Origin: Thermococcus sp. | Lineage (GTDB): Archaea > Methanobacteriota_B > Thermococci > Thermococcales > Thermococcaceae | DNA: 45,383 nucleotides | Reading direction: 5' to 3' | Assembly (NCBI GenBank): GCA_015523195.1 | Contig: WAKU01000018.1 | Location: forward strand, 1 to 45,383 | Shown: positions 1-45,383 of the stretch, one piece after another | Layout of the letters: each line of letters opens with the position of its first letter | How positions within the stretch are numbered: the stretch's first letter is position 1 | Translations under genes and position numbers: made by a program | Notes under the pieces: generated by a model | Seen by the model: only the letters and a program-made list of their open reading frames with translations | Databases searched by the model: none | Told to the model about the DNA's origin: nothing

Positions 1-298
1 CACCCAGTACACCCTCGCCATCGACAGGGACAACGAGCGCGTCTTCAAGCTCTACGACGAGACCCACCCGGCGGTTCTGAAGCTCATCAGGGACACGATA
101 AAGGTCTGCAAGAAGTACGGCGTCGAGACCAGCATCTGCGGACAAGCCGGCAGCGACCCGAAGATGGCGAGGCTCCTCGTCAGGATGGGCATCGACAGCA
201 TCTCCGCCAACCCCGATGCCGTCGAGCTCATCAGGAAGGTTGTTGCCAGGGAAGAGGCCAGGATAAGGCTTGAAGCCGCAAGAAAGGCCCTTGAATGA
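1..298 (+). CDS. ppsA: Phosphoenolpyruvate synthase, C-terminal part
   Basis: The frame beginning at base 2 is open from the window edge to a TGA at 296-298 and gives about 98 residues. It contains the segment TSICGQAGSDP, which matches the active-site cysteine region of the PEP-utilising enzyme C-terminal (TIM-barrel) domain, followed by GIDSISANPDAV, a typical end of PEP synthase. In Thermococcales the enzyme interconverts pyruvate and PEP. Only the 3' end is present, so nothing can be said about the other domains. Pyruvate phosphate dikinase is the main alternative, but the sequence resembles PEP synthase more. Confidence 0.85.
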   Translation, partial: TQYTLAIDRDNERVFKLYDETHPAVLKLIRDTIKVCKKYGVETSICGQAGSDPKMARLLVRMGIDSISANPDAVELIRKVVAREEARIRLEAARKALE

Positions 299-420
299 GG
301 GCTTTTCGGCTTCCTCTTTCCAGTTCTCTACTTTTCTCCAGTGGACTATTGATTCCAAAAGGCTTCTTGCTGAATAGCTGGCCCTTTTATCCACGATAAG
401 CTTTTTATTCCCACGTTTCG

Positions 421-1839
421 ATGGATATCTCAATGAAGCGCAAAGTTGAGCAGATGAGGGAGCAGATACTCAGCGGGCCGATAGTCAAGACTCTCATCCT
501 GTTAGCTTATCCGTTAATAATCAACAGGCTCGTTCAGGTTCTCTACAACCTCACAGATACATTCTGGCTGGGCAAACTCGGAAGGATCGAGCTTTCAGCC
601 CCGGGAACCGCCTGGCCCCTCGTGTGGTTCTTCATGAGCATAGGCATGGGGTTTGCCACCGCTGGATTCGCCTTCGTGAGCCAGTACGTGGGTGCGAGGG
701 AATACGATAAAGCCAACCGTTCCGCCGGAGCGCTGTACTCCCTTATGCTCCTCTTCGCCACAGCGGTTGGAGTAACGGGCGTGCTTCTCGCTCCCGAACT
801 GCTCCGCCTGATGAACGTCAGCGATACAATATACCCCTACGCGCTCAGCTACACGAGGGTAATCTTCGCCGGGATACCCTTCTCCTTCACCCTCTTCGCC
901 TTCAACTTCCTCCTGAGGGCCGTTGGAGACACAAAAACGCCGGTGAAGATAAACATCGCCACGGTAATCCTCAACATAGTTCTCGATCCACTCCTCATCT
1001 TCGGCATCGGGCCTTTCCCAAGGCTGGGGGTTATGGGCGCTGCAGTGGCCACAATGTTCTCGAACAGCGTTGGCTCGGTCGTGGGCGGTTATCTCCTCTT
1101 CACAGGAAAAGTGGGGATACACCTAACCCCCGAGACACTTAAGCCGGACGTTGGGTTCTACTCTAAAATCTTCCGCGTCGGCCTTCCGGCGAGCATAGGG
1201 AACTCCACTACCGCTTTGGGCTTCGTTATACTCACGAGGGTCATCTTCACCGTTGGCGGGCTTTACGGGCAGGCCCACGGAATCCCGAACTTTGAGGATG
1301 TTGCCTTCGCCACCTACAGCATAACCAACCGCTTAACGAACTTCATGTTCGCCTTCTCAGACGGGATAAGCATGGCCATGGGGACGATGGTGGGGCAATC
1401 TATAGGCGCGAAGCTCTACGACAGGGCCAAGGTCATAGCCGAGAAGACGATGGCCATAAACTTTACGATACTCGGCGTTGGAACGCTCCTCTTCATATTC
1501 TTCCGGGTGCCCATCTTCCGGTTCTTCATAAACGACCCGGCTGTTATAGCAGAGAGTGCCAAGGTCGTGAAGTACTTCTCGGCCTCGCTTCCCTTCTTCG
1601 GAGTCTTCTCGGCCGTGAACAACACCTTCCAGAGCGCCGGGCAGACTAAGAAGAGCATGATTCTTGGCATGGTAAGGCTCTGGGGGATAAGGCTTCCACT
1701 CAGCTACGGGCTGGGCCTCCTAACGAGAGACACTGCCGGGATGTGGCTTGGGATGGGCCTGAGCAACGTTTTAGGGGCTGTTATAGCCCTCGCCTGGTTC
1801 CTGAGGGGGAGCTGGATGAAGGCAATAATCGAGGAGTAG
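421..1839 (+). CDS. MATE family multidrug/Na+ antiporter (copy 1)
   Basis: This is a 472-residue polytopic membrane protein. Its N-terminal segment (residues 19-60, VKTLILLAYPLIINRLVQ and NLTDTFWLGKLG) and internal repeat are typical of the MATE family, about 12 membrane segments in two halves. MATE proteins export cationic drugs or metabolites using a Na+ or H+ gradient. The start used is ATG 421; ATG 433 is possible. A TATA-like element (about 396-406, CTTTTTATT) lies some 25 nt upstream of 421, suggesting a leaderless transcript. It lies immediately upstream of a close paralogue. The substrate cannot be told from sequence. Confidence 0.9.
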   Translation: MDISMKRKVEQMREQILSGPIVKTLILLAYPLIINRLVQVLYNLTDTFWLGKLGRIELSAPGTAWPLVWFFMSIGMGFATAGFAFVSQYVGAREYDKANRSAGALYSLMLLFATAVGVTGVLLAPELLRLMNVSDTIYPYALSYTRVIFAGIPFSFTLFAFNFLLRAVGDTKTPVKINIATVILNIVLDPLLIFGIGPFPRLGVMGAAVATMFSNSVGSVVGGYLLFTGKVGIHLTPETLKPDVGFYSKIFRVGLPASIGNSTTALGFVILTRVIFTVGGLYGQAHGIPNFEDVAFATYSITNRLTNFMFAFSDGISMAMGTMVGQSIGAKLYDRAKVIAEKTMAINFTILGVGTLLFIFFRVPIFRFFINDPAVIAESAKVVKYFSASLPFFGVFSAVNNTFQSAGQTKKSMILGMVRLWGIRLPLSYGLGLLTRDTAGMWLGMGLSNVLGAVIALAWFLRGSWMKAIIEE

Positions 1840-1882
1840 CTTTTTATTGGTGCGTTTCGACTACTGTCTCACCGTGGTGGCG

Positions 1883-3406
1883 ATGGAGAGGGCAAAGCTC
1901 AGGGCGATGAGGGAGGAGATACTGAACGGGCCAATAGAGAGGACGCTCCTCAAGTTAGCCGGCCCCCTCGTTGTTAACAACCTCGTCCAGGTGGTTTACA
2001 ACATAACGGACACCTTCTGGCTCGGAAAGCTCGGGAGGGAGGCCCTCTCCGCGCCGGGGGTAACGTGGCCGATAATAGGAACCCTGATGGCCCTCGGTAT
2101 GGGGTTCGTTACGGCAGGCTTCGCCTTCGTTGGGCAGTACATAGGTGCCGGAGAATACGCTAAAGCTAATCGCTCCGCCGGGGCACTCTATTCCCTCATG
2201 CTCTTCTTTGCAACAGCCACCGCAATTCTAAGCCTCCTGATACTTCCCTACGCGCTGGCCTTCATGAAGGTAACCCCCGCCCTCTACCCCTACGCGAAGA
2301 CCTACGCGACGATAATATTTCTCGGCGTCCCCTTCGCTTTCACGTACATGGCCTTCTCGGCGCTTAGCAGGGCCGCGGGGGACACGAAGACGCCCATGAA
2401 GATAACCCTCCTCACAGTGAGCGTCAACATAGTCCTCGACCCGGTTTTCATCTTCGGCCTCGGCCCATTTCCGAGGCTCGGAGTTGCAGGCGCGGCGCTG
2501 GCGACGATTTTAGCCAATATCCTCGGCTCGGCGATAGGCCTCTGGATTCTCTTTAAAGGGAAGATAGGCCTCAGGCTGAGCGTTGATAACCTAAAGCCCG
2601 ACCTTGAGTTCTACTCTAAAATCTTCAGGGTCGGCCTGCCTTCGAGCGTTGGACAATCAGCGAACAGCTTCGGCTTCGTAGTTCTCACGAGGATAATCAT
2701 GGGCTTTGGAGACGTAACCTATGCAGCTTACATAATAACCACTAGGCTCGTCAACTTCCTCACGAGCATATCGAGGGGAATAAGCATGGCGATGGGAACT
2801 ATGATAGCCCAGAACGTTGGGGCGAGGAAGTACGAGAGGGCCAAGGCGATAGCGGAGAGGACGATGGTGGTAAACTTCACGATAGCGGGACTGGCCGTTC
2901 TGGTAATAGGCTTCTTCCGCGTGCCCATCTTCAGGGTTTTCCTGAACGACCCCGCGGTTATAGCCGAGAGCAAAATAGTCCTTGAGTACTTCCTCGTCTC
3001 GGTTCCCTTCTTCAATGGAATATTCATAGTCGTGAACAGAACCTTCAGCTCTGCTGGACACACGAAAAAGACTATGCTCTTAGGAATACTCCGCCTCTGG
3101 GGGCTGAGGATACCTCTGAGCTACCTCTTCGGCTACGTTCCGGCCTTAGCGGTGGCCTTCACCCTACCGCTCCTCCAGAAAATGCTCTACCTCAGGCTTC
3201 CCCTTGCCGAGCTCTTCGGGATGACGAGCAAAGGGGTATTCTTCGGCATGGGGCTTAGCAACTTCGTGGGAGCGCTCCTTGCGCTCGCATGGTTCATGAG
3301 GGGAAGCTGGATGAGGGCAATAATCGAGGGGAGAGAAGCCGGCGGGGGTATGAAAAAGAGAAGGGCCACTGCAAAAGGGGATGACAGCCCCCTAAAGGGA
3401 AAGTAG
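1883..3406 (+). CDS. MATE family multidrug/Na+ antiporter (copy 2)
   Basis: This is a tandem paralogue of the preceding gene, about 507 residues from ATG 1883. That start follows a GGTGG ribosome binding site; an upstream TTG at 1847 is open but overlaps a TATA-like element (1840-1848), so it is unlikely. The two copies align throughout (DTFWLGKLG, GDTKTPMKI, IFRVGLPSS, FFRVPIFR). This copy lacks a loop of roughly a dozen residues that copy 1 has before its seventh or eighth membrane segment. It carries an extra hydrophobic insertion near residue 420 (AVAFTLPLLQKMLYLRLP) and a basic C-terminal tail. Its stop abuts the convergent tldE stop with no spacer. Confidence 0.9.
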   Translation: MERAKLRAMREEILNGPIERTLLKLAGPLVVNNLVQVVYNITDTFWLGKLGREALSAPGVTWPIIGTLMALGMGFVTAGFAFVGQYIGAGEYAKANRSAGALYSLMLFFATATAILSLLILPYALAFMKVTPALYPYAKTYATIIFLGVPFAFTYMAFSALSRAAGDTKTPMKITLLTVSVNIVLDPVFIFGLGPFPRLGVAGAALATILANILGSAIGLWILFKGKIGLRLSVDNLKPDLEFYSKIFRVGLPSSVGQSANSFGFVVLTRIIMGFGDVTYAAYIITTRLVNFLTSISRGISMAMGTMIAQNVGARKYERAKAIAERTMVVNFTIAGLAVLVIGFFRVPIFRVFLNDPAVIAESKIVLEYFLVSVPFFNGIFIVVNRTFSSAGHTKKTMLLGILRLWGLRIPLSYLFGYVPALAVAFTLPLLQKMLYLRLPLAELFGMTSKGVFFGMGLSNFVGALLALAWFMRGSWMRAIIEGREAGGGMKKRRATAKGDDSPLKGK

Positions 3407-4732
3407 TCATTTCCCAGCTATCTTCACGTCCTCGAACTTAACATACGGAACGGTCATGGACGTCATGAAGGGCATCACCGTCTGCTCCTTTGCTACCTCG
3501 CTCGCCTGTTTAAGAAGCTCGTAGACGTTGCCCGCTATCAGGAAGACGCTGGAGCCAACGACCTCACCGTCCTCGATGAGGAATGCCGGATTGGCCGTTA
3601 CGGCAAAGTTTCCGTTGTCCGGGTTGCTTGAGTGGGCGCCCTGGAAGCCGTCAACGAAGTAACCGCGCTTGATATCGCCGATTAGATCCTCAAGGGAGCG
3701 CTTTCCGTTCTCGATTACAACGTTGTGGAAGCCAATGTTTATCCCACCGCTCCTCATGTCGCGCTTCCCGTTTCCAGTGCTCTCCGTGCCGTAGACCTTG
3801 CCCCAGTAGTTGTCCCAGACGAAGCCCCTGAAGGTTCCGTTCTCGATGAGGACGTTTTTCCTTGTAGGTACGCCCTCGCCGTCCGCTATGACCGGCTCTA
3901 TGGAGAGTGGATGGAACGGGTCGTCGTAGACCGTCAAAACCTCGCTCGCTATCTTCTCCCCGACCTTTCCCGCTAATGGAGTCGTCTCCTTGACAAGCCT
4001 CTCCCCGCTGAAAGCCGGCAGGAGCGCGTAGCTGAGGAGTCCCGCTATGGCCCAAGGGCCGAGGATTACCGGCACCTCCTCGTTTTTGCTTGCCTTCACG
4101 CTGTAGGCCCACTTAACCTTCCTGACCGCCCTCTCGACGATTCCTTCAACGTCGAGGTTGAGGTCTCTGCGCGCGTCGAAGTCGAAGATTCCAGGCGTTA
4201 CGACGTTTCCTTTCCGCCCGACGAGCTCAAGGTACATGTAGGAAGCTCCGCCCTCCTGGAAGACGTCTATCCCGTGGGAGTTAACGATGTGCCTCTCCTC
4301 CCAGGAGACTCCGCCGGCTCCTCCGGCAACCACGGCGTTCGGGTCTTTCTCCCGGGCGAGCTTTATGCCGTGGACGAGCTTCTCGACGAGTATATCGGGC
4401 GAGGCCTCCTTTAGCTCGTAGTTCGGCTTTGGCTTCTCCCTGTACTTTCCGGGTTCAGGAAGGGAGGCCCACTTCTCGTCCCTGCCGTTGAGGCGCGCCA
4501 TCTTTGCCGCCTGCTCTATCGCTTCATTCACCTTAGCGGGCTCGTCGCTGTCAACTATAGCCAGTCCGAGGCGCTTGTCCTTTATTCCGCGGATCACCGT
4601 CACCGCGCCGCTCCTCGTTGATGCCATCGAGATCTCGTTGAGCTCAACGTTTGCGCTAACCTCCCTTGAGCGGTAAACCGCTATCTCAACCTCATCGAAA
4701 AGCTTCTCGGCGTAGCGAAGAAGGTTCTCCAT
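3407..4732 (-). CDS. tldE: TldE/PmbA-type metalloprotease subunit
   Basis: The protein has 441 residues, the normal size for the TldE (PmbA) subunit of the TldD/TldE heterodimeric protease. It shows the expected N-terminal segment (VEIAVYRSREVSANVE) and the C-terminal region with GFQGAHSSNPDNGNFAV. It lacks the HExxxH zinc motif, as is usual for TldE; the catalytic zinc sits in TldD. In bacteria the pair unfolds and cleaves peptides such as pre-microcin B17 and the CcdA antitoxin. It is the last gene of a four-gene minus-strand operon. Its start directly follows the stop of the DUF2283 gene, and tldD lies two genes upstream. Confidence 0.9.
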   Translation of the reverse strand: MENLLRYAEKLFDEVEIAVYRSREVSANVELNEISMASTRSGAVTVIRGIKDKRLGLAIVDSDEPAKVNEAIEQAAKMARLNGRDEKWASLPEPGKYREKPKPNYELKEASPDILVEKLVHGIKLAREKDPNAVVAGGAGGVSWEERHIVNSHGIDVFQEGGASYMYLELVGRKGNVVTPGIFDFDARRDLNLDVEGIVERAVRKVKWAYSVKASKNEEVPVILGPWAIAGLLSYALLPAFSGERLVKETTPLAGKVGEKIASEVLTVYDDPFHPLSIEPVIADGEGVPTRKNVLIENGTFRGFVWDNYWGKVYGTESTGNGKRDMRSGGINIGFHNVVIENGKRSLEDLIGDIKRGYFVDGFQGAHSSNPDNGNFAVTANPAFLIEDGEVVGSSVFLIAGNVYELLKQASEVAKEQTVMPFMTSMTVPYVKFEDVKIAGK

Positions 4733-4957
4733 TTACACCACCTCGGCCTTCGTGGGTTCAATACCCAACTCTTTCAACCTTTTCATCATTTCGCCCAGCA
4801 AAACTTCCCGGGCACGCCATATTTCTATACCAACGATGTTCCCGTTTTCGTCGTAGTCCACTAAGATGTCGTCGTCAATCTCCACTGTCTCGGTCACTTT
4901 AGCCTTGGATACCTCTATATACAGGATGTCCCCCTGTGGGTCGTAGCGGACTTTCAT
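4733..4957 (-). CDS. DUF2283 small protein, candidate antitoxin
   Basis: About 74 residues beginning MKVRYDPQGDILYIEV, which is the DUF2283 signature (Y-D-x-x-x-D-x-L-Y-I) followed by V-D-Y-D-x-x-G-N-I-V-G-I-E-I. The start at 4957 is set by an ATGA overlap with the upstream DUF4258 gene; an upstream start at 4969 is open but less likely. DUF2283 genes are often found beside DUF4258 genes and are suspected antitoxins. No activity is established from this sequence. The C-terminal half (REVLLGEMMKRLKELGIEP) is helical and charged and could bind the partner. Confidence 0.8.
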   Translation of the reverse strand: MKVRYDPQGDILYIEVSKAKVTETVEIDDDILVDYDENGNIVGIEIWRAREVLLGEMMKRLKELGIEPTKAEVV

Positions 4958-5226
4958 ACCCTCACCCACCTACTACTTCTCAGGCGGTTCTCTATTTGAG
5001 CCTTTCTCGATGCCCTATATACAGTGACCACTTCTATGCCTTCAAGGCGAACATCATAGACCACAACCAGTGCTTTGCCGCTGCCTTTAACAGCGATGAA
5101 ATGCCCTGTAAGGGTATCAACTGCCTTGAGTTCCGGATTTTTGAGGGCCTCTGTGACCTCATCTGGCTCAATGTTTCTCTTTTTCATAGCATCGATGGCG
5201 TGCCTGGTGAAGCTGACTTCAACCAA
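4954..5226 (-). CDS. DUF4258 small protein, candidate toxin
   Basis: A 90-residue protein with the DUF4258 pattern: an N-terminal FTRHAIDAMKKRNI segment, then EVTEALKNPE, a glycine-centred hairpin (LTGHFIAVKG), ALVVVYDV, and a final strand VVTVYRASRK. DUF4258 proteins resemble small toxins in size and in pairing with DUF2283 proteins, but their activity is not settled. The only workable start is TTG 5226, inside the tldD stop region, with GGGGG about a dozen nt upstream. The gene overlaps tldD by 8 nt and the DUF2283 gene by 4 nt, so all three are probably translationally coupled. Confidence 0.75.
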   Translation of the reverse strand: MVEVSFTRHAIDAMKKRNIEPDEVTEALKNPELKAVDTLTGHFIAVKGSGKALVVVYDVRLEGIEVVTVYRASRKAQIENRLRSSRWVRV

Positions 5227-6586
5227 TCAGTATTCCCCCGTCAAACCTCATGTGGGGGCCGCCTGAGCTTACAAATGCAGTCTGCCCCTTGCCGCAGAAG
5301 CCGACCTCAAGGCCGAAGTCCTTTCCAACGGCTGAAATCTTCTTGAGGGCCTCGATGGCGACGCCTGTTATTGACGTGTCCCTTATCGGTTCAGCAATTT
5401 CACCGTTCCTGATGACGTAGCCCTCCTGTATTCCGACCTGGAAGGCACTGTTCAGCTGGGCCTGACCTCCGCGGAAGTCGACGACGTAGTAGCCGAACTT
5501 GATGTCCTCGATGAGCTCCTCGAAGGAGTGATCACCGGGCTCGAAGACCGTATTCCTCATCCTGATTATCGGCGGGTAGAGGTAGCTCTCAGCTCTGGCG
5601 TGGCCGTTGGGTTCCATGCCCCACTTCGCCGCGTACTCGCGGTTGAGCATAATCTCCTTGAGGATTCCGTTCTCGATTATGTGGATGTCCTTTACCGGAA
5701 CGCCCTCGTCGTCATACTTGTCGTTTCCAAAGCCGCCATCAACGTAGCGCTCGCTCATGGTTACGTACTCCGGAGCTATCTGCTTGCCGATTAAGTCCTT
5801 GAAGGGCGAGTTTATCGTAAGGTCTGCCTCCGCGAGGTGACCGAGTGCCTCGTGGGCGATGATGCCAACTACTATAGGCCCGGCAACTATCGGCCACTCG
5901 CCGCGCTTTGGAGCCACTCCTCTCAGCTGGCCCTGCATCTTCCTCAACAGTCTCTCGGCAACCTTATCGTTGGGTTCCCTCTCGGTCATGAGCTCCCAGC
6001 CGTAGTCAACTGAACCAATGCTGTCCCTGGCCATCGCGAGCTTTCCGTTGGCTTTGCCAGTAACGTAGGTTCCCTGGTAGAGGTAGTTGTAGTCCCACTC
6101 TATCCTCGCCCCCTCGTTGGTGAGGAGGAGCTTTTTACCCCCGCCGTCCTCGTAGCGTATCTGGACGCTTTTGACCGCTTCATCCTCCTTCAAAAGTTTC
6201 TCCAGCTCCCGAAGGTGGTTAACTTTCTCCTCGATGTCAACCTCCCTCGGCTTAACGCGCATCCTGCTCTTCACGGAGTCCTGGACGGGCTTTATCTCTG
6301 CCAGCTGGATTTTCTCCTTCTTGGTCTCAGCGGCTGCTTTGGCCAGTTTGTAGGCCTCTTCAATTTTCTTCTCAAGGTTTGTCAGCTCGCTCGTCGAGGC
6401 GAATCCCCAGGCTCCATCCGCCAAAACTCTTATCGCGACTCCCCTGTGGAGCTTCCCGGTAAAGCTGGTAAAAACTCCATCCTTAAGGCCGAGGGTTGTC
6501 TTCCTCAAGTCCTCGTAGCGGAGTTCTATGTATTCGGCCTTCAGATTCTCATCCGCCCACCGAAGGGCCCTTTCAAGCTCTTCCAT
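5219..6586 (-). CDS. tldD: TldD metalloprotease subunit
   Basis: About 455 residues from ATG 6586 (MEELERALRWADE). This start fits a GGTGG-type site better than the open start at 6595. Near residue 245 lies IIAHEALGHLAEAD, the HExxxH zinc-binding motif diagnostic of TldD. Together with TldE it forms a protease with a narrow entry that degrades unfolded peptides. It is the first gene of the tldD-DUF4258-DUF2283-tldE operon. The promoter is probably the TTTATAG element around 6633-6644. Its divergent neighbour is the cupin gene. Confidence 0.93.
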   Translation of the reverse strand: MEELERALRWADENLKAEYIELRYEDLRKTTLGLKDGVFTSFTGKLHRGVAIRVLADGAWGFASTSELTNLEKKIEEAYKLAKAAAETKKEKIQLAEIKPVQDSVKSRMRVKPREVDIEEKVNHLRELEKLLKEDEAVKSVQIRYEDGGGKKLLLTNEGARIEWDYNYLYQGTYVTGKANGKLAMARDSIGSVDYGWELMTEREPNDKVAERLLRKMQGQLRGVAPKRGEWPIVAGPIVVGIIAHEALGHLAEADLTINSPFKDLIGKQIAPEYVTMSERYVDGGFGNDKYDDEGVPVKDIHIIENGILKEIMLNREYAAKWGMEPNGHARAESYLYPPIIRMRNTVFEPGDHSFEELIEDIKFGYYVVDFRGGQAQLNSAFQVGIQEGYVIRNGEIAEPIRDTSITGVAIEALKKISAVGKDFGLEVGFCGKGQTAFVSSGGPHMRFDGGILIG

Positions 6587-6715
6587 GGCCACCACCGCTT
6601 ACATTGGTTCGCTGATGAGTGGGAGACGATCTATAAAAGTCTTTTGAGGGCTTCGATGGGTGTCGAAAAGGAAAGCTTTTCAACTTGGAGGGCAAAGCTA
6701 ACGGGGGGTGATGGA

Positions 6716-7060
6716 ATGAAGGCCAAAGTCAAGAACCTCATAGACCGGGGAACTTACAGGAAGCTCCCTCTTTTCGAGGGCGAACTTCCGGAAGGCTCTT
6801 ACGCCCAGATCGTCGAGATAAAGCCAAGGCAGACCGTCAAAAGGCACTATCATGAAAAGCAGTACGAGCTGTTCTGCATCCTGAGCGGTGAGGCGAGGCT
6901 GGGAATAGGTGAAACTGAATACCCCGCGAGGCCCGGCGATATCTTTCTGGTAAAGCCGAAAACCGTCCACTGGGTCGTCAACGAGCGCGATGAACCCTTC
7001 AGGCTCTTCGTGGTGAAGCTGAACTATCACGGCGACGACTCGGTGTGGCTGGACGAGTAG
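6716..7060 (+). CDS. Small cupin-domain protein
   Basis: A 114-residue protein made of a single cupin barrel. The first cupin motif is visible as the [21 protein letters not shown] region (two His and a Glu as metal ligands), the second as [17 protein letters not shown]. The start is ATG 6716 after GGGGGGTGA; a long upstream open frame antisense to tldD is not part of the gene. Single cupins of this size often bind a divalent metal and act as small isomerases or sensors, and the exact reaction is unknown. The racemase gene follows after 10 nt, so the two are probably co-transcribed. Confidence 0.85.
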
Positions 7061-7070
7061 GGGTGATATC

Positions 7071-7769
7071 ATGGCGGAGAGAATTATAGGAATCCTCGGC
7101 GGTATGGGGCCTTTGGCTACGGCCGACCTCTTCAGGAGGATAGTTGAGAAAACCCCTGCAAAGCGCGATCAAGACCATCCGAGGGTAATAATCTACAACA
7201 ACCCGAAGATACCGGACAGGACGGCGTTCATACTTGGACGCGGTGAAGACCCGAGGCCCGAACTCATAGCCAGCGCGAAAAAGCTTGAGGAGTGCGGTGC
7301 CGACTTCATAATAATGCCCTGCAACACTGCTCATTTCTTCGCCGGGGACATCCAGGAGGCAGTAAACATTCCACTAGTCAGCATGGTCGAGGAAACGGCC
7401 GAGAGGGTAAGGGAGATGGGCATCAGAAGGGTTGGCCTTCTCGCGACGGACGGGACGATAAAGGGACGCGTTTACTACCGGGCACTTAAGAAGAGGGGAA
7501 TCGAGCTTATCCTCCCGGATGAGAACGACCAGGGGCTGGTTATGAGGGGCATCTACGAGGGCGTTAAGGCAGGCAACGTTGAGCTTGGCAGGGAGTTGCT
7601 CCTTAAGGTCGCCAGAAAGCTTGAGGAGAAGGCTGAAGGAATAATAGCCGGCTGTACAGAGGTCAGTATCGCTTTGAAGCCTGAAGACCTGAAGGTTCCC
7701 CTCATAGACCCCATGGACGTCATAGCGGAAAAGGCAGTTAGGCTTGCCCTTGGCCTTGAAGACCTCTAA
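7071..7769 (+). CDS. Aspartate/glutamate racemase family protein
   Basis: The protein has 232 residues beginning [20 protein letters not shown], typical of aspartate racemase. The two catalytic cysteines are present: C84 in MPCNTAHFF and C195 in AGCTEVSI. These PLP-independent enzymes interconvert L- and D-aspartate by a two-base mechanism; the closest well-known archaeal relative is the Pyrococcus aspartate racemase. It follows the cupin gene after a GGGGTGA site. Its last 4 nt overlap the convergent corA gene. Broad-specificity amino acid racemase activity is also possible. Confidence 0.9.
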
Positions 7770-8749
7770 ATCCACCCCTTCCTCCTGAAATAGGCGAGCA
7801 TGCCGACTGCTATGGTGAGCATGAGCACCAGAACCGCCGGATAGCCGTAGTGCCAGTAGAGTTCTGGCATATACCTGAAGTTCATGCCGTAGAGGCCCGT
7901 TATGAAGGTCAGCGGGATGAATATGGTCGAGACGACCGTGAGGATTCTTATTATGTCGTTCGTCTTCATCGATATAGTTGAGTAGTAAAGCTCCACGAGG
8001 CTGTTGGCCATGTCCCTCTGTCCCTCAAGGATTTCGAGAACCTCAAGGACGTGGTCGTGGAGCTCCCCTATCGAGGGCAGGAACTCCGCCCCGAAGAATC
8101 GCGAACCTTCGATTCCCAGCCTTCTGAAGGCCTCAAGGAGCGGAAAGACCGTTCTCCTCATGAAGAGTATCTCGCGCCTTATGCCGTGTATCCTGTGGAG
8201 GACGCTCTCGTCGCCCTTTGATAGTATCCTCGCCTCAAGTTCCTCCATCTTAGAGCTTATGCGCTCTATTATGGGCACGTAGTTCTCGACTATCGCCTCA
8301 AGGAGTGCAAAGAGCAGGTAGTCGGCACCGCGCTCGCGGAAGAGCCCCTCCCCCTCGCGGATAGCCTTTCTTATCGGGTCGAATACATCGCCCCTTATCT
8401 CCTGAACCGTTACGAGGAGGTTTCCCCTGAGGAAAATCCCTATCTTCTCCCTCTTCAGGCTGCCCTCTTTCTCATAGACCTGGTGGAGGAGCAGGAACAG
8501 GTGATCCTTGAACACCATGACCCTCGGCCTTCCAGAACCTCTGGCCAAGCTCCTGGTAACTGAATCGGAGAACCCCAGCTCTCCCTTCAGCTCCTCCGTG
8601 GAGATTGGGCCCTCGACGTTCACCCACACTACGTCGTAGTCCTTAAGGGAGAGGACATCTCTCAGGGTCTCCGCCTTCCTGCTGAGGAACCCATCTTTGG
8701 AGTACGCCATCACGGTTATCCTCGGCTTACCCTCGGTTTTTCCACCCAT
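7766..8749 (-). CDS. corA: CorA family Mg2+/divalent cation channel
   Basis: A 327-residue protein with a large cytoplasmic N-terminal domain, a long helical stalk ([21 protein letters not shown] region) and two C-terminal membrane segments. The signature GMN motif ends the first membrane helix ([13 protein letters not shown]), and the protein closes with a basic tail (YFRRKGWI). CorA pentamers conduct Mg2+ and also Co2+ or Ni2+. The start at 8749 lies 4 nt downstream of the MBL-fold gene stop, so it is probably the second gene of a two-gene transcript. Confidence 0.93.
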
Positions 8750-8753
8750 CGGC

Positions 8754-9584
8754 TCATCTCCCGAATTCTATCACCATCCCCGAATGGAGCTTGTGGAAGT
8801 TCTCGCCATAGGCCGTCATGAACTCTGCCTCGGCCCTCAATCCGGTGCAGTGGCCGGTGTACACCTCCTCAACACCCAGTTTTTTGAACTCCTCAACCGT
8901 TCTCTTTATCCGCCCTTCGCTCGCGTCTATGAGGTGGAAGCCTCCTATCACAGCTCTAACTCTCTCCTCCCCGGTGAGCCTTTTAGCGTGCTTCACTATG
9001 CCCACTATGCCCGCGTGACTGCAACCGCTCACGACGACAAGGCCTTCTTCGGTCTTTGCAACGATGCTCATGTCATCGAGGAGTTCATCCTCCACGACCT
9101 TCCCGTCCTTCAGCGTGTAAACCCCTATGCTCGCCCTCTCGAAGTCTTCCCGGTCCCTAATCTCGCCCGTTGACCAGATGCCCTCAACTATCTCAACCGG
9201 CTCCGCAGTCAGGTAGAGCTCCGCCAGTTCCTCAACATCTTCCCTCCTGAAGGGAATCCCAACGTCTCTCAGGTAGGGCCTCGTTACGAAGTGCCTCCTG
9301 AATATTGTGGGATGCGCTATGACCGGAACACGCCTTCCGATTGCCTTAAGGATTTCAAGAAGCCCGCCCGTGTGGTCGTAGTGGCAGTGGCTCAAGAAAA
9401 TGTAGTCCATGCTACCAGGTTTTATCCCGAGCAGTGCCATGTTGTAGAGAACTGGATAAGCGCTTTGACCCGTATCAAACAGTAGCCTCCTGCCGTTCTT
9501 CTCTATCAGGAAGCTCACCCCGTGCTGGGCCAGAAAGGGGCTTTCATAGCCGGAGTAGTCCTCGACAAGAACAACGACGCGCAT
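8754..9584 (-). CDS. MBL-fold metallohydrolase, dihydropterin-phosphate synthase-like (paralogue A)
   Basis: About 276 residues from ATG 9584, chosen because GGTGAGG lies just upstream; an open GTG at 9593 would remove that site. The metallo-beta-lactamase metal motif is HCHYDHTGG, with further ligands in VSGCSHAG and a late GHCTG histidine. It matches the family annotated as 7,8-dihydropterin-6-methyl-4-(beta-D-ribofuranosyl)aminobenzene 5'-phosphate synthase, which takes part in tetrahydromethanopterin-type biosynthesis. Since Thermococcales have limited need for that cofactor, the assignment is by fold only. A paralogue lies at 32398-33210. Confidence 0.85.
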   Translation of the reverse strand: MRVVVLVEDYSGYESPFLAQHGVSFLIEKNGRRLLFDTGQSAYPVLYNMALLGIKPGSMDYIFLSHCHYDHTGGLLEILKAIGRRVPVIAHPTIFRRHFVTRPYLRDVGIPFRREDVEELAELYLTAEPVEIVEGIWSTGEIRDREDFERASIGVYTLKDGKVVEDELLDDMSIVAKTEEGLVVVSGCSHAGIVGIVKHAKRLTGEERVRAVIGGFHLIDASEGRIKRTVEEFKKLGVEEVYTGHCTGLRAEAEFMTAYGENFHKLHSGMVIEFGR

Positions 9585-9638
9585 TTCCCTCACCTTGAGG
9601 AAATTAGGGAAAGGTAAAGTTATAGTTTTCGGGTCCTG

Positions 9639-9670
9639 ACCTCCTCCCCGCCCTGAAGGGCGAGGGTTCC
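9639..9670. repeat. Isolated IS200/IS605-type end hairpin
   Basis: The stretch holds CCTCCCCGCCCTGAAGGGCG followed by AGGGTTCC, an imperfect hairpin around a TGAA loop. Very similar sequences are found at the ends of IS200/IS605 (TnpA/TnpB) elements in archaea and overlap the 3' part of TnpB guide RNAs. No tnpA or tnpB gene is present nearby. It may be an element scar or a domesticated terminator for the convergent-side gene. The resemblance is from memory, not from a search. Confidence 0.4.
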
Positions 9671-9708
9671 AAGAGAAGAAGATAAAATTAAAGCAAAAGG
9701 AAGGGGGT

Positions 9709-11898
9709 TCACTTCCTCTTTCTGAGGAGGAGTGGGAGTGCTGCGAGGGCTATTATAGCTGCTGGCCCGCAAATGTGCCAGCCGCCCTTGCTGCTACTGC
9801 TCGAAGGCGTGCTTGACGGGCTTGAACTACTGCTCGGACTGCTCGATGAAGTACTGCTTGATGAGGAAGAACTCGAAGTACTACTACTCGAAGAACTCGA
9901 AGTCGAAGAAGTACTGCTCGAACTGCTCGAAGAGGACGAGGATGAAGTACTGCTCGAAGAGCTCGAAGTAGAGGAAGTCGACGTAGTACTGCTCGACGAG
10001 GAAGAAGTCGGGGCGAAATTGAAGTTCAGTGTTTTAACGGCCTTGTTCCCGTAGAAGTCCACCGCTATGAACTTCACCTCGTAGTTGGACTTGTTGAGGG
10101 CCGGGAGCTGTACCACGTAGTACTTGTTGTTCTCCTTCCCGCTCGTTGGTTCAGCCGGGAACAGGGACATCTTCTTGTAGGATACCACGTGGCCGTTGCC
10201 GTCGTATATCCGAGCGTAGAGGTCCCTTATCCCGATGTTGTCGCTGGCCATGATGTAGACCTTTGTGGAGACCCCCGGCCTCGGCTTGCTCGGGAGGGTG
10301 TAGGCCACGGTCAGCTGGGGCTTCTGGGTGTCCTTTCCCTTGGAGAAGACTATCTGCCACTTGCCCAGGGGAACGGTGATGTTGAGGAGGACGTAGTGGA
10401 CGCCGCCGATGGTTCTCTCACCGATGAGCTTGTAGGTCAGGTTCGTAGCGGAGGGGTCAATACCGGCGCCCTCGGGGACGGAGAAGACCACCGGGCCGCT
10501 GGCCGGCTTGTATTCGTTTATGAACTCGACGGCCGTTCCGTCCGGGCCGTGGTGTCTGAAGACTATGAACCTCTGGGGAACGGGGAGGGATGTGAAGTTG
10601 CCGAAGAGCGTGCCGAACTCCTTCATAACGGGCGTCATCTTAACCGTACCGTTCAGGTACACCGTTATCAGGTTGCTGCCGTACCAGGTCGGCTTCCTCC
10701 CCGGCTTGCTCGGCGGGTTCGTCTCCTTATCCGGGGCGCCCGTGGCCGTCAGCGTGGCAAACCAGTGGACGTGCCCCTCGGGGTCAGTGTAGATGACGGT
10801 CTTGTCGTTGTGGATGTGGCCGCTCATTATGAGGGTTATGTTGTACTTCTCGACGTCCTCTAAGAAGCGCCTCGCTATGTTCGCGGTGGGGTGGTTCGGC
10901 CCCCCGCTCCAGTACCAGGTGACGAGGTTTAAGAGCCTGTTCCAGCTTGTGTCGTTGAAGGCGCTGCCGTTCACGTAGCCGCCGTACTTTCCAAGGGACG
11001 CCTTGTACCAGAACGGGTGGTGGACGAGGACTATGACGGTGTAGCCCTTGTGGTTCTCAAGGACGTTCTCCATCCACTCGAGCTGGGCCATGCTCGGGTG
11101 CCCCTCGTCGCCCCTGCTGTCGAGGCCGATTATCAGGAACCTACCGATGGTGTCGTAGAAGTAGCGCGGGCCTATGAGCTTCGTGAAGACCGTTGGGGGA
11201 TCGTCGTGGTTTCCCTTTATGTTCAGGATGGGCTTGCCGGCGAGGGCGGTTCTCTCCATTATGTGGAGCATCACCATGTAGCCGGCGTAGTCGCCGGCGG
11301 TATCAACGTCGTCACCCGTGTTTATTATGATGCTGGCGTTGGGGTTCATAGCCCAGTATGTGTAGGCGCTGTCCGCGGCCACCGCGCTGTGGAGGGGAAT
11401 CGGGTTGGAGCAGTACTGGGCGATCTTGAATATGTCCCTCTGGAAGTAGTTCCCGCATACGTAGCCCACCTTTGCCCCGCTTGTTATGTGGGTGTCGCTT
11501 ACCTGGGCGATGTTGAGCACGGTGGGCAATTTGGCCATCACGTAGAGGCCGTTGGGGATTATGGTCTGCCCGTTCGAGGTGTTGACTATGAGGAAGTAAT
11601 CACCCGGAACGACGTCCTCCGGAACCTTTGCCTCTATCTCACCGGCTGAATCCGTGCCGACTATGGAGAGCTTGTACGGGCCGTGGAGGATGGATATTAT
11701 CCCAAGCCCCGTGATCTGAACGCCTTTCTGAGGTGTCAGTGTTATGGTTCCGCCGGGGGTTGTTACAGCCGGCACCCCAGGGGCTGGCTTTACGAGCACC
11801 CCGCTGTAGGTGTAGCTGACCTTCGCTGAGGCAGCCTGCATCCCCCACAGGGCTCCCAAAATAAACACTACAAGCACAAGAGCCTTCAGTGACTTCAT
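9709..11898 (-). CDS. Secreted metallophosphoesterase with Ser-rich linker and CGP-CTERM tail
   Basis: About 729 residues from ATG 11898, set by GGTGA upstream. An N-terminal signal peptide (about 25 residues) is followed by a beta-rich domain, then a calcineurin-like phosphoesterase domain from about residue 130. Its motifs are VSDTHIT, NTGDDVD, IKGNHDD, VLVHHPFW and SGHIHND, giving all five metal-binding blocks. A beta domain, a Ser/Thr linker of about 75 residues and the tail CGPAAIIALAALPLLLRKRK follow. The tail is the CGP-CTERM sorting signal of Thermococcaceae, expected to be processed for surface anchoring. The substrate is unknown. The last 250 bp are almost identical to those of the gene at 33378-35366. 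Confidence 0.9.
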   Translation of the reverse strand: MKSLKALVLVVFILGALWGMQAASAKVSYTYSGVLVKPAPGVPAVTTPGGTITLTPQKGVQITGLGIISILHGPYKLSIVGTDSAGEIEAKVPEDVVPGDYFLIVNTSNGQTIIPNGLYVMAKLPTVLNIAQVSDTHITSGAKVGYVCGNYFQRDIFKIAQYCSNPIPLHSAVAADSAYTYWAMNPNASIIINTGDDVDTAGDYAGYMVMLHIMERTALAGKPILNIKGNHDDPPTVFTKLIGPRYFYDTIGRFLIIGLDSRGDEGHPSMAQLEWMENVLENHKGYTVIVLVHHPFWYKASLGKYGGYVNGSAFNDTSWNRLLNLVTWYWSGGPNHPTANIARRFLEDVEKYNITLIMSGHIHNDKTVIYTDPEGHVHWFATLTATGAPDKETNPPSKPGRKPTWYGSNLITVYLNGTVKMTPVMKEFGTLFGNFTSLPVPQRFIVFRHHGPDGTAVEFINEYKPASGPVVFSVPEGAGIDPSATNLTYKLIGERTIGGVHYVLLNITVPLGKWQIVFSKGKDTQKPQLTVAYTLPSKPRPGVSTKVYIMASDNIGIRDLYARIYDGNGHVVSYKKMSLFPAEPTSGKENNKYYVVQLPALNKSNYEVKFIAVDFYGNKAVKTLNFNFAPTSSSSSSTTSTSSTSSSSSSTSSSSSSSSSSSTSSTSSSSSSSTSSSSSSSSTSSSSPSSSSSPSSTPSSSSSKGGWHICGPAAIIALAALPLLLRKRK

Positions 11899-11928
11899 GG
11901 GGTTCACCGGGCATCATAGGTTGCCCAC

Positions 11929-11940
11929 TGATATAAACTT
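11929..11940 (-). promoter_or_regulatory. TATA-type promoter of the phosphoesterase gene
   Basis: On the minus strand AAAGTTTATATCA lies about 32-42 nt upstream of the ATG at 11898, the usual archaeal BRE/TATA spacing for a short leader carrying GGTGA. Confidence 0.6.
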
Positions 11941-12010
11941 TGCCGTCTTGGCCCGCTGACTGCTCAAAAAAGGTCAGCAAAATAAAGGTGAAAATCAAAA
12001 ATCGGCCGTT

Positions 12011-12559
12011 TCAGCGCTGGAAGAGGCCGACGACCTCCCCCCACGCCAGGACGTGCCCTTCCATGGCGTTCTCAAGCTGATGGCGTGAGGCACCGGGATG
12101 GAGATCGAGTTCGGTGTCGAGGGCGTAGACCTTGAAGTGGTAGTGGTGTGGCTTTCCCCTCGGCGGGCATGGGCCGTTGTAGCCGATCTTTCCGAAGTCG
12201 TTCTTCCCCTGAACCATGTGAACCGGCTCCTCGGTCTCCCCCTCCTGCGGAACCCAGGACGGTATCTCCTCAACCGGCGGTATGTTCCAGGCTATCCAGT
12301 GCGTGAAGGTTCCGCCCGGGGCGTCCGGGTCGTCCACTATGATAACGAGGCTCTTGGTTCCCTTCGGAAGCCCGGAGATGTAGAGCGGCGGGTTCGTGTC
12401 GACTCCCTCGCAGGTGTAGGTCTTGGGTATTGCTTCACCGTCCTTAAACACCGAGGCAACCTCAATACTCTTCGGGGCTTTCATCTTCACACCCCCCTCC
12501 GACAGACATCCACCCGTGATAACCAAAACCGCAAGAAATACCGGAATCAACCACCTCAT
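12011..12559 (-). CDS. YbhB/PEBP family lipoprotein (Raf kinase inhibitor-like)
   Basis: A 182-residue protein starting MRWLIPVFLAVLVITGGCLS, a lipoprotein signal peptide with the lipobox Cys at residue 18. The mature part has the phosphatidylethanolamine-binding protein signatures DPDAPGGTFTHWIAWNIP and GPCPPRGKPHHYHFKVYALD. Bacterial and archaeal members form dimers with a small anion- or ligand-binding pocket; the physiological ligand is unknown. In this case it would be anchored on the outer face of the membrane. It stands alone on the minus strand, divergent from the SDR gene. Confidence 0.9.
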   Translation of the reverse strand: MRWLIPVFLAVLVITGGCLSEGGVKMKAPKSIEVASVFKDGEAIPKTYTCEGVDTNPPLYISGLPKGTKSLVIIVDDPDAPGGTFTHWIAWNIPPVEEIPSWVPQEGETEEPVHMVQGKNDFGKIGYNGPCPPRGKPHHYHFKVYALDTELDLHPGASRHQLENAMEGHVLAWGEVVGLFQR

Positions 12560-12627
12560 GATAGCTACTACATCTCCAAACGTAAAAGCTTTTTGGGATT
12601 AAGGGCAGAATGAATTGGGGTGATGGT

Positions 12628-13350
12628 ATGGATCTCAAAGGAAAGGTCGCCCTCGTTACCGGCTCCGCGAGGGGCATCGGGAGGGCGATAGCGATTGAGC
12701 TCGCTAAGAGGGGAGCCAACGTTGTCATAAACTACGCCCACAGCGAGGAAGAGGCGAAGAAGACGGAAGAGGCCTGCAGGCAGTACGGCGTTGAAACGCT
12801 CGTCGTTAAAGCGGACGTCAGCAGGAGGGAGGAAGTCAGGGCGATGGTGGAGAAGATAATCGAGCGCTTTGGCAGGATAGACGTACTCGTGAACAACGCC
12901 GGCATCTTAGGAAAGGCCCTGAAGCCGATGGAGGTCACCGACGAGGATTGGGACGCCGTTTTGGCTGTAAACCTCAAGGGGGCCTTCATAGTGACGCAGG
13001 AAGTCCTCAAGTACATGAAAAAGGGTAAGATAGTGAACATAGCCTCCATAGCCGGCAAGGACGGTGGAACTGTTGGCCCGCACTACGCGGCATCGAAGGG
13101 GGGCTTAATAGCGCTCACCTTCAACCTCGCAAGGCACCTCGCTCCTGACGTACTCGTCAACGCCGTTGCTCCGGGCCCAGTTGACACCGGCCTGATAAGC
13201 CCGGAGATAAAGGAGAAACTGAGGAAGCTCTCCCTGACGGGGGAGATAGCCAAGCCAGAGGAGATAGCCCACGCCGTAATCTTCCTCCTCGAAAACGACC
13301 ACGTCACGGGAGAACTCGTTGACGTCAACGGCGGCAGGCTGATGGATTGA
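12628..13350 (+). CDS. SDR family oxidoreductase, FabG-like
   Basis: A 240-residue classical short-chain dehydrogenase. The cofactor-binding glycine motif TGSARGIG is at residues 11-18, NNAG at 89-92, and the catalytic triad S140, Y153, K157 lies in HYAASKGG. The start at 12628 follows GGGGTGATGGT; an open frame from 12610 would swallow that site. FabG-type enzymes reduce 3-oxoacyl-ACP, but archaea lack a typical fatty acid synthase, so the substrate is open. The residues after the Gly-motif (NYAHSEEEAKK) suggest NADP(H) preference. Confidence 0.88.
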   Translation: MDLKGKVALVTGSARGIGRAIAIELAKRGANVVINYAHSEEEAKKTEEACRQYGVETLVVKADVSRREEVRAMVEKIIERFGRIDVLVNNAGILGKALKPMEVTDEDWDAVLAVNLKGAFIVTQEVLKYMKKGKIVNIASIAGKDGGTVGPHYAASKGGLIALTFNLARHLAPDVLVNAVAPGPVDTGLISPEIKEKLRKLSLTGEIAKPEEIAHAVIFLLENDHVTGELVDVNGGRLMD

Positions 13351-13387
13351 TTTTTAAGGATTTCCTCCCTCTTTTTATTGATGCCCG

Positions 13388-13849
13388 ATGGAAGTCCTGT
13401 GGGAGAAAGAGGTTGACGCTTCGAGCATAGTGGTTTCGCCGAGGCCGGTCTGGAAGTGCCGTGCCTGCCCCATGTATGGTAAAAGGCCTTCATGCCCTCC
13501 CCACGCCCCGGACTGGAGGGAAGCTAAGGATTGGGTCGGGAGCTTTAGGAAGGCCCTACTCGTGAAGTTCTCAATAAACATGGATGACTTTGAGGAGGAA
13601 AAGCGGAAGGTTCTCCTCTGGCTTCTCAGGAGGGAAGCCGAACTTTTCAGGGAGGGCAAGCTCTACGCCATGGCCCTCTTCCCGGGCAGCTGCAACCTCT
13701 GCGACGACTGCCCCTTCGAGCGCGGTCAAGCATGCAGGATGCCGGAAAAGGTGAGGCCGAGCGTTGACGCCGTGGGAATAGAGCTGAGCTCCCTCGTGGA
13801 TATAGACTTCTCCGAGAGCGTCCTCTACGGGCTGATAATGGTGGAGTAG
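13388..13849 (+). CDS. DUF2284 cysteine-rich metal-binding protein
   Basis: A 153-residue protein with two cysteine clusters: WKCRACPMYGKRPSCPPHAP near residues 24-43 and SCNLCDDCPFERGQACRMPE near residues 98-117. This is the DUF2284 pattern, a family predicted to bind a metal or Fe-S cluster. The middle holds a hydrophobic strand and a helix (FRKALLVKFSINMDDFEEEK). A TATA-like element lies at about 13350-13357. It is followed after only 8 nt by the CARF-like gene, so the three genes at 13388-15292 are probably one operon. Its function is unknown. Confidence 0.8.
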   Translation: MEVLWEKEVDASSIVVSPRPVWKCRACPMYGKRPSCPPHAPDWREAKDWVGSFRKALLVKFSINMDDFEEEKRKVLLWLLRREAELFREGKLYAMALFPGSCNLCDDCPFERGQACRMPEKVRPSVDAVGIELSSLVDIDFSESVLYGLIMVE

Positions 13850-13857
13850 GTGGTAGC

Positions 13858-14343
13858 ATGATCCACGTTGCCCTGCTTGGAAGGACCCCCTGGGCCCTCG
13901 TGAACACTTACTACGCCTCCCTCATGAGGGATGGAAAGCCGAGAAAGGTCGTTGTCGTTACGGAGAGGAGGTACTCAAAGAGCCTCCCCAAGGTGATCGC
14001 GGCAATCAGAGCCATATCTGAGGCGTTCTCCTTCTCCCCCGAGGTTGAGACGAGAGTGATCGAGGACGACGACTTCGCGGGCGCGGAGAGGGTCTTCACC
14101 GAGCTCTTCAGAGAGATAAACGGCGAGGAGGTCGTTATAAACATGACCTCCGGGAGGAAGGCCCTCGTCGCTGCCGCGATAATCCAGGGCAGAAAGGCCA
14201 ACACTAAGAAGGTTCTCTACATGGCGCTCCTCGACGTGGCCTTCCCCAACAGGCCCTATATGATGCTTCCCAAGCATCTGCAGGTGCTGAAGAACTTCTT
14301 AGGTGGTGGCAATGGAGAGGTCAGTGGTGATCGAAAAGCCTGA
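13858..14343 (+). CDS. CARF-like (CRISPR-associated Rossmann fold) protein
   Basis: A 161-residue protein with the layout of a stand-alone CARF domain. The first strand and ligand loop are HVALLGRTPWALVNTYYA, a second strand is KVVVVTER, and the conserved CARF motif appears as VVINMTSGRKALVAAAI (residues 92-108). CARF domains bind cyclic oligoadenylates made by type III CRISPR complexes. Stand-alone CARF proteins of this size may act as receptors or as ring nucleases. The start follows GGTGGTAGC. Its 3' end overlaps the PIN gene by 32 nt. Other Rossmann-like families cannot be excluded without a profile search. Confidence 0.55.
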   Translation: MIHVALLGRTPWALVNTYYASLMRDGKPRKVVVVTERRYSKSLPKVIAAIRAISEAFSFSPEVETRVIEDDDFAGAERVFTELFREINGEEVVINMTSGRKALVAAAIIQGRKANTKKVLYMALLDVAFPNRPYMMLPKHLQVLKNFLGGGNGEVSGDRKA

Positions 14344-15292
14344 GCTTCAGATACTCATAAACCTCCTCCAGGACTACGGTATAACCGTTTCCTTCCCCCT
14401 CTACGGAACAACCCTGCTCAGGGCCTTTCCCTCCCGGAGGGGCTATACCGTTGAAGTCCTCGCCAGGAGGGGGGACTTTCGGTCGCGGCATCCTGAGCTG
14501 CCCTCGTACCCGGACTTCTACGAGACCTTCATATCCTCCGGGATAATCCCCTACGAGAACATAGAGGACTTCGAGAGGGCCCTCGAAATGTACAAACTCC
14601 TGAAGAAGGGTGTGGCCTTCGCCCCAGATACCAACCTCTTTTACCACCGCTTCATCTCCTCCTACAAGCCCCTCAGGGGCTACCCGATAGTCGTTGCCGA
14701 GGCAGTTAAGAACGAGATAGAGGGCGCCATGAACTACAAGTACAGGGCCCAGTTCCTCCACGAGCTGATGAACATCGTTGAGAACGGCCACCTCCTGCGG
14801 GAGCTCAACAATAGGAGGACTAAGAAGAGCAGGAAAGCTGCCTACATAGCCCTGAAGGAGTTCGAGGCACTGAAGGACAGGATAGTCTTAGCGGAGAGCT
14901 ACGGGGAGGGGCACAACAACGACGAGATAATAGTCAAGACGCTCAAGCACTACGACGAGATGAGCCCGGCCCTGGTGGTCTTTCTGACGGCGGATCTTGC
15001 CGTAACCGACGTGGCGAGGATGGAGGGCCTGGAGTACTTCCTCTTTGAGTACCCGAGGGCAGCGCTCGGGCGCCATGAGGTAACGGCATATCAGTTGAGA
15101 ACGCTCCTCTTCAACCTCGCCGCCGTTTTCGGCCTCATTGACATAAACGGGACGACGGTTTACGGTGAGTTCGGGGGGAAGACCCGGCTGAACGAGCTCA
15201 AGCTCATAATCCGGGACGAAGGCCTTTACAGGGACTTCACCTTCCACCTCGAACTCGGGAGGAGACTGATCGGAATAATGGGTAGGGGTTGA
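14312..15292 (+). CDS. PIN-domain ribonuclease-like protein
   Basis: A 326-residue protein starting at ATG 14312 behind GGTGG, inside the end of the CARF-like gene. A roughly 100-residue N-terminal region of unknown fold is followed by a PIN nuclease domain. The acidic residues are D106 in FAPDTNLF, E130 or E135 in VVAEAVKNEIE, D204 in GHNNDEIIV, and D228/D233 in LTADLAVTD. PIN domains are Mg2+-dependent RNases. A C-terminal stretch of about 75 residues follows. The coupling to a CARF-like gene suggests an RNase controlled by a nucleotide signal, an inference from context. Confidence 0.75.
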   Translation: MERSVVIEKPELQILINLLQDYGITVSFPLYGTTLLRAFPSRRGYTVEVLARRGDFRSRHPELPSYPDFYETFISSGIIPYENIEDFERALEMYKLLKKGVAFAPDTNLFYHRFISSYKPLRGYPIVVAEAVKNEIEGAMNYKYRAQFLHELMNIVENGHLLRELNNRRTKKSRKAAYIALKEFEALKDRIVLAESYGEGHNNDEIIVKTLKHYDEMSPALVVFLTADLAVTDVARMEGLEYFLFEYPRAALGRHEVTAYQLRTLLFNLAAVFGLIDINGTTVYGEFGGKTRLNELKLIIRDEGLYRDFTFHLELGRRLIGIMGRG

Positions 15293-15303
15293 GCAGTTGC
15301 CCC

Positions 15304-16116
15304 TCACCCCGGCATCTCCTTCACGTGCACGTCCATCTGCGGGAAGGGTATCTCTATGCCCTCCCTGGTGTAGAGCTCGTAGATTCCCCTCGTCAGGTCG
15401 CCCTTGATGGCCCAGTAGTCCTCTGTCTTCGCCCACGCCCTCAGCTGGAGGTTTATCGACGAGTCTGCCAAAGCTGTCACAACGACGCTCGGTTCCGGCT
15501 CATTGAGGACTTTGGGGTGGTTTTTCATGAGTTCCACCGCCAGCTTCATGGCCCTTTCGAGGTCCGTTCCGTAGGCGATTCCAACGTCAACACTTACCCT
15601 TCTGGTCGGCATCCTCGTGTAGTTGACTATCGGGCTGCCCCAGACGAGCTTGTTGGGTATCGTGATAAGGACGTTATCAGCTGTTAGGAGTTCGGTACCC
15701 ATGAGCCCGATAGACCTTACTTTTCCAGTGTGGCCGTTTATCGTGACAACGTCCCCGAGGTTAAAGGGCCTCAGCGCGGCTATCCACACACCAGCAGCTA
15801 AATTGGTCAGCGTGTCCTGCATCCCGAAGCCTAAGATGAGACCTATCACCGCCGAGAGGCCCACGACGACCGAGCCAACGCCTATTCCCAATGCCCTGAC
15901 CGCGAGCAGTATCACCGCCACGTACAGTAGGGCGCTGAAAAACCTGGTGAGGAACTCCACGACGAGCTCTGGGAGCTTTGTTTTCTTCAGCCCGCGCTTA
16001 AACGAGGCTGTCAGCACCTTCGCAACGATCCAGCCGACGACCAGGATTACAACTGCCGTGACGATCTGGATGGGTGTTACACCAACGTAGGGCAGCGGCT
16101 TATCAGGGGCTACCAT
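15304..16116 (-). CDS. MscS family mechanosensitive channel
   Basis: A 270-residue protein with three N-terminal membrane segments. The third carries the MscS pore-helix signature, with GFGMQDTLTNLAAGVWIA running into RPFNLGDVVTING, the start of the cytoplasmic beta domain. A mixed alpha/beta C-terminal domain follows (AKTEDYWAIKGDLTRGIYEL). Such channels open on membrane tension and release solutes during hypo-osmotic shock. It converges with the PIN gene (11 nt between stops). Upstream (16117-16227) no further gene is visible. Confidence 0.92.
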   Translation of the reverse strand: MVAPDKPLPYVGVTPIQIVTAVVILVVGWIVAKVLTASFKRGLKKTKLPELVVEFLTRFFSALLYVAVILLAVRALGIGVGSVVVGLSAVIGLILGFGMQDTLTNLAAGVWIAALRPFNLGDVVTINGHTGKVRSIGLMGTELLTADNVLITIPNKLVWGSPIVNYTRMPTRRVSVDVGIAYGTDLERAMKLAVELMKNHPKVLNEPEPSVVVTALADSSINLQLRAWAKTEDYWAIKGDLTRGIYELYTREGIEIPFPQMDVHVKEMPG

Positions 16117-16227
16117 GCTATCACCTCATTGTGAATCCGGTTTGTCCTCTTTAACACTTTCTTAGCTGGGAGAGCATCATAAAGCAGAAGAGAAGGCTAC
16201 TTGCCTCAGCAAAGGGAAAAGGAAAGC

Positions 16228-16692
16228 TCAGCCCTTCAGCTCCCTCATCAGGTTAGCCATCTCAAGCGCCGCCATGGCGTACTCGAAGCCCTTGTTGCTC
16301 TTTACCCCCGCCCTGTTGAGGCCCTGGAGTTCGTCTTCAGCCGTTATAACCCCGAAGATTACCGGGACGCCGGTCTGGAGGGAGACGTTTGCAACGCCCT
16401 TTGCAACTTCGTTGGCAACGAGGTCGAAGTGCTTCGTTTCTCCCCTGACGACGGCTCCAAGCGCTAAAACCGCATTGTACCTTCCGCTCTCGGCGAGCTT
16501 TTTGGCAACGAGCGGTATCTCAAAGGAACCTGGAACTTTTACGACGTCAACTGCATCGACGCTGTGCCTCCTGAAGCAGTCCAACGCCCCTTCAAGCATT
16601 TCGCCGGTTAAGAGGTCGTTGAAGCGCCCCACGACAACCGCCATCCTTAACCCCTTTCCGTCAAAACCGCCCTCAAAGGTTCTAACCTCCAT
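16228..16692 (-). CDS. ribH: 6,7-dimethyl-8-ribityllumazine synthase
   Basis: A 154-residue lumazine synthase. It condenses 3,4-dihydroxybutanone 4-phosphate with 5-amino-6-ribitylaminouracil. Family motifs are [44 protein letters not shown] with its catalytic His, and [13 protein letters not shown]. The start at ATG 16692 follows GGTGATGAAA; the open frame from 16704 is longer but leaves no site. It ends the riboflavin gene cluster. A separate TATA-like element (16734-16745) lies in the 56-nt gap after ribBA, so it may have an additional promoter. Confidence 0.93.
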
Positions 16693-16733
16693 TTTCATCA
16701 CCATTTCTGCAATTGTTTAATTACCTAATTGTC

Positions 16734-16745
16734 GAAATATATAAT
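16734..16745 (-). promoter_or_regulatory. Putative ribH promoter
   Basis: On the minus strand AATTATATATTT stands about 45 nt upstream of the ribH ATG, in a 56-nt AT-rich gap. Between it and the gene, CAATT and AATTG flank an AT-rich core. It lacks the GGAACAAA half-sites seen upstream of ribD and ribBA. Confidence 0.45.
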
Positions 16746-16748
16746 TAT

Positions 16749-17909
16749 TCAAACCTTCACCGGGAGCCTGTGGCCGAGCTTCTCCTCCTTCACCTTCAGG
16801 TAGGCTCTGTTGTATTCTGTAACCTCCGGAGGGGCCGGGACCACCTCCACAACTTCAATCCCCAGCTCCTCTAAGGCCCTGGCCTTTGCCGGGTTGTTGG
16901 TTATGAGCCTGACCTTAGAAACGCCCAATGCCCTGAGCATCTGGAAGGCACTCTCGTAGGTTCTCTCGTCGGCCTTATGCCCCAAAGCCTCGTTGGCTTC
17001 AACCGTGTCCAAGCCCTTGTCCTGAAGCTCGTAGGCCTTTATCTTCTCCTTCAGGCCTATTCCCCTCCCCTCCTGATCCATGTAGAGGAGTATGCCACCT
17101 TCCTGGGCTATCATCCTCAGCGAGTTGGCCAGCTGGCTTCCACAGTCGCACTTGAGCGAGGCAAGGGTATCGCCCGTTAAACACTTGGAGTGAATTCTTA
17201 CGAGCGGGACTTCCCCGTAGGGTTCCCTGACTATCGCCGCGTGCTCCTTGAAGTCCAGCTCGTTGTGGAAGGCTATTATCCTGAACTCGCCGTAGCGCGT
17301 CGGCAACCTCGCGTTGGCGTAAACCTTAATCAGCTGTTTCCGCTTTACGAACTCCTTCCAGACGTCGTCGATGTTGACGACCGGCAAACCATGCTCCTCC
17401 GCGAGCTTTAGCGCGTATTCCCTGTTGTGGGAGTCCCCTCTTTCGTCCAGTATCTCGACTATGAGGGCGTATCTCTTGAAGCCGAGGATTTCCATCAGCT
17501 CAAGTGAGCCCTCCGTATGCCCTCTCCGCCTGTTCAGGCCTACTCCGCCGAGAAGGTGGAGGTGGCCGGGATACCTGAAGTGCTCAACCGAGAGGCCTTC
17601 GGCGATTTTTCGAGCTGTTAAAGCCCTCTCCTCAGAGGTTATGCCCGTGAAGTTCTCCCTGTAGTCAACGGGGATCAAAAAGTTAGTCTCCCCTTCCTTG
17701 CTCGGCAGAAGAAAGAAGCCCCTTTTCAGGGCCTCGTCCATGTCCATCGTGAGGCAGAGGAGGCCCTTCATGGAGAGCATGAAGTTTACAACCTCAGGCG
17801 AGGCTATCTCGGCCGGGTAAACCAAATCGGCCTCAAATTCTCTTCTATCGTCAATGAGAACAACCGGCTTTCCGTCAAGGATAGCGTTTCTTATTGAGTC
17901 CCAGTTCAT
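16749..17909 (-). CDS. ribBA: Bifunctional DHBP synthase / GTP cyclohydrolase II
   Basis: A 386-residue fusion. Residues about 1-200 are 3,4-dihydroxy-2-butanone 4-phosphate synthase (IDDRREFEADLVYPAE, FRYPGHLHLL, RRGHTEGSLELMEI). Residues about 200-386 are GTP cyclohydrolase II with the zinc cysteines in CLTGDTLASLKCDCGSQL and the loop DQEGRGIGLKEKIKAY. Together they make both precursors of the lumazine synthase reaction. The RibBA fusion is a bacterial arrangement; most archaea use unfused or unrelated enzymes. It has its own promoter with operator-like repeats at 17922-17972. Confidence 0.95.
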   Translation of the reverse strand: MNWDSIRNAILDGKPVVLIDDRREFEADLVYPAEIASPEVVNFMLSMKGLLCLTMDMDEALKRGFFLLPSKEGETNFLIPVDYRENFTGITSEERALTARKIAEGLSVEHFRYPGHLHLLGGVGLNRRRGHTEGSLELMEILGFKRYALIVEILDERGDSHNREYALKLAEEHGLPVVNIDDVWKEFVKRKQLIKVYANARLPTRYGEFRIIAFHNELDFKEHAAIVREPYGEVPLVRIHSKCLTGDTLASLKCDCGSQLANSLRMIAQEGGILLYMDQEGRGIGLKEKIKAYELQDKGLDTVEANEALGHKADERTYESAFQMLRALGVSKVRLITNNPAKARALEELGIEVVEVVPAPPEVTEYNRAYLKVKEEKLGHRLPVKV

Positions 17910-17921
17910 CTTTCATTCCCC

Positions 17922-17972
17922 TGGAACAATTTTGTTCCACATCTTTTAAAAATTTGTTCCAAAACTGGAATT
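17922..17972 (-). promoter_or_regulatory. ribBA promoter with RbkR-type operator array
   Basis: On the minus strand two GGAACAAA half-sites (17960-17953 and 17938-17931) lie exactly 22 nt apart and flank a TATA-like TTTTTAAAA. The downstream half-site is part of the perfect inverted repeat TGGAACAA-TT-TTGTTCCA (17922-17939). The upstream one belongs to TTCCA-N4-TGGAA (17957-17970). The same architecture occurs upstream of ribD. The likely ligand is the winged-helix riboflavin kinase encoded at 42845-43483; this is inferred. Confidence 0.7.
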
Positions 17973-18522
17973 AAGTGGAGAGGATTCTCCTCACGTACCT
18001 CGCTATTATGTCTATCTCGTAGTTCACCCTCTCGCCGGGTCTCAGGAGGCCGAGGTTCGTCTTCTCCAGTGTGTAGGGAATCACCTGAATCCAGAAGCGG
18101 TTTCCCTCGACCTTCGCCACCGTAAGCGAGATGCCGTTTAAAGCTATTGAACCCTTCTCTGTCACTCCCCACTTCTCGGGTGGCATCTGGAAGGCCATCC
18201 ACGTCGTGTTCCCGCTCGTCCTCTTCGCTATAAAGCGAATCGTCCCGTCCACGTGCCCGGTTACGATATGCCCATCGAGTCTGTCACCCACTCTCAGGGC
18301 CCTTTCAAGATTCACAACCTTCGCTTCCCTCAGGTTCGTCCTCCTCAGCGTTTCTTCCCCAACGTCGAAGGTCGCCCTTCTCCCGTCAAAGCTCACAACG
18401 GTTAAGCAAGCACCGTTTACCGCGACGCTGTCGCCGGGCCTGACTTCGAATGGAACCTCCACGTAGAGCTTTCCCGCTGAATAACGGGCTTTGCCAGTTG
18501 CCTCAACTATCCCGCTGAACAT
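17971..18522 (-). CDS. ribE: Riboflavin synthase, bacterial alpha-subunit type
   Basis: A 183-residue protein from ATG 18522, preceded by GGTGG, beginning MFSGIVEATGK. It has two tandem lumazine-binding repeats: residues about 1-85 with RPGDSVAVNGACLTVV and DGHIVTGHVDG, and about 90-183 with KGSIALNGISLTV. It dismutates two 6,7-dimethyl-8-ribityllumazine molecules to riboflavin. This is the bacterial type, not the archaeal RibC type related to lumazine synthase. It overlaps the ribD 3' end by 20 nt. Confidence 0.95.
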   Translation of the reverse strand: MFSGIVEATGKARYSAGKLYVEVPFEVRPGDSVAVNGACLTVVSFDGRRATFDVGEETLRRTNLREAKVVNLERALRVGDRLDGHIVTGHVDGTIRFIAKRTSGNTTWMAFQMPPEKWGVTEKGSIALNGISLTVAKVEGNRFWIQVIPYTLEKTNLGLLRPGERVNYEIDIIARYVRRILST

Positions 18523-19579
18523 CCCCACCACCCGGGTAAGCCGTAACCAAAAAGCTCTCTCCGAGCCTCTCTATTGACTCTATCCTCAAAAGGGGAGCTT
18601 CGTTCGCTTCCCCAACCTTCAGACACTCGAAGGGTTTAATTCCCCTCCCAAAGAGCTTCGGGCCGTAGAAGAGGTAGAACTTGTCGGCGTGGCTTAAAAA
18701 CTGGCAGGCTATCCTGCCGCCCTCTATCAGAACGCTGTCTATGCCGAGTTCGCCGAGCTTCCTCAGGATCCCCTCCGGCTTCGTTATCGGGTAGGCCTCC
18801 GCTATACCCTCGAACTTCTCCGGCCTTTCAGTGAAGAAAATAACCCTGCCGTCCTCAAATAGCTTGAACTTCCTTCCATTCCTCACCTCGTCTGCTATCC
18901 TGCCGGAGCGGTCGAGGATCGCCTTGACCTTCGGCGGGCAGTTCTCAAGCCTGCAGTTCAGCCTTGGATTGTCGGCTAAGACGGTTCCGGAACCCACCAT
19001 TATGGCCATGTGCCTTCTCCTCAGCTCCTGAACCCTTTCACGGGCTTTCTCGCCGGTTATCCACTGAGAAGAACCGCTTTCGGTCGCTATGAATCCGTCC
19101 AGAGTCAGGGCAAGCTTGATGGCCACAAAGGGCATCTTGGTCGTTATGTATTTTATGAAAATCTCGTTGACCTTTCTCGCTTCATCTTCAAGGAGGCCGA
19201 CTTCCACCTCTATTCCAGCCTTCCTCATCTTTTCTATCCCCTGCCCGGCCACGAGAGGGTTCGGGTCTTTCATCGCAACGACGACCCGCTTAAAGCCCTC
19301 GGCTATTATCCTGTCGGCACATGGTGGTTGCTTCCCCCAGTGGGAGCAGGGTTCGAGGGTTACGTACATCGTGGCGCCTTTAACATCGTAGCCCTTGGCC
19401 TTGGCGTCCTCTATAGCGTTCACTTCGGCGTGCTTTTCCCCGAACTTCCTGTGCCAGCCGGTACCTATTATCTCGCCGTCCTTGACTATTACAGCCCCAA
19501 CCATCGGGTTGGGATTCACCCAGCCCTCCCCCTTCTTCGCGAGCTCTAAAGCGAGGCGCATGTATTTCTCGTCCTCCAT
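18503..19579 (-). CDS. ribD: Bifunctional pyrimidine deaminase/reductase
   Basis: A 358-residue fusion. The N-terminal cytidine-deaminase-like domain has the zinc motif GEKHAEVNAIEDA and LEPCSHWGKQPPCADRI. The C-terminal reductase domain begins near residue 148 (KMPFVAIKLALTLDGFIAT) and contains LIEGGRIACQFL. It performs the second and third steps from the GTP branch of riboflavin synthesis. It is the first gene of the operon; GGTGATGAG precedes the ATG at 19579. Confidence 0.95.
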   Translation of the reverse strand: MEDEKYMRLALELAKKGEGWVNPNPMVGAVIVKDGEIIGTGWHRKFGEKHAEVNAIEDAKAKGYDVKGATMYVTLEPCSHWGKQPPCADRIIAEGFKRVVVAMKDPNPLVAGQGIEKMRKAGIEVEVGLLEDEARKVNEIFIKYITTKMPFVAIKLALTLDGFIATESGSSQWITGEKARERVQELRRRHMAIMVGSGTVLADNPRLNCRLENCPPKVKAILDRSGRIADEVRNGRKFKLFEDGRVIFFTERPEKFEGIAEAYPITKPEGILRKLGELGIDSVLIEGGRIACQFLSHADKFYLFYGPKLFGRGIKPFECLKVGEANEAPLLRIESIERLGESFLVTAYPGGGDVQRDS

Positions 19580-19597
19580 CTCATCACCGCCGATAGT

Positions 19598-19638
19598 TTT
19601 GTTCCGGATTACTTAAGATTTTGTTCCATATATGGAAT
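19598..19638 (-). promoter_or_regulatory. ribD promoter with RbkR-type operator array
   Basis: On the minus strand two GGAACAAAA half-sites (19627-19620 and 19605-19598) are again 22 nt apart and bracket a TATA-like CTTAAGTAA. The upstream one is part of the palindrome TTCCATATATGGAA (19624-19637). The layout matches the ribBA promoter except that the downstream half-site lacks its inverted partner. It suggests that one regulator controls both rib promoters. Confidence 0.7.
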
Positions 19639-19743
19639 TCCCGGCCACGTTGAAAAGCCGTCTCAGTGAGTCATCTAAGAATCTTAGAGATCATACTGCT
19701 AACCCACATTTTGATATCCCTTCATATTCGATGTTAGACGAAC

Positions 19744-19775
19744 CGAAAGCTTTATATATTCGAACCAATATGGTT
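19744..19775 (+). promoter_or_regulatory. Peroxiredoxin promoter with inverted repeat
   Basis: CGAAAGCTTTATATATT (19744-19760) is a strong BRE/TATA element about 60 nt upstream of the start codon. Immediately after it is AACCA-ATA-TGGTT (19763-19775), an inverted repeat where a repressor could block initiation. GAGGTGAT precedes the ATG at 19816. The rest of 19580-19815 holds the ribD promoter and no visible gene. Confidence 0.6.
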
Positions 19776-19815
19776 TATAGTGAAGAAAACACACCAAAAG
19801 ATGAGGTGATGGAAG

Positions 19816-20466
19816 ATGGTAGTTATAGGAGAAAAGTTCCCGGAAGTCGAGGTCAACACGACCTTTGGAAGGATAAAGCTGCCGGAGCACTTCACCGAGC
19901 AGGGCAAGTGGTTCCTGCTGTTCAGCCACCCGGCAGACTTCACGCCGGTCTGCACGACCGAGTTCTACGCCCTCCAAAAGAGGGTCGACCAGTTCAGGGA
20001 GCTCGGCGTCGAGCCGATTGGGCTGAGCGTTGACCAGGTCTTCAGCCACCTCAAGTGGGCAGAGTGGATAAAGGAGAACCTTGGGGAGGAGATAACCTTC
20101 CCGATAATCGCGGACGACCGCGGCGACCTCGCCGATAAGCTCGGCATGATACCCAGCGGAGCAACGATAACCGCAAGGGCTGTCTTCGTCGTTGACAACA
20201 CCGGCACCATAAGGGCAATCGTCTACTACCCGGCCGAGGTCGGAAGGGACTGGGACGAGATACTCCGCCTTGTGAAGGCCCTCAAGATAAGCACAGAGAA
20301 GGGCGTTGCGCTCCCGCACAAGTGGCCCAACAACGAGCTCATCGGCGACCGCGTTATAGTCCCGCCCGCCGGAACCGTCGACCAGATCAAGGAGCGCGAG
20401 GAAGCGAAGGCCAAGGGCGAGATCGAGTGCTACGACTGGTGGTTCTGCCACAAGAAGCTTGAGTGA
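19816..20466 (+). CDS. Peroxiredoxin, archaeal Prx6-type
   Basis: A 216-residue thiol peroxidase. The peroxidatic cysteine is C46 in [13 protein letters not shown]. The C-terminal extension carries C205 and C211 ([11 protein letters not shown]), as in the well-studied archaeal Prx6-like decamers, where a C-terminal cysteine resolves the sulfenic acid. It reduces H2O2 and organic peroxides. Length and motif spacing are normal. It stands as a single gene with its own strong promoter. Confidence 0.95.
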
Positions 20467-20668
20467 ATGGCCTTCTCTCTTCTCAATTTAATTTGGAAAA
20501 GCCCAACTCTGACCTTCTGTAACGCCAAGAGTGCCCTATGTAACTGATTCGTACCTTTTGGATTTCAGTCTTCAGCATTGCAAAGTTTATTGGGGCTGTA
20601 TTTTTCAATCTGAAAATTAAAACCGGAGCGTTTTTATGCCCCCGGCGAGACCCTAAGGGGGGATAGAC

Positions 20669-21259
20669 GTGAGGATAGACGAACTCGACCTGAAGCTCAT
20701 TTACCTCCTCATGGACAACTCACGGCTGAGCATCTCCGAACTGGCCGAGAGACTCGGTGTGAGCAGGCCAACTGCCAAGTCCCGGCTGGAAAAGCTTCAA
20801 AAGGAGGGGATAATCCAGGGGTTCACTGTAAAGCTCAACCCCGAGCTTCTGCGGGCCCACAACATCGTCGCGCTCATCGTGAGAACGGAAGAGCCCGAGA
20901 AGATGGAGGAGTTCGAGGAGATAATCGAGGTAAACCGCTTCACAAGCAGGAAGTACCTCATCAAGGTGGCCGTTGAAAGCATGGAGGAGCTCAGAAAGGT
21001 TATAGAGGGGGCCGGCTTCGAGGTCATCGAGGTAATGCCCATCCTTGAGACCGTCGAGAGGAAGAGCCCACCCAAGGTCAAGGTGCCCTTCAAATGTGAC
21101 TACTGTGGAAAAGAGATTGTCGGCGAGCCGATAGTCTACAAGTACCGCAACAGGGTCTACTTCTTCTGCTGTTCAACCTGCCTGAGGGAGTTCAAGAGGA
21201 CGAGGGAGAATATAGAAAAGTTCAAGCTGAAGGGAGAAAGGGAAGGAAGCGTCCACTGA
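20669..21259 (+). CDS. copR: CopR-like metal regulator (Lrp-type HTH + TRASH)
   Basis: A 196-residue protein from GTG 20669, preceded by GGGGGGAT. Residues about 1-60 are an AsnC/Lrp-type winged HTH (LSISELAERLGVSRPTAKSRLEKL). A ligand-like middle domain runs to about residue 140. Residues 148-185 form a TRASH domain with CDYCG and FFCCSTC, a Cys-based metal sensor. This architecture matches CopR, the copper-responsive regulator described in Thermococcus onnurineus. The neighbourhood contains a copper-type ATPase and Met/His-rich genes, which supports copper or silver sensing. Confidence 0.85.
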   Translation: MRIDELDLKLIYLLMDNSRLSISELAERLGVSRPTAKSRLEKLQKEGIIQGFTVKLNPELLRAHNIVALIVRTEEPEKMEEFEEIIEVNRFTSRKYLIKVAVESMEELRKVIEGAGFEVIEVMPILETVERKSPPKVKVPFKCDYCGKEIVGEPIVYKYRNRVYFFCCSTCLREFKRTRENIEKFKLKGEREGSVH

Positions 21260-21265
21260 GTTCCG

Positions 21266-21586
21266 TCACTTCTCCCCTTCTTCGATTCCCATGTACCTCT
21301 CACAGACCTCGTGCATTTCCCTCATCCACTCCCGGTTTCCGGCGGTGTGCTCCTCCATCTCAGCCTCCATCCCCCCGTGGATTTCTGTGAAGTTGCCGCT
21401 CGCCATGTGATCCTCCATTTCTTCGTGCTCGTTCATCATGCCGTGGCCCATCATTACCCTCGGACCAAAACCCCAGCGCGGGCCGGTTTTCTTGGCTATA
21501 TCAAACCCTCCTCCCTGTGCCATTCCCAATGGGACCGCTATGAGAGCCCCTATCAGGAGTCCTATGAAGAGAGACTTCAACTCCAT
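21266..21586 (-). CDS. Small exported Met/His/Glu-rich protein, candidate metal-binding
   Basis: A 106-residue protein with a signal peptide (SLFIGLLIGALIAVPLGMAQ) followed by a mature part rich in Met, His and Glu. Examples are VMMGHGMMNEHEEMEDHM and IHGGMEAEMEEHTAG. No known domain was recognised. Met/His clusters of this kind bind Cu+ or Ag+ in periplasmic chaperones. It converges with copR (6 nt between stops) and its promoter shares a palindromic motif with the Met-rich/DUF302 gene. Copper binding is an inference. Confidence 0.7.
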   Translation of the reverse strand: MELKSLFIGLLIGALIAVPLGMAQGGGFDIAKKTGPRWGFGPRVMMGHGMMNEHEEMEDHMASGNFTEIHGGMEAEMEEHTAGNREWMREMHEVCERYMGIEEGEK

Positions 21587-21633
21587 TCCGCGTCACCTCT
21601 TTATTCGCTTCATGTTTGAATTAGCCGGGGGAG

Positions 21634-21651
21634 ATAATAGGCTTATTATTC
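21634..21651 (-). promoter_or_regulatory. CopR-type operator candidate, site 1
   Basis: ATAATAGGCTTATTATTC (plus-strand reading) is a palindrome with arms ATAATA and TATTAT around GGCT. It overlaps the expected TATA position about 50 nt upstream of the exported Met/His-rich gene. A near copy occurs at 26021-26038 at the same distance from another metal gene. Confidence 0.6.
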
Positions 21652-21687
21652 CCAGATTGGCAACCAAAAAGGCCGGTTTTTTCAGGG

Positions 21688-21858
21688 ATGAAAAGATGGA
21701 AATGTCGTGATTTGTTCGACTCCTTCGGGGCCGTGATTGAGGACATGAGGAAGATTTTTACACAGTATAAAGCAAATAACGGGAAAGACTTCATATCTGC
21801 TGGTGCAGCCCCGCAAGGGATTAATGTTAGTCTGCGCATGGGCCTCCGAAACGCTTAA
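21688..21858 (+). CDS. Possible 56-residue small protein
   Basis: ATG 21688 opens a 57-codon frame ending at TAA 21856-21858, with MKRWKCRDLFDSF at the start and KDFISAGAAPQG near the end. The central codons look like Thermococcus usage. There is no good ribosome binding site (AGGG touches the ATG) and no recognised domain. It sits in the 297-nt gap between the Met/His-rich gene and the ATPase gene. It may be a gene remnant. Confidence 0.25.
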   Translation: MKRWKCRDLFDSFGAVIEDMRKIFTQYKANNGKDFISAGAAPQGINVSLRMGLRNA

Positions 21859-21867
21859 ATTTAATAA

Positions 21868-21886
21868 CATGATATTTAATATCATG
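21868..21886. promoter_or_regulatory. Perfect palindrome over the ATPase gene start
   Basis: CATGATAT-TTA-ATATCATG is an inverted repeat with 8-bp arms whose last three bases are the start codon of the ATP-binding protein. A TATA-like element (21853-21862, CTTAAATTTA) lies about 25 nt upstream, so the palindrome covers the transcription and translation start. It could be an operator or an mRNA hairpin. Confidence 0.6.
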
Positions 21887-23272
21887 ATACTAAAGTTCAT
21901 CGACCGTGAACCCGAACTCAGGGCCCTTGAGGAACTCTACGCCCAAGACAGGGCCCATTTAGTGCTCATCTACGGGCGAAGGCGGATTGGGAAAACGGAG
22001 CTTGTGAAGCAGTTCATAAAGGGGAGGCAGAGCTTTTATTTCTTAGCAAGGAAGGAGCCGATGGAGCTTGAGCTCGACCGCCTGCTCAGGAGCTTCAACA
22101 GGAAGTTCAACGTCTTCATCGAGGCCCGAAACCTGGAGGAGTTCTTTGAAGAGGTTAGGAAGTTCAGGAAGCTGATCTTTGTTATAGATGAGTTCCCCTA
22201 CTGGGTCGAGGAGAACAAGTCCATCCCCTCCACTTTTCAGTACATCTGGGACGAAATACTCATGGACTCCAGAATCGTGCTGATCCTTATGGGTTCCTCG
22301 ATATCCACGATGGAGAGCCTGATGAGCTACAAGAACCCCCTATACGGGAGGAGGACGGCGCAGATTAAGCTTTCCACACTCAGATTTTTCCACCTTCGGG
22401 AGGCGTTTCCCCGCTACTCCTGGGAGGACCTTGTGAAGGTCTATGGAACCATAGACGGCATCCCTGCGTACCTCCAGTACTTCGGCGACTCCATGAGCGT
22501 CGAGGAGAACATAGAGCGCAACTTTTACAGCAGGGTGAGTATCCTCTACGAAGACGCCGAGAGACTCCTGAAAGACGAGCTGAGGGAGCCGGTGACGTAC
22601 CTCAACATACTCAGGGCAATAAACGAGGGAAAGACAAAACTCACAGAGATAGCCAACGAGACGAAAGTCGCGGTGACCAACCTGCCGAAGTACCTGAAGA
22701 CCCTCGAAACACTCGACCTCGTTTACAAGGAGTTTCCGGTGACGGTGAGGCAGAGAAAGAGGTTCGGGGTTTACAGGGTTAAAGACTTCTACTACCGCTT
22801 CTGGCTCCGCTTCGTGTACCCCTACAGGGACGACATTGAGATCGGCGCGATAAGCTTTGATGATCTCAGAAGGGACTTCAACGTATACCTTGGCGAGGTC
22901 TTTGAGAGGGTTGCCAGGGAGTTTCTGATAACGCTTAACGCAGAGGGTAGGCTGCCGTTCAGGTTCACGAAGATAGGACGGTGGTGGGACAAGGGGGAGG
23001 AGATAGACCTTGTGGCAGTGAACAGCTTAACTAACGAGGCCGGTTTCTTTGAGGCAAAATGGAAAGAGCTCTCCCGCAGAGAGGCCCTCAGGGTTCTGAG
23101 GAAGCTGAAGGAGAAGAGCGAGATGGTCAACATTACGGGGGAAAAGAGGCATCACGGGCTTATCGCAAGGCACGTCGAGGGCAAGGAGAAGCTGAGGGGG
23201 GAGGGATACCTGGTCTTTGACATGGGAGACTTCCAGGAACTTCAAAAAGAGCCCAAAGGCCGAGGGGTGTAA
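21884..23272 (+). CDS. Archaeal AAA-type ATPase with C-terminal DUF234
   Basis: About 462 residues from ATG 21884 (MILKFIDREPELRALEEL). The P-loop lies in IYGRRRIGKTELVKQF and the Walker B in KLIFVIDEFPYW, with a sensor motif in LILMGSS. The C-terminal third has a winged-helix segment (TKLTEIANETKVAVTNLPKYLKTL) and a nuclease-like DUF234 region with EEIDLVAVN and FFEAKWK, a PD-(D/E)xK-like E/D...ExK pattern. This family is common in archaea, often in mobile or variable loci. The role is unknown. Its start codon lies in a palindrome. Confidence 0.85.
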   Translation: MILKFIDREPELRALEELYAQDRAHLVLIYGRRRIGKTELVKQFIKGRQSFYFLARKEPMELELDRLLRSFNRKFNVFIEARNLEEFFEEVRKFRKLIFVIDEFPYWVEENKSIPSTFQYIWDEILMDSRIVLILMGSSISTMESLMSYKNPLYGRRTAQIKLSTLRFFHLREAFPRYSWEDLVKVYGTIDGIPAYLQYFGDSMSVEENIERNFYSRVSILYEDAERLLKDELREPVTYLNILRAINEGKTKLTEIANETKVAVTNLPKYLKTLETLDLVYKEFPVTVRQRKRFGVYRVKDFYYRFWLRFVYPYRDDIEIGAISFDDLRRDFNVYLGEVFERVAREFLITLNAEGRLPFRFTKIGRWWDKGEEIDLVAVNSLTNEAGFFEAKWKELSRREALRVLRKLKEKSEMVNITGEKRHHGLIARHVEGKEKLRGEGYLVFDMGDFQELQKEPKGRGV

Positions 23273-23276
23273 CCTC

Positions 23277-25370
23277 TCAGGCCCTCAAAAACCTCGCGTT
23301 TATGGCCACTATCACTGTGCTCATGCTCATCAGCAACGCTCCCAGTGCGGGGCTGAGAAGGATTCCATAGCTGTAGAGCACTCCCGCCGCTAAGGGGATT
23401 GCAAAGGTGTTGTAGCCTGTCGCCCATGCCAAATTCTGCACCATCTTCTTGTATGTGGCCCTCGCAAGGTGTACCGCCGTTATGACGTCCCCCGGGTCGT
23501 TCCTGACGAGGATTACGTCCGCGCTCTCTATAGCTACGTCCGTTCCCGCTCCAATGGCTATTCCCACGTCGGCCTGGATTAAAGCAGGGGCGTCGTTTAT
23601 GCCGTCGCCAACCATCGCAACAATGAAGCCCTCATCCTGGAGTTCCTTCACCTTCTCCGACTTCTGGTGGGGCAGGACTTCGGCGAAGAAGCCATCGAGG
23701 CCGAGCTCCCCAGCAACCCACTTAGAGACCTTGACGTTGTCCCCGGTGAGCATGTAGGCCTTTATACCCATCGTGTGGAGCTTTTCAACTGCTCCCCTCG
23801 ACTCGGGCCTTATCCTGTCCGCCAGAGCGAGCGCACCGACGAGCTTCCCGTCGATTACCAGGAAGACCACCGTCTTGCCCTGCTCCAGAACCTTCTCGAC
23901 GCTCTCGTTCTTCCTCCAGAGCCCGTTCTCTTTCAGGAAGCCGGGGCTTACAACGAGAACCTCTCTGCCGTTGATAACCCCCCACACGCCCCTGCCGGGG
24001 AGAACCTTCGACTCACTGACGCCGTAGGGCTCAAGGCCGAGTTCCTTAGCCTTCTCGACTATTCCATGGGCTATCGGGTGGCTGGACTGTCCTTCGAGGG
24101 CTGCGACATATTTCAGGATTTCCTCCTCGCCGAGCTCGTCCAGCGGGATCACATCGGTGACCTCGAACTTCCCCTCGGTGAGCGTCCCGGTCTTGTCGAA
24201 GACAACCACCTGCATGTCCTTAGCCCTTTCAAAGGCCTCCCTGTCCCTGATGAGGATTCCCTTCTTTGCGGAGGTCGAGGTCGAGACCGAGACAACGAGC
24301 GGAACCGCCAGTCCAAGCGCGTGCGGGCACGTTATGACCATCACCGTCACCATTCTCTCCAGGGCGAAGACGAAGGGCCTGTCGAGGTAGAGCCACGTGC
24401 CGAGGGTTATACTTCCAGCGGTTATGGCTATGAGCGTGAGGTAGAAGGAGGCCCTGTTTGCCAAATCCTGCGTCTTCGAGCGGGTCTCCTGGGCCTGCTT
24501 TACAAGCTTAATCACCTGCATGAGGTAGGTGTCCTTTCCCGTCTTCTCTATCCTTACCTTTATCGCGCCCTCAAGGTTTATGGAGCCGCCTATGACGCCC
24601 CCTCCGGGCTTTTTGTAGACCGGTTTGGACTCCCCTGTGAGCATCGCCTCGTTTACACTCGTTTCTCCCTCGACGATGACGCCGTCGGAGGGCATCTTCT
24701 CGCCCGGCTTGACGAGGACCATATCTCCTTTCCTCAGCTCGCTGACCGGGACGTCCCTGATCCCCTCGGGCGTTACGAGGTGAGCTTCGGTAGGCATGAG
24801 CTTTATCAGCTCCTCAAGTGCCCGCGAGGCACCGAGGACGGAGCGCATCTCGATGTAGTGCCCGATGAGCATGATGTCGATAAGAGTCGCCAGCTCCCAG
24901 TAGAAGGTCTTGCCAGGAAGGCCAAAGGTTACCGCGGCGCTGTAGAAGAAGGCAACGGTTATTGCGAGTGCAATTAGCGTCATCATCCCCGGGGCTCTCT
25001 TTCTAAGCTCGTCCCCCATGCCCTTCATGAAGGGCCAGCCGCCGTAGAAGTAGACAACCGCCGAGAGCCCGAAGAGAACGTAGTGGTCACCTGAGAAGGT
25101 CAGTTCAAAGCCGAGGAACCTCTGAATTAGAGGGGACAAGATAAGTATCGGACTTGTGAGTATCGAAGAAACGATGAACCTCTTCCTGAAGTCCTCCCTC
25201 ATCATCCTGTGATGCTCGGCGTGGGAGTGTCTGTGTCCTTCGTGGCTTTCATGGTTATGTCCAGCATGCTCGTGTCCGGCGTGCTCTTCGTGGGCATTCC
25301 TTTCATGCATCTCATGCTCCATTGCTTCGTGGTTAGCGTGAATCTTTTCATCATTCTCCTCCTCTTTCAC
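23277..25370 (-). CDS. copB: Heavy-metal P1B-type ATPase of the CPH class (CopB-like)
   Basis: A 697-residue ATPase from GTG 25370, with GGAGGTG upstream. The first 55 residues are His-rich (HEEHAGHEHAGHNHESHEGH). The actuator motif TGES is at 245-248, the ion-pathway motif CPH at 348-350, the phosphorylated aspartate D392 in DKTGTLTEG, and the hinge VGDGINDAPALIQAD near residue 600. CPH with a His-rich N-terminus marks the P1B-3 class, which exports Cu2+, Cu+ or Ag+. All core motifs are intact. It follows the DUF302 gene by 58 nt and is close to copR. Confidence 0.93.
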   Translation of the reverse strand: MKEEENDEKIHANHEAMEHEMHERNAHEEHAGHEHAGHNHESHEGHRHSHAEHHRMMREDFRKRFIVSSILTSPILILSPLIQRFLGFELTFSGDHYVLFGLSAVVYFYGGWPFMKGMGDELRKRAPGMMTLIALAITVAFFYSAAVTFGLPGKTFYWELATLIDIMLIGHYIEMRSVLGASRALEELIKLMPTEAHLVTPEGIRDVPVSELRKGDMVLVKPGEKMPSDGVIVEGETSVNEAMLTGESKPVYKKPGGGVIGGSINLEGAIKVRIEKTGKDTYLMQVIKLVKQAQETRSKTQDLANRASFYLTLIAITAGSITLGTWLYLDRPFVFALERMVTVMVITCPHALGLAVPLVVSVSTSTSAKKGILIRDREAFERAKDMQVVVFDKTGTLTEGKFEVTDVIPLDELGEEEILKYVAALEGQSSHPIAHGIVEKAKELGLEPYGVSESKVLPGRGVWGVINGREVLVVSPGFLKENGLWRKNESVEKVLEQGKTVVFLVIDGKLVGALALADRIRPESRGAVEKLHTMGIKAYMLTGDNVKVSKWVAGELGLDGFFAEVLPHQKSEKVKELQDEGFIVAMVGDGINDAPALIQADVGIAIGAGTDVAIESADVILVRNDPGDVITAVHLARATYKKMVQNLAWATGYNTFAIPLAAGVLYSYGILLSPALGALLMSMSTVIVAINARFLRA

Positions 25371-25428
25371 ATCTCACACCTCCATCTTGTTTCTGATTTC
25401 AACCCAAATTAATGTTCTAAAAAGAAAA

Positions 25429-25975
25429 TCAAACCCTACCAACGACGCCCTTCAGTATCTCCTCGACCTTTTCTGCAACTCCGAGGAGCCCGTCGTTCCC
25501 AGTTATGCTCATGGCCATCGTCGGGAGCAGAAGGCTCACGTAGGTCTTACCTTCCTTGGCGTAGACCACGAGGTTGCAGGGCAGAAAAGTGCCGCTGTTG
25601 ATATCTATGCCGATCAGCTCGCTCGAGTAGCTCGGGTTGCAGGCGCCTAAGATAACGTAGGGCTCCATCTCAAGGCCGAGCTTCTCCTTGAAGAGACTGT
25701 CAACCCTTACCTCGCTGAGGACGCCAAAGCCTTCCTTCTTCAGCTCCTCCTTGATCCTTGCCACCGTCTCGTCGAAGCCGGTCTCGACCTCCCGGACGTA
25801 GGCGTACTCCTTCTGGGGCTCCTCTGTTTTTTTCCATACCCTGGCTGTGCTTTCCGCCCATGCCCTTCATGCCCTTACCGTGGCCCTTGCAGCCGCCCTT
25901 CATCTTTCCTTTGCCCCTCATTCCGTGCATGCCTTTCATTCCACCTTTTTCCATTTCATTCATCTCACTGTTCAT
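25429..25975 (-). pseudogene. Met/His-rich + DUF302 protein with frame broken at an A7 run
   Basis: Two frames together encode one plausible protein. ATG 25975 (behind GGTGAT) opens a Met/Lys/Gly/His-rich region (EMEKGGMKGMHGMRGKGKM) that runs to seven A residues (minus strand; plus-strand T7 at 25827-25833). In the next frame TEEPQKEYAYVREVETGFDE leads directly into a full DUF302 domain (FGVLSEVRVDSLFKEKL, ACNPSYSSELIGID, LPCNLVVY). Reading six A's would give one continuous 181-residue protein. It may be a true frameshift, a sequencing error, or a slippage site. A shorter DUF302 product from 25764 is possible but would lack the domain's first strand. Confidence 0.8.
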
Positions 25976-26020
25976 TTTGAATCACCTTTTCCTTTGTCAG
26001 TTTTTACTTAGTTGGAAACA

Positions 26021-26038
26021 ATAATAGGCTTGTTATTC
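26021..26038 (-). promoter_or_regulatory. CopR-type operator candidate, site 2
   Basis: ATAATAGGCTTGTTATTC (plus-strand reading) differs from site 1 (21634-21651) by one base and sits at nearly the same distance, about 48 nt, upstream of the start codon of the Met-rich/DUF302 gene. The flanks on the minus strand also resemble each other (CCAATCTGG and CCATCTTGT). Confidence 0.6.
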
Positions 26039-26075
26039 ACAAGATGGAAAAATCCACAACCAAAAATTGCCAGAA

Positions 26076-26219
26076 TTAATGCCACTTCCTGAGGCCGTTA
26101 TAAACCGCCTTCAGAAATAGAACAGTGCCAGCCAATGACATGGCCAGCGCCACCGGGACGTTCACCCCAATCCAGATATTCATAAGGGGCAGGTATGCCA
26201 GAAGCGCGAAGACAGTCAT
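26076..26219 (-). CDS. Possible small membrane protein or gene remnant
   Basis: A 47-residue frame with two hydrophobic segments (FALLAYLPLMNIWIGVNV and VALAMSLAGTVLFLKAVY) ending NGLRKWH. Codon use looks genuine. However the open frame continues upstream for about 22 more codons without a start codon (through RRLLFVSL), and the ATG lies inside the first membrane helix with no binding site. It is therefore more likely the 3' remnant of a longer membrane protein gene. The stretch 26220-26459 contains no gene that I can support, only a palindrome. Confidence 0.35.
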   Translation of the reverse strand: MTVFALLAYLPLMNIWIGVNVPVALAMSLAGTVLFLKAVYNGLRKWH

Positions 26220-26375
26220 TAAGGAGACGAAGAGAAGCCGCCGGGGCTTTATCGTCGAGTACCCTCCCCCTTCACAGAAGGTTCCTCACGTCAAAATTAA
26301 CATGTTGTGCTTTTAAACTTCTTCTGAATATTATGTGAAGACTAATTATAATTCGTTCCCCAACACTCACCAGAT

Positions 26376-26392
26376 GAACCTCAAGGAGGTTC
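26376..26392. repeat. 17-nt perfect inverted repeat
   Basis: GAACCTC-AAG-GAGGTTC forms 7-bp arms around a 3-nt centre in a gene-free AT-rich stretch. A shorter copy of part of it (GGTTCCTCA) recurs at about 26280. It may be a terminator-like hairpin, an operator, or an insertion sequence scar. Confidence 0.4.
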
Positions 26393-26459
26393 CTCAAGCT
26401 TACACCAATGGATGAACGGGATAACGGGAGAAAAAGAAAATAAGCGGTTGATGGCATGT

Positions 26460-26702
26460 TCAGACTCTTTTATTTTTTCGTATTTTAAACCCTAACTGAT
26501 TCAATATTAATCTTTTTCTTTCAGATACTTTGATAAGTGCTACAGTTGTAAAACCAAGTCCAAACCATACGTGTAGATGGACAAAGATGGGGTTCATGAT
26601 GTTTGCATTCCTAATATATGAAACAAATAATGGTATTGATGTAACGGCAGTAACGCCAAACGTCAGAACTTGCGCGAATGCTAATATGCGATCAAACTGC
26701 AT
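26460..26702 (-). CDS. Small membrane protein with two TM segments
   Basis: An 80-residue protein with two hydrophobic helices (ILAFAQVLTFGVTAVTSIPL; NPIFVHLHVWFGLGFTTVAL) and a basic C-terminus (LGFKIRKNKRV). GGAGGTGTG precedes the ATG at 26702, and the start overlaps the end of the permease gene by 11 nt, so it is translationally coupled. HLHVW between the helices could bind heme or metal, which is speculative. It is AT-rich like its neighbours, and no family was recognised. Confidence 0.65.
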   Translation of the reverse strand: MQFDRILAFAQVLTFGVTAVTSIPLFVSYIRNANIMNPIFVHLHVWFGLGFTTVALIKVSERKRLILNQLGFKIRKNKRV

Positions 26703-27255
26703 TTTTCACACCTCCGGTATCATCCCATTCCATTATCCATTCTATAATGAATGCCATAATAATCACAAAAATAACTGTTAGAATAAGCCTTGCTAGCATA
26801 AAGCGCAGCCCTAAGAATTGTAGCTCTACCATTTCCTGTGGTATTTTTATGCATGCCCATGCTGAAAGGAAAAGAATTATGTTGGATATCTTTGCGCCTT
26901 TTTTGAGCAATGCTGCCGCTATTGGGAAGGCAACATATAATGGGCCGGTTGGTAACGCACCGAGGAGTATAGCAAGGAAAATACCCTTTATCCCAGATGT
27001 TTTTCCAAGGTATTTTACCACGGCCTCTTTTGGTACAAAGACTGCAAAGAGGCCCAGCAAAACCATAACTGCTGGAAGTATTAAAATCATTTCAAGAAAA
27101 AAATTCCATGAGGTGCTGATTACTGCCCCTCTTCTATCTGGAAATTCCATTAAAAGAATTAGTGTAGCAGCCAAAGTTATTCCAAATATAACTAAATCAC
27201 GTACCATTTCCTTTTTTGCTTTTTCCTCCTTTTTTTGTTTTGAATTCCCCGTCAT
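26692..27255 (-). CDS. Permease half-protein, COG0701/ArsP-like (subunit 2)
   Basis: A 187-residue protein with a short charged N-terminus (SKQKKEEKAKKEMVRD) and about four to five membrane helices. The segment VVKYLGKTSGIKGIFLAIL followed by GALPTGPLYVAFPIAAALL matches the conserved repeat of COG0701 (DUF318/ArsP) permeases. Full-length members have two such repeats, and here each is a separate gene. ArsP members export organoarsenicals; other substrates are unknown. It overlaps the upstream subunit gene by 4 nt, and GGGGGCGAT serves as its binding site. Confidence 0.75.
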   Translation of the reverse strand: MTGNSKQKKEEKAKKEMVRDLVIFGITLAATLILLMEFPDRRGAVISTSWNFFLEMILILPAVMVLLGLFAVFVPKEAVVKYLGKTSGIKGIFLAILLGALPTGPLYVAFPIAAALLKKGAKISNIILFLSAWACIKIPQEMVELQFLGLRFMLARLILTVIFVIIMAFIIEWIMEWDDTGGVKNAV

Positions 27256-27734
27256 AATATCGCCCCCATAATGAGTGCAATTATAATGGCTATGACAAAA
27301 CTTATCCCGTTCCGGAGAAGTGCCATCTTCTTTCCAAGTTCTTTTATTTCCAGCGGTAATGTAACCATCCCAATCATGGTTAATGTTGTGATGAACGCGG
27401 CAACCGCAGTAACCGATGCCCCGCTTTCAAGGAGTGAAGCCGCTAACGGAAATGATAGCAAAGCAGGAATATGCATGAGCGCACCTAATGCTCCAATGAG
27501 AAGCACGCCACCGATCCCAGACTGCTCACCTATGAATTTTGATATCTGATGAGGTGGCACGAATCCAAGAAGCAAACCAATAATGAGTATAATTGTGAGC
27601 ACCATAGGGAACATTCTAACAAATGACTTCCCTGCTATTTTAAGCGATTTTTTCGCCTTCTCCTTGTCATTGAAAAATGCAATCAAAAAACTGACAATAG
27701 CTATACCATTGATAGCGATTGCAGTAGTGTTCAT
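27252..27734 (-). CDS. Permease half-protein, COG0701/ArsP-like (subunit 1)
   Basis: A 160-residue protein with about five membrane helices. ISKFIGEQSGIGGVLLIGAL and GALMHIPALLSFPLAASLLE correspond to the same COG0701 repeat found in the next gene, so the two probably form one heteromeric transporter. The ATG at 27734 is preceded by GAGGAGGATT, inside the end of the regulator gene. Codon and base composition are markedly more AT-rich than the window average, suggesting transfer. The substrate is unknown. Confidence 0.75.
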   Translation of the reverse strand: MNTTAIAINGIAIVSFLIAFFNDKEKAKKSLKIAGKSFVRMFPMVLTIILIIGLLLGFVPPHQISKFIGEQSGIGGVLLIGALGALMHIPALLSFPLAASLLESGASVTAVAAFITTLTMIGMVTLPLEIKELGKKMALLRNGISFVIAIIIALIMGAIL

Positions 27735-27735
27735 T

Positions 27736-28074
27736 TTAATCCTCCTCTTCCTCTATTAAATTTATTATGATTTTCTTAGTCTTAAGTTTCCATATCTTCT
27801 CTGGAGCTCCGCCACCTTCTTCTATATACCCGGCAACCTCTATAATACCTGCATTTTTAAGTTCAGAGAGATGATAGTACAGTCCAGATTTCGTTAATTG
27901 CTCTCCTTTTTTAGCCAGGTACTCATGAATTTCTCTTGTACTTTTAGTACCCTCACCAATGCACTCAATGATTAGCCATCTGGTCTGGAACCGGAGGGCT
28001 TTAACAAAATTACGAAGTTGAAGCCATTTTGGAGGAGCATTTTCTGGCGGCTTGCATCGGGTATCATCACACAT
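27736..28074 (-). CDS. Small winged-helix regulator with N-terminal Cys pair
   Basis: A 112-residue protein beginning MCDDTRCKPPENAPPKW, from ATG 28074 placed by GGGTGAT. The rest is a PadR/ArsR-like winged helix (LIIECIGEGTKSTREIHEYL; LTKSGLYYHLSELKNAGIIEVAGY). The CxxxxC near the N-terminus could bind a soft metal, which is an inference. It directly precedes the two permease genes (1 nt to the next start) and probably regulates them. An operator-like repeat lies at 28093-28112. Confidence 0.75.
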   Translation of the reverse strand: MCDDTRCKPPENAPPKWLQLRNFVKALRFQTRWLIIECIGEGTKSTREIHEYLAKKGEQLTKSGLYYHLSELKNAGIIEVAGYIEEGGGAPEKIWKLKTKKIIINLIEEEED

Positions 28075-28421
28075 AGGATCACCCAAATATTCCAGTAATA
28101 TACAGTAATATTGTGGTCATATATAAGGGTTTTGATTCCATAAAAACCAAAAGGAAGCTCAAATGCATCTAACACTACTGGGCTAAACAGAACCCTTTTT
28201 GTACATTCCAAATACCTCGGAGTGCTCTCTTTGTATTTTCGGTATTCTTCTCCAATCAGCGAAGCCAAGAGCATAAGGACAAAGTGAATCGTATCACCTA
28301 TCCATATAGCACCTGCAACACTGGGAGGTAAGATCTTCCATTTCTCATAAACCTTCTTTATTCCAAACCACGAGTAGATGGACAGAGGAATAAACAAAAG
28401 GACGCCAAGCTCGTAGAGCAT
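27972..28421 (-). CDS. Unknown membrane protein, 3' end overlapping the regulator
   Basis: A 149-residue frame with hydrophobic segments (LGVLLFIPLSIYSWFGI; AGAIWIGDTIHFVLMLLASLI; YYWNIWVILCVMI). The ATG at 28421 follows AAGTGAT, 4 nt after the stop of the decayed ATPase, as in an operon. The last 35 or so residues are read out of frame through the winged-helix gene and its promoter and are unlikely to be native. The gene may therefore be truncated or frameshifted near 28090. No family was recognised. Confidence 0.5.
   Translation of the reverse strand: MLYELGVLLFIPLSIYSWFGIKKVYEKWKILPPSVAGAIWIGDTIHFVLMLLASLIGEEYRKYKESTPRYLECTKRVLFSPVVLDAFELPFGFYGIKTLIYDHNITVYYWNIWVILCVMIPDASRQKMLLQNGFNFVILLKPSGSRPDG
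28093..28127 (-). promoter_or_regulatory. Regulator/permease promoter with direct repeat
   Basis: CAGTAATAT occurs twice with a 10-bp period (28093-28112, plus-strand reading), bounded by AATATT motifs. The TATA-like CTTATATATG (minus strand, about 28118-28127) lies just upstream, so the repeats cover the expected transcription start of the winged-helix gene and suit autoregulation. Confidence 0.5.
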
Positions 28422-28425
28422 GTTA

Positions 28426-29049
28426 TCACTTCAGAATCATCATCGTGTTGAAAACCTCTATGAGGGCGACGCCTACGTCGGCAAAGACCGCCTCCCACAT
28501 CGTCGCTTCGCCGAGGATTCCAAGGCCTATGAAGGTTAGCTTAACGCCAAGGGCAAAGATTATGTTCTGCCACACTATCCCTTGCATCCTGCGGGCGATC
28601 CTTATGCCCCTCAGCAGCTTTGATGGCTTGTCGTCCATTATGACCACATCAGCGGTTTCTATGGCAGCGTCGCTTCCGAGGGCACCCATCGCAACACCGA
28701 CGTCGGCCCTCGCGAGCACCGGAGCGTCGTTTATGCCGTCCCCGACGAATACGACCTTTCCTTGAGCCTCTTTCTCAAGCTCCTCGATGACCTTCACATT
28801 GTCCTCTGGGAGGAGCTCCGCGTAGAAGCCGTCGAGACTAATCTGCCTCGCTATCTCCTCGGCGACATCCTTGCTGTCGCCGGTGACCATGACGACCTTC
28901 CTGACGCCGAAGTAGCCGAGGGGGATTGAGAGGACGAGCGCACAGGGCACGAGATGACGAGTATCACCAGTGCTCTATATATCCATGGAGTGAACGGGTC
29001 CCCTGTCACGAGCGGCGGGACGAGGCTTTTAATGGAGCTGAGGACGGCC
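28426..29049 (-). pseudogene. Decayed P1B-type metal ATPase (CPC class)
   Basis: Fragments of one ATPase gene are recognisable. Reading on the minus strand, an N-terminal remnant (FTPWIYRALVILVISCP) is followed by CALVLSIPLGYFG in another frame. The CPC motif is broken by loss of one base in a run of C's (plus strand G3 at 28945-28947). GYFG then joins directly to VRKVVMVTGDSKDV, so about 200 codons with DKTGT and the nucleotide-binding domain are missing. The hinge GDGINDAPVLARADVG and the C-terminal helices remain intact. CPC-class ATPases export Zn2+/Cd2+ or Cu+. It cannot be functional. Confidence 0.85.
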
Positions 29050-29247
29050 ATGCTAAACTACAGGATGCTTCCCGTTGGGCAAGTGCTCTTCTACAACGTT
29101 GATGAGGTCTTCGAGGGCGAGGAGTTAAAAGACGAAAAATACAAAGAGAGGGTAGAGAGGCTCTTCAAGACCCTTGAGAAGTACGCAGAGGTCCTCAAGC
29201 CGATAAGGGACGAGGTGAGGGAAAAGCTGAGGGAGGAGCACCTTTAA
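29050..29247 (+). CDS. Unrecognised 65-residue protein, possibly a truncated gene
   Basis: From ATG 29050 a frame runs 65 residues (MLNYRMLPVGQVLFYNVDEV, then a charged helix ending REKLREEHL). Codon use is typical of the genome. GAGG stands upstream. The frame also continues upstream through the antisense of the decayed ATPase, which is not meaningful. Its start coincides with the point where the ATPase remnant stops being recognisable, so it may be the 3' end of a gene cut by the same deletion. Confidence 0.45.
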   Translation: MLNYRMLPVGQVLFYNVDEVFEGEELKDEKYKERVERLFKTLEKYAEVLKPIRDEVREKLREEHL

Positions 29248-29250
29248 GCA

Positions 29251-29835
29251 TCAGTCGCCCACGGTAGCGAGGTGGACTCCCAGCAGGATGAGAAAGACAA
29301 CCACGAGGGCTACGTGGAAAACCTTCCACCGTCTCAGGAGCACGACGAGGCGCTTTAGAGCCCTCCTCTCACTCTTTCTTGCCGTCCTTTCGATCCTTAT
29401 GTGGATGTACCTCCCGTAGAAGCCGCTGATGTTCAGCAGGACTAGCGTTATGGCCATTCCGAGGCCCGCCCCGCCAGCGAGGGTTGAGTAGTCCCCGCAG
29501 GTCGCGAAATGTGCCAGCGCGAGCAGTGTGCCCACGACAGTTGAGAGGTGGTGAATGGTCATTGGATAAACCGGGCCGAAGACGGTAACGTAGGGCCTTT
29601 CCGGTCTGACGACTATCCCCGGTTCTCCCTTCCTGTGCTCGATGAAGAGCCTCCTCTTCGTGAGCGCGTAGTAGGCCGTGCCGGCGAATATGAGGGTTAT
29701 TCCAAGGACGGCCAAACTCCCGAGCTCCGCTCCCTCCTCATTCTCCTCATCGGCGAGCACAAATGCGGGAGTGATGAGGAGTGCCAGCATAAACACCGTC
29801 AGTATCCTCGCTAATGGGTCAGCCAACCTCTTCAC
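29251..29835 (-). CDS. Polytopic membrane protein, possible b-type heme carrier
   Basis: A 194-residue protein with a signal-like N-terminus (ILTVFMLALLITPAFVLA) and about four further helices. Histidines fall inside or next to helices (TIHHLSTVVGTLLALAHFAT; VFHVALVVVFLILLGVHLA), a pattern seen in cytochrome b561-like and ferric reductase-like proteins. That similarity is weak and no family is claimed. GTG 29835 is used; TTG about 12 nt downstream with GGTGAAGAGG is also possible. Confidence 0.6.
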   Translation of the reverse strand: MKRLADPLARILTVFMLALLITPAFVLADEENEEGAELGSLAVLGITLIFAGTAYYALTKRRLFIEHRKGEPGIVVRPERPYVTVFGPVYPMTIHHLSTVVGTLLALAHFATCGDYSTLAGGAGLGMAITLVLLNISGFYGRYIHIRIERTARKSERRALKRLVVLLRRWKVFHVALVVVFLILLGVHLATVGD

Positions 29836-29936
29836 CCCCGTGAAGATGGAAGGACGCCTAAAGTACTCTCAAGTCCCTTTTATCTCTTCCGCCCGGGGAA
29901 AAGGAAGAAAAGAAAAATAGTCAATACCGCGTGGTT

Positions 29937-31715
29937 TCAGCGCTCGCTCGCCTGTTCAGCGTTCGAGAGCTTTTCCCCTCCTCCTGACGGCAGGACCGTG
30001 AGCCTCACGCTCGACGCTTTTAGGGGTAGCGTATCACGTACCGCTATCGTCCCGTCGGTGTTGAGGACCTTTGCCGCGGCTATCCTCGCTTCCTTCCCCG
30101 TCTGCGGGTTCCTGCCGGTGATGACCTCTATGAAGACCCTGTTCAGGTAGCTTGGTGCCAACCTCTCGCCCTCGCTTATTCCGGATTCGTCTATCAGGAT
30201 GTTGGCGTTGCCCTTTGAGTCCGAGATTACGAAGACCCTCACCTTGGCGGAGTAGTCCTTGAGTCCTTCCGCCGGAATCGGGATAAACGGCCCGGCGCCG
30301 AAGTCCGTTATGTTAATGCTCTCCGGGACAGGAACCTCGTCAAAGGGCTCGCCCCCGAAGGTTTCTTTGAAAACCTCATTCAAAAGCGGGCTTACCGTGC
30401 ACGAGCACGTTGTCTCCACCGGTGTATTCATTGAAGCTTCGCCTGAAGTTACCGCGTTCTGGAACGCATCCAACGCCTTCGTTGCCCTCTTGGTCTGAAC
30501 CTTCGTTCCGCCCATCCTGACGTTTATGTTGACGAGCTGTTCAGCTAACTGTTTGAGGTCGGCCTTCATGGCGAAGGTCTGGACGGTGTATTCGCCGGGC
30601 ATGAGGTAGAGGTCTTCCATTGGAGCCGGGTCGTAGGGGCCGGTTCCGCCATCTGTGGGGTCAAAGACGAAGGGCGCAATCTGGAGGCCGCCGGCGCAGA
30701 GAACCTCGTCGAGCGTTAACTCGTCCGTTATCGGCATCAACTCCATGTAGTTCTCGTCGAGTGGCAGAGGCCTGTAGCAGAAGCCCCCACCGTCTGCCAT
30801 GCCTAAGAGTGTCGTGTTTACCGGTGGCACGGTGTAGGTTCCCTTCTCGTCGGGGGTAACCTTCATAACGGTCTCGCCAGTGTTCGGGTCAACGAGCCTT
30901 AGGACTCCGAAGTCGCTTCCGTTCGTCCTTATTGTCATGCCGTCTTTGGCATGAACCTTTATCGCAGCTAAGCCGGCCCCAACGGTTCTCCCGCCTTCCC
31001 GGATTCTTCTCGCCAAGATGCTCCCGGTTCCGACCTGGTAGATCTCAATGCCCTCAAGCTCGTAGCCCTTTGTGATGGAGTACATCTTCTCGACCATGGC
31101 TTTAACGTCCATCTTGGTTATCTCCCTGTCCCCGGCGTAGAAGAAGTCCCCCCTTATGTTGTAGAAGGCCTCTATCGGCTCGCCGGTGGTGGCGTTCGCC
31201 CAGTAGGCCTTTTCAACCGCGCTTATGCCGACTGCGCTCCTGAGGTTGAGCAGCTCGTAGTACCTCAGCCTCGCGAGGTCGTAGAGCATCGCCGTCCTCT
31301 GTTGAGGGTCTTTCTCGTTCTCAGCTTTCTTCTTCAGCTCCTTCGCCATCGCGTCCCAGTTCGAGAGCTCTCCGGCCTTTATCTCGAAGCCGGCCTTTTC
31401 GAGCTGGGCCTTGGCATCGCTTATGGCCTTCTCGTACTCTTCAACGAGTTCTAAGATCTTCTTCTCGGTCACGTCCGGCGTTTCAGTTGTGGTTTGGGTT
31501 GTGGTCTGAGTCTCTGTAGGGCTGGTTCGGGTCGTTGTTTCCGTCCTCGTTGCCGTCGAAGTCCCCGTTTTTGAGGAGGTTTCCGTTAGAGTGCCGGTTT
31601 CCGAGGGGGACGTCGTTCCTGTTGTGTTACCCTGGTCAATACAGCCCGAAATGAACGCGCCGAGCATCACGACGCTTAAAAGCAGGGCAATGCCTGCCGT
31701 TCTCTTCGCTTTCAT
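29937..31715 (-). CDS. Large lipoprotein with Thr-rich linker, unknown function
   Basis: About 592 residues from ATG 31715, preceded by GAGGTGTGA; a longer open frame to 31799 has no site. The signal peptide ends in a lipobox (LGAFISGC). A Ser/Thr-rich linker of about 50 residues follows, typical of surface lipoproteins in this order, then a helical segment (VEEYEKAISDAKAQLEKAGF) and a mainly beta region. EVITGRNPQTGKEARIAAAK and IRTNGSDFGVLRLVDPNTGE suggest extracellular structural domains. No catalytic motif was recognised. A TATA-like GGTTATATGG lies near 31797-31806. Confidence 0.7.
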   Translation of the reverse strand: MKAKRTAGIALLLSVVMLGAFISGCIDQGNTTGTTSPSETGTLTETSSKTGTSTATRTETTTRTSPTETQTTTQTTTETPDVTEKKILELVEEYEKAISDAKAQLEKAGFEIKAGELSNWDAMAKELKKKAENEKDPQQRTAMLYDLARLRYYELLNLRSAVGISAVEKAYWANATTGEPIEAFYNIRGDFFYAGDREITKMDVKAMVEKMYSITKGYELEGIEIYQVGTGSILARRIREGGRTVGAGLAAIKVHAKDGMTIRTNGSDFGVLRLVDPNTGETVMKVTPDEKGTYTVPPVNTTLLGMADGGGFCYRPLPLDENYMELMPITDELTLDEVLCAGGLQIAPFVFDPTDGGTGPYDPAPMEDLYLMPGEYTVQTFAMKADLKQLAEQLVNINVRMGGTKVQTKRATKALDAFQNAVTSGEASMNTPVETTCSCTVSPLLNEVFKETFGGEPFDEVPVPESINITDFGAGPFIPIPAEGLKDYSAKVRVFVISDSKGNANILIDESGISEGERLAPSYLNRVFIEVITGRNPQTGKEARIAAAKVLNTDGTIAVRDTLPLKASSVRLTVLPSGGGEKLSNAEQASER

Positions 31716-31843
31716 GCTTATCACACCTCTCAGCCACGAAACGGCAAAAATGGAGAAGAACTCGTCGAGTGACTCGTAATGTGTTGGTTGTGAACCCATA
31801 TAACCCTGCCCCTTTCAAAGTGGAAAGAAACGGGCAAAGTCCT

Positions 31844-32386
31844 TTACTTTTTGGGAACAGCGAGGAGGGTGAAAGCCATAACAAGAGCTATCTCGTAGGT
31901 CTCTATCAGCGCCACCGAGGGCCAGTCTATGAACGTCCCGAAGAGGGCCAGGAGGAAGATTAAGACGGAGCCGTACCTCAGTGCCTTTCTGCCGCTCCCG
32001 AGGCCGTAGAGGACTGCTCCGAGGAAGAACTGGACGAAGAAGTAGGTGGAGACGAAAACGTGCGGTCTCGTTCCGCCGTGGAAAATCCCGATGAGGGCTA
32101 AGAAGAGGGCGGAGATGCTCACGTATGCCCCTCCTACCGTCTGGAGCTTGTTCTCCGACTCAAGGATGAGGTAGAGCGAGAAGGCGAACACAAAGAGGCT
32201 CGTCACGATGAGGCCGTAGTTGTATATCCAGGGTGAAGTGGCCTTTGAAGGGTCGCCGAGGTCGCTCAGAGCGTTGTGAAAGAAGGAGAACCAGCGGTTC
32301 CGGCTTATGCTCCATGCCACGAAGAGCCAGTAGGTTACGCCGGCGAGGATTCCCGAGTACTTTAGGGGCAACTGCCTCGGCTTCAT
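31844..32386 (-). CDS. DUF998 family membrane protein
   Basis: A 180-residue protein from ATG 32386, preceded by GGTGTCCGG, with six predicted membrane segments. The first loop holds FFHNALSDLGDPSKATSPWIYN, the DUF998 hallmark (N-x-x-S-D-L-G and the following W-I-Y-N), and a later GIFHGGTRPHVFVS. The family is widespread in archaea and has no established function. It starts 11 nt after the MBL-fold gene stop and is probably co-transcribed with it. Confidence 0.8.
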   Translation of the reverse strand: MKPRQLPLKYSGILAGVTYWLFVAWSISRNRWFSFFHNALSDLGDPSKATSPWIYNYGLIVTSLFVFAFSLYLILESENKLQTVGGAYVSISALFLALIGIFHGGTRPHVFVSTYFFVQFFLGAVLYGLGSGRKALRYGSVLIFLLALFGTFIDWPSVALIETYEIALVMAFTLLAVPKK

Positions 32387-32397
32387 CCCGGACACCG

Positions 32398-33210
32398 TTA
32401 GAGTTCTAAGGAGAGTCCAACGTGGAGGGGGCCTGTTTTTTGGAAGCGGGCCTTTAAGTAGGCGTACTCATCGACCCCCGTGCAGTGGCCGGCGTAGAGC
32501 CCTCCGACCTTTAGGGACTTTAGCCTCCCAATTGCACCATCCAATAGCTTCCTCTTGGCACCTCTGAGGTGGAACCCGCCGATCAGGGCTCCAATAGGCT
32601 TCCCAGTGAGCCTTATGGCCTGCTCCGCTATGTTCAGGATCCCGCTGTGGCCGCAGCCCGTTATCACGGCAACTTCCCCTCCAAGATCAACGATGAGTGC
32701 AACGTCGTCCCTGACCGGGTCTTTAACGTATTCACCGTTTTTTGTTAGGTATCCAACGGCCCTGTCCCAGTGCCTCCTCTCAACTTCGCCCGAGCTCAGG
32801 AAGCCCGGGAGGAACTCCATCGGCTTCGGGGTCAGGTGGAAGCGCGCTCCAAGGTCTTCGAGCTCTTCCCTCGTGAAGGGAATACCTATCTCCCTGGGCT
32901 TTGGCTCAAGGGCTATCCTGCGCTGGAAGATGTCCGGGTGGGCGTATACGTCCACGCCTTTTCCTCTCTCTTGGAGAAAGGCCTTGAGGCCGCCGGTGTG
33001 GTCGTAGTGGCCGTGGGTGAGGAAGATTGCGTCTACTTCTCCGGGGGAGATCCCAAGCGAGTCCATGTTGTGCAGGAGGACGCTCCCATCGGTCCCGGTA
33101 TCGACTAAAACCTTCCTTCCGCTGTGCTCCACCAGAACCGAAAAGCCGTGGTAGCCGAGGAGCCCCTTCCTGTAACCGGCGTGGTTCTCGAAAATGACCG
33201 TGAGTCTCAT
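32398..33210 (-). CDS. MBL-fold metallohydrolase (paralogue B)
   Basis: A 270-residue protein beginning MRLTVIFENHAGYRKGLLGY. The metal motif is THGHYDHTGGL, with later ligands in ITGCGHSGI and YAGHCTG. It is clearly paralogous to the gene at 8754-9584: both share the N-terminal HGFSVLVE-type segment, the AHPDIF-type block, GIPF followed by a Glu/Asp-rich stretch, and the GGFHL block. It belongs to the dihydropterin-phosphate synthase-like group, and the reaction is unproven. The start codon overlaps the stop of a 38-residue upstream frame by ATGA. Confidence 0.85.
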   Translation of the reverse strand: MRLTVIFENHAGYRKGLLGYHGFSVLVEHSGRKVLVDTGTDGSVLLHNMDSLGISPGEVDAIFLTHGHYDHTGGLKAFLQERGKGVDVYAHPDIFQRRIALEPKPREIGIPFTREELEDLGARFHLTPKPMEFLPGFLSSGEVERRHWDRAVGYLTKNGEYVKDPVRDDVALIVDLGGEVAVITGCGHSGILNIAEQAIRLTGKPIGALIGGFHLRGAKRKLLDGAIGRLKSLKVGGLYAGHCTGVDEYAYLKARFQKTGPLHVGLSLEL

Positions 33211-33323
33211 GGTTGCCCCCTTCCAGGAGAATTCAAACCTTCCTCAAGTTTTCTACGCGCCGCTTCATCAAGGGTCAACCTCCCCTTGCCTATCTCCTGG
33301 TCTTTGTTAGAGGGAAAAGCCAC
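33207..33323 (-). CDS. Possible 38-residue upstream gene coupled to the MBL gene
   Basis: GTG 33323 opens a 39-codon frame (MAFPSNKDQEIGKGRLTLDE, then ARRKLEEGLNSPGRGQP) that ends in an ATGA overlap with the MBL-fold gene. It is charged, probably helical, and its codons fit the genome. A TATA-like CTTTATTTTTGG lies about 25 nt upstream, which would make it leaderless. No family was recognised. Confidence 0.45.
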   Translation of the reverse strand: MAFPSNKDQEIGKGRLTLDEAARRKLEEGLNSPGRGQP

Positions 33324-33377
33324 GAAAGAAGATAGAATCCAAAAATAAAGAAGACCTAAAGGCAGCCCGCAGAGACC

Positions 33378-35366
33378 TCACTTCCTCTTTCTGAGGAGGA
33401 GTGGGAGTGCTGCGAGGGCTATTATTGCTGCCGGCCCGCAAATGCGCCAGCCGCCCTTGCTGCTACTGCTCGAAGGAGTGCTTGACGGGCTTGAACTACT
33501 GCTCGAACTGCTTGGGGATGAAGTACTGCTTGATGAGGAAGAACTCGAAGTACTACTACTCGAAGAACTCGAAGTCGAAGAAGTACTGCTCGAACTGCTC
33601 GAAGAGGACGAGGATGAAGTACTGCTCGAAGAGCTTGAGGAGCTTGAGCTGGTCGTGGTCTGGGGCTTTGTGAGGGGTATCATGTCGACGGTGGCCCTCT
33701 TGCCTTTGTTGGCGTCGTAGCTCTTGAGCTGCTCCTCCTGGGTCGGCTTGAACCAGCTCGGGACGAGGAGATCCATAACGCGCGGGGCAACACCGGCTAT
33801 AATCGCGTCCGAATCCCCGCCGCCTATCTTCCACTGCGCGGCCTTGACCTGGACGTCGCGCCACTCGTCAATGCCGAAGCCGTCTTGAGAGCCGACGAGG
33901 ACGCTTATCCTGTCGTCTGGGCTCAGGTTGCCGATGTACTTGGCCGGCACGAGGGCCGTTATCGTGTTGGTGCTCAGGTCTGCGCTGACCTTAACGTCGT
34001 CGAGAACTGTTCCGTTGGCGAGGATGAGCTTGTGGGTCCAGCCGCTGATCCTGAAGGCGACGTCCCACGGGTGATCTGGGTCGATGTTAACGTTGCTTCC
34101 CGGCCCCTTGGGGGAGAGCTTTATCGCGGAGGTGTTGCCGCCCTTCTTTACATCGAGGTAGGTCTCGATGATCTGGAGGCTGAAGCCGTTCGGCCCGTTC
34201 CACGGGTTGCCGCCGAGGTTCTTGAAGTGGTACTGGAAGACGTAGTAGGGGCCCATCTTGGATATGTCAACACCGGTCAGGTCAAAGAGGCCGGTGTGGT
34301 TGAACACCGGGTCGGTTGGGTAGGTGTAGGTTCCCGGCCCGTGATCGTCACCGGTCGGATCGGAGATGCTGTAGAGCTTCTTCGGAACACCGTACTTGGC
34401 GACCAGCGTAGCCCAGTGAAGGAGGTTGTTGACGAACTGCGGGCCGTCGAGCTTAACGCCGTGGTAGAGCGGGCTCCATGTGGGCTCGTAGTCGCCGTAG
34501 GGGCTCTCACCGCTGACGATGAGGAGGCTGTGCTTGCCGTTGTCGAGCTGGACTATCTGGGCCGCGAGGAGCGGGAAGACACCGGTGTCACCGGCAAGGT
34601 AGGCGTTGGCAGGTGGATCGTTGTTCTCAACGATGGTACCGTTTGAGCTCGTAACGACTATCCTGTAGGTGTCCTTGGGCTTCTCAGTGGCGGTGAGCTT
34701 GTGCCAGTTGCCCTGGTCGTCCACCCAGGCAACGACACCGGGCCCGTGGTAGAGCACTTTACCACCGTTCTGGAAGTCGTTAACGATAACGGACATAAGC
34801 GGTGTGTCCGGGTCGGGGTTCACGTGCCCGACGACACGGTAGCCGGCACCGGCGTTGCTCGTCGGGTCTTCAACTGAACAGAGGTCGACCCTGAGGTTTC
34901 CGTAGCCGAACTGCTCAAGAACGGCGTCGACAACGTCCTGAACCTGGACGCCGCTTCCGTAGTCACTGTCCGCGGCCACCCAGAGAACCTTGCCGCCCTG
35001 AGCAAACCAGTTCTTTATGGCCTGGATCTCATCTGGTGTGAAGGGACTGCTCGGCTGGCCGAGGATGAGCACGTCCACGTTGGCGAGAGCGTCGGCCGTT
35101 ATCGTGTCGGCGAGGTGCTCGATGCTCGCGTTCTCGAACATCCCCTCTGGGCCGAAGTAGGCCCACTTCATATCCCCAACGCCCTCGATGATCGGCGGGG
35201 CAAGGGTCTTGGTTGTATTGTTCACGGTTATAGTCGGCGGATTGACGAGGTACTTGGCGTTCTCGCCGTGGGCGAGGTCCACTGCAACGGTCGTAGCGCT
35301 GGCCATGGCGAATCCAAAAACTCCGAAAATAACGAAAGCGGCCATTAAAACCGCTAGCCTCTTCAT
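33378..35366 (-). CDS. Secreted CGP-CTERM protein with glucodextranase DOMON-like region
   Basis: About 662 residues from ATG 35366 (GGTGATACC upstream; a start at 35390 is open). A signal peptide (LAVLMAAFVIFGVFGFAMAS) is followed by a Rossmann-like region resembling DUF4350 or GATase-like folds (VDVLILGQPSSPFTPDEIQA; FAQGGKVLWVAADSDYG). From about residue 335, SDPTGDDHGPGTYTYPTDPV and FDLTGVDISKMG match the glucodextranase-like DOMON domain found in archaeal surface sugar-related proteins. A Ser/Thr linker and the CGP-CTERM tail end the protein. No glycosidase catalytic domain is seen, so a binding or scaffold role is likely. Confidence 0.85.
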   Translation of the reverse strand: MKRLAVLMAAFVIFGVFGFAMASATTVAVDLAHGENAKYLVNPPTITVNNTTKTLAPPIIEGVGDMKWAYFGPEGMFENASIEHLADTITADALANVDVLILGQPSSPFTPDEIQAIKNWFAQGGKVLWVAADSDYGSGVQVQDVVDAVLEQFGYGNLRVDLCSVEDPTSNAGAGYRVVGHVNPDPDTPLMSVIVNDFQNGGKVLYHGPGVVAWVDDQGNWHKLTATEKPKDTYRIVVTSSNGTIVENNDPPANAYLAGDTGVFPLLAAQIVQLDNGKHSLLIVSGESPYGDYEPTWSPLYHGVKLDGPQFVNNLLHWATLVAKYGVPKKLYSISDPTGDDHGPGTYTYPTDPVFNHTGLFDLTGVDISKMGPYYVFQYHFKNLGGNPWNGPNGFSLQIIETYLDVKKGGNTSAIKLSPKGPGSNVNIDPDHPWDVAFRISGWTHKLILANGTVLDDVKVSADLSTNTITALVPAKYIGNLSPDDRISVLVGSQDGFGIDEWRDVQVKAAQWKIGGGDSDAIIAGVAPRVMDLLVPSWFKPTQEEQLKSYDANKGKRATVDMIPLTKPQTTTSSSSSSSSSSTSSSSSSSSSSSTSSTSSSSSSSTSSSSSSSSTSSPSSSSSSSSPSSTPSSSSSKGGWRICGPAAIIALAALPLLLRKRK

Positions 35367-35393
35367 GGTATCACCGCTTACTATACCCACCCA

Positions 35394-35410
35394 ATAGTTA
35401 TAAATTTTCT
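35394..35410 (-). promoter_or_regulatory. TATA promoter of the DOMON/CGP-CTERM gene
   Basis: On the minus strand AAAATTTATAACTATTG lies about 30-45 nt upstream of the ATG at 35366, with GGTGAT close to the start codon. Confidence 0.6.
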
Positions 35411-35483
35411 GTCCGGGAACCGGGACATCGAAGGGGTTCCAAAGTGCAGGGGAGGGAGACCGCGCTTTTTCTGAGCCTCCAAC

Positions 35484-36266
35484 TCAGAGTGAGGAGGTAA
35501 GGAGATCCCAGAGCAGTTCAAAGTCAACCCCCGCAGTCATGTCAATGTTCACTGGAGTCACGCTCACTTTTCTCTCAACTTTGAGTGCGTACGCGTCCGT
35601 TCCGGGTTCAAAACTCCTGACCAGCCGCCCAACTATCCAGTAGTAGGGGTTGCCCTTTGGATCGATCCTCTCCTCAACCGTCGGGCAGTAGCGCTTCCTC
35701 GCGAGCCTTGTGATGGCCAGCGGGGTTTCACTTGTGGCACCGCTCGGGACGTTCACGTTCAGCATATCAACGCCCTCGGGAAGGCCCTTCGCGAGCACCG
35801 CCCCGGCTATCCTTCGAAGGAAGTGCGCTGAAACCGAGAAGTCAACCCCCTCCCCGTCGCCGAGCGTCCTCTTCCAGTCCACCTCAAGGCTCACTGCCAT
35901 CGAGGGTATGCCGTGGGTAGCAGCCTCTATGGCGGCTGAGGCAGTCCCTGAGACAGTTATCTCCGTGCTGAGGTTCTCACCAAGGTTTATCCCGCTCACG
36001 GCGAGCTCAAAGCTTCCAAATCGGGCTATCGCGAATATGACGCTGTCGGTGGGGGTACCGTCTATTCCGTAGACCGCCTTTGCGCCGGGAATGGAGAGCC
36101 TCCGCGCCCGGATTGGCCTGTGAAGCGTCATGGCCCTTCCACTGGCGCTCCTCTGGAAGAGTGGGGCAACGACGTAGACATCGCCGAGCTCGCTCAGGGC
36201 CTCCACCGCCGCCCTTATGCCCCTTGAGTAAACCCCATCGTCGTTGGTGACGAGTATCTTGGGCAT
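35484..36266 (-). CDS. surE: SurE survival protein / 5'-nucleotidase
   Basis: A 260-residue protein beginning MPKILVTNDDGVYSRGIRAA. The metal ligands D9 and D10, the loop SASGRAMTLH and the SGINLGENLS region are the SurE hallmarks. SurE is a metal-dependent phosphatase acting on nucleoside 5'/3'-monophosphates and short polyphosphates. The start at 36266 is supported by the family N-terminus; the frame is open to 36374 but that extension covers the promoter (AAGTTTATTAAAC, about 36287-36299), implying a nearly leaderless message. Confidence 0.95.
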   Translation of the reverse strand: MPKILVTNDDGVYSRGIRAAVEALSELGDVYVVAPLFQRSASGRAMTLHRPIRARRLSIPGAKAVYGIDGTPTDSVIFAIARFGSFELAVSGINLGENLSTEITVSGTASAAIEAATHGIPSMAVSLEVDWKRTLGDGEGVDFSVSAHFLRRIAGAVLAKGLPEGVDMLNVNVPSGATSETPLAITRLARKRYCPTVEERIDPKGNPYYWIVGRLVRSFEPGTDAYALKVERKVSVTPVNIDMTAGVDFELLWDLLTSSL

Positions 36267-36435
36267 GATAGACCGTAGCCGGAGGGCGTTTAATAAACTT
36301 GCCCCAGGCGAGCTGCCAAAAAACGTACTCCAGTGAACGGGAGAACGTTTGAAACTCTCCACTAATTTGGACAAAAGCCAAGTTCGGAAAGTTTTTTTAA
36401 GGCCAAGCCGTAGACACTATCGGTGATACAATAAG

Positions 36436-37476
36436 ATGAAGGTGGTTGCTAAAATCCCCTCCGCTTCCAAAGCAGAGACCCGGGCTTATGCTCAACCAAA
36501 GGGGATCTTTCTCGTAGCCTCTGGAAACAGGCCCCTGATGGTAATATCGAACGGGACTCAGAAAAACCTCAGCGAAGTCCCGGACATCATTGAAAACGCG
36601 GTTGTTTATTCGCTGGACAAATGGGAACTTCTCGATCTTCTCCACGGCGACCTCAAGCTTCCCGCGTTAGAAGAGCTCACAACTTCCCGCCCGGAGGAAC
36701 CGAAGGTCGTTGACCTTTCACTCAACATCAAGCTCCCGGCCGAACTCCTGCTGAAGGCGGAGGGTGCCATCCTTGACTCCCTGAGGGCCCTTAGGAGCAG
36801 GCGGGATATAGCCGTTGAGTCACTGGAAGCCAACGGGAGGCTGCTGCAGGGTTTCACAGGCAGAAACATACTCGTCCTCAGCGTTCAGCTCTCGGGCTAC
36901 AGCAGGGGGAAGGTTCAACCCGGGGACATCGCTGAGGAGATGGCCTCAAGCCTCAGGAAAAGTCTCGGGTTCGAGACGAGGGTTTACATCAAGAGGGCGG
37001 CGTTTAAGAGCGTTCCGCAGGTGCCGCTCGTCCGCTTCACCCGGAACCCCATCAGATCCAAGGGGGGCAGGATAATCAGATTCCTCAGTGGGGAGCGTCA
37101 GGTTCCCAAAGTAGACAGGAAAAAGCTTGAGCGAGAGGTGGAAAGGCTCCTCAGCGAAGCAGGTGTTTCAGAGGAGTTCCTCTCGGCGATAAAGTCTGAA
37201 AGGGGAGAGATAAACCCCTCCATCGTAGAGAAGGAGGTCATACGGGAAATCCCCCATTCCAAGGGAATCAGCGTGAGGTGGGTGAGGGCGGTGAGAACGG
37301 GAGCAGGCTACACCGTAACGATAGGGATCGAACGGACCTCTAATAGCTTTTCGGATGATAAAATTGCGGAACTCTTCAGGGGGATCCTTAAAAAGGCGGA
37401 GGAGAACCTCAGGATCAGGGGAATAAGGGGAAGTATTGAGGGCGGCTACGTGGTGATCGAAAAGGACGTGTACTGA
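36436..37476 (+). CDS. Unrecognised 346-residue protein
   Basis: The protein starts MKVVAKIPSASKAETRAYAQ and has no signal peptide or membrane segment. Residues about 95-190 and 285-346 look like alternating beta/alpha units (RNILVLSVQLSGYS; GSIEGGYVVIEKDVY), joined by a basic, helical middle (DRKKLEREVERLLSEAGVSE) after a K/R-rich stretch (SKGGRIIRFLSGER). Codon use is typical of the genome. A TATA-like GTTTTTTTAAGG lies at 36389-36400. I recognise no family. It is a single gene between surE and an sRNA candidate. Confidence 0.7.
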   Translation: MKVVAKIPSASKAETRAYAQPKGIFLVASGNRPLMVISNGTQKNLSEVPDIIENAVVYSLDKWELLDLLHGDLKLPALEELTTSRPEEPKVVDLSLNIKLPAELLLKAEGAILDSLRALRSRRDIAVESLEANGRLLQGFTGRNILVLSVQLSGYSRGKVQPGDIAEEMASSLRKSLGFETRVYIKRAAFKSVPQVPLVRFTRNPIRSKGGRIIRFLSGERQVPKVDRKKLEREVERLLSEAGVSEEFLSAIKSERGEINPSIVEKEVIREIPHSKGISVRWVRAVRTGAGYTVTIGIERTSNSFSDDKIAELFRGILKKAEENLRIRGIRGSIEGGYVVIEKDVY

Positions 37477-37557
37477 GGCGGGGCATTAGTAGCACTAACA
37501 AAACAACCGCCGGCGCCGAAACAGCAAAACTGATAAGAGATAGGGGACAAGGTGAAA

Positions 37558-37617
37558 GTGAGCGATGACGACCCCTAGGGTATCTGACGAGTGATGAAAA
37601 GAAAAGACCGAGCTCAC
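37558..37617 (+). ncRNA. Box C/D sRNA candidate
   Basis: The ordered elements are: terminal stem GTGAGC (37558-37563), 3-nt bulge GAT, box C ATGACGA (37565-37571), a 12-nt spacer, box D' CTGA (37584-37587), 3 nt, box C' GTGATGA (37591-37597), a 10-nt spacer, box D CCGA (37608-37611) and closing stem GCTCAC (37612-37617). Boxes C and D deviate from UGAUGA/CUGA by one base each. The two changes face each other in the K-turn, giving C-C for the usual U-U, with the 3-nt bulge kept. The size (60 nt) and spacing suit archaeal 2'-O-methylation guides. The target was not identified. Confidence 0.65.
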
Positions 37618-37629
37618 TCCAAAAGTTGA

Positions 37630-38034
37630 TCAGAGGCTTTCAAGGTACTTGGCGTAGGCTTCAGCATCCATGAGCTCCTTAAGCTCATCCTCAAGGTTGC
37701 TCGGTTTAAGCTTGGCTATCCAGTTACCGTAGGGGTCTTCGTTGAGAAACTCGGGGCTGTCTTCGAGTTCGGAGTTGACCTCGATGACCTCACCGCTCAC
37801 CGGGGCGTAAACCTCGCTGACGGCCTTGACGCTCTCTATCTCGCAGAGAACGTCCCCCTTGCTGACCTCTTTCCCGATCTCTGGAAGCTCAACGTAGGCG
37901 AGGTCGCCGAGCTCCTTCTGGGCGTAGTCGGTTATGCCAACGAGAACGGTCCCGTCCTCAAGAACCTGGGCCCATTCATGGTCTTTGGTGTAGTATAGAC
38001 CCTCCTTGATCTCGTATTCCCCAACTTCTATCAT
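37630..38034 (-). CDS. gcvH: Glycine cleavage system H protein
   Basis: A 134-residue lipoyl carrier protein from ATG 38034, with GGTGGTGCTC upstream. The lipoylation site is K70 in CEIESVKAVSEVYAP, and the C-terminal helix ends DAEAYAKYLESL. It shuttles the aminomethyl group between the P, T and L proteins of the glycine cleavage system in the cytoplasm. None of the other subunits is in the window. It lies downstream of ksgA on the same strand, separated by 72 nt. Confidence 0.95.
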   Translation of the reverse strand: MIEVGEYEIKEGLYYTKDHEWAQVLEDGTVLVGITDYAQKELGDLAYVELPEIGKEVSKGDVLCEIESVKAVSEVYAPVSGEVIEVNSELEDSPEFLNEDPYGNWIAKLKPSNLEDELKELMDAEAYAKYLESL

Positions 38035-38106
38035 GAGCACCACCAGCAATTAGTAGAGGCGCTTTAATTTAAAGCTTTTGTCACAGCATGGGCACTGGAG
38101 AGGAGA

Positions 38107-39545
<1,439 letters not shown>

Positions 39546-39611
39546 TTTCTCTCCCCCAAGAATCTATTCCCTACAAGTTTTTATAGTTTGTGAGAAAAGG
39601 CACGGGTACCG

Positions 39612-39986
39612 CTACTTCAGCGGCCGGTACCCGTCGATAAGCTTCACGATCTCCTCAGCCTCCTCCTTGGTGGGCATGTGGGCCTCCTTGGCGAAGATGA
39701 CCCTTATATCGAAGTAGTCCTCCGGGAGGAGGTCGACGAGCTTTGCCGCGGTTCTCTCATCTATCCATTCGAAGAGTCCCATAAGCTTCTCCTTCAGCTC
39801 CCTGGCCTCCTCTGGCTTCAGTGTTGCGAACTTCTCGGCGTGCTCAAGGCTTATCTTCGCCTCGTAGAACATCGGCTCCTCGGGGTTCTCCGCCATCCCC
39901 TCCTCCCTTCTGCGCTCAAGGAGTTCCTTGGCCTCAGACACGCTGAGGTAGCTTTCCTCGAGCTTTTTCCTGCCGATCATGCTCAT
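39612..39986 (-). CDS. rpo4: RNA polymerase subunit Rpo4 (RpoF)
   Basis: A 124-residue archaeal homologue of Rpb4, which with Rpo7 forms the stalk of RNA polymerase. Family traits are the N-terminal [14 protein letters not shown], a helix bundle ([21 protein letters not shown]) and the C-terminal [16 protein letters not shown] 39986 overlaps the rpl21e stop by ATGA; ATG 39980 with GGGATGAGC upstream is an equally good start. It lies in the conserved rpl21e-rpo4-DUF655-ksgA cluster. Confidence 0.94.
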
Positions 39987-40279
39987 CCCTTCTGGGGCCT
40001 GAGGTGAACCGGGTGGATGAAGAAGGTCTTCCTCTTCCCGCCGTCCATCACCTCGACGATGTAGGCGTCGCCGCGCTTGCCGACGACGGTCCCAGTTCTG
40101 CCGTGGAACCGCGGATCCGGCATGCCCCTGTGGTAGCTCGGCTCTATGACTATGTGGACCCTCTGGCCCTTCTCAAACCCCTGAAGGAACCTCGTGAGTG
40201 GGGGCAGACCCCTCCTCCTCGGGTGCTTGCTGAGCTTCCCGCGCGTCTTCTTCCTGAAGCTGTGCGCTTTCTTAACCAT
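39983..40279 (-). CDS. rpl21e: Ribosomal protein L21e
   Basis: A 98-residue basic protein beginning [20 protein letters not shown], with the L21e features [20 protein letters not shown] and [18 protein letters not shown]. The start at 40279 is preceded by AGGTGGTT; the frame continues open upstream to 40510 but that part is leader. It belongs to the large ribosomal subunit. Confidence 0.97.
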
Positions 40280-40591
40280 ACCAACCACCTCTAAATCCTT
40301 TTTACACGGACGCAGTTTACAGGGAACTTCCAGCCCTTTTAAGACTCGACCGCAGAGCTTCCGGGCCGCGCGTTCACCTTTTCGCTTTTTATCCAACCGA
40401 CGGCCCGCAATCAGTAAAGCCTGCGCCCATCCATTTATAAACCTTTCACCCCCGGACTCGGAGTGGAAGCCCTGGCACTCCAAACCTCCCCTGAATTGCA
40501 ATCTCATCAAGCCTGACCCATCCCAGCCCGAACTGCGGAGCCCTCAAAAACGCAAAAGACCAGCTCAAGAACTCTAACGCAAACAAGAGGG
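40280..40591 (-). promoter_or_regulatory. 312-nt leader/intergenic region upstream of rpl21e
   Basis: No gene is seen here. On the minus strand there is a clear TATA element GGTTTATAAATGG (40431-40443), and two weaker ones (GGATAAAAAG near 40384-40393 and CTTAAAAGG near 40335-40344). From the first, the leader would be about 130 nt, long for this genome. A hairpin GGAGTG-N10-CACTCC (around 40467-40488) lies just upstream of the TATA element, after the pus10 stop. Confidence 0.5.
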
Positions 40592-41752
40592 TTAATCGCC
40601 GAGGACGTTAAGCACGTCGAGCCTCTCGCACCAGGCCCGCTTTCCGAGCAGCTCGCTGACGCTCGGCTTAGTCCTCCCCCTATCGCCGGAGATCAGCTCC
40701 TTGATGTAGAGGCCGCCCTCCGTAAGAAGGCGCAGCTCAAAATGCTTCTCGTCTATCCACCTCGCCTCGGCGCGGTAGACCTTCCTGACCCTGACTTTGT
40801 CGGACCTCACCTTTCTAACGCGCCACGGGGTTCTCTGGTGTATCTCCATCCCCGTAAGCTTTTTGGCGACCTCCTCTGCTTCCTCAGGGGTTACCCCTTC
40901 ATCAACGAAAACCAGCGCGAGGTATTCCTTCCTGTGGTTTTCGGTCAGAACCTCTTCCGCCTCCTTGGGAGACACGAAGCGGAGACCGAAGATCTCCACC
41001 TTCCCGCCCGCGTTCACCTCCCTAACTACCTCCTCTAAGTTGACCTTCCGCCTCCTCGGCCCCTTCAGCTCCACTATGAAGGGCCTGCCGTTGCCGAGCA
41101 TGCGAACGTCAACGTCCTCCCTGCCGGCGCCCTTGAAGACGCACTTTCCACCGAAGGCCCTTGAAAAGGGCCCGCAGATTATCGAGGCAACGCTCTCTTT
41201 AAAGCCCGGTAGTGGCGTCTGCGGGATCCCGCGGACGAGCTTTCTATAGCGGCCGTAGACGTAGATCGGGTTTATCTGGAGCTCGATCTTGCCAGAGTAG
41301 GGCTCCACGATGAAAACGACGTCCGGGCTCCTCGATGCTTCCTTTCCGGTTTTCCGGCCAAAGGCCTTTCCCAGCTCGCGGTTGAACTCGCGGTTTATGG
41401 GCTCGGCAGTGTCAATGCCGAACTGAGCCCAGATGGCCCTCTCCCTTTCCCTGACCTCCTCCGGAAAGCGCGAACCAACGAGAAAGGTCTCGAACTCCAC
41501 CCCCTCGGACGCCTCTAACATCCTCTCCACAATATCGGGGATCCTGTTGAAGACGTTCCCGCAGAGCTCGCACTCCTCCGGCTCATGCAGGGGAGGCAGA
41601 CCTTTAGACGAGCGCTCCATGTTCAGGACGAACCTTATGGCTTTCCCCCTCTCCTCGTCGGTCCCCTTTCCAAGCTGGGCGAAGAGCCTCCCTAAGCAGT
41701 GATCGCAGAGCCTATGCGCTTCAAGAACCTCTCCGGCCTTCTCGACTATCAT
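40592..41752 (-). CDS. pus10: tRNA pseudouridine(54/55) synthase Pus10
   Basis: A 386-residue protein with N-terminal zinc cysteines (HRLCDHCLGRL and PEECELCGNVF), a THUMP-like middle domain, and a C-terminal pseudouridine synthase domain. The catalytic region is AGREDVDVRMLGNGRPFIVE, with the Asp in DVDVR, and the motif EGGLYIKELISGDRGRTKPS follows. Pus10 makes pseudouridine 54 and 55 in archaeal tRNAs. It is divergent from the HTH/zinc-ribbon gene. Confidence 0.95.
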   Translation of the reverse strand: MIVEKAGEVLEAHRLCDHCLGRLFAQLGKGTDEERGKAIRFVLNMERSSKGLPPLHEPEECELCGNVFNRIPDIVERMLEASEGVEFETFLVGSRFPEEVRERERAIWAQFGIDTAEPINREFNRELGKAFGRKTGKEASRSPDVVFIVEPYSGKIELQINPIYVYGRYRKLVRGIPQTPLPGFKESVASIICGPFSRAFGGKCVFKGAGREDVDVRMLGNGRPFIVELKGPRRRKVNLEEVVREVNAGGKVEIFGLRFVSPKEAEEVLTENHRKEYLALVFVDEGVTPEEAEEVAKKLTGMEIHQRTPWRVRKVRSDKVRVRKVYRAEARWIDEKHFELRLLTEGGLYIKELISGDRGRTKPSVSELLGKRAWCERLDVLNVLGD

Positions 41753-41796
41753 CTTCCCACCCTTAACCTTTTTAATCCGGCCCCCTACTCAAACCG

Positions 41797-42093
41797 ATGG
41801 GGACTCGCAGACAGGAGATAATAAGCCTTTTGGAGGAGAGGGACTACTCGCCGAGCGAGTTAGCACTTGCCCTCGGGCTCAGGGGAAAGGGCTCGGTTAA
41901 GACGATCCTCGAAGACCTGAAGGCAATCCAGCGAACGCTCAAGAAGGAGGGGAAGGTGCTCCTGATAAAGCCAGCCGAGTGCAGGAACTGTGGCTTTCGC
42001 TTTAAGCCCGAGATAAAGGTGCCATCCCGGTGCCCCCGCTGTAAGTCGGAGTGGATAGAGGAGCCGCGGTTCAAAATAGAGAGGCGGCGTTAG
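41797..42093 (+). CDS. HTH / zinc-ribbon transcriptional regulator (COG3357-like)
   Basis: A 98-residue protein. Residues 1-60 form a winged helix (QEIISLLEERDYSPSELALA; KTILEDLKAIQRTLKKEG). Residues about 60-98 form a zinc ribbon with CRNCGF and CPRCKSEW. This two-domain layout is conserved in archaea as a predicted transcriptional regulator of unknown target. TTTTTAATCC (41768-41777) is the likely TATA. Its stop overlaps the convergent PRC-barrel gene by 4 nt. Confidence 0.85.
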   Translation: MGTRRQEIISLLEERDYSPSELALALGLRGKGSVKTILEDLKAIQRTLKKEGKVLLIKPAECRNCGFRFKPEIKVPSRCPRCKSEWIEEPRFKIERRR

Positions 42094-42299
42094 TCCTCCT
42101 TGGCCTTGACGAGGATTATGTCCCCTATCGAGAGAACGCGCTCGTAGGGTATGCCGACCTTTCCCCCAGGCAGGGCGAGTGCGATGACCCTTCCCTGTCC
42201 GGTGTCCACGTCAATGAGAACTTCGTCAACGTAGCCGACGTAGTTGCCCTTAGTGTTGTAGATCTGCTTGCCGTAAATCTTGGAGAGCCTCATGACCAT
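42090..42299 (-). CDS. PRC-barrel domain protein
   Basis: About 69 residues forming a single PRC barrel: MRLSKIYGKQIYNTKGNYVG, VDEVLIDVDTGQGRVIAL and GIPYERVLSIGDIILVKA. ATG 42299 lies 5 nt after GGTGG; ATG 42293 and GTG 42308 are alternatives. Single PRC-barrel proteins are abundant in archaea, and some take part in the CdpB cell-division scaffold. Assignment to that role is not certain here. Confidence 0.85.
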   Translation of the reverse strand: MVMRLSKIYGKQIYNTKGNYVGYVDEVLIDVDTGQGRVIALALPGGKVGIPYERVLSIGDIILVKAKED

Positions 42300-42329
42300 T
42301 TGTACCACCCCCTAACTCTTATCACCCGG

Positions 42330-42848
42330 CTATTTAAGGTTTGTTCTCATCGCCACCAGGAGCAGCACCACGGAGAAGATGAAGGCGGCTATCCCCCCGA
42401 TGAACCCCGCGTACACGATAAGGAGGGGAAGGGCGACGCTCTCAAAGACTTTGAGGGGGGCCAAGAGCCCCAAGACGGTGAGGGGACCCGAGAAGTAGAG
42501 CGGACCGGTGAGGAGGGCATCCAGCAGGCCAGAGGGGGGATAAAAGCGCAGGGGCAGGAGGGAGACCACCACGAGTACGAGGACAGTTGAGGGTGAGATG
42601 TTCCAGAACCGGAGGATTGCGATGAGGACGAGGGCAACCGACACCCCGGTGAGGTAGGAAATCCCAGAGGCCCTGAGCTCGCGCTTGACTGAAAGCGAGA
42701 GGCCAATCCCCCCGAGTACAGCGGTTGCAAAGATCATCATCACGGTCGTCGTGGACGTCCACTCCGGGAGAAACCTTATGATAGCGAAAAATGCGACCAG
42801 CGACAGCAACCCCGCGCCGGCGGACGCGTTGAGTACCTCAGTCCTCAC
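42330..42848 (-). CDS. Unrecognised membrane protein
   Basis: A 172-residue protein with five to six membrane helices ([74 protein letters not shown]). No family motif was recognised. The start overlaps the rbkR stop by ATGA, so it is probably translated from the translin-endoV-rbkR transcript. A link to flavin transport would be attractive given rbkR, but the sequence does not show it. Confidence 0.7.
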
Positions 42849-43483
42849 CTTTCCTGCACCTCGATCCTTACCCTGTCACCGTCCTTCAGGCCGAGCCTCT
42901 CCCTCAGGTTCAGGGGGGCTATGACCTCCGCTATCTCCGGTGGGTGAAGCGTCCTCGACGGGACGACGATGGCTCCCTCGATCCCGCGTATCAGAACCGG
43001 ATAGGCCTTAACGTCCCCGAAGGTTCTCCCCTTTTTAACGAAGCCCGGTATGAGTACGGGTCTCAGGTTGACGAGGGCGTCAAAGATCGTCTTGGGGAAG
43101 AGAACCCTGACGTTGAGCGTTCCGGGGTATGGATCAAAGCCGAGGTACTCCCTAAAGCGCTCTGAGTAGAGGCGGACGTAATAGGCACCCTCCCCCACGC
43201 CCGAGACCACTTCGCCAACGACGAGGCCGTTGTAGAGGGCCCTTCCGAGCTTCTCGTACAGGCCCTCAAGGTACTCAAGGGCCCCCTCTGTGAGCTCCAC
43301 GTGTGTTTTCCTTCCTGAAACCCGCCGCCTGAGAAGGCCCTCCTCTTCAAGCCGCGAGAGGAGCCTCAGGACACTCTGTGGCGACTTGCCAAGCCTCTCG
43401 GAGAGGGACCTTATCGTTACCCTCCTCTCCTCACCCACCGCCCCCATGAGGGCGAGTTCGATAAGCAGCTCAACTTTCTCCAT
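42845..43483 (-). CDS. rbkR: CTP-dependent riboflavin kinase / transcriptional regulator RbkR
   Basis: A 212-residue fusion. Residues about 1-75 are a winged helix ([40 protein letters not shown]). Residues about 83-212 are the archaeal CTP-dependent riboflavin kinase (DUF120) with [28 protein letters not shown] and [20 protein letters not shown]. Such fusions are known as RbkR, which represses riboflavin genes and makes FMN. This window contains a riboflavin operon with matching repeat arrays at 17922-17972 and 19598-19638. It lies 3 nt after endonuclease V. Confidence 0.93.
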
Positions 43484-43486
43484 GGA

Positions 43487-44044
43487 CTACACCTTAGAGA
43501 GTCTGTCAGCGAGCTTAAGCGGTAGTGGATAGCCGTTCCGGCTTAAAGCCTTAACTATCGCAACTGCCGAGTCCAGGTCAACGAGATGGCCGACGCTCAC
43601 GTAGGCCCTCCCAACCCTAACCCACGAACCGGGCGGGGCCCCTTTAAGCGGCCTCTTGGCTATCCCTACGGTTGGAATTCCCAGGACGAGGCCCACGTGG
43701 GAGGCCAGGCCGTAGCCCCTTGGATGGGCTTTTCCATGCCCCTCAACGAGAAGAACGTCCGGCCTCTCCCTCCCGATGGCCAGCAGCACCGGCTTAGTCT
43801 CCCGAAGGAAGAAGTATGTGGGGATGTATGGGAACGGAACCTCGGTTTCAACGACCCTTGATGTCAAGGGCTCGCAGTCCGGGAAGGAGCACAGAACGAA
43901 GGCCGCCCTTGCCCTTTCTTCTCGATACGAGACATCCACCGCCCCCACCGTTTTCACCGACTCTAACGGGAGCGGCCTCTCAACTAACCTCTCCGCAAGC
44001 CTTTTCTGAACCTCCGCCAGCTTCCGGAGGACGTCTTCACCCAT
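43487..44044 (-). CDS. nfi: Endonuclease V (deoxyinosine 3' endonuclease)
   Basis: A 185-residue protein slightly shorter than most family members (about 200-225). Motifs present are VGAVDVSYRE with the first metal Asp, PYIPTYFFLRETKP with its Glu, and VEGHGKAHPRGYGLASHVGL, followed by PTVGIAK. In the third motif the usual Asp-Gly is Glu-Gly. The enzyme nicks DNA, and in some organisms RNA, one nucleotide 3' of inosine. It overlaps the translin gene by 8 nt. Confidence 0.92.
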   Translation of the reverse strand: MGEDVLRKLAEVQKRLAERLVERPLPLESVKTVGAVDVSYREERARAAFVLCSFPDCEPLTSRVVETEVPFPYIPTYFFLRETKPVLLAIGRERPDVLLVEGHGKAHPRGYGLASHVGLVLGIPTVGIAKRPLKGAPPGSWVRVGRAYVSVGHLVDLDSAVAIVKALSRNGYPLPLKLADRLSKV

Positions 44045-44657
44045 CTCCCACCGCCGCTTTTAGCTTTTCCTCAAGGCTTTTGCTCAGCTTCGCCCGCGTG
44101 AGGTCTTCAAGTGTTCTCTCAAGTACGTGTCTCGCCTGATCCTGCTTCTGGCGCACGTTTACAAGGCCCTTCGGGTACTCAAGCGTCATGAGGGCGTTGT
44201 AGATCCTCTCCATCTCCCTGTAGGTTTTTTCCGCCGATTCAACATCGTTTTCTAAAAGCCTGAGAAGGAAGCACCTCCTCAGTTCCCCAACGAAATCACC
44301 GAGTCCAAGGGCGTAGTCTGCTTCGGGAACCCCCAGCTCCGCGGGGCCTGGGTACGGCTCCCCGGTGATATAGCTCAGCAGGAGCGCAGCCTCCACGAAC
44401 TCCTGGTGGGCCGTCTGAACGTAGCCCGTGTAGTATATGTCCGGATGGGCGGCCAGCCTTTTCCTTAGCTTTCCAACGAGTTTTCCCGCCTCCGCAAAGC
44501 GCGCCCTCGCCGCCGAGACCTCTCCCCTGTGGAGCGCCTTGACGGTATCACCGCTCAGCCTGACGATCTCCCGGCTGGTCTTCAGGGCCTCTTCCCTGAG
44601 CGCGTCCTTCTCGTCGAGCCGCCTCCGTATGGACTCCACTATCTCCTCGATGTCCAT
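44037..44657 (-). CDS. Archaeal translin family protein
   Basis: A 206-residue all-helical protein of the translin family. Recognisable segments are LKTSREIVRLSGDTVKALHR, YVQTAHQEFVEAALLLSYI with its Glu, GLGDFVGELRRCFLLRLLEN, and NALMTLEYPKGLVNVRQKQD, which matches the translin C-terminal signature. Translin/TRAX proteins form octameric RNA-binding shells, and some archaeal members are RNases. A TATA-like CCTTATAAGG lies at about 44688-44697. It opens the translin-endoV-rbkR-membrane protein operon. Confidence 0.9.
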   Translation of the reverse strand: MDIEEIVESIRRRLDEKDALREEALKTSREIVRLSGDTVKALHRGEVSAARARFAEAGKLVGKLRKRLAAHPDIYYTGYVQTAHQEFVEAALLLSYITGEPYPGPAELGVPEADYALGLGDFVGELRRCFLLRLLENDVESAEKTYREMERIYNALMTLEYPKGLVNVRQKQDQARHVLERTLEDLTRAKLSKSLEEKLKAAVGDG

Positions 44658-44744
44658 ACCACCACCGCCGACCCTTGGAAAAAGTCCTTATAAGGCACCC
44701 GGTAGCGTTTTATAGTGGACTGTGAACTCCGGATGGGGGTCAAG

Positions 44745-45383
44745 ATGAAGGAGAGAAAGGTTGAGCACTTCATGAGAAGTGAAGGCCTTAACGTTGGTGA
44801 CGCGGTCAGAATAACAGAGAAGGACGGAACGGTCTACGAGGGTATAGTCATGCCACCCTACGAGCTCTCCCCGGGTGAGACACTGACCATAAAGCTCGAC
44901 AACGGCTACAACATCGGAATCCTTATCGATGCCATCGAGAAGGTCGAGGTTCTTGAGAAGGCCGTCGAAAAGCCGAAGATGGAATTCAAGGAAGTTCTCC
45001 CCAAGAGGGAGGGCCTGCCCAACGTCACGATCTTAGGAACCGGTGGAACGATAGCGAGCAGGATAGACTACAAGACCGGCGCAGTTCACCCGGCTTTTAC
45101 CGCCGAAGAGCTCGCCAAGGCAGTCCCGGAGATATTCGAGATGGCCAACGTGACGCCGAAGCTCATCATGAACATCCTCAGCGAGGACATGAAGCCCGCT
45201 TACTGGAAGAGGATAGCCCACGAGGTGGCAAAGGCCCTAAACTCCGGCGAGGATGGGGTTGTCATCGCCCACGGAACGGATACTATGGGCTATACTGCCT
45301 CGGCCCTGAGCTTTATACTGAGAAACCTTACCAAGCCGGTCGTTCTGGTTGGAGCGCAGAGGAGCTCAGACAGACCGAGCAGC
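44745..45383 (+). CDS. gatD: Glu-tRNA(Gln) amidotransferase subunit D, N-terminal part
   Basis: From ATG 44745 (GGGGGT upstream) the frame is open to the window edge, 213 codons. An N-terminal SH3-like domain (LNVGDAVRITEKDGTVYEGI) precedes the asparaginase domain, where VTILGTGGTIASRIDYKTGA carries the catalytic Thr and IAHGTDTMGYTA the second Thr-Asp block. With GatE it converts Glu-tRNA(Gln) to Gln-tRNA(Gln), the archaeal route. ATG 44733 is an in-frame alternative. The promoter TTTTATAG (44708-44715) is shared in a divergent gap with translin. Confidence 0.95.
   Translation, partial: MKERKVEHFMRSEGLNVGDAVRITEKDGTVYEGIVMPPYELSPGETLTIKLDNGYNIGILIDAIEKVEVLEKAVEKPKMEFKEVLPKREGLPNVTILGTGGTIASRIDYKTGAVHPAFTAEELAKAVPEIFEMANVTPKLIMNILSEDMKPAYWKRIAHEVAKALNSGEDGVVIAHGTDTMGYTASALSFILRNLTKPVVLVGAQRSSDRPSS

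Follow-up and report, generated by a model that had tools for sequence, protein, structure and literature searches.

Two overlapping genes in the window (the whole stretch of 45,383 nucleotides of Thermococcus sp. DNA analysed here) probably encode an RNase that is gated by a ligand and built from two subunits, a member of the CRISPR CARF-PIN family that belongs to a separate and old lineage able to do without Cas10. To our knowledge, nearly all that is understood of CARF domains concerns the reading of cyclic oligoadenylate made by Cas10. A predicted CARF/PIN RNase in two subunits, conserved in most Thermococcaceae and in many methanogens without Cas10, points to another archaeal signal. Both proteins are small and come from thermophiles, so that ligand-capture and activation assays should be simple, and the genus of the carriers has genetic tools.

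The CARF and PIN proteins and their locus

The 161-residue protein was assigned to the CARF superfamily on a profile match together with a Rossmann-like fold that matches solved CARF structures. It is recovered by the PADLOC model CARF_m1--CARF (PDLC01971) with an E-value of 4.7e-67 and, more weakly, by the models of Csa3, Card1, Crn1 and many other CARF families; a Pfam search gave Csa3_N below threshold only. Its AF2 model (pLDDT 77, of moderate confidence and weak beyond residue 124) was matched by Foldseek to Can2, Card1, Csm6, SiRe_0806 and ring nucleases including Sis0455, with E-values down to 5e-6. The CARF assignment made in the first-pass annotation is thus upheld, and no confident match to a non-CARF family emerged from the profile search. 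The protein consists of the CARF domain only, with no DNA-binding region within its 161 residues. Like the ring nuclease Crn1 (Sis0455, Sso2081) it is a stand-alone CARF of similar size with GRK in the second loop, but Crn1 has no partner nuclease, and the split CARF reaches 15.6 bits against the NCBIfam Crn1 cut-off of 125.

The second protein scores slightly over the gathering threshold of Pfam PIN_4, also matches the PIN portion of PADLOC CARF_m1--CARF_PIN, and was modelled by AF2 with a pLDDT of 90.5. Among the acidic residues previously listed for it, four are invariant in the aligned PIN proteins (Table 1), E130 is not conserved, and D233 is invariant in the clade of the window only; as read from the alignment, the nuclease site is intact, with predicted metal-binding acids in a PIN fold. 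The best PDB match of the model is SiRe_0806 with cA4 (E 1.7e-7, 346 alignment columns including gaps), an alignment which, set against the 326-residue query and judged from the column count, appears to cover the N-terminal connector as well as the PIN domain. For the PIN protein SiRe_0806 was found by fold comparison only, as searches of the PDB with the single sequence and with the split-PIN profile (A4) returned nothing meaningful.

The ORF coordinates agree with the 32-nt overlap and the motif VVINMTSGRKALVAAAI as first described. An alternative GTG start at 14303 would give a PIN protein of 329 instead of 326 residues, and GGTGGT precedes the start of both genes. No CRISPR-like repeat array is present in the window, where most of the repeats detected are Ser-rich coding ones, and the Cas10 of the same genome, a Csm1 whose GGDD motif is intact, is encoded on a different contig (C66), consistent with the original placement of the pair outside any visible CRISPR locus.

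Table 1. Features of the CARF/PIN locus (positions in the window)
Feature	Position	Strand	Remarks
DUF2284 metal-binding protein, upstream neighbour	13388..13849	+	Pfam E 9e-32; ends 8 nt before CARF start
CARF gene, predicted sensor subunit, 161 aa	13858..14343	+	ORF; contains VVINMTSGRKALVAAAI
CARF motif I, G8-R-T-P-W-A-L-V-N16, predicted first ligand loop	13879..13905	+	clade signature GR[ST]xWAxxN
CARF motif II, T97-S-G-R-K-A102, predicted second ligand loop	14146..14163	+	T97, G99, R100 and K101 invariant in alignments A1 and A5
Overlap of CARF 3' end and PIN 5' end, 32 nt with ATG start	14312..14343	+	sequence
PIN-domain nuclease gene, 326 aa: connector (about 1-100), PIN, C-terminal extension	14312..15292	+	ATG start
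PIN acidic residue D106	14627..14629	+	invariant, 82/82 aligned PIN proteins
PIN acidic residue E135	14714..14716	+	invariant, 82/82 aligned PIN proteins
PIN acidic residue D204	14921..14923	+	invariant, 82/82 aligned PIN proteins
PIN acidic residue D228	14993..14995	+	invariant, 82/82 aligned PIN proteins

A two-gene lineage beside the fused CARF-PIN proteins

Thermococcales also encode fused CARF-PIN proteins of about 480-530 residues, one of which was tested against PADLOC CARF_m1--CARF_PIN (PDLC01973) and matched with E 1.8e-210. The split CARF and the split PIN each match one half of that model. By hhalign, the split CARF corresponds to positions 1-150 of a fused protein (99.6%), and residues 65-294 of the split PIN to positions 230-457 of that protein (96.5%). 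In profile comparisons the N-terminal 100 or so residues of the PIN protein align with the same region of other split PINs at 98% and, more weakly, with the fused-chain connector at 92%; this region, initially regarded as new, is accordingly the connector that lies between CARF and PIN in the family. Fused and split forms share identical acidic residues and the same order of CARF, connector, PIN and C-terminal extension. They differ in that the fused form is one chain, occurs in cas10-bearing genomes, mostly near cas10, and carries GTSPxAVxN, whereas the split form consists of two genes without cas10 linkage and carries GR[ST]xWAxxN. All nine full-length fused paralogs of Thermococcales come from genomes with cas10. 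In eight cases cas10 is less than 20 kb away, and for the ninth (G104) the contig is too short to tell. One further fused paralog near cas10 (G010, L164:13049-14071) is just 340 residues long; its CARF and connector are joined directly to the C-terminal region and the PIN domain is absent, apparently through an internal deletion.

The split pair is a separate CARF-PIN lineage according to trees of both proteins, which agree in setting a split clade apart from type III-linked forms: its 58 core members are separated from fused and other forms with support of 100/97 for PIN and 98/93 for CARF. In all 58 core loci CARF and PIN are separate genes, and no fusion occurs within the clade, so that the two-gene architecture recognised at the outset was correctly read but, far from being unusual, is standard throughout a large clade of archaea. 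With few exceptions among 70 loci, the two genes overlap or directly adjoin each other. The first ligand loop distinguishes the clade as well, since GR[ST]xWAxxN is found in 57 of the 58 members (one with C for R), the sole exception being a truncated ORF, against 1 of 23 other CARF-PIN relatives; outside the clade this loop is GTSPxAVxN-like.

Values of dN/dS between 0.06 and 0.13 were obtained for both genes in two species pairs, and point to strong purifying selection on CARF as well as PIN. The retention of the pair across archaeal phyla, taken with these values, places the observation far beyond chance. These data bear on the idea that the pair is a ligand-independent relic engaged in basal RNA processing. 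A precedent exists in VC1899, an orphan Can2/Card1-like CARF nuclease reported as not regulated by cA4 (PMC7969007), which like the split pair has no type III CRISPR association but is bacterial and a single chain. The ligand-loop residues are nevertheless invariant, selection is strong in both proteins and the CARF gene is retained together with the PIN gene, which makes such a relic improbable.

Distribution in archaea and relation to Cas10

The pair was found in 79 of 94 Thermococcales genomes (65 of the 74 of high quality), CARF and PIN remaining neighbours as the adjacency check had asked, and it is near-universal and mostly single-copy across the Thermococcaceae genera. Within this order, none of the nine genomes of genus g9 (probably Pyrococcus) has the pair, nor does G019. 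The complete genomes without the PIN gene also lack a CARF of split type. In G019, only 77 bp separate the DUF2284 gene from a TIP49-like gene which, in relatives, is found on the far side of the pair, indicating that CARF and PIN were lost together in a clean joint deletion. In another genome (G092, L163:6594-7626) the split PIN is broken after about residue 195 by an insertion of about 1 kb with transposase-like ORFs, and the CARF is intact.

Outside Thermococcales, the pair occurs in Helarchaeota, Archaeoglobus, Methanofollis and Methanoculleus (Methanomicrobiales). A sample of 394 genomes of the Methanoculleus phylum gave strong matches in 46 and weaker ones in a further 18 (64 in all); CARF is upstream on the same strand in all 30 loci that were read, mostly with a 4-nt overlap with PIN. 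A short VapC-like PIN gene is located between CARF and PIN in three loci of this phylum (L230:2499-2969, L236:2499-2918 and L240:1086-1502). Weaker relatives, likewise split, are found in genomes resembling those of haloarchaea and within type III loci of methanogens. In L248, L249 and L253 the split CARF and PIN are beside RAMP-like genes and are followed by a third gene of about 490-516 codons, whose product in L253 also gives weak CARF-profile matches.

The small upstream gene that overlaps the PIN gene, and the joint loss of the two, could suggest a system like toxin-antitoxin modules, in which CARF would neutralise PIN as VapB does VapC, and CARF loss or ligand binding would free the toxin. 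We regard this as very improbable: the upstream partner is a CARF with conserved ligand loops rather than a VapBC-type antitoxin with a DNA-binding domain, the pair is close to universal and mostly single-copy in Thermococcaceae genera, and it has no phage match and no close plasmid match. The plasmid search returned only distant relatives of the PIN protein, encoded by eight plasmids of haloarchaea (H1-H8), and the phage records gave no match to the pair; an origin of the pair from mobile elements was rejected on the same grounds.

Cas10 was searched for with Cmr2, Csm1 and palm-domain models. No Cas10 is detectable in 42 of the 65 high-quality Thermococcales carriers (40 if two fragments count as Cas10), and about one third of Thermococcales carriers, including the genome of the window, have it. 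Among the nine high-quality genomes that lack the pair, six have Cas10, so that no positive association between the two appears in this set (Fisher p 0.14), and seven of the nine pair-less g9 genomes contain Cas10 sequence. Absence from MAGs may reflect incompleteness, and the high-quality Thermococcales set is thus the firm part of these counts, to which the Methanoculleus phylum adds 35 of 46 strong carriers without Cas10 and the genomes behind the first distant loci 8 of 8 (at least three of them shared with the Methanoculleus-phylum set). Two marks of a type III cyclic oligoadenylate effector, a position near cas10 and fusion in a single chain, are missing from the split pair.

We therefore consider it unlikely that the pair is an ordinary type III ancillary RNase activated in trans by cA4/cA6 from a Cas10 elsewhere in the genome. 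It does belong to the same family as the cas10-linked fused CARF-PIN and as SiRe_0806, which was crystallised with cA4; its own genome encodes the Csm1 mentioned above; and some divergent split pairs lie in a type III locus (L253) or 7-16 kb from a cas10-like gene (L259, L260). Against this stand the carriers without Cas10 in both groups, the nine g9 genomes that lack the pair despite Cas10 sequence in seven of them, and the pocket motif, which is altered across the entire split clade. A response to cyclic oligoadenylates, which had been put forward as one possible function, cannot be the function shared by the clade since most carriers have no Cas10, and it is possible in the genome of the window in view of its GGDD-containing Csm1. 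More generally, a separate lineage that does not need Cas10 implies that the ligand is probably not, or not only, a cyclic oligoadenylate made by Cas10.

Proposed function, neighbouring genes and known systems

For the two-subunit RNase that we favour, we propose the following course, by analogy with fused CARF effectors. Translation of the CARF sensor and the connector-PIN effector would be coupled, and the two would join in a complex with an interface predicted from homology. The ligand, a nucleotide or an RNA end, may be held by a CARF dimer between the GR[ST]xWAxxN and TSGRKA loops; known CARF ligands include cyclic oligoadenylates. By way of the connector, the ligand-bound CARF would turn on the metal site of PIN, and the activated PIN would presumably cut RNA and slow growth under stress or infection.

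Tentatively, the pair may belong to a CRISPR-independent archaeal signalling system in which a nucleotide or RNA-end signal of non-Cas10 origin is sensed by a stand-alone CARF subunit gating a separate PIN RNase. In Methanomicrobiales and Archaeoglobi a HAD phosphatase would be the third component and could serve, for example, in removal of the signal or in processing of cleaved RNA ends. In the Methanoculleus phylum, a HAD-IA phosphatase gene comes after PIN in 29 of the 30 loci that were read, in most cases overlapping its stop codon. No HAD ortholog was found near the pair in Thermococcales, where the HAD paralogs have about 30-40% identity and inconsistent linkage, and a HAD phosphatase was rejected as partner in this order; the operons may consequently differ in function. 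A different HAD-like gene is upstream of DUF2284 in genus g8. Between PIN and HAD, a protein of about 215 residues without Pfam match is encoded in two loci (L212:5297-5944 and L240:2468-3121) and broken in L211.

The DUF2284 gene had been thought a possible member of the unit. It is present in all 74 high-quality Thermococcales genomes, those without the pair included, and is kept in G019, which makes it a neighbour of the pair and probably not a functional component. It was rejected as a required part also because an ORF separates it from CARF in several Thermococcus genomes, where this ORF encodes a membrane-like product of about 150 residues (L150, L152).

Among known proteins, SiRe_0806 of Sulfolobus islandicus (PDB 9jxw and 9jxx, deposited as PIN domain-containing protein, with cA4 bound in the crystal) is the solved structure closest to the PIN model and is matched by the CARF model too, but it is a single chain of 429 residues with sequence similarity too low for the split-PIN profile. 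RtcR combines CARF, AAA+ and HTH, its CARF ligand being 5' tRNA fragments that end in a 2',3'-cyclic phosphate (PMC7790460); it resembles the split pair in using a CARF domain outside CRISPR and differs in having no nuclease subunit. Members unlinked to CRISPR-Cas were reported in every CARF family by Makarova et al. 2014 (PMC4012209), and CARF_m1 is already catalogued in PADLOC as a stand-alone CARF. In the literature searched, the main 2020 CARF classification (Makarova) aside, we found no description of the CARF/PIN pair, its Cas10 independence, its pocket signature or the HAD partner; the CRISPR-free split lineage appears undescribed there, and part of it may already be on record.

Finally, identical Ser-rich coding repeats are present at two places of the window 23.5 kb apart (9845-10005 and 33460-33647). 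The first site is within a secreted phosphoesterase-like protein (9709-11907, minus strand), and the two sites suggest two related surface proteins.
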